Shown here piece after piece: positions 1 through 35,217 of a stretch of DNA of 35,217 nt. Position 1 is the stretch's first letter; every line of letters begins with the position of its first letter. Origin of the DNA: an uncultured Chitinophagaceae bacterium (GTDB lineage Bacteria > Bacteroidota > Bacteroidia > Chitinophagales > Chitinophagaceae). Position numbers and translations under genes: made by a program. A model generated the notes under the pieces. That model was not told the origin of the DNA. It saw nothing but the letters and a program-made list of their open reading frames with translations, and ran no database searches. Location of the stretch: the NCBI GenBank assembly GCA_903883945.1, contig CAISCV010000204.1, positions 1-35,217 on the forward strand, read 5' to 3'.

Positions 1-50
1 GGTGGCACTGCCAAAAAGCAATAACTGGATGCGGAATAAGTCCCACAGGG

Positions 51-97
51 TAGTTTTTGGGGTGATAGATTGGCGAAGCCCATCACCCTAAAAACTA
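51..97. repeat. 16-bp inverted repeat / hairpin (stem 51-66 with 82-97, one G-T wobble)
   Basis: TAGTTTTTGGGGTGAT pairs with ATCACCCTAAAAACTA; the loop contains GGCgaaGCC. An outer GGTGGCA (1-7) / TGCCACC (~137-143) pair encloses it. Confidence 0.7.
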
Positions 98-1035
98 TTA
101 TGCCGAACAGTTTTGTTTTTTAATAGGCAGTTCTTCTGCCACCTAGCTTTGCTGCTTTTTTTTCTTTTCTTTTAAAAGAAGCCCTATCTTACCCCTAGCC
201 CCTGAAGGGGAATTAAGAAGACCTCACCCCAACCCCTCTCCAAAAAAGAGGGGCAAGAAAAAAGGAAAAGAGAATACCGCCTCTTCTTTCTTCTGTCTTA
301 GGTAAAAACAGCCTTGAGCCAAAAAAGGCAGTTGAGCCGAGGTGGCAAACTTGTCCACCGAAGGCGAAGCGTGCCGAAATAAAGCCGATGGAGTGAGTAA
401 CGGAAGATGGCGGCGTGCGCTTGCTAAGGGGGTGACCCGAAAGCACGGAGTGCGTGGGGCAGCACCGTATCACGCAAGGGTTTGGCGTACCTTTTTGCTT
501 CTTTTCTTCCTTGCAAAAAGTATGACAAACCCGAAGCCGAAGCAAGCCGAAAGGCACGCAAAAATTATGGGCAGCGGGTGGGCTATGGTGTGCTGAAATA
601 CTGACTGACGCAACGAAACGAACGTTGTTGAGAGACGGAACGAAGTGGAGGAAAGAAGCACGGAAGTGATAGTGAAGGATGGAGGTATAAAGCTGACCAT
701 AGAACACAGGTAGCTGCCTGAACGTAGGTTGTGGTGAACTGCAAGAAGTGTGACAGCCTTTTTTGACCCGAAGGGCAAGGTAGTGGGGGCAAAAACAACA
801 AAGTATTACTATAGACAATTTTGCCCCTACTGCCTTGGGCTGGCGGACTGCTTGCTGAACCCGACCGAAGAGAAACCTATTTACCTAAGTTACTCTGACT
901 ACAGAATGGAATGGAGTGGGCAGGAACAGCAATGTGGCTCGCCACACCTATAGTTGTTAGTGATTAGTTATTAGTGGTCAGTAAAAGATTGAAAGAGAAA
1001 TGACCTGATTTAAGCAAAGCTATTTGTAGGCATAA

Positions 1036-4014
1036 TTAAACCAACTGTTCTTCTAGTAAACTCTTCCAAATAAAAAATCCTTTTTGGTCATCAAGATAAT
1101 CATGCAGAATGCGGGTGAAATTTGACGGAATATTTTCAAGAAATACTTGTCTCCCCTTATCCCTAATAATATTTAGGTGTTGGTCTATTTCTTTAAGATT
1201 ATTTGGCAAATCCTTTACATCGTTATTAAAATGCCATAAGTAAGTAGCTTCTTCTGTATCTAACGTTTCTAGAATAACATGAAATTGTTTCATTCCCTCC
1301 AAAAGAAAAACAAAAGAAAATGGGCTAAGTACAAACCTAAGTTTAAGTATATGTCTCAAATGATTATCCGCTAAATATTGTATTTGCTTTGTATGCTTGT
1401 ATTGTTTGCGTTTTAAAATGTCTTCAAGTAATTCCTCTGTGTTATCGTAAAGTGCATGGTTTTCGTGCATCTGTTTTATTTCACTAATACTTTGAACTGT
1501 ATTTTTGGAAATAGTATTCCCAAGTACATTTTTTGCAATAAACTGAAATCGTATTCCCTCAATTAGCTCATTATTAATTTTATCGAAGTCAGCAGAAGAT
1601 GCCAGTTGTGCAACTAACAAATTATCTTCATATTCCAAATGGATGTTTACATTTAGGCTCTTTGCTTTTAAAGCTTTACCAAAATATGGTTTCAGTACTT
1701 CTAATTCTGGTCTTATTTCATTATTATTGACAACAAAAGTTAGTGTGTTATTTATTTCGGATAGATTGTATTGAAAAGAAATAACTCCATAGCCAAACTC
1801 TAACTGCTCAATCTGAATCTTTACTATTTTTTCGATGGTAGTAATTTTCTTTTCAGTAATGGGTTCTTCTTGTGGATCGTCAAACAACGTAGCTTCTTTT
1901 ACTAGTTTGCGATAGTATGTATTGCGTTTAAGAAAAAGCTTATTTAGGTAATCAATATTGCCATCCCTATAATCATAAATAGTTGGGGCAATTTCTGAAC
2001 GTTGTACCCTACCAATATATTGAATTAGTTTGCCCTCAAATGAGAATGGATAAACTAGAAAAAGGCAGGAAGCATTCTGCAAATCTGTACCCTCTCCAAA
2101 GAATTGCCCTGTTGTAATTACGGCCTGATAATTTCCTTGATTAAGTAATTTCCATTTGATAGAGCGGTTACTTTCAGAATCTTCACCACTTAGTGTAACT
2201 ACTTCAAAACTTTGCTTTAGGTATTAGTGAAGCGAATCAATATGTTCTTTTCTTTCGGTTATAATGACAACCTTATTTCCCTTATTTAGCTCTATAATTA
2301 TATCCTGTAAAATGAGTTTGTTTCGTGCGGAGTCGTGTATTAATATTTTGGAAAGTATTTCAAATTTATCTGTCTTACTATTAAATGGCACATCTAATTG
2401 TGTATTTCTAATTATTATTTTCGGTTGTTTTAGTTTACTAATGTCTTGTGTTTTTATGTCAGTAATTACTTCGCCTAAATGAATGAAAATTAGTTTACCC
2501 TCATTGTATTTCCTAAAAGATGTGGCTGTTAGCCCGTATAAATAAAAGCTGTTAAGTTTGGAAATAGTTGTTCGGAACGTTTGTGCAGGGATGTGATGGC
2601 ATTCGTCGATTATTATTATTCCAAAAGCATTGAGAATATCCTTGCCTTCGCTTTTTTCTACTTCTACTGACAGACTTTGTATGGTGGCGATTGTGATTTT
2701 CTTTCCAATTTTGGTTTTCCCTGAAGTGATTTTTCCAATTTCATTTTTAGGGATGCCCAAAAAAGTTTCAATTCGTTCAATCCATTGGTTTAACAAATGA
2801 TTTCTATGAACGACTATTAAGGCTGGCTGCTGCTTATCAGCTATTATTTTTAATGCCACTACAGTTTTACCAGAGCCTGGGGGTGCTACAATTACACCGA
2901 AATTCTTTTTCTTAGTTGTGTCAACTGCAATCACCTGATGCTCTCTAAGTTGTGACTGAAATGAAAAAAGAATATCTGGATGCAGCTTTCTTGCATCCCT
3001 AAACTCATATTCGATTTTATTTTCTATGCAAAAGCGTAATAGTTTACCCAAAAACCCTTTAGGCAGAATGACTTTATTTGCCTCTTCTTCAATAAACTTA
3101 AAGTATCTATCTGAACCATAAGTATTCCTGCCGCTACTCTTTTTTACAAAATATTCTGTGTTTGCGAAATTTAATTCTTCTTTTAAAAAATTAATTAAAG
3201 CTAATGGGAGGACATTACGGGTTAGTACTATGGCATGATTAAGGGTGATAACTAGCCCTAATGTTTCTGAAATTGGTGGTTTGCCAACGTTTTGTTGCGA
3301 TTTATTAAATAGCTCATCAAGTTGATGTACTGATACCTTTTGAATAGTGTTTAGAAATTGCCATTGATTTTCATAAGGCTTTAATGTATCTGCATCTATA
3401 AAACAACTATTCCCTTGTTCTAAAGTATGTTTATACAAGGGCAAAGCAATTAAATTGCCTAGCCCCTTTCCTGAAAGAAAGTCTTAATTTGGAAATAATC
3501 TGTCAAAGCTAGATACTTTATCAAACTGAGAAATAATATTGATTTCTTGTAGAATGTGAATAAGGATACTTCGGTTTTTTATTGCAGGGTATGGCTGCTC
3601 AAAAAATATCCAAACATGTCCACCTTTACCAGAACGAGATCGTTCTAAATATGCTGGAATATTTTTTTCTTTACAGGCATTTAATAAAAGCCTGCACTCC
3701 TCTACCCAATTTTCTTTGTCAAAATCTGCTGCGATAAACCATGATGTATTGTCTGATAATAATGGATATATGCCAATTAAATGCCCTCCGTTTAAATGTT
3801 TTGAGATTTGTTCTTCTGTTAATTTTAGGTATGTCTTTTCAGAATAATTTTGAAAAGTGCCACCATTCATTTTATGGACCCGAAGCCTATATGGGTCAAA
3901 GAAATAAGCAGGCATATATCCGCTTTTATTTTCTTTTTCCCATCTAGTGGCAAAAACATCTTCACGGCCTCGGAAGAGTGATTGAAATGTTTGTATTTGT
4001 TCTTTTGTAATCAT
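1036..4014 (-). pseudogene. TOTE-type conflict system protein: archaeo-eukaryotic primase domain plus SF2 (DEAD/DEAH) helicase, interrupted by two in-frame TAA codons
   Basis: ORFs 3484-4014, 2224-3444 and 1036-2082 are one reading frame (gaps of 39 and 141 nt, both divisible by 3, with no other stops). Motifs: SLFRGREDVFATRWEK, FIAADFDKENW, ERSRSGKGGHVWIFFEQPYPAIK, Walker A APPGSGKT, DECHH, and FSFEGKLIQYIGRVQRS. The TAA codons are at 3484-3486 and 2224-2226. Confidence 0.85.
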
Positions 4015-4033
4015 TTATACTTTGGATAAAATA

Positions 4034-5014
4034 CTATTTTTCAATTGTCCATTTAATGTTATCTAACCTATTACCTATCTTTTTCAAGGTAGCTATCAAT
4101 TCTATTTCACTAGGTAGTTCTCCCAATACAAGGTCTTTAAAAGTTGTATTATAGGTGTTTCTGATTCTGTTCCAAGTATCTTCTGGTTGGCTGAAAATAA
4201 TTGAAGTTTTTGGGTGGTTATTGAGCCAATCGTTATTGTTTTTAAAGCTTATCCAATCGTCTGAGCCTACTTTACAAAGTAACTCGCTAAAAGCTATACT
4301 ATCTAAAAAGTGGTTAACCTCTTCATTTTTTAGCATCATGTGTATATCATAAATGTGTCGAATTTTATTTGCTAGATCTTCGTAGGGAGTAACAGTTTGT
4401 GAGAACCGTACAAGACTCATTACTTTTTCAGCTAAAGTTCTTTCTTTACTTAAAACACGTACTTCAAATTTTTGTAATCTATATTTCTCTATCAACGACA
4501 ATTGGTTTGTAGCCACCATCATATCGTATATGTAGCTTGAAACTTGAGACGATATTGATGGTTCGGAACTACCTAACCAAGTTGCTTCTATAATTATTTG
4601 CTCCCTTACCTGACCAAACGAATCGTTGAAATTTTGTTTGGTATAAGTGTGGGCTGTTTTTCTAATCATCCCAAGCTTATTTGTAATACCGAGTATTTCG
4701 ATTTCGGGGAGAATTGTATTTACTGCATCAGTTATGTCCTTTAGTTTATTTTTTAATTTATTGTTGGACTCGCCCAATTTTTTAATGACTACAATATCTA
4801 CATCTTCTGAGAACCTCTCTATTAACTTGTGGCATTTAGATAAGGCTGTACCTCCTTTGAAAATGGCTTCATTTGCGATTGGCGAATGATAGATTGTGTA
4901 TAATGCAACCGTCACCCAATAGTCCTTTTCAACATATATTTCTGGTATGTTTAATTGTTGTGCTGTCGCAATAACCGCATCTTGGAAAAGTGATTTGTTT
5001 TCGTGTAGAATCAT
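4034..5014 (-). CDS. AbiEii/AbiGii-type nucleotidyltransferase toxin
   Basis: VEKDYWVT, FKGGTALSK and FSEDVDIVV motifs; starts 2 nt after the stop of an AbiEi/DUF6088-like gene. Confidence 0.88.
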   Translation of the reverse strand: MILHENKSLFQDAVIATAQQLNIPEIYVEKDYWVTVALYTIYHSPIANEAIFKGGTALSKCHKLIERFSEDVDIVVIKKLGESNNKLKNKLKDITDAVNTILPEIEILGITNKLGMIRKTAHTYTKQNFNDSFGQVREQIIIEATWLGSSEPSISSQVSSYIYDMMVATNQLSLIEKYRLQKFEVRVLSKERTLAEKVMSLVRFSQTVTPYEDLANKIRHIYDIHMMLKNEEVNHFLDSIAFSELLCKVGSDDWISFKNNNDWLNNHPKTSIIFSQPEDTWNRIRNTYNTTFKDLVLGELPSEIELIATLKKIGNRLDNIKWTIEK

Positions 5015-5016
5015 GA

Positions 5017-5742
5017 TTATTTGATATTCCAGTTATTGATTGTAGCCAATTGCGACTGTGCTATTCCAAATTCGAATGTTGACAGTGGGTTAATGCTTTT
5101 TTTCAGTACTGCAAGATTCCTGTCTGGATTTATCTTGGTTAGTAAAGCCCCTAAAAATGCCCTAACTCTTGGTGGGTATCGCAATGCTAATTTGATAGTG
5201 TATTCCAACTCTTTTGCTGTTAACGATTCTAGCTTTTGAAGCATGAAGTTTATTGTTTGATCTGCGTCTGCATCTGGTATTGTTTTAAAGTCTTTTAAAA
5301 CGTCTAATAACTCCAATAGGTAATAATTATTGTCTGCTACATCTGAATAGCTTTTTACCGAAGTGACTTTAATATTTCCAATTTTTGTTGCAATTCTTCT
5401 ATCGCGACTAGCGATTTTAATGTTTTTAGGAACCTGAGTGGTTAACCCAAACTTATTGAATAATGCTGTACCGGTGATATAGGCGACACGTTTTTTTTGC
5501 TCAAACAGGTATGGTTTTAATAATTCTTCTTCTTTGGGTTTTAGGTTGCCAAAAACAGTTTGTTTGGGTTTATAAAATAAACCTGTTGATGCTCTATTTA
5601 TGATTCCCTTTTTAATGAGCCTTTCGATTGCTTTTGTAGCTGCAGGATATTCTGATTCTTGAATATTAAATTCCTGATAGCCGAATGTACTACCATCGGG
5701 CAATTGTGCTATTGTGTTATCTATTTTTTTTGTAACCTTCAT
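5017..5742 (-). CDS. AbiEi-like antitoxin (DUF6088 family)
   Basis: Winged-helix-like N-terminus (STFGYQEF...AIERLIKKGIINRASTGLFYKPK) and position directly before the AbiEii gene. Confidence 0.8.
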   Translation of the reverse strand: MKVTKKIDNTIAQLPDGSTFGYQEFNIQESEYPAATKAIERLIKKGIINRASTGLFYKPKQTVFGNLKPKEEELLKPYLFEQKKRVAYITGTALFNKFGLTTQVPKNIKIASRDRRIATKIGNIKVTSVKSYSDVADNNYYLLELLDVLKDFKTIPDADADQTINFMLQKLESLTAKELEYTIKLALRYPPRVRAFLGALLTKINPDRNLAVLKKSINPLSTFEFGIAQSQLATINNWNIK

Positions 5743-5744
5743 TT

Positions 5745-5792
5745 AATGCGAGCATTATCCGACAAAGGTAAATAAAAACGAGCATTTGTCAA
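5745..5792 (-). promoter_or_regulatory. Bacteroidetes-type promoter with repeated operator half-sites for the AbiEi/AbiEii operon
   Basis: On the minus strand: TTGACA (5787-5792), 19 nt after TTG, then TACCTTTG (5763-5770), matching TTG-n19-TAnnTTTG. AATGCTCG occurs at 5749-5756 and 5779-5786 (30 bp apart); AATGCGAGCATT at 5745-5756 is palindromic. Confidence 0.6.
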
Positions 5793-5840
5793 GTAAACGG
5801 TGCATAATACTTGATATTTTAGTATTGAATGCCAAGATAA

Positions 5841-7904
5841 TTATAGAAACCAAAGGTTGTTTTTACCGAAGTCTGGAAGGTGTTCATTTTCGAAGTGAGG
5901 GAATATTTGTGCAACCATTTCGGGATATTTTGTAGTTACGGGTAGGTTTTGTTGACTGATGCTTTTCCAATACATACGGCTGAACTGGTACACTTGGTCT
6001 ATTAATTCCCTTATAACTGATGCATCTAGTACTAACTCTTCTTTTGTGGCTTTGATGGTTAACTTGATAGGGAAATGATAGTCTTTTGCATTTAGTTTAG
6101 CATCCTCGAAGTAGCGTGTATTGTTGAAAAGTAAAAAGGCATTGTAACCAACTTTGACATAACTACCACTTTGTGGCATCTTGCCATCACTATTGATATC
6201 GAAGCCTATTAATTCTTTGCTTTCTGTTTTATTAATGGTTACGACTATTACAGGCAAATCTCTTTGCCCTAGATTGTCTAGCATATTCAAGATGGGCTGT
6301 AACTCTTTTCTATCTGAGATCTCTTTATAGAAATGTATGATTACCCTAGTAGCATTCGTATTTTTTTCGATGAACTTTTCTACTGCATTTCTAATGGATC
6401 CTGCTAACATTTCGGGTTCATCGTCACGGAAACAATCGAAGTTTTCAAAGATGCCTTCATTACTGAAACAGAATGCACTGCCTAAAAATCGATGCTTTGC
6501 TCCTTTAGGCTTGAATGCCCCAACCCCAATTATTATTTCGTTTGCCTTGGAACGTGATAAACGCCAAGGAATACCTCCAATTTTGGCTAATAATGCTACA
6601 TAAATATTGGGGATGAAATAATAAAATGCGTCTTCGTTGAGGTGTTCTTTAAATAATACCTGTGATGAAATGCCTTTGTATAAAAGCAATTCTTTGATTT
6701 TGTAGTATGCTAGATGCTGTGGGTGTTCTGTTTCTGATTTTGAGATAGGACTTATGTATATGGCTACAAACCTTGCACTGGTATCGTTGAATTGTTTTAA
6801 TTGTTCTGCTACTTCTTCGTAAATAGTGTCGTTGTTATGAAAGACTATTCTTTTATCCTTATCTATGCTTAGGGGTTGATTGATATAGTTCTGCAGGTTG
6901 GAAACATGTTTATCGACATTATATACTTGCTTGTGCCAACCATTGATAAAGAAATCGTACAAGGTGTTTTTTATAAACTCACCATCGGAAGCGTTGTAAA
7001 TGAAGAATAGCTTAACATGGCTTTCTGTAAATGCCTTTAAGGGTTTATGCCTGTAGATACCTGAGCCTGGGTTTACATCCGTTTTACCGCCTTTGAACTC
7101 TAGTAGATTAGAATTGGGATTTGTTTTGAAGACTTTTTCTAGTGGTACTTGATAAAAGCTATTTGTAGTAAGGGTAAATATTTTTTTGAATGCTGCTGTG
7201 TTTATATAGGAATTAAAAAATGCTTGCTGATGCCTAAGATAAACAGGATACCTATTTTCTCTCTTGAGTTCTTCCTTTTCTGTTACAAATTCTTTTTTGA
7301 GGGTATTGCTGAGTATTGGGAAAAGGGTTTCTTGATTTTGTCTTAGTTCTTCGGGCATCCTGTCGTATTTGTACACCGTGCCATTACAGTTTATCTGGTT
7401 GTATTTTGTGGTATCGAAGTCGGCAATTTCTGCTATGCTTTTGTGTAGAATTTTTGAAGTGCCATTGTAAGCCAAAACAAATTCGTAATTGTGGTAGGAT
7501 ACTTGGCTATATTGTACTTTGAGGGTGAAATTGTGGTAAAGTTGATAGATTTTGTGTTTGTGGTTTGGGTCTTTGAACCAAACTTCTATGTCGTCTATGT
7601 AGTTTGGAAATACTATTGCGCCTTCTATATTTTTGAAATAATTGAACACTATATGGCGTAAATAGTGGAGGGAGAAGTTTATTGCATTTGCAAACTCTAC
7701 TTCTGTGGTTAAGGCATCTTCTCGTGCTAGTTTGAAATCGGTATAGAAGTTTTTATGTGTGGGGTCTCTTCCTTCGGGGAAGGTGGACATTATCTTTTCC
7801 CAATAAATGGGAGCGAACCCAACTTGTTTTTCGCTATAGAATGAGAATGTACCACTGGTGGCTACTGGTGAAAACTGGATGACATTTAACTGAATTTGTT
7901 GCAA
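5841..7904 (-). CDS. Long prokaryotic Argonaute (PIWI domain protein), 687 aa
   Basis: MID-like AYYKIKELLLYKGISSQVL...IYVALLAKIGGIPWRL; PIWI-like IIIGVGAFKPKG, DEPEMLAGSIRNAV, RVIIHFYKEIS, PVIVVTINKTES, GSYVKVGYNAFLLFNN, and LIDQVYQFSRMYWKSISQQNLPVTTKYPEMVA, ending LWFL. Apparent TTG start. Confidence 0.88.
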   Translation of the reverse strand: MQQIQLNVIQFSPVATSGTFSFYSEKQVGFAPIYWEKIMSTFPEGRDPTHKNFYTDFKLAREDALTTEVEFANAINFSLHYLRHIVFNYFKNIEGAIVFPNYIDDIEVWFKDPNHKHKIYQLYHNFTLKVQYSQVSYHNYEFVLAYNGTSKILHKSIAEIADFDTTKYNQINCNGTVYKYDRMPEELRQNQETLFPILSNTLKKEFVTEKEELKRENRYPVYLRHQQAFFNSYINTAAFKKIFTLTTNSFYQVPLEKVFKTNPNSNLLEFKGGKTDVNPGSGIYRHKPLKAFTESHVKLFFIYNASDGEFIKNTLYDFFINGWHKQVYNVDKHVSNLQNYINQPLSIDKDKRIVFHNNDTIYEEVAEQLKQFNDTSARFVAIYISPISKSETEHPQHLAYYKIKELLLYKGISSQVLFKEHLNEDAFYYFIPNIYVALLAKIGGIPWRLSRSKANEIIIGVGAFKPKGAKHRFLGSAFCFSNEGIFENFDCFRDDEPEMLAGSIRNAVEKFIEKNTNATRVIIHFYKEISDRKELQPILNMLDNLGQRDLPVIVVTINKTESKELIGFDINSDGKMPQSGSYVKVGYNAFLLFNNTRYFEDAKLNAKDYHFPIKLTIKATKEELVLDASVIRELIDQVYQFSRMYWKSISQQNLPVTTKYPEMVAQIFPHFENEHLPDFGKNNLWFL

Positions 7905-7961
7905 AGTTTGTTTTTAATAGTTCGAAATGCACAAATTAGTTTGGAAACCACTAGGGCAAGA

Positions 7962-8066
7962 TTAAACCTTGATGATAAATTCTTCATTTTCATCCCAAGT
8001 TATATTAGGATGAAAGAGTACAAATGTAGTTTCTTTTACAACGATGGGACTTATTAATGTTAATAG
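7962..8066 (-). pseudogene. Possible C-terminal gene remnant (SPIVVKETTFVLFHPNITWDENEEFIIKV*)
   Basis: Open frame of 35 codons bounded by TAG and TAA, no start codon, protein-like composition; not in the ORF track. Confidence 0.3.
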
Positions 8067-8161
8067 CTAAAAAGTTGCATTCTAAGGAGTAAAATTAGGT
8101 TAACACTTTGGAGCTAAAGAGACAAAATAAAAGCCTGACTTTGAGGATATTATTTATTTCC

Positions 8162-8460
8162 TGTCGCAATAAGTACAATTAACTTACAAATTGTTCATTA
8201 TTGCGACATTGCGACGCTATTTTTTGTCGCAATAATGACAAACTGCTTGTAAATACGAAGAAATTGCGACATAAAGAGTAATTCTTTTGTCGCAATAAAT
8301 ATATTTGGTGTATGAATAGTAGTAATCTAAATCAATATTTGTCGCAATAGGGTCGTCTTATTTCAAAATAATAAATTTTGCGACATCGCGACGCTATTTT
8401 TTGTCGCAATAATGATACTTCGTTTCTAAAGTTGCAAAAATACAGACATTAGTTGCGACT
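8162..8460. repeat. Periodic array of TGTCGCAAT / ATTGCGACA 9-mers, about 11 sites in alternating orientation forming three 34-nt fold-back units
   Basis: Forward copies at 8162, 8225, 8288, 8340, 8402. Reverse copies at 8200, 8208 (variant), 8263, 8377 (variant), 8385 (variant), 8452 (variant). Loops 16/16/16 nt; outer gaps 29/29/43/28 nt. The segment TTGCGACAtTGCGACGCTATTTTTTGTCGCAATAATGA recurs almost identically at 8201 and 8378. Confidence 0.9.
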
Positions 8461-8464
8461 CGAC

Positions 8465-9958
8465 TTATAGAGAATTAAGTTCGTAATGAGTACTAGGACC
8501 TGAACCTTTGCGGACAATCAGACCCAAATCAAGCATTTTATTTAAATGCCTTTCTGCTTTCTTTGTATCAAATCCGAACTTCTCTTCATAATCCCTTCTC
8601 TTCAATGTAAAAATCAATTTTACAAATTCATAGCCAATTAACTCTTCCTGATTGAGCTCAGATAGTATTTTGTTTGGAGAAACATTCTTTAACCCTTCTT
8701 CACTTCTTGGGAATGTGAAAACTATATAAGGAGCATCATAGGTAACTATTGGAAGTGGCAAATTATTATTTTGTGGCAAATCCCTAATTGTTGAAAAACC
8801 TAAACCCCTATGCTCTACTAACTTCATTTGGTCGAATACATACATAATTTTGGGGTTACGACTAAGTGATGGAGCATTAAAACGCTTAATTTGCTCAATG
8901 GTTAACGGCTCTATAGGTTTACCGGGGCTTTTGATGATGATAGCATCGTCATTAATTTCAAAATAAATTGGCGCACCCTCTATATCATAATCACGATGAA
9001 CTATGGCATTGATGATTGCTTCGCGTAATACTACCAACGGATAATCATAAATAACCTTTCTTTCAGAATTAGTGCGATCTATTTGTTTTCCTATAAGAGG
9101 TTCATACCATGATTGTATTTTATCGGGTTGTAAAATTAATGGACCATCTATGGTTTCAATATTTTCACCGCGCCCCTTTGTTTTAAAAGTTGCACGAATG
9201 AGGGAATTTTGATACATTAATTGAGGTCTTTCGCCAAATAAAAGTAAACCCATGCCAGTGGGTACATATCCTTTATCTGTAAGAACTAAAACGCCCAAAT
9301 AAGTAAGAATTTTGTGAAACTTAGATGTATTCAATTCTACATTCAATTTTGCGCTTTTGATAAAAGATTCTAAATGAACAATAGACAAATCTTCTAAATC
9401 TGCCCTTATTTCAATTTTTTCTTTAGTAGATAATACTGAAGCTTCCGTTTCTTCTTTAGCCTTCTTGGCTCTTTCTTCAGCTTCTTGAATAAATTGTTTA
9501 TTTGCTTCCCTAATTTGCTTTTGTAGGTCGGCATCAAACAATTCCACTTCAACACCATTATCAATAAGATATTTAATACCTTTTCTATCGACAGATGGGT
9601 CAGGGTCTTCAATGCCTATCCAAACCTTTTTGATACGGGCATTTACAATACGTTCAGCACAACCCAGTTTGGGATGTTTTCTGGCTCCTGGAGCGCAAGG
9701 CTCAAGAGTAGCGAATAAAAGAGAGCCATCCAAGCTATTACTTCTGTTTTTTCTTTCCAACAAAGTAAATTCTGCATGGTCGCCATGGCGAAGCTCACCT
9801 CTAAAAGCAGTTTCTTCTTTTCCATCGGGTGTTATTAATACAGCACCTACTTTAGGGCTTACTTTGTCTTGTCTTGGCTCTTGAATTGAGAGATTCATAA
9901 TCTCTATAGCCATCTCCATATATTTGCGAGGGTTGAAACCTTCTTTATTTTTTGCCAT
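8465..9958 (-). CDS. Cytidine/RibD-like zinc deaminase fused to a RecG-like ATP-binding (HATPase_c_4/AlbA-associated) domain and winged helix
   Basis: N-terminus: GAVL, GDHAEF (HAE), TLEPCAPGARKHPKLGC. Middle and C-terminus: PLVVLREAIINAIVHRDY, KSPGKPIEP, NPKIMYVFDQMKLVEHRGLGFSTI; C-terminal helix-rich HTH-like region. Confidence 0.8.
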   Translation of the reverse strand: MAKNKEGFNPRKYMEMAIEIMNLSIQEPRQDKVSPKVGAVLITPDGKEETAFRGELRHGDHAEFTLLERKNRSNSLDGSLLFATLEPCAPGARKHPKLGCAERIVNARIKKVWIGIEDPDPSVDRKGIKYLIDNGVEVELFDADLQKQIREANKQFIQEAEERAKKAKEETEASVLSTKEKIEIRADLEDLSIVHLESFIKSAKLNVELNTSKFHKILTYLGVLVLTDKGYVPTGMGLLLFGERPQLMYQNSLIRATFKTKGRGENIETIDGPLILQPDKIQSWYEPLIGKQIDRTNSERKVIYDYPLVVLREAIINAIVHRDYDIEGAPIYFEINDDAIIIKSPGKPIEPLTIEQIKRFNAPSLSRNPKIMYVFDQMKLVEHRGLGFSTIRDLPQNNNLPLPIVTYDAPYIVFTFPRSEEGLKNVSPNKILSELNQEELIGYEFVKLIFTLKRRDYEEKFGFDTKKAERHLNKMLDLGLIVRKGSGPSTHYELNSL

Positions 9959-10075
9959 ATAAAAAAAATTAATAAACTACTTCGTTTTTTGTTATTATTT
10001 TCAGTTAGAACTGAATTTATTTAAAATTTTAAAGCATAATCATGATTATATACATTATTATCATACCAATATAAT

Positions 10076-10519
10076 CTAATCTCTTTCAATTATTTTATTC
10101 ATCATAATACCAATATACTCGCTCTTTTGGTCGTGTTGAAATAATACATGAGCGTTATTGAAATCCTTGATTTCTAAACGCTCTTTCCAATTCACTTCTA
10201 ACCATTTTGTATTAGAAATAATAAATGAATTAAGTATTAAATCTTCATTCATAACTTGTGGTTGCACTGTTTCAGATAAATATTTATAAAATTGAATCTT
10301 TGCATCATTGATTCCTTTTGAATTTCGTATTCCTTTAGGGTCTATAAAAGTGAGGTATTGTTTGTTGTCTTTTTTAATCCATAGCATGAAATCTGGATAA
10401 AAGTTGTTACCTTCTGCAAAAAAACCTATCCCCTTTTTGCTTTGATTTCGAAGTAAGTAGATTTCTCCAAGTTGCTTTTTTTCTTGTATTCTGCCTATTT
10501 TCTCCTCAAAATCCTTCAT
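10076..10519 (-). pseudogene. C-terminal nuclease fragment of a ResIII/DEAD-helicase restriction subunit
   Basis: EIYLLRNQSKKGIGFFAEGNNFYPDFMLWIKKDNKQYLTFIDPKGIRN resembles the PD-(D/E)xK C-terminus of type III-like restriction helicases. The frame reads upstream as SIKVNPSVALNDTETQF, then hits TGA. No helicase domain is present. Confidence 0.65.
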
Positions 10520-11154
10520 AAACTGAGTTTCCGTATCATTTAATGCAACAGAGGGGTTTACTTTTATACTTCAATTGTGTGAATTTATTACAACATAATA
10601 ACTGCAATTGTTCAGTAATCTGCGATATTTTGTCTTCGAAACAATATACCGTAGAACCAACCATTATTTTTTCTTTCCTTGAAGCTTTTGCCGTTTTATC
10701 AAATTTAAAGACTAAAATCTATTTGCCTAAAACTTGTTAATTAAGTGACCGTTTCCGAATTTTTAAAATCTACCTTTTAATAACATTGACTTGAAATATC
10801 TAATATTAGCAAGAGGATATTATATTTTTTAGGTTATTCTAAATCCTGTGTGAGAATTAGATTTCTGTTTGCATATTTAGTGGTAAATAAAAGAATTTTT
10901 TCAGACATTTCCTCTATTATAAACAATAGAATACTTCTTAATTTCAAATTCTCCGTTTAAAAACGGTTCCACACTAAATTTAGTATAACCATTTTTTATT
11001 CTTTTATGGCTATATTTAATTTTTACCACTTAAATTGTAGTGATCAATTCAGGCTCCCTGTATTATTTGGCTGTGAAATATTAAAGACTCATTACACAAT
11101 CAGGATCTCTTTCTCCTGATTTTTAAAATCACTGCCTTTAATGTACAAAACTGA

Positions 11155-12099
11155 CTAGCCATTGAATATATTACTATTATGCCAATTAATAAAGCGTGCG
11201 TTAGGCTTATCAATAGGCCTCACAGGTAAATTTTGAAGTGTTTTTCCATGATATTGATAGTATTCTTTTCCATTTTGAAATTCTTCTTTTATTCTTGAAC
11301 TTACTTCAATTTTATACTCTTTTGTAATTGTCAAATAACCGTTATCAAATAATTTGTGCATATCAGACCTTAATAGTAAACCATTTGAAATTGTATGTGG
11401 TCCCAATTCAGCATAAGGCTTAATGTGTGCAGCCTCTAATACTGGCAATGTTTTTTCTCCAGTAATGGAACATCTTCTGGAATAAGCATCAGTTATTAAT
11501 ACTCTAAAAGCTCCTTGTCCAAGTCTTACTTTAGACAATACAGATTTCCCATACCCAGGAGAAGGTTCTTCTTCCATTGTAAGTTGATTTACTTCAATTT
11601 CGGTGTGTGCTAAATATTTATTTTTATCAAGAAGTTTCTCGACTTTTTCCCAAATACCATTTCCAATTTCATCATTAGTATCATAGGATTTACCTTGCAC
11701 AATACTTTTACCCCAATCTGAAGGAGTCTCAATCCAATCTTCCTTTTTAAAAAATATTGGATTAGTTAATACAATACAACCTATTGTCGGGTTAATATTA
11801 TCTTTATCAGAACGATAACTTAAAATCATCCTACTAAAATCATTAAAAGTATTACACCCATTTCTATTTCTAAAAGTATCCCAAGCAATTGTCATTGGTA
11901 GAAATGTGTGACTTGAGAAAAAGCCAATACCTCCAATCACATTTAATGGACTTTTTAATTTAAAAAGAAAGGGTGCACCCGTTTTAAGAACTTTAAAATT
12001 AACTGACCCACTTGGCTGCCAAAAGTTAATATCTTCTGGATTTATGTGGCTTAAATAATTATACCAATTATTGTCTGTTACACCTAAATAAAATTTCAA
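11155..12099 (-). CDS. HNH endonuclease (HNH_2-like)
   Basis: YSRRCSITGEKTLPVLEAAHIKPYAELGPHTISNGLLLRSDMHKLFDNGYLTI. Confidence 0.85.
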   Translation of the reverse strand: MKFYLGVTDNNWYNYLSHINPEDINFWQPSGSVNFKVLKTGAPFLFKLKSPLNVIGGIGFFSSHTFLPMTIAWDTFRNRNGCNTFNDFSRMILSYRSDKDNINPTIGCIVLTNPIFFKKEDWIETPSDWGKSIVQGKSYDTNDEIGNGIWEKVEKLLDKNKYLAHTEIEVNQLTMEEEPSPGYGKSVLSKVRLGQGAFRVLITDAYSRRCSITGEKTLPVLEAAHIKPYAELGPHTISNGLLLRSDMHKLFDNGYLTITKEYKIEVSSRIKEEFQNGKEYYQYHGKTLQNLPVRPIDKPNARFINWHNSNIFNG

Positions 12100-12137
12100 A
12101 TCTCTTTATTTAAATTTATTAAAAAATAAAATACGAA

Positions 12138-12476
12138 CTATCGACTTTTAAAAAGCATTATAGGAATCAAATCAATATCTAATGCCATTTCTATCTTAAT
12201 AATAGTTTATAAACTAAGGTTATGCATTCCACTTAACCATTTAGATACTACTGAGGGAGGGGTATTCATCACCGTGTCCCAGTGTTTTAAAGACCAGCCT
12301 TTATCAACCATCGCCATTCGTATCTTTTCTGTGATAGCGAGGTTCTTTTCGATAAACTTATCAATTTCAGGATTGCGCTTTTGGTTGATGATGCGATAAA
12401 TACCAAAATCTAAATCAGCTTTATTTAACTCGAATATATCGTTCAGTACTTCTTTTAATTCTTTGTAGTTATCCAT
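12138..12476 (-). pseudogene. Chimeric remnant: DNA methyltransferase N-terminus (~46 aa) joined to an Xre-type HTH C-terminus
   Basis: MDNYKELKEVLNDIFELNKADLDFGIYRIINQKRNPEIDKFIEKNL resembles the N-terminus of methyltransferases encoded beside SNF2 helicases. It joins AITEKIRMAMVDKGWSLKHW...SVVSKWLSGMHNLSL[TAA]TIIKIEMALDIDLI, with an in-frame TAA inside the HTH tail. Confidence 0.65.
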
Positions 12477-12477
12477 T

Positions 12478-15321
12478 TTATATTATTTCGAATGATATGG
12501 TAAATAATTCTTCTTCTTTTATGTCTCTAGTCAATTTACTTTTGGCATCAGCAATCATAACATCCCGTTGTTCATTAATTTCATCTTCTCGGTCATAAAT
12601 TTCTTGTCTTAATTTGTTGTATTTACGTTTTACCCGAGATATTTTTTCTTGTAAAGACACTAATTCTTCGGCAAGTATATTTTCTTTGTGCTGCTTGCGC
12701 TCTAATTCTTTTAGCTTTTGCCTTTCATCTTTTAAATCCAATTCAATAGAGTTTATCTTATCATCTGCCCATCTTTCAAATTTGGCAAACTCTCGTTGCA
12801 TGAATGCAGCGTCTACTTTTTCGAGATGTTCAAGTTTTGTTTTTTTGTTTAATTGATGATTGGCATCAATTTGTGCTAAATCTAACTTATTGAAAGGCTG
12901 TACAGATGCTTTCAGATTCATTAAGTCTCTTACAGTTTGTTCTTGTAATTTGATTTTGTCTTGAGTGATTGCAGAAAGAATTAGTGTATCGTGTTGTTCT
13001 ATTTCGGAATGTACAGTAAGGTTACTAATTCTAAGTAAGCCTTTTTTTCCTCTTAGATTATCCAATTCTTTGTATCTGATAGGGGAAGATGCTACATCAA
13101 AAACCAAATGGGAAGGTTCAGTTTTTTCGTGTTTTGCCCTATTCAGCAGTTTTTGGGCTACTTCACTTTGTAATCTGTAATGTTTTGCATCGGTTCTTTT
13201 TTTGTTCAAGGTATATTTTTCGCCCGACTCCAAGATGGTAAAAGTATAATCCTGTTCCTCAAAGGTGGCAAGATTTATTAAGTAAAAACAGGTAAGTTCC
13301 CATAACCATTTCTCAAATTTCTCTAAAAACGTCTTAGTATCGGAATAGGTAATTCTGAGTTTGTTAATGACACTTCCTTCAAAGTTTTCGAACAGTACAC
13401 TTTGCACTTCTTTTATCTTTTTATCAATCGATTCTTCAAACTCTTCTTTCAAAGCCTTGAAATAAGCATCAATTTCGTCTTTAGTCCTACATTGTTTATA
13501 GATTTCAATTATTCGTTTTTCGAAATCAACTCCATTTTCAATACTACCTAACACATGATCGGATGCACCAAAAACACCTTTAAACAAGTTGTATTTTTGT
13601 TCTAACAATTGAAATACCCTATTCTCTACTTCATTATCACTATTTAGAAAATTTACAACTACTACATCATGTAATTGACCATATCTATGACATCTACCTA
13701 TACGTTGTTCAATCCTCTGCGGATTCCAGGGCAAATCATAATTTACCACCATACTACAAAACTGTAGGTTGATACCCTCGGCAGCAGCCTCGGTTGCAAT
13801 CATAATTTGGTAGTCATTACTTTTGAAAGCATCTACCAAGGCATTCCTGATATCTACATTTTTTGAATGGGTAAGTTTTCCATAGTTGTTTTTATCGTTC
13901 ACCCAATTTTCGTAAACACTACTCGACAATAAATCGGTATTGCTGCCATTGAAAAGCAAGATTTTGCCTTGATATTTTTCTTTAGATAAACGTTCAAACA
14001 GATAGTGTTGTGTTCTTGTAGATTCAGTGAAAATTAGGGCTTTTTCATTAGCCCCAAGTTCTTTCAGTTTACTGAAACCAGTTTCTAATGCTATTATTAA
14101 TTTTTCACCCTTTTCGTTGTGTTCAATACTATTAGCTAGTTGTAAATACTCAGTTAATTTGGCAATTTCTAATTCAATATTCTTTTTGTCTTGTAAAGTA
14201 ATTTCATTAATAAACTCTTGTGTAGATTCATCATCTTCAACTTCCTCTAAGTCGTCATCATAATTTTCATATTCTTCCTCAAACCAAGAAATGATTTCAT
14301 CTTCTATTACTTTTGAATTTGTCAATAAACTATTTAATCGTTTTATTAATGCTTCTAAAGTTTTACCAATAGCAAAGGAAGAAGAACCAAGTAATTTAAA
14401 CATTACTGATTCCATCAAATGACGTTGCGCCCTTGGTAAGGCATAAATATTTTCGCTTCGTAAGTACTCTAATACATTATCGTACAATAGTTTTTCCTTT
14501 ACTGTGGGTACAAATTGTTGGGTAATAGGTATCCGTTCTCTATAAGGTACAAATTCTCTTACATCTTTTCTGAGTGTACGATGAATTATATTTTTTAACT
14601 TGTCTTTTAAATCAGCTGCATCACCATCACCATTTACGTAGTTTTTCCGAAAAGTTTTTATATCACTAAAAATATCCTGATCAATAAAACTAACTAGCCC
14701 AAACAGTTCATCCAATCTATTTTGCAAAGGGGTGGCTGTGAGTAATATCTTTTTGTAATCTTTTATTGCATTTCTAATTCTTGCGGCAATACTATCTGGA
14801 TTCTTGTGTACATTTCTTAAATAATGTGATTCATCTAAAACTATTAAATCCCATGAAGTAAGTTGTATAAATTCCGCTTTCTTACTTGCATATTGATAAG
14901 AACATATTTTAATGGTTTTGCCATCATCAAAAGGATTTTTATTTTCTGCCTTATACTTACTATTGAAACTTTTATTCTCTATTACTTCGGATTTCAGATA
15001 AAACTTATCTGCCAATTCATTCATCCATTGTTTGCGAAGAGAAGAAGGGCAAATGATTAATATTCTTTTTTTATTTTCTGCCCATTTTTGACTTAATAAA
15101 ATACCTGCTTCAATGGTTTTGCCTAAACCTACTTCATCTGCCAATATTGCCCCTTTAGAGTAAGGAGATTTAAAGGCAAATAATGCAGCTTCTACCTGAT
15201 GTGGATTTAGCTCTACTTGTGCATCCATCAAGGTTGCACCAAACTTTTCGGGAGTTTCAGAATTAGACTTTTTAGTTAATTCATAAGCAAAATATTTGGC
15301 TTGAAATGCAGTAATACTCAT
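12478..15321 (-). CDS. SNF2-family DNA helicase (restriction/defence associated)
   Basis: ADEVGLGKTIEAGILLSQ, LDESHYLRN, LTATPLQN, EGINLQFCSMVVNYDLPWNPQRIEQRIGRCHRYGQ. Confidence 0.95.
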   Translation of the reverse strand: MSITAFQAKYFAYELTKKSNSETPEKFGATLMDAQVELNPHQVEAALFAFKSPYSKGAILADEVGLGKTIEAGILLSQKWAENKKRILIICPSSLRKQWMNELADKFYLKSEVIENKSFNSKYKAENKNPFDDGKTIKICSYQYASKKAEFIQLTSWDLIVLDESHYLRNVHKNPDSIAARIRNAIKDYKKILLTATPLQNRLDELFGLVSFIDQDIFSDIKTFRKNYVNGDGDAADLKDKLKNIIHRTLRKDVREFVPYRERIPITQQFVPTVKEKLLYDNVLEYLRSENIYALPRAQRHLMESVMFKLLGSSSFAIGKTLEALIKRLNSLLTNSKVIEDEIISWFEEEYENYDDDLEEVEDDESTQEFINEITLQDKKNIELEIAKLTEYLQLANSIEHNEKGEKLIIALETGFSKLKELGANEKALIFTESTRTQHYLFERLSKEKYQGKILLFNGSNTDLLSSSVYENWVNDKNNYGKLTHSKNVDIRNALVDAFKSNDYQIMIATEAAAEGINLQFCSMVVNYDLPWNPQRIEQRIGRCHRYGQLHDVVVVNFLNSDNEVENRVFQLLEQKYNLFKGVFGASDHVLGSIENGVDFEKRIIEIYKQCRTKDEIDAYFKALKEEFEESIDKKIKEVQSVLFENFEGSVINKLRITYSDTKTFLEKFEKWLWELTCFYLINLATFEEQDYTFTILESGEKYTLNKKRTDAKHYRLQSEVAQKLLNRAKHEKTEPSHLVFDVASSPIRYKELDNLRGKKGLLRISNLTVHSEIEQHDTLILSAITQDKIKLQEQTVRDLMNLKASVQPFNKLDLAQIDANHQLNKKTKLEHLEKVDAAFMQREFAKFERWADDKINSIELDLKDERQKLKELERKQHKENILAEELVSLQEKISRVKRKYNKLRQEIYDREDEINEQRDVMIADAKSKLTRDIKEEELFTISFEII

Positions 15322-15587
15322 TTAAATTAATAATTAATTAGGAAAGTAGTCATTTAGTTAATAAATACAAAAGACAAACACAAAGAATAAGTAAACTTGA
15401 AACTTTGAAGCCGTTATAATTTTCAATTATGAAAAACTAAAATCAACAACGCCAAATATAGTATAAGCAAAGGAAGCTAAATATTATTACCAGCAATATG
15501 AGTAAATGGGGAAATGAGGATTTGAGGAAATAATTTGTCTGAACCTTGATTTAAGGGGATTTTTTTAGGATATTGAAGTGTTGTTTT

Positions 15588-17843
15588 CTATTTTTTTTTA
15601 TTTGGGGGTTGAGGATTTAGGGCATTTGGATATAAATAACTATCGTGCGCTGGGGATTGGATAATGTTTGCCTTAACGAAGTCTTTTATGTAGCGTTGGG
15701 CTGTTTTGTCGGGAATTTCTAATTTTAAAGCAATTGCTACATAGGCTTGGCGATTGAAAGACTTAGGGAGATTGGCTAAGAAGATTTCTTTCCTATTTTT
15801 TGACGTGTTTTGGACTTCGGGGGTTTGGGTGATAAGATTGGAATAGATGTGGCTGGAGTGTTTGATAAGTATTTCTACCATCTTAATTGCATTATTAAAG
15901 TCTATATCATCGCAAATAAGTTTGGTTGTTATTTCGCCTGATTCCATGATGCGCAAGGCGGAGAAAATCATCATTATTCGAAAAGCAATTAAGCCTAAAC
16001 GCCTAACAGTTGCGATGTAATCATCGTCCTGCAAGCCGATGTATAAAGTCTGGGTTTTATCAAAGTGGTTGTTGAATTTGTCTTGTTGGTCTTTTGTGAG
16101 TGAAAACACAATAGGTGGAAGTGACAATAAGGTTTGGTAGAATTTAAAAAACTGAGTGCCGAGGTTTTCGAAATGTGTTTCCAATCCATTTTCTGTATTT
16201 GAGGCGAAAACATCTTTCCATTCGTGGTTCATATTCATCATGTAGAACATAAAACGGCTGAACAAACCATTTTCGGCATCAGGGATAAGTGCAGCAATTT
16301 GTTTTGGTGTGCCTGAAAGCATTACCGACAATGAAGGGCGCTTGATTTCGACATACTCTTTATCGGTTCTGCGATAGAATGAATGTGGCTCGTGCTGAAA
16401 GGCACTCCTGAAACCATCGCTATAATCGCCGTAGTCGGACTTGAATGACTTGGATAGTGTATCTGCCTCGGTCTCGAAAATAAGCCCGCTACTGTCGCTG
16501 TCATTGAGTAACTCGAAGAAACCTGTGGAACTATTGTTTGCAGGGAGAAACAACATTTTTTGAGGTGGTTTATTGGGCTTTTCTGCGCCAGTATTGGTTT
16601 TTTTATTGGCATTGTACTCTGCCATCTGGCTATCGTACTGCTGCTTTAAAACCTTTGCATGACCACGCAATTCGTCGTGAATAGGTTCGACCAATTTGCG
16701 GCAATGAATGAGGATGCCTTTACCAGCTGACGCTTTGGCCGTGATGAAAAGAAACAAATTTGCATTCATATTCTTATCGCCATACCGACCTTGTATTTTG
16801 GGAAATGCTACGCTTAATGTTACTAGAGAACCTAGTAGCAGAATATCCCGTTCCTCCTTGCCATTGGCAACTTCTACGATGCTTTTAAGAAAATCGGGGA
16901 TGGTATCGAAGATTTTATCTGGGAAAGTTTGCATTTTAGGTGCTTCGGTATCGGCTTCTGTATTACTTGTGGGATTTTTATTGAACTCTGCTTTGTGTTT
17001 AGAATAAGTACTATTTATTGCTGCCTGAATTTCGCCTTGAGGAAGGTCGTAATTCTTTTGGCATAATAACTTAGTGTCTGATTCTGACAAACCTGCCCTG
17101 TTGCAATTTGATGCCAACAGATAAATAAACTTGTTACGATTTCCTTCTGCATACTGTAATTTTTGATTGGTGAATTGAACTTGTTGGGTGAAAATAAAAG
17201 CGGTGTTTAAGTCCTCTGCCTCGGTGGTTTCTTTGATTGTAACTTGTGGAATGGTTGTTTCTACTTTTGCTGCTACTGTTAGAATTGTATTTGGTAATTG
17301 CACAATGAATTTGTTATTAGCAATGTTTTTGTACAAATCGGGATCGTAACTAACAAAACATAACCGGGTAACATCTTTGCAACTAGGGTCGGCTTTTAAG
17401 CCTGTAGCCTTCTCGTAGAACTTTGTAACCTCTGAGTAGGCTTGCTCGTGATTTTCAAGCCCTGTATTGACTTCTATAAGCACTTTTAAGCCATTGCCAC
17501 TAGGACTGATAAAGCAAACGAATGTGTAGGGAATTTTTTCAATAATGGCAAAAGCTGCTTGCAATTGTTCTGGAGTTAGCTTATCGAAATCGAGATGCAC
17601 AAAACCATTGTACATTTTGAGAAAAGGCATTTGTCTTTTTTCCTCGAATACTGCAGAAGGTGTAAAAGCCAATAGCTTTTTCTTCTTTGCATCTGCTTCA
17701 TCTTTTTTGCCATGGGCTAGAAGACTTCTAATTTCTTCTATCTCTGCTTTGTACTTATCGGAAGCAATATCCTTTGCAATGAGCATTAGGGATTTGTTTT
17801 CGACGGGTTGCGTGAAGTTCTTGAAAATCGTGGACGTTGCCAT
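15588..17843 (-). CDS. VirE N-terminal / DUF3987 domain protein (mobile-element replication-type protein)
   Basis: BT4734/BF3469-like N-terminus (MPFLKMYNGFVHLDFDKL...FISPSGNGLKVLIEV) and a DUF3987-like core (TAKASAGKGILIHCRKLV, PSLSVMLSGTPKQI). Confidence 0.85.
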   Translation of the reverse strand: MATSTIFKNFTQPVENKSLMLIAKDIASDKYKAEIEEIRSLLAHGKKDEADAKKKKLLAFTPSAVFEEKRQMPFLKMYNGFVHLDFDKLTPEQLQAAFAIIEKIPYTFVCFISPSGNGLKVLIEVNTGLENHEQAYSEVTKFYEKATGLKADPSCKDVTRLCFVSYDPDLYKNIANNKFIVQLPNTILTVAAKVETTIPQVTIKETTEAEDLNTAFIFTQQVQFTNQKLQYAEGNRNKFIYLLASNCNRAGLSESDTKLLCQKNYDLPQGEIQAAINSTYSKHKAEFNKNPTSNTEADTEAPKMQTFPDKIFDTIPDFLKSIVEVANGKEERDILLLGSLVTLSVAFPKIQGRYGDKNMNANLFLFITAKASAGKGILIHCRKLVEPIHDELRGHAKVLKQQYDSQMAEYNANKKTNTGAEKPNKPPQKMLFLPANNSSTGFFELLNDSDSSGLIFETEADTLSKSFKSDYGDYSDGFRSAFQHEPHSFYRRTDKEYVEIKRPSLSVMLSGTPKQIAALIPDAENGLFSRFMFYMMNMNHEWKDVFASNTENGLETHFENLGTQFFKFYQTLLSLPPIVFSLTKDQQDKFNNHFDKTQTLYIGLQDDDYIATVRRLGLIAFRIMMIFSALRIMESGEITTKLICDDIDFNNAIKMVEILIKHSSHIYSNLITQTPEVQNTSKNRKEIFLANLPKSFNRQAYVAIALKLEIPDKTAQRYIKDFVKANIIQSPAHDSYLYPNALNPQPPNKKK

Positions 17844-17867
17844 AATTGTATTGCTTTAAAGGATGAG

Positions 17868-18173
17868 TTATTTTGAACGTTTGGTTTTGGTCAATTCATC
17901 ATCAACGATTGAAGCAATTTCTTCATTGGTTGACTGACGATTGCGCTGGAGCCAATTGTCTAACTCTTCTCTTTTGAAATACAACTTTTTGCCTTGTGGG
18001 CAGAAATGGGGGATTTGCCTTGAACTTGTTAACTTATACAAGTGCGAAGGACTTACATCAAGATGCTTGCAAGCATCATTGAAGTTAATAACTGTTTTCT
18101 TTAACAGATTCTGTTCGTCTAGCTTTATTGCAATTTCTGTAAGCTTTTCGAGAATTAAAATTTCGTTTGACAT
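17868..18173 (-). CDS. Helix-turn-helix (HTH_17, excisionase-like) protein
   Basis: NFNDACKHLDVSPSHLYKLTSSRQIPHFCPQGKKLYFKREELDNWL. ATG at 18173 preferred over the ORF-track start at 18224. Confidence 0.85.
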   Translation of the reverse strand: MSNEILILEKLTEIAIKLDEQNLLKKTVINFNDACKHLDVSPSHLYKLTSSRQIPHFCPQGKKLYFKREELDNWLQRNRQSTNEEIASIVDDELTKTKRSK

Positions 18174-18234
18174 CGTAATATATTTTTGATTACGAAGCAA
18201 ACTTCCATCACTGGGAGGGGGCAAAGGTTGAGGT

Positions 18235-18270
18235 ATTGAGTACTCAATGATTTAACTCAAAGTACTCAAT
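18235..18270. promoter_or_regulatory. 14-bp perfect palindrome ATTGAGTACTCAAT plus a direct half-repeat AGTACTCAAT
   Basis: ATTGAGTACTCAAT at 18235-18248; AGTACTCAAT again at 18261-18270; located upstream of the HTH gene. Confidence 0.55.
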
Positions 18271-18275
18271 CTTTT

Positions 18276-19118
18276 TTATGTCATTTGTTTGAAAATGTTG
18301 TCTATTTCTTCTTTTGATTTGGGACTTTTGAGTTTACTAGCATAAAGATTTTGTGAGTTTAATAGTGTACCATTCTTGGAATAGAACAAAGCAGATTTCT
18401 CAATTGACCTCGGTATAAAATTGGTAAAAGTTACTTTGAACCTGTCTAGAATGTAACAAAAAATGGCAGTTTCACAGTGGAGATGAATTTGGGGACTTGT
18501 TGTTTTAATATCTTTTGAAATAAGCAATTTGAAAAATAAATCCTGCGGGGATTCTTCCTCGTTTAATAATTCTAAGTCACGACACAATAAGCTGATTACA
18601 GTTTTTAGTTTTGCCTTATCCCCAGTAAAGCCAAAGTTGTTTTTCTTTTGGATTGTAGACTTTTTGGGTTGATTAGTTTCTACTTCAATTTCTGAAAACT
18701 CAACAATCCGATTCATTGGAAGATTTAATTCTGTTAGATAAAAATCTTCAAGGGTTATAGTTGATGGTAGGTGGATTTTATTTAACTCTTGAATGTCAAA
18801 ATACAAACCGATCAATTCTAGTTTCAAATAATGCAAAACGAAATGTGTAAGAGAACTACTGCTGTTTGGCATATCCTCAAATCCTCTATCCTCAATATCC
18901 TTAACTATGCTTTTAACCAATGCTTTTATATTTCTTAGTGCTTGGTTGGTAGTGAAGATAATATCTACATTATGAGTGAATTTGGATGAATGAGCAATGA
19001 AGTAATTGTATAGCCGATGCTTTTCTTTAGAAATGAGGATTGAATAATACTTTGAGGAAAGTGTCTGTAAAGTCTGGTAACTCGGAAGTGAATAAGAGTT
19101 GCTGCAACTTAGTTTCAC
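18276..19118 (-). CDS. Hypothetical protein of the integration module (overlaps the preceding ORF)
   Basis: 280-aa open frame; true start uncertain (probably downstream of 19118). Confidence 0.6.
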   Translation of the reverse strand: MKLSCSNSYSLPSYQTLQTLSSKYYSILISKEKHRLYNYFIAHSSKFTHNVDIIFTTNQALRNIKALVKSIVKDIEDRGFEDMPNSSSSLTHFVLHYLKLELIGLYFDIQELNKIHLPSTITLEDFYLTELNLPMNRIVEFSEIEVETNQPKKSTIQKKNNFGFTGDKAKLKTVISLLCRDLELLNEEESPQDLFFKLLISKDIKTTSPQIHLHCETAIFCYILDRFKVTFTNFIPRSIEKSALFYSKNGTLLNSQNLYASKLKSPKSKEEIDNIFKQMT

Positions 19119-19326
19119 TATTGGGCTTTTGTTTGGAGAGCCACTTTAGAAAGTCGGGGTAATCGGAAACCAGATAACACACTTGCGCGAATAATTCCAA
19201 ATCATTAGCTGGGTCTTTAAAGTTTGCTTTCTTTAATTTCTCATTGAAGGATTTTATAATGGCTTCATTGATGGACCAGGGCATTAGTTCGTTGAACATA
19301 ATGCTGTTTAATATTTTAATTTCCAT
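19027..19326 (-). CDS. Hypothetical small protein of the integration module
   Basis: 99-aa open frame between the integrase gene and the 280-aa ORF, ATG start, stop immediately upstream. Confidence 0.6.
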   Translation of the reverse strand: MEIKILNSIMFNELMPWSINEAIIKSFNEKLKKANFKDPANDLELFAQVCYLVSDYPDFLKWLSKQKPNSETKLQQLLFTSELPDFTDTFLKVLFNPHF

Positions 19327-19328
19327 AA

Positions 19329-20570
19329 TTAACTTGTTAGGAATTTGGTGTAATCCAATTTCACATCATCATTGAAGCTGTCTAAATAGTTTTCGGTAAC
19401 TGCTACAGAACTATGCCCCAATGATTCTTTGATAAACTCCGTAGAAACACCCCTGCGCTTCATTACAGTTGAAAAAGTATGCCTAGCTGCGTAAGTACCT
19501 ATCTTTTGGTCTATGCCTAATTCTTTCCGTATCTTCTCCATTCTTAAGTTTACCCATTTTATAAAGCGTTTACAACGATTTTTTACCGTGATGGGGTTTA
19601 AACCTGTTTCGAGGATTGGGAATAAATAAGGATTTGAGGAATCTGTATTTTTCCACTTTTCCACTATTGCCAATGCTTTTGGATGCAAGCCTATTTTAAT
19701 TGGGCGTAAATCCTTCTTCTTGGTATTCTTAGTTTTTTGACGGATAAAATTCAAATAGCTGCCATCAATATTTGAAGGTTTTAATTGGACAATATCAGCG
19801 AAGTTAATGCCACTGCATAAATATGATAGAATCCAAAAATCTAGTGCCTTTTGTTCGTCTTCTTTTGTTGGAGTATGATTAAGTAATTTATTTATTTCAA
19901 TGTCTGATAAAGCCTTTTTAATATTTTGTCCGGATGGGATTTCGTATTTTTTGAATGGGTATTTTTCTTGTTGGAGTAAACCCGCAGCAATTACTTGATT
20001 TATTATAGCACGAAGCTGGCGAAGATAGATTCCAATAGTAGTATTTGAATTACCCTTATTAAGCATATAAGCCTCATATTCCTCCAATAAAGCTGGGGTT
20101 ACATCTTGTATGTGCAAGCCCTTTTTGAACTCATTTAAGGAGTTAATAGTAGTCCTGTATGAAGAAGCTGTACCAACCCTGCCTTTATCATTTAGTGTTT
20201 TTACATAGGTATCAAACCAATGCTGCAAAGCAGTATTATTATTAGTTTTTGTAACTGAATTACTGTAAAACAAATCTTCAAAAGCAATAAATGAAAAAGG
20301 AACTAAATCAGCAATAATCTTTTCTGCCTTTTGCTGTTTTGTATTTAGTATATTTTTTATTTCCTTTAAATTTGAATCTCTTAGCTTGGAACTATTTAAT
20401 TTTTCCCACTCTTGAATTGTTGCATGACAATTGGTTGAGAATCTTTTTTTATTTGGTTTGCAATAGATTACCATTTTAATTAAGCACTTATTTTCGGCAT
20501 TGGGTTTTGTCTTTTCAAGGTAAAAACTAACCGTAACATTCTGTTCTAACATGGTAATTCTATTAAGCAT
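19329..20570 (-). CDS. Tyrosine recombinase/integrase (Bacteroidetes type)
   Basis: Arm-type N-terminus (VSFYLEKTKPNAENKCLIKMVIYCKPNKKRFST), SAM-like domain, catalytic AARHTFSTVMKRRGVSTEFIKESLGHSSVAVTENYLDSF. ATG at 20570 or 20552 more likely than the track start at 20627. Confidence 0.93.
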   Translation of the reverse strand: MLNRITMLEQNVTVSFYLEKTKPNAENKCLIKMVIYCKPNKKRFSTNCHATIQEWEKLNSSKLRDSNLKEIKNILNTKQQKAEKIIADLVPFSFIAFEDLFYSNSVTKTNNNTALQHWFDTYVKTLNDKGRVGTASSYRTTINSLNEFKKGLHIQDVTPALLEEYEAYMLNKGNSNTTIGIYLRQLRAIINQVIAAGLLQQEKYPFKKYEIPSGQNIKKALSDIEINKLLNHTPTKEDEQKALDFWILSYLCSGINFADIVQLKPSNIDGSYLNFIRQKTKNTKKKDLRPIKIGLHPKALAIVEKWKNTDSSNPYLFPILETGLNPITVKNRCKRFIKWVNLRMEKIRKELGIDQKIGTYAARHTFSTVMKRRGVSTEFIKESLGHSSVAVTENYLDSFNDDVKLDYTKFLTS

Positions 20571-20693
20571 TGCGACCACAAATGCGACCATAAAGATACG
20601 GAATAAAGCTAAATAAAGTAGTAACAAAAGAAAATAAAAGAAGATTATAGGTTTAAATATTCTAAAAATGATAGCAAAAGATAGTATAAGAAA

Positions 20694-20750
20694 GGTAGCA
20701 GCCCCGACTCATAATCAGGGGGTCCCTGGATCATGCCCAGGTGGGCCCAC
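20694..20750 (+). other. 3' fragment of tRNA-Met(CAT): attachment-site remnant (attR-like)
   Basis: GGTAGC...cccga-CTCATAA-tcagg...cctgg-ATCATGC-ccagg-TGGGCCC-A: anticodon arm, T-arm and 3' acceptor strand present. No GGGCCCA 5' acceptor strand upstream; T-loop degenerate. Confidence 0.75.
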
Positions 20751-20758
20751 ACTACTCT

Positions 20759-20800
20759 AAAAGCAGTTACGATTAATATTCGTAGCTGCTTTTTTCTTTT
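20759..20800 (+). terminator. Rho-independent terminator following the tRNA fragment
   Basis: AAAGCAGTTACGATTAATATTCGTAGCTGCTTTTTTC hairpin plus T-tract. Confidence 0.65.
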
Positions 20801-21069
20801 AAACCCATGGGTTTAAACGCATACCAATATAAGCTGGTATAAGTAGAAAGAATCAAAGAAGAGAATAAAGCACGATGTCTGTTTATGTAAAAATTAAATT
20901 TTCCCCAGGTTTGAAGGATTGTAGTAATTATTGTTCATTGTTCAGCAATTGCTGTCTTTCCAGATAAATTACACAAGTAGCTTTCAATACTATTTACTAG
21001 GCGTCAAACCCCCATTTCATATCTTACCGAAAGCATTAAATTGTGGGTAAGCTGCAACAATTACCATTT

Positions 21070-21224
21070 ATCCACCTTTTTGATTCTCCAAGTAGAAGAA
21101 CCGGGTAAACCGAAGCGAAGAAGTAAGCGGAGGGTTTGATATTTATAAAAATAACGATGCACCCAAATGCGGTAAACCCATCCGCTTTTCTCTTCGTTGG
21201 GAAGAGGTAGGAGATGGGTGTTTG
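21070..21224. repeat. Fold-back element copy A (~155 bp, MITE-like)
   Basis: Aligns over its length with copy B at 23150; internal stem AAGCGGA-GGGTTT / AAACCC-a-TCCGCTT. Confidence 0.7.
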
Positions 21225-21363
21225 ATGGATATTTTCTCCTTTTTTATTAGATGCGATAACCTTTTTAACAACACTAATAATAATAAAGTCAATATCCCCT
21301 TTTTATAGAAATAGCTATCCAACAACCACCCACTTGATAATAGATTGTAAACGTATTTCTTTC

Positions 21364-22866
21364 TTACAAAACTGCTAATGCTGTAAGCATATTTACCCTT
21401 TCGGTTGTAAGCGATCCATTTCTAGTGGCTTTTTTTTGCGCGGTTAACCAACGGTATAAGGGGAATTTTTTCCCAGCAACTATTTTAGGTATAACATTAT
21501 TACCTGTTGTTTTGATATAACTTTCAAGACGATTAAAATAGTTTTTCCACCTTAATGCTGACGCATTATTATCAGACCATCTAATCCCAATACCATCCAA
21601 CAAATCTACTTTATCTTGTTTTAAGGGTGTAAAAGGGTGGTGCGACTTACTGTGTCTCTTTCGTTGAGTTTGACACCAGTTATGTAATTTATACTCTCTT
21701 CCTTCAGTTGCGTATGCCCTAGGCCAAAAATTATTTTCAACAACAAAACTTGCTACGTCCTCAAATTGGGTATGCCATCTCTGCTCATCGGTATATTTTC
21801 TTCCATATTTCTTATCAATAGCCAATATAAGATTCTTTTTTGAAGTAACTAATTTATTTGCTTTGATTCTCATTCTCTGAAAATGCAGCCATACAGCAAG
21901 CGAATTGTTTTTTCTGGACGTTGGGATTGCTTTGTTTCTTTTCACAAAATCCTTCAACCATCTATATTTTACTTCCCAATCTGTTTCCATGAAATATGTT
22001 TTAAAACAAATTGTATTCAATAGTTTTTGTCTTTCCTCACTCAAAGATTCAAAATTATCATATTGCCACTTGCACCATTTGTAATACTTGTCGGATTTAT
22101 ATACTCGTTGAAGCTTTAGCAGATAATTTTCTTTTATGTGTTCAAACCTTGCCATCCAATCTTCTTCCGTATCATTCGCACTAAAAGCAGGAATATAGCA
22201 AAGCGTATTCCATTTGGCAGTATGTTTGTCACTCATGCAGCCATTCGCTTTGTCTTCTAGTTGCTTACTGAACCATCTATACCGGGTCATGTTTTTATAG
22301 TGATAAGTAGAAGGTTTTGGCCATTTATCATTTGGGCTATTGACGAAATGTACCAATTCCTCAAAATTATTGTTCCATCGTTGTTCTAGTTCATCTTCAC
22401 TAAGTCCTTTATTTTGTTCTATTGGATAAATGCTTGTAGCCAAAAAAGTACATTCATCCAAAGATTCCCATTGTTCGCATTCAGAAGGTAATAGTTCTCC
22501 TTGGTCATAATAGGCCAACTGCGCAAGAATCCATACCAGTTTTTTTTCATACTTAGCGTTGCCCTTGGGATAGATTCCTTTATATAATAATCTTTTTAGT
22601 GAACTATAATGATCCTGCCAGTTAGTAAGTCGTAAGTTCCAGCTAAAACCAATTCGGTCGAGCCTTTCTATATTGTCTGCATGTAGCTTGCCATTTCTGC
22701 GTACATTCCTTATCATGGACATCCATTGGTAGAGTTTCGGTTGCTCATACTGGTTTGGAAATGGCTTATTATTAATCTTTAAAATAGTTAGTTCTGCTAT
22801 ATTATTTTCAAAACCAATTTGAAATTTGCTTTCTTTGGGCAGTTTTAGAGGGCGATATTTATTCAT
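21364..22866 (-). CDS. Stand-alone helicase-associated (HA) domain repeat protein
   Basis: Repeated ~70-aa units with W...F..L...P......L..W...QR...L...R..LL..IGF.W (e.g. LYQWMSMIRNVRRNGKLHADNIERLDRIGFSW; LHNWCQTQRKRHSKSHHPFTPLKQDKVDLLDGIGIRW). Confidence 0.75.
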   Translation of the reverse strand: MNKYRPLKLPKESKFQIGFENNIAELTILKINNKPFPNQYEQPKLYQWMSMIRNVRRNGKLHADNIERLDRIGFSWNLRLTNWQDHYSSLKRLLYKGIYPKGNAKYEKKLVWILAQLAYYDQGELLPSECEQWESLDECTFLATSIYPIEQNKGLSEDELEQRWNNNFEELVHFVNSPNDKWPKPSTYHYKNMTRYRWFSKQLEDKANGCMSDKHTAKWNTLCYIPAFSANDTEEDWMARFEHIKENYLLKLQRVYKSDKYYKWCKWQYDNFESLSEERQKLLNTICFKTYFMETDWEVKYRWLKDFVKRNKAIPTSRKNNSLAVWLHFQRMRIKANKLVTSKKNLILAIDKKYGRKYTDEQRWHTQFEDVASFVVENNFWPRAYATEGREYKLHNWCQTQRKRHSKSHHPFTPLKQDKVDLLDGIGIRWSDNNASALRWKNYFNRLESYIKTTGNNVIPKIVAGKKFPLYRWLTAQKKATRNGSLTTERVNMLTALAVL

Positions 22867-23074
22867 AATGTAGCAAGCATAGTTTTGTGCTACACCTTTA
22901 CCTACAAATATACCCTTTAATAAAACGGGAACGCAAAAGAAAAATAATGGGTAGATGTTATGAATACAAATAAATAGTAGCTGATAGTAGAAACTAATCC
23001 CAGTATTAAATACCCAATACCTTCTTTTTAAATTAAGGCTTCAAGCAGGCGGTATTGGTATGAGCGTGTAGAGT

Positions 23075-23088
23075 CGGATTATAATCCG
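23075..23088. repeat. 14-bp perfect palindrome CGGATTATAATCCG (REP-like)
   Basis: Direct reading of the sequence. Confidence 0.5.
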
Positions 23089-23149
23089 TCATTTTTGTGT
23101 GGTAATACGCATTGTAATTTGTCTTTAGGGTTGCAATTTATATTAGTTA

Positions 23150-23302
23150 CCCACCTCCAACCTTCTCCAAGTAGCAGAACCGGGTAAACCGTAGCAAAGA
23201 AATAAATGCAAGTTTTGCTATCAATAAAAATAACGACGCACACCATAGCGGCAAACCCATTTGCTATTCTCTTCGTTGAGGAAGGGTAAGAGGTGGGTGT
23301 TT
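23150..23302. repeat. Fold-back element copy B (~155 bp, MITE-like) with terminal inverted repeats
   Basis: ACCCACCTCCAACCTTCTCCAA at the left end versus TTGAGGAAGGGTAAGAGGTGGGT at the right end; shares CAAGTAG.AGAACCGGGTAAACCG, AATAAAAATAACGA.GCAC and TCTCTTCGTTG (or close variants) with copy A. Confidence 0.75.
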
Positions 23303-23621
23303 AATTTCATCCTTCACCTCCTCTCCCATCACTCCCTTCCCAAACTATTTTTTTGTTTTACCAAAGAATTATTTTTTTATTCCATTAATAAACTTCAATA
23401 GTGGTACTTTTGTGTCTTGCAAAACGATAAAGCTTTTAGTTAAGCCCGTTACCCAATATAAACCTCAACAAAGTAGTACGCATACCGGTTGCTTAAACAA
23501 ACAGAACAACCGCTGTCACCCGCACAATCACCGCTGCTTTAGTAACATCCCTAAAGCTAACGACCTTTACCCATCTATGCAAATGGTGGTAAAGCATCTA
23601 ATAATCTCGGTAGTTTTTATT

Positions 23622-23852
23622 AAAATCTCTAGAAACCCAGCGCAAATCTTTGGGAATGCGACGAAAATCTCTAGGAACCTGGAGCAAATCTCCAGAAACC
23701 TAGCTTAAATCTCTGGAAACGCGACATAAATCTCTAGGAATGCGGAATAAAACTCCGGGAACGCAATACAAATCTCTGGGAACCTAGCTTAAAACATTGG
23801 AGACTTCACACAGGTCTCCAGAAACCTAGCTTAAATCGTTAGAGATATAGCC
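23622..23852. repeat. Tandem array of 11 degenerate 21-bp units (consensus ~ nAAATCTCTrGrAACcyrGnn)
   Basis: Units start at 23622, 23643, 23664, 23685, 23706, 23727, 23748, 23769, 23790, 23811 and 23832 with no indel between them. Confidence 0.9.
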
Positions 23853-23912
23853 TAAAAAAAAGAAATCAAGTGATTTGGAAAAAACATTTTTAATTAATTT
23901 AAATTATATTTC

Positions 23913-24587
23913 ATGGTTTATAAACAAGATTGGATACCTAGAACGTATTCTAAATTTATTCCGTTTGCAAACAATTTTACGGTTATAGCCGTAAAAAACG
24001 GGACTGCCTGGAAAATTAATGCAGGTAACCTTTCCCTTTTGGGTATACAGAATGCAGATACCATTAAGTTTTATGCTATTTCTTCTGTAAAAAAAACGAG
24101 TTCAATCTCTGATAAAGAAAATACCAGAAAGGCAATTAAGGAACAAAAAGCCACTATGAGGCAAATTGGAATTGGAGAAATGAAAACAAATTTATTCATG
24201 ACCGATGTAGATCGTTCTAGTGTTGGCGTAATAAATGATAGTGGTACACATACCCTTTCTCCGGTAGCTGAAGTTGCACCTACTGCCATTTTTACCCGCA
24301 CTGGAAATCTCGGTGGGAAATTTAGATTTATTGACCCAGCAACCGAAGTAGGCGGCAGACCCGCCGGACAGGATGGTATATCCATCTCTTTTGGGTTTTA
24401 TGCCCCCGGCACAACGCCTCCGTTGGAAGTAGATTGTACACAAACGGTTCTTTTTTCTAGAAAAGTGGGTGGTGTAGTGTTTGCACCTGCCAACATTAAT
24501 AAACTTTTTATTGGTTATGTGCGCTACAAAAATACCCGTAATATATTGGGTACGGTTGCTGCTCATGTAATGGGTACGGTTTACTGA
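23913..24587 (+). CDS. Hypothetical protein, 224 aa
   Basis: Long open frame with ATG start and ordinary composition (MVYKQDWIPRTYSKFIPFANNF...); resembles Bacteroidetes DWIPR-type hypothetical proteins. Confidence 0.75.
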   Translation: MVYKQDWIPRTYSKFIPFANNFTVIAVKNGTAWKINAGNLSLLGIQNADTIKFYAISSVKKTSSISDKENTRKAIKEQKATMRQIGIGEMKTNLFMTDVDRSSVGVINDSGTHTLSPVAEVAPTAIFTRTGNLGGKFRFIDPATEVGGRPAGQDGISISFGFYAPGTTPPLEVDCTQTVLFSRKVGGVVFAPANINKLFIGYVRYKNTRNILGTVAAHVMGTVY

Positions 24588-24666
24588 TAATGGCTTTACG
24601 CCTCTGGTAGAAGTAGCATCGTTTTGGTTACACGCCACAAATACGCTAAGGATTCAGGATGGAAAG

Positions 24667-24738
24667 ATGAAAAAAAAGAGAATAATAATCCCGTCTTTTC
24701 TTACTGGTATCCTCGGTGTTTTTGTGGTTATTTTATGA
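24667..24738 (+). CDS. Short hydrophobic peptide or truncated gene start (MKKKRIIIPSFLTGILGVFVVIL)
   Basis: ATG and signal-anchor-like sequence; the TGA stop lies at the exact left edge of the 105-bp repeat array. Confidence 0.35.
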   Translation: MKKKRIIIPSFLTGILGVFVVIL

Positions 24739-25288
24739 AAACAATTTGCCACGAAGCCCCAAAGACAGAAAGAAGCACAAAGTATAGTCTATTTCTTTTG
24801 GTTTCCCTTAGTGCCGCTTTGCGACTTAGAGCCTTAGTAGCGAAAACAATTTGCCACGAAGCCCCAAAGACAGAAAGAAGCACAAAGTATAGTCTATTTC
24901 TTTAGGTTTCCCTTAGTGCCGCTTTGCGACTTAGAGCCTTAGTAGCGAAAACAATTTTCCACGAAGCCCCAAAGACAGAAAGAAGCACAAAGTATAGTCT
25001 ATTTCTTTTGGTTTCCCTTAGTGCCGCTTTGCGACTTAGAGCCTTAGTAGCGAAAACAATTAGCCACGAAGCCCCAAAGACAGAAAGAAGCACAAAGTAT
25101 AGTCTATTTCTTTTGGTTTCTCTTAGTGCCGCTTTGCGACTTAGAGCCTTAGTGGCGAAAACAATTTTCCACGAAGCCCCAAAGACAGAAAGAAGCACAA
25201 AGTATTATCTATTTCTTTAGGTTTTCCTCAGTGCCGCTTTGCGACTTAGAGCCTTATTAGCGAAAACAATTTGCCACGAAGACCCAAA
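24737..25288. repeat. 105-bp tandem repeat array, 5 full units plus a partial sixth
   Basis: GAAAACAAT recurs at 24737, 24842, 24947, 25052, 25157 and 25262, exactly 105 bp apart. Confidence 0.95.
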
Positions 25289-25502
25289 GACTAAACTTAA
25301 TCGCTTTCTAAACTATGTGCACTATGTATCTAGGTTCCTATATGTTTATTCTTTTTTCTCATTTTTCAAAACCAATTGTATAAACCCATATTATACATAC
25401 CTGGTCTTTCACTTCATTTTTCCTCACAAAACAAATCATTATCTTCATTAGTTAATGCTATTAAAACAGTAAACCTTAAATTGCACACCTAAAACAGTTA
25501 TT

Positions 25503-27134
25503 ATGACAATAGGCACTTTTTCATACCCGATTCCCGCAAACGAACCTACTTTTCAATATGGTCCCGGCAGTGCCGAAAAGATTGCCCTCAAGGAAAGGTT
25601 AGCTGCACTAAAGAACGATACCGTAAACATACCCATGTATATAGGGAACGAAAAAGTGTATACTGATAAAAAAATTGCGATTAACCCTCCCTACGAAAAA
25701 GATTTTGTGTTGGGGCAATTTAGTGAGGGCGACGAAACACATGTGCAACGTGCCATTGAGGCTGCCCTTGCTGCAAAAGCAGGTTGGGAAGCGATGAGCT
25801 GGGAAAATAAAGCACACATATTTTTGAAGGCAGCCGAACTTTTGTCTACCAAATATCGCTACCATATTGTGGCAGCTACGATGTTGGGACAAGGAAAAAA
25901 TGCTTTTCAGGCAGAGATAGATGCTGCTTGTGAGTTGATAGACTTCCTTCGTTTTAATGTACATTTTTTGAGTGAGATTTATAAACAACAACCCATTTCG
26001 AGCCCGGGCATGAATAACAGGGTAGAGTGGCGTCCGTTGGAAGGTTTTGTATTGGCAGTGAGTCCGTTTAACTTTACGGCTATCGCCGGTAACCTTTGTG
26101 CAAGTGCTGCCATGTGTGGCAATGTAGTGGTTTGGAAACCAGCCTACACACAGGTATATTCTGCCAACATTATCATGCAGGTATTTAAAGAAGCAGGCTT
26201 GCCCGATGGGGTTATAAACCTGATTTATGTAGATGGGCCCGTTCTTGGTAAAGTATGTTTTTCGCACCACGACTTTGCAGGTGTGCACTTTACAGGTAGC
26301 ACAGGCGTGTTCAACACCATGTGGAAATCTATCGGCGAAAACATTACGAAGTATAGAACCTATCCAAAAATTGTAGGAGAAACGGGCGGCAAAGATTTTG
26401 TGATGATTCATAAAAGTGCCGATATAGATGTGGCAGTTACCGCATTGGTGCGTGGTGCATTTGAGTACCAAGGGCAAAAGTGTAGTGCTGCATCGAGGGC
26501 ATACCTGCCAAGTAATATTGCGAAAGCTATAAAAGCAAAACTGGTAGAAACTTTGGCAACCATAAAGGTTGGAACCCCTGAAGACTTCAGCAATTTTGTG
26601 AATGCAGTAATTGATGAACGCGCTTTCGACAAGATAGTCAACTTTATAGAGACCGCTAAAAACGACCATAGGGTGAAAGTTATTGCGGGTGGAAACTACG
26701 ATAAATCTGTGGGGTACTTTATAGAACCTACGGTGCTTGAAGCCTCAGATCCTACCTATAAAACGATGTGCGAGGAGATATTTGGCCCGGTATTAACCAT
26801 CTATGTCTACGATGCAGAGGCGTACGAAGAAACGCTACATTTGGTAGATACAACTTCGCCGTATGCACTCACCGGCGCCATTATTGCCCAAGACCGTGTA
26901 GCAGTAGAATTGGCTACCAACAAATTGCGCAACTCGGCAGGCAATTTTTACGTAAATGACAAGCCAACAGGGGCAGTAGTTGGTCAGCAACCATTTGGTG
27001 GGGCCCGAGGTAGCGGTACCAATGACAAAGCAGGAAGTATTATTAATTTGTATCGTTGGCTCAGTGCTAGAACCATTAAAGAAGTATATGTACCTGTTAC
27101 AGATTACACATATCCTTTTGTGAAGGAGGCTTAG
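25503..27134 (+). CDS. pruA: L-glutamate gamma-semialdehyde (1-pyrroline-5-carboxylate) dehydrogenase
   Basis: 543 aa aldehyde dehydrogenase: VSPFNFTAIAGNLCASAAMCGNVVVWKP, VGETGGKDFVMIHKSAD, EYQGQKCSAASRAY, FGGARGSGTNDKAG. Confidence 0.93.
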   Translation: MTIGTFSYPIPANEPTFQYGPGSAEKIALKERLAALKNDTVNIPMYIGNEKVYTDKKIAINPPYEKDFVLGQFSEGDETHVQRAIEAALAAKAGWEAMSWENKAHIFLKAAELLSTKYRYHIVAATMLGQGKNAFQAEIDAACELIDFLRFNVHFLSEIYKQQPISSPGMNNRVEWRPLEGFVLAVSPFNFTAIAGNLCASAAMCGNVVVWKPAYTQVYSANIIMQVFKEAGLPDGVINLIYVDGPVLGKVCFSHHDFAGVHFTGSTGVFNTMWKSIGENITKYRTYPKIVGETGGKDFVMIHKSADIDVAVTALVRGAFEYQGQKCSAASRAYLPSNIAKAIKAKLVETLATIKVGTPEDFSNFVNAVIDERAFDKIVNFIETAKNDHRVKVIAGGNYDKSVGYFIEPTVLEASDPTYKTMCEEIFGPVLTIYVYDAEAYEETLHLVDTTSPYALTGAIIAQDRVAVELATNKLRNSAGNFYVNDKPTGAVVGQQPFGGARGSGTNDKAGSIINLYRWLSARTIKEVYVPVTDYTYPFVKEA

Positions 27135-27522
27135 GTTGAAGCCTCAAAAAGAGGATAATCTGGCAGGCAGCATACAGCAATATTCACAGAGGTTACAGGT
27201 CTAGTTAAAAAGAGAAGGCTTAGGGTAGATTCATTTTTATGAACCAATTTCTTCTCTGTGTTTCTTTCTGTATTTCCACTTTTGATAGTCTTTACAAACT
27301 GGGCTATAAAAACCTTTCTATTAAGCCTAAATTGAATGCATTGCTGTGAAAGAATGGCGTAAAGGAATCATAGCGATTTCTCTTACTCATGCCGATTTTC
27401 CAGAACCTAATGGGCATTCTTATTTTAGTTATATTAATGTGTCATGAAATAAGTGAATGCCGCATGCTTCCCCAATATATTCCTCCTTCTTTAGTGTAGT
27501 AGGTAATCGGTTTAAATACCCA

Positions 27523-28344
27523 TTAATGTTGTGGTTTATAATACTTAGCAACAGTTTCATCCATTACACTTTGTAGTTGTGCAATTCTATTTGCGTCACT
27601 TGGATGGGTACTTGCAAATTCTGGCGGCTTTTGTCCACCTGCCATTTGCTCCATTCTGTGCCAGAAATTGATAGCTTCATGCGGATCATAACCAGCAAGC
27701 GCCGTAAACACCAACCCATATTTATCAGCCTCGTATTCATTTTGACGACTAAACGGAAGCATGATACCATATTGTGAACCCAAGCCGTAGGCCGACCCAT
27801 ACAATGCCTGTGTTTCTTTGGGTTTATTCGCAATAGCCATAGACAATGCCTGACCACCCAACTGTTGTAGTAGTGCCTGACTCATCCGTTCCTTACCATG
27901 TTTTGCCAATGCGTGTGTTACTTCATGCCCGATCACTACCGCCAAGGCTGCCTCATTTTGGGTAATAGGAAGGATGCCTGTATACACAACTATTTTTCCA
28001 CCGGGCATACACCATGCATTGGCTTCATTACTTACAACCGTATTTATTTCCCAGGAATAATCGCTCAGTTCATCTGTTCTGCCAAGGTCTGCATAGTATT
28101 TTTGTACCGCCGCTATGATGCGTTTACTCACTTTGGTTACTACAGCCGCATCCTTACTACTACTATTGGGGCTAATTACTTTATTGGTACTCAGAAACTG
28201 CTTGTACTGGCTTGCCGATGTAGTGATGACTTCTTGATCGGAAACTAAGCTTAACTCACTTCTGTGGGTGAGGGTATTGGTGGTGCATCCGGTGATACTA
28301 AGGGCGAAAACGATACAAGAAACAACGAAAGAATATTTTTTCAT
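27523..28344 (-). CDS. M48 family metallopeptidase, lipoprotein
   Basis: Lipobox-like CIVFALSITGC; VVIGHEVTHALAKHGKERMS (HExxH); NEYEADKYG. Confidence 0.92.
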   Translation of the reverse strand: MKKYSFVVSCIVFALSITGCTTNTLTHRSELSLVSDQEVITTSASQYKQFLSTNKVISPNSSSKDAAVVTKVSKRIIAAVQKYYADLGRTDELSDYSWEINTVVSNEANAWCMPGGKIVVYTGILPITQNEAALAVVIGHEVTHALAKHGKERMSQALLQQLGGQALSMAIANKPKETQALYGSAYGLGSQYGIMLPFSRQNEYEADKYGLVFTALAGYDPHEAINFWHRMEQMAGGQKPPEFASTHPSDANRIAQLQSVMDETVAKYYKPQH

Positions 28345-28580
28345 GGTGCGTGACTAAATGATAGATTGTTTGCGACAAAAATAAAGACTTGTGATTATGT
28401 AATAAGCAGAAGATGTTTTTTAATTGAACCCTTATTTAACGATTGCCCTACCAAAAAGTACAAAAAAAGCATCTTAGCTTAGTGAAAATGAATGAGAGTT
28501 GGTGTTTTTAATGTGTAATTTTTACATATTATAAGCCTAAAGCAATAAGTTTGCAACAAGATTTTCAAAATATACACATT

Positions 28581-30929
28581 ATGAAACGATTACTTGTTGT
28601 TATCATTGCCTTTTTAATCACTACTAAATCTATCTGTCAGATGAACCGTATCAGCGAACAGGCCGGTAATGTACTCAAGGAAACGATTGTTGATGGGGGT
28701 ATAGATTTAAAGCTTTCCAATGGCTATGCACGCATCACTGCCTACAATGCAACGACCATTCGTATCCGTGTTGGTAAGAATCCCTTTACTACAGACCATT
28801 CTTTTGCAGTCGATAACCTCAACGCTACAGGTAAGTTACAAACACTACAATCGGAAGAAACAGATAAGGTTTATCAGACAGATTCATTAGTGGTGAAAGT
28901 TGCCACGCATCCCTTCAGGGTAAGTATTTACAACCATAACAACCAATTACTCTGTGCCGATGAAGCAACTTTGGGAGTAAGCTGGTATGGCGACAAGGTA
29001 AGTTGCTACAAACAATTACACCGTGATGAGAAATTTATTGGGTTAGGCGAAAAGACGGGCGACATCAACCGCAGGGGAAACTTCTACCAGAACTGGAATA
29101 CAGATGCGCCTGCCTACAGTAATAGTGCCGACCCCCTCTATGCAACCATACCTTTCTTTATTGGGGTACATGATAGTCTTACCTATGGGATATTCTTTGA
29201 CAATAGCAATAAGTCGTACTTTAACTTTGGGGGTGGAGCCGATGAAGAACTGTTTCATTTTGGAGCGGATGATGGCGAGATGAACTATTATTTCTTTGGC
29301 GGAAATACCGTTGCTAGTATCATCAAAGACTATACAAATCTCACAGGACGTACACCTATGCCTCCCCTATGGAGTTTGGGTTTTCAGCAATCAAGATGGG
29401 GGTATGACAACCAGGAACAACTATTAACCATCGCCAAGACTTTCCGTGAAAAGAAGCTGCCTGCCGATGTAATTGTGAGCGACATCAATTACATGGACAA
29501 CTATAAAGTCTTCACCTGGAGTAGCAAATATCCCGATGTAAAGGGAATGTTGGGGCAGATGAAGGGGATGGGCTTTGATATGGTTACGATCATCGATCCG
29601 GGCATTAAAGTAGAAAAAGGATACAAGGCATATGAAGACGGATTGGCTGGTAATCACTTTGCTAAGTATCCGGGTGGTAGGCCTTATATTGGTCACGTAT
29701 GGCCGGGTCGTTGTCACTTTCCAGATTTCACCAAAGAAGAAACAAGAAAGTGGTGGGGAACCAATTTTAAGCAACCCTATATAGACAATGGTGTAAAGGG
29801 TTTTTGGAATGACATGAATGAACCCGCCGCTTGGGGGCGTGAGTTTCCAAATCTGATTGAGTTTGGAGAAGGTAAAGACAAGCAAACCCTCTATAGTGTA
29901 AAGAATGCTTACGGTTTGTTGATGGCACGCGCCACTTATGAAGGTACAAAGCTCGGCTTGAATGGACAGCGTCCCTTTGTGTTGACTAGGGCTTCTTATT
30001 CGGGCATTCAAAAGTATGCTGCCCAATGGACAGGCGACAATGTAAGCAGCGATGAACACATGCTATTGGGTTTCCGACTATTAAATAGTATGGGCTTGAG
30101 TGGTATTCCTTATGTGGGTATGGATATTGGTGGTTTTATGGGCAACCCATCACCCGAATTGTTCATCCGTTGGTTGAGTTTGGGCGTTTATAGTCCGTTG
30201 TTCAGGAACCATACTTGCATCGACTACAATTATCGGGAACCATGGTTATTTGGCGAGGCAAATACGGTTAAAATCAGGGCTATCTTAGAGCAACGCTACC
30301 GGTTGTTGCCGCATTTATATAGTGCGTTCTACCAAGCCCATCAAACAGGGATGCCCATCAACAGAATGTTGCCGATAGACTATACTTTCGATGACAAGGC
30401 GTATAGCAATAAATACCAGAACCAATATATTTTTGGTAATGGTCTGTTGGTTTGTCCTGTTGCATCCACTCAAAACAGTACGGAGGTCTATCTCCCTGGA
30501 AAAAGTAACTGGTACCGCTTTAGTACCGATAAAATCTATGCCGGAGGCAGTAATTACTTCGTAGAAAGTCCTTTGGAAGATGTGCCTGTGTTTGTAAAGG
30601 GAGGCAGTATCATCCCTATGCAATCCACTGTTCAGCATACAAAAGAAAAGGGCGATGGCATCTTATACCTCCATATCTATAAAGGAAAAGAAACAAATGT
30701 GTATACCTATTACGAAGATGATGGTAATACTTACGACTACGAAAAGGGAACGTATTACAAAAGGGATATCGTGTACAATTCACCGGCAACGCTCACCCTT
30801 AAAGCAAAGGAAGGAAGTTACAACAGTAAGTTTAAAAAGGTGAAAGTTGTGTTGCACGGATTTGATAATAATTCTTCCACTGAGTACGATTTAACCGATG
30901 GTGATATGACGATTAAGTTACATGATTGA
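28581..30929 (+). CDS. Glycoside hydrolase family 31 (alpha-glucosidase type)
   Basis: Signal peptide from ATG 28581; GFQQSRWGYDNQEQL, DVIVSDINYMDNYKVFTW, GFWNDMNEPAAW, SYSGIQKYAAQWTGDN. Confidence 0.93.
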   Translation: MKRLLVVIIAFLITTKSICQMNRISEQAGNVLKETIVDGGIDLKLSNGYARITAYNATTIRIRVGKNPFTTDHSFAVDNLNATGKLQTLQSEETDKVYQTDSLVVKVATHPFRVSIYNHNNQLLCADEATLGVSWYGDKVSCYKQLHRDEKFIGLGEKTGDINRRGNFYQNWNTDAPAYSNSADPLYATIPFFIGVHDSLTYGIFFDNSNKSYFNFGGGADEELFHFGADDGEMNYYFFGGNTVASIIKDYTNLTGRTPMPPLWSLGFQQSRWGYDNQEQLLTIAKTFREKKLPADVIVSDINYMDNYKVFTWSSKYPDVKGMLGQMKGMGFDMVTIIDPGIKVEKGYKAYEDGLAGNHFAKYPGGRPYIGHVWPGRCHFPDFTKEETRKWWGTNFKQPYIDNGVKGFWNDMNEPAAWGREFPNLIEFGEGKDKQTLYSVKNAYGLLMARATYEGTKLGLNGQRPFVLTRASYSGIQKYAAQWTGDNVSSDEHMLLGFRLLNSMGLSGIPYVGMDIGGFMGNPSPELFIRWLSLGVYSPLFRNHTCIDYNYREPWLFGEANTVKIRAILEQRYRLLPHLYSAFYQAHQTGMPINRMLPIDYTFDDKAYSNKYQNQYIFGNGLLVCPVASTQNSTEVYLPGKSNWYRFSTDKIYAGGSNYFVESPLEDVPVFVKGGSIIPMQSTVQHTKEKGDGILYLHIYKGKETNVYTYYEDDGNTYDYEKGTYYKRDIVYNSPATLTLKAKEGSYNSKFKKVKVVLHGFDNNSSTEYDLTDGDMTIKLHD

Positions 30930-31045
30930 ATAAATAATGGAATCCAGTAAAGGATTCATCCATTAGAAATACGGTTATTTGGAGATATCAATAAATAAAC
31001 CAATAAACGCATCGAAGTCTTATAAGTTATAGATTTGTTTTTCTG

Positions 31046-31867
31046 ATGAAACAAGTATTGCAGTATAAATCGTCACAAATAGCCTACTATTCTTATGGTA
31101 ATGGCAAAGAGATGGTGTTCTGCTTTCATGGTTATGGACTTACAGGTGAGAGCTTTGCCGTATTACAACCTGTTCTTGAAGCAGATTATACACTTATCTG
31201 CATAGATTTACCTTTTCATGGAGCTACTAATTGGCAAGAAGGACTTAATTTTTCTAGTGATGATCTTTGGGAAATACTACTTAAAATTAATCCATCACCC
31301 AATACCCCTTTCAGCCTGATGGGCTACAGTATGGGCGGAAGAATTGGCTTGCAGTTACTGCAAAATCATCCCAAACAAATAAAGCAACTGGCATTGATTG
31401 CACCCGACGGACTCAAGTTTAACTGGTGGCAAGAGGCGGCAACGCATACTGTTATGGGCAATAAACTTTTTAGCTACACAATGCGACATCCACAATGGTT
31501 GTTTGCACTAATAAAAGTTGCTAGTTCCCTCAGACTTATAAACAAATCCATTGAAGTCTTTACGCTTTTGTACATAAGTGAAGAACAGGAGCGACACTTG
31601 TTGTACAAAAGATGGTGTGCCATGAAGGACTACACACCAAGTTTGAAAGTATTACGCAAGTTGATTAATCTCTACAAAATACCTGTAAACCTGTTGTTTG
31701 GGGCGTATGATAAAGTAATTACTACCAAGCAGGGTGATGCATTCAAAAAGAAGGAGCCACTTATTACTGTGACGGAACTAAAATGCGGGCACCAGATAAT
31801 AAAGGAAAAGTATGCAGCGGAAGTAGCTTTGTTACTAAGAAAAAGCTTAAATAATAATGGTAACTAA
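31046..31867 (+). CDS. Alpha/beta hydrolase
   Basis: CFHGYGLTGESF, LMGYSMGGRIGLQLL (GxSxG), terminal GHQII. Confidence 0.88.
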   Translation: MKQVLQYKSSQIAYYSYGNGKEMVFCFHGYGLTGESFAVLQPVLEADYTLICIDLPFHGATNWQEGLNFSSDDLWEILLKINPSPNTPFSLMGYSMGGRIGLQLLQNHPKQIKQLALIAPDGLKFNWWQEAATHTVMGNKLFSYTMRHPQWLFALIKVASSLRLINKSIEVFTLLYISEEQERHLLYKRWCAMKDYTPSLKVLRKLINLYKIPVNLLFGAYDKVITTKQGDAFKKKEPLITVTELKCGHQIIKEKYAAEVALLLRKSLNNNGN

Positions 31868-32031
31868 AACCTGTTATAGTTCTGTACTCATTTTGCTTTA
31901 TGATTGTAATGATATCTTACTCGGTAAAGTTGTTTGGTGATGACGAAAGAAACACTTTCTTTTGCATTGCATTTTAAATCATAAAGTAACGTTAGCAAAT
32001 AAACTCTATCAATTAATAATAGACCCCCATC

Positions 32032-32829
32032 ATGACAACAGTTCAATCAGTAATTCTCTCCATCGTAGAAGGACTCACCGAGTTCTTACCCGTTTCTTCC
32101 ACCGCTCACATGAAGATTACCAACCCGTTGATTGGTGTTTCGATAGACTCCTTCGAAGAGATGTTTGAAGTAGTGATACAACTTGCAGCTATCCTGAGCG
32201 TGGTAACTGTTTATTGGAAAAAGTTCCTCAATTTTAAGTCCCCAACCTTTTACATCAAACTAATTCTTGCACTAATCCCAGCTATCATCTTTGGGGCATT
32301 ACTAAAAAAACACATCGATTCGGCATTGAGTAACCTCACCTTTATTGCTTGTGTAATGATTGGGGGTGGTATCCTGTTATTATTCGTAGATAAATTATTT
32401 ACAAAAAATGAAATAACGGACGAAGGGGAAATTTCTTATACAAAGGCATTGACCATCGGCTGTTTTCAGGTATTATCCATTCTGTTGCCGGGTCTTAGTA
32501 GAAGTGCTGCAACCATAGTGGGTGGTATGAGCCAGAAATTGACCAGAAGTGTTGCCGCCGAATTCTCTTTCTTTTTAGCGGTACCTACCATGTTTGCCGC
32601 TTCGGTAAAAGCCCTTTGGGACTTGCATAAAGAACACCCAGCTGTTTTAACGGATACTTCCAACCTTGGCACACTAGCTATAGGATCTGTAATAGCCTAC
32701 GTCATTGCCTTATTATCCATTAAGTTTTTCATTGGTTACCTTCAAAAACATGGCTTCAAAGTATTTGGTATCTACCGTATTATATTAGGAAGTATTGTTT
32801 TATTGCTTATCTATAAAGGAATGATTTAG
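32032..32829 (+). CDS. uppP: Undecaprenyl-diphosphate phosphatase
   Basis: SIVEGLTEFLPVSSTAHM and LLPGLSRSAATIVGGM signature motifs. Confidence 0.94.
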   Translation: MTTVQSVILSIVEGLTEFLPVSSTAHMKITNPLIGVSIDSFEEMFEVVIQLAAILSVVTVYWKKFLNFKSPTFYIKLILALIPAIIFGALLKKHIDSALSNLTFIACVMIGGGILLLFVDKLFTKNEITDEGEISYTKALTIGCFQVLSILLPGLSRSAATIVGGMSQKLTRSVAAEFSFFLAVPTMFAASVKALWDLHKEHPAVLTDTSNLGTLAIGSVIAYVIALLSIKFFIGYLQKHGFKVFGIYRIILGSIVLLLIYKGMI

Positions 32830-33110
32830 GGTTAATGGTTAATGAAACCTTCCTTTCTTCCTTGAACCAAATCAATATATTGTTGGGGCGTTTTTTGATT
32901 GTGTGAGCAATAGAAGTGGTTATAGCTTTTGTTTCTTTGGGCAAACGATAGGAACATAAACAAGGTGGAATAAATAAAAATTAATTTCACGAAGGCTATG
33001 AACGAAGTTCAATTAAACCCGAATAAATGTAACCTCAAAAGAGAAATATGAAGTGCGTGATTTGTATAAAAGTCACATGTCACACTTCACAATATGTAGG
33101 AATTTGCTTG

Positions 33111-35217
33111 CTACGAAAAGAGATGATACACCAACCAACTCATAGAATAAGCCAATAATGTCATATAGACGAATTGTATGGCAGGCCATTTCCAGCTTTT
33201 GGTTTCTCGCTTTACCACTGCCAACGTACTCATACACTGCATGGCTAATACATAAAAGACCATCAGCGAAAGGGCAGCGGGTAGGGTATATACTTTGCTG
33301 CCATCGGGGTGACGGGCAGCCTGTAGTTTCTCACGTAATGAAGAATTATTTTCCTCTTCTACACTATAAAGCGTGGCCATTGTACCTACGAATACTTCCC
33401 TTGCAGCAAAAGAAGTAATGAGGGCAATGCCAATTTTCCAATCATATCCCAATGGTTTGATTGCAGGTTCAATCGCTTTTCCTAAGATGCCCGCATAAGA
33501 ATTTTGTAGCTTCTCAGATGAGAACTGTCTGTTTAGTTCATTCTTCTGTTCGGGGTGTTGTTGAACGGCTATGGTGTAATTTTCTTTGAGATTCGCTATT
33601 CTATTGCCTGGTCCAAAAGAACTGAGAAACCATAACAAGAGACTGATGGTGATGATGATCCGACCCGCATCGTGTATGAATATCTTTGCCTTCTCGACCA
33701 TCGTAATACCTGCATTCTTCCAACGTGGGCTACGGTAAACGGGTAATTCGAGAATAAAAAAGCTCTTCTCTTTGATATGAATAAACCATTTGGCTACAAA
33801 GCTGACTACCAATGCCATCACTGTTCCTAACAGATATAACCCCATCATCACCAACCCTTGTAGACTGAGGAAACCAAAGTAATATTTGTTGTCGATGACC
33901 AGCGAAATGAGGATGGTATAGACCGGAAGCCGCGCACTACAACTCATGAGTGGGGTGATGAGGATGGTGAGTAGCCGTTCTTTTTTATTTTCGATATTGC
34001 GGGTACTCATGATGGCAGGAACGGCGCAGGCAAAACCACTAATCATAGGCATAACACTCTTGCCGTTGAGTCCTACTTTGCGCATGAGTTTATCGGTCAG
34101 AAAACTGATGCGCGCCATATATCCGGTGTCTTCCAAGAGGGTAATCAATCCAAATAAAATCATTATCTGGGGAATGAAAACCATGATGCCACTTAGTCCG
34201 GCCACCAGACCATTCACCAACAAATCGCTCCACCAAGCTGCTGGTAATTGATTGTTGAGGTATGTGGCTAATTGTTGAAAGACCCATTCGATGCCGTCCA
34301 TAGGAAACTGTGCGAGCCAGAATATACTTTGGAATAAGAGGAACAAAACGCCGATAAGAATCAGGTACCCCCATGTGCGGTGAAGTAATATGTTGTCCAG
34401 TTTTTCCGTAAACAGTTTCTTCTCCAAAGGGTCAGGCTCTACTACATTTTGCCCCATCGTTGTTTTGATGCGCTGGTAACGCTGCATAATTTCTTCGGCC
34501 TGTGTCTTGGTTGGATTGAAATTATTATCAATTTCAATCTGTTCAATCGCTTCCTGTTGTTGGTTGGACAATGGGAAGTTTTCGTGATTGATGAGGTAAT
34601 GAATAGCGGCATATTCGCTCAAATGCGGAAATAGCTTTTGAACCTCACTAATGGCAACTGGGGCAAGTTTTTCTGCATCAATGAAGTTGCGTTGAAATTT
34701 CTTTTTGGATATATTAGTTGCCCTTGCCAACACCTTTTTCAGCTCGGAAAGTCCTTTATTCTTTCTAGGATTCACCAAAACAACCGGAACGCCTAAGTCT
34801 GTTGCCAATCCATTTACATCTATCTTGATTCCCTTCTTTTCTGCCAGATCATTCATGGTCAAAGCCAATACTACCGGAATCTTGAGGTCTAGTATCTGAC
34901 TACAAAAGAGAAGATTACGTTTGAGGTTGCTGGCATCAGCAACTAGTAAAACCATATCCGGTTTTACTTCTTCGGTGTCGGCATTCATCAACACTTTGTA
35001 CGCCACCCATTCATCGGCACGACGTGGATAGAGGCTATAGGTACCGGGCAAATCAATCAGTTCTGCTTTGGTTTCTTCATCCAGATCTATAAAACCTGTT
35101 TTCTTATCGACGGTTACCCCCGGAAAATTACCTACCTGTTGGTTAAGACCCGTTAATGCATTAAACAGCGACGTTTTGCCACTGTTTGGGTTGCCTACCA
35201 ATGCGATATGTATGGGA
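33111..35217 (-). CDS. feoB: Ferrous iron transport protein B (5' end beyond window)
   Basis: G-domain VGNPNSGKTSLFNALTG, DLPGTYSL; FeoB core FACAVPAIMSTRNIENKKERLLTILITPLMSCSARLPVY. The frame stays open to the window end (PIHIALVGNPNSGKT). Confidence 0.96.
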   Translation of the reverse strand, partial: PIHIALVGNPNSGKTSLFNALTGLNQQVGNFPGVTVDKKTGFIDLDEETKAELIDLPGTYSLYPRRADEWVAYKVLMNADTEEVKPDMVLLVADASNLKRNLLFCSQILDLKIPVVLALTMNDLAEKKGIKIDVNGLATDLGVPVVLVNPRKNKGLSELKKVLARATNISKKKFQRNFIDAEKLAPVAISEVQKLFPHLSEYAAIHYLINHENFPLSNQQQEAIEQIEIDNNFNPTKTQAEEIMQRYQRIKTTMGQNVVEPDPLEKKLFTEKLDNILLHRTWGYLILIGVLFLLFQSIFWLAQFPMDGIEWVFQQLATYLNNQLPAAWWSDLLVNGLVAGLSGIMVFIPQIMILFGLITLLEDTGYMARISFLTDKLMRKVGLNGKSVMPMISGFACAVPAIMSTRNIENKKERLLTILITPLMSCSARLPVYTILISLVIDNKYYFGFLSLQGLVMMGLYLLGTVMALVVSFVAKWFIHIKEKSFFILELPVYRSPRWKNAGITMVEKAKIFIHDAGRIIITISLLLWFLSSFGPGNRIANLKENYTIAVQQHPEQKNELNRQFSSEKLQNSYAGILGKAIEPAIKPLGYDWKIGIALITSFAAREVFVGTMATLYSVEEENNSSLREKLQAARHPDGSKVYTLPAALSLMVFYVLAMQCMSTLAVVKRETKSWKWPAIQFVYMTLLAYSMSWLVYHLFS

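Follow-up and report, generated by a model that had tools for sequence, protein, structure and literature searches.

The array of 9-bp half-sites in the window, the whole stretch of 35,217 nucleotides analyzed here, is very probably a cluster of cognate DNA sites for the protein encoded beside it, which combines a RibD-like deaminase, a GHKL-type ATPase, and a winged helix. This reading, drawn from sequence comparison, is based on three findings: gene and array are obligately paired, the geometry of the sites is constant, and the sites covary with the winged helix. No published account of such arrays was found in the searched literature, which covered few subscription journals and preprints. 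The genes near the array are all on the minus strand, with the gene of the 497-aa deaminase-ATPase protein (8465-9958) upstream in the sense of transcription and the gene of a 687-aa Argonaute (pAgo) downstream.

The core of the array (8162-8410, minus strand) was delimited by sequence reading, pattern match, repeat score, and module scan. Within its 249 bp, TGTCGCAAT or its complement occurs nine times when up to one mismatch is allowed; seven are exact TGTCGCAAT/ATTGCGACA copies and two (8208 and 8377) have one mismatch. Degenerate half-sites lie on the same strand between the stop codon and the core (8411-8460, e.g., 8440-8448 and 8452-8460), as found by sequence reading and a single match, with one mismatch, to the core 8-mer, and with them the count of about 11 copies in the sequence-only reading holds. 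In the entire 35-kb window, TGTCGCAAT-type matches number 22 compared with 6.8 in shuffles (largest 14), and the repeat score of the array flank was 145 versus 15.6 in dinucleotide shuffles (z=25). Three inverted pairs (8200/8225, 8263/8288, and 8377/8402) each enclose 16 nt with gaps of 29 nt, and direct copies are spaced by 63, 63, 52, and 62 bp, which confirms the loops, gaps, and 63-bp period described earlier. The one shortened period (52 versus 63 bp) is real. The loop (T/C)(T/C)GCGACGCTATTTTT is common to two of the three inverted pairs apart from one base, and the third loop is different, also as described.

The repeating unit seen across loci is a module of a 9-bp half-site (H1), a second one in the same orientation at +12 (H2; +11 in some loci), and an inverted one at about +24 (H3). 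In the window, the H1-H3 distance is 25 instead of 24 and the middle half-site is weak (ATAGCGTCG, inside two of the loops). In the window array, three modules are paired and two half-sites stand alone, all on the minus strand. Module A (8377-8410), the first past the stop codon at +55, has H1 at 8402-8410, a weak H2 at about 8389-8397, and H3 at 8377-8385. Module B (8340-8348; pattern match and module scan) is an H1 alone whose inverted partner is lost, and it marks the interrupted period. Module C (8263-8296, +169) has H1 at 8288-8296 and H3 at 8263-8271 with no recognizable H2. Module D (8200-8233, +232) has H1 at 8225-8233, a weak H2, H3 at 8200-8208, and an extra CGTCGCAAT at 8208-8216. 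The outermost copy, module E (8162-8170; pattern match), is again an H1 alone.

The neighboring 497-aa protein belongs to the COG2865/Schlafen-type ATPase-wHTH family as a deaminase variant. It has Pfam matches to dCMP_cyt_deam_1 (4e-10) and HATPase_c_4 (3.8e-15, above the cut-off), and its match to the RibD profile TIGR00326 (3.9e-15) is under the cut-off of that profile. Its AlphaFold model gave Foldseek matches to 3lmm and RibG/RibD, and the ATPase-wHTH part aligns to 3lmm (DIP2311) over 422 columns with an E-value of 6.6e-13. Residues 10-160 form the RibD-like deaminase with invariant H61, E63, C88, and C100. The ATP-binding motifs of HATPase_c_4 are conserved, including invariant E313, N317, HRDY, SPG, E382, and G387. 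The C-terminal winged helix (residues 428-497; 8468-8677, minus strand) is modeled with helices 437-449, 454-461, and 465-477 and wing strands 481-494 at a pLDDT of about 90. We propose it as the DNA reader from this model and from its divergence, which tracks the half-site. Because residues 10-160 are RibD-like rather than AlbA_2/Schlafen, the protein counts as a relative whose N-terminal part has been exchanged and not as a Schlafen. The bacterial Schlafen type (COG2865: AlbA_2/Schlafen, HATPase_c_4, and wHTH; 3lmm, DIP2311) has a similar ATPase and winged-helix frame, defense-linked neighborhoods and, in a fraction of cases, gene-specific phased repeats beside the gene. The window protein differs by the RibD-like deaminase in place of Schlafen/AlbA_2, and its clade by a stereotyped three-site 63-bp array that is always downstream. 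Schlafen-HK-wHTH proteins are presented as defense-associated RNases in the passages found of one report (PMC12839542), and those passages make no mention of such arrays. The PADLOC Aga_SIR2-PNTD profiles match residues 136-398 of the 497-aa protein, probably because these profiles contain the Schlafen/HATPase frame.

The array goes with the deaminase-HATPase gene. All 20 such genes (the window gene and 19 homologues) have an array after the stop codon, not more than about 90 bp past it in the 19 homologues. The homologues were gathered from a genome sample by protein or domain search and not by repeat search (11 from a class-wide search, 7 from a phylum-wide search, and L153 via PF13749). By an unbiased score of repeated 7-mers in 300 bp against 300 shuffles, the downstream side reached p≤0.007 in 17 of 19 genes scored, with weak values for L042 (p=0.047) and L044 (p=0.093), and the upstream side was significant in two of these 19 genes. 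The sequence-only reading had proposed an array search at homologous pAgo or deaminase-HATPase loci, and the two halves of the search had opposite outcomes, with arrays at all 19 deaminase-HATPase homologues but not at any of 16 further pAgo loci, one of them the second pAgo of the window genome. Upstream of pAgo, the repeat score was significant at one of the 12 loci tested (L116), where an HATPase_c_4 gene lies immediately upstream. No pAgo like that of the window was found in the fetched surroundings of the 19 homologues, and the other window genes had no similarity in the homologue stretches examined except for one weak short match in L131. Since each of the 20 genes has an array of its own sequence at an equal place and spacing, the array does not belong to the Argonaute gene. 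Although the window array sits directly upstream of pAgo, a conserved array-pAgo link is refuted, and the earlier suggestion of a guide or decoy source, or of a regulatory region for the Argonaute, has almost no chance of being correct. The second pAgo gene of the genome (G000:C219:6588-8657, L126) is 44% identical to that of the window.

A degenerate CRISPR or a generic palindromic repeat (REP/BIME, MITE, or island iterons) is scarcely credible either. The 34/29-nt geometry resembles CRISPR, and TTGCGACA-N14-16-TGTCGCAA units are dispersed in an Olsenella genome (G913, Coriobacteriia). However, the 16- and 29-nt intervals both vary and the short 9-nt arms alone are kept, so the CRISPR likeness is superficial, as first judged, and the CRISPR reading is rejected. 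A generic repeat also fits poorly with one locus in the window genome and with a fixed place behind one gene family in a gene-specific sequence, and in the genomes of relatives the array was seen nowhere but behind such genes. No cas adaptation genes were found among the window ORFs searched. In the window genome (314 contigs totaling 4.09 Mb), neither BLAST nor pattern search found a second array copy, and another 196 genomes from its family gave isolated, chance-like single pairs and no array. The window array had no match in Rfam or in a DNA search of plasmids, and a protein search of plasmids, phages, and viral contigs found no full-length deaminase relative. Scanned in public collections, the exact half-site occurs in mostly unrelated contexts, and three viral matches were read as unrelated.

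The module geometry is constant across loci, with the half-site sequence differing by locus. It was found in 18 of 19 loci by a scan that used half-site consensuses picked by eye from k-mer tables, and two modules per locus is the usual number. Of 20 module intervals, 19 measure 60-63 bp, equal to six helical turns, and the exception of 114 bp is the interrupted period of the window. The half-site is ATTGCGACA in the window, ACATAGACA in L043, ACTTGGACA in L047 and L137, TAAGGGACA in L052, ATCGCGACA in L138-L140 and L143, TTCTCGCCA in L049, and TATCCCGCA in L141; all half-sites have a CA ending on the inner side. Distances between half-sites follow those between winged helices (Mantel r=0.46, p=0.0002) and do so after controlling for the ATPase domain (partial Mantel r=0.43), in a set of 16 non-redundant loci with shared ancestry. 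Given the winged helix, deaminase and ATPase distances were not significant in partial Mantel tests.

These results bear on the possibility that the array acts as RNA, transcribed with or after the gene, whose hairpins would bind and inhibit the deaminase as an antitoxin or decoy in the style of ToxI/AvcI type III toxin-antitoxin systems. AvcID (PMC10511110) is a precedent for a deaminase toxin paired with an antitoxin made of RNA, AvcI, and there a nucleotide deaminase is likewise linked to an adjoining non-coding element. The array-gene linkage is constant, and the minus-strand RNA of the window array folds much better than shuffles (-82.6 versus -55.6 kcal/mol, z=-7.1), but good folding is expected of any inverted-repeat array. 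Departures of an arm from the locus consensus lack compensation in the partner arm in 27 of 29 cases, the spacing is fixed at whole helical turns, and the site sequence follows the winged helix and not the deaminase. Many relatives have direct-only or promoter repeats, and with the arm changes uncompensated and direct-repeat versions in relatives, a conserved antitoxin-RNA fold of the ToxI/AvcI kind was not found. ToxI-type antitoxins lie 5' of the toxin gene, whereas the array is 3' of its gene. An RNA antitoxin is thus very improbable, and the structured RNA array once considered is disfavored by the uncompensated arms, helical phasing, and direct-repeat relatives. Winged-helix covariation, uncompensated arms, and direct-repeat relatives favor protein-DNA recognition over an RNA hairpin. 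AvcI is an RNA inhibitor, whereas the window element appears to act like DNA sites that covary with a winged helix.

In deaminase-less relatives with an AlbA_2/Schlafen domain, such repeats as follow the stop codon are often purely direct, 11-12 bp apart, or one per helical turn (four TATCGGACAT in L040, four ATGTCCGATAA in L146, and six AACACGTCAT in L028). Among Bacteroidota relatives of this kind, only a fraction had significant downstream repeats (p≤0.01), namely 4 of about 15 loci in one set and 5 of about 16 in another, and upstream repeats at that threshold were found in none. A set of 36 loci, mostly Coriobacteriia with a few Bacteroidota, had repeats upstream (promoters) in 13 and downstream in 11, with the same motif on both sides of the gene in L193 and L203; L209 has five promoter copies of CAGGTAGAAT. 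These patterns suggest that private sites beside the gene are a common habit in the ATPase-wHTH family. Phased repeats abut the start codon upstream of COG2865-type genes of Coriobacteriia in L188, L189, L193, L203, and L207-L210. In L171 (Odoribacteraceae), three near-identical units of about 54 bp (TTGGGAAAACGACAAxGCAAAAA...) follow an ATPase gene, and L182, a Streptococcus satellite phage relative, has no obvious downstream array.

If the array is a cluster of cognate sites, the C-terminal winged helix would read the 9-bp half-site. Because the modules are six helical turns apart, the 62-63 bp repeat would place bound subunits on one face of the DNA, allowing cooperative assembly, and ATP-dependent pairing of the GHKL domains perhaps clamps the assembled subunits. 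More speculatively, the array may keep the protein at its own locus and control transcription there, and the deaminase effector may be held in check until a signal changes the complex. Such a signal could come from an infecting phage or from a nucleotide that the deaminase or ATPase part senses. As an output of binding, we give local transcription control somewhat less than an even chance. In both genomes counted (the window genome and G686), the module was found once, and since it occurs there solely at its own locus, a distal regulon for the deaminase-HATPase protein is unlikely.

A narrower form of local control keeps the DNA-site reading but gives binding another outcome, with the protein serving only as a transcription factor for a downstream defense gene (pAgo here, hsdR elsewhere), similar to restriction controllers. 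We consider it unlikely, though a serious contender. The window array sits between the deaminase-ATPase gene and a co-directional pAgo gene, hsdR-like genes follow the array in L046 and L138-L140/L143, and the absence of modules elsewhere in the genome fits a local regulator. However, in L043, L045, and L051 at least, the next gene converges on the array, no recognizable defense gene adjoins it in L042, L045, L052, and L142, and a conserved catalytic deaminase is surplus for a plain regulator. A sigma-70 scan of the window array gave nothing above chance, and no promoter stands out. In the deaminase clade, the array is always 3' of the gene and not in its promoter; with converging genes in at least three loci, a simple downstream-gene operator does not fit all cases. 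The multi-operator region that the sequence-only reading had listed is supported as an array of sites for the deaminase-ATPase protein and not as one for the Argonaute.

An attractive but improbable idea is that the array serves as an antitoxin or tether made of DNA, with an effector (deaminase or Schlafen) kept inactive by assembly on its own gene-specific array. Loss of the DNA platform, its topology, or the ATP state during infection would then free the effector. If true, the design would extend generally to COG2865-type proteins, with a private array for each of them.

Two other known systems resemble the cluster of cognate sites. Multi-site autoregulatory operators of wHTH proteins, such as those of AbiEi antitoxins (PMC7319586), also place multiple inverted repeats beside the gene that encodes the binder, but in promoters, whereas the window sites come after the gene and have a six-turn period. 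Plasmid iterons are likewise repeats in helical phase that a wHTH protein encoded next to them reads, but no replication function is indicated at the window locus and the protein is a deaminase-ATPase instead of a Rep. Always placed behind the gene and with a period of six turns, the sites point to an organized nucleoprotein complex rather than a simple repressor site. The arrays would tie a large, little-understood, defense-associated protein family to its DNA targets through sequence alone. As each gene has its own sites, specificity, geometry, and mechanism are directly testable, and with many site-protein pairs readable from genomes, a recognition code may be derivable.

The neighborhoods of the homologues vary and include type I restriction loci. 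Direct repeats flank gene and array in L045, L047, and L051 (38, 23, and 15 bp), and a partial second hsdR start flanks them in L138, which looks like cassette insertion of the pair in these four loci. As a general cassette sign, the flanking direct repeats were not retained, being clear in L045 alone and suggestive in L047 and L051.

The deaminase-ATPase and pAgo genes of the window lie in an island that also has integrase, AbiE, DrmD-like SNF2 helicase, HNH, and TOTE-like genes. We set aside the array as att or arm sites of the island integrase, for which there was no deciding evidence, because the integrase is 11 kb away and the deaminase link accounts for the array. Beside the integrase, 20700-20752 resembles a tRNA in its 3' part (CAT anticodon region), although ARAGORN calls no tRNA. 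It is a probable attachment site, and the island would in that case reach left past the contig end. Near the start of the integrase gene, ATTGCGACC and ATGCGACC lie close together (20569-20590); they are possibly integrase or excisionase sites, and their resemblance to the array may be chance. The Olsenella G913 units number at least 10, several of them 62-63 bp apart, and have the form GGAC..TTGCGACAGTTT-N8-AAAGTGTCGCAA..GTCC (L055, L056, L075, L096, L108, L217, and L218). They share the half-site of the window array at a nearly equal H1-H3 distance, and the three PF13749 genes of G913 sit away from them. The window also contains a 105-bp and a 21-bp tandem repeat, at 24632-25396 and 23623-23853, respectively.
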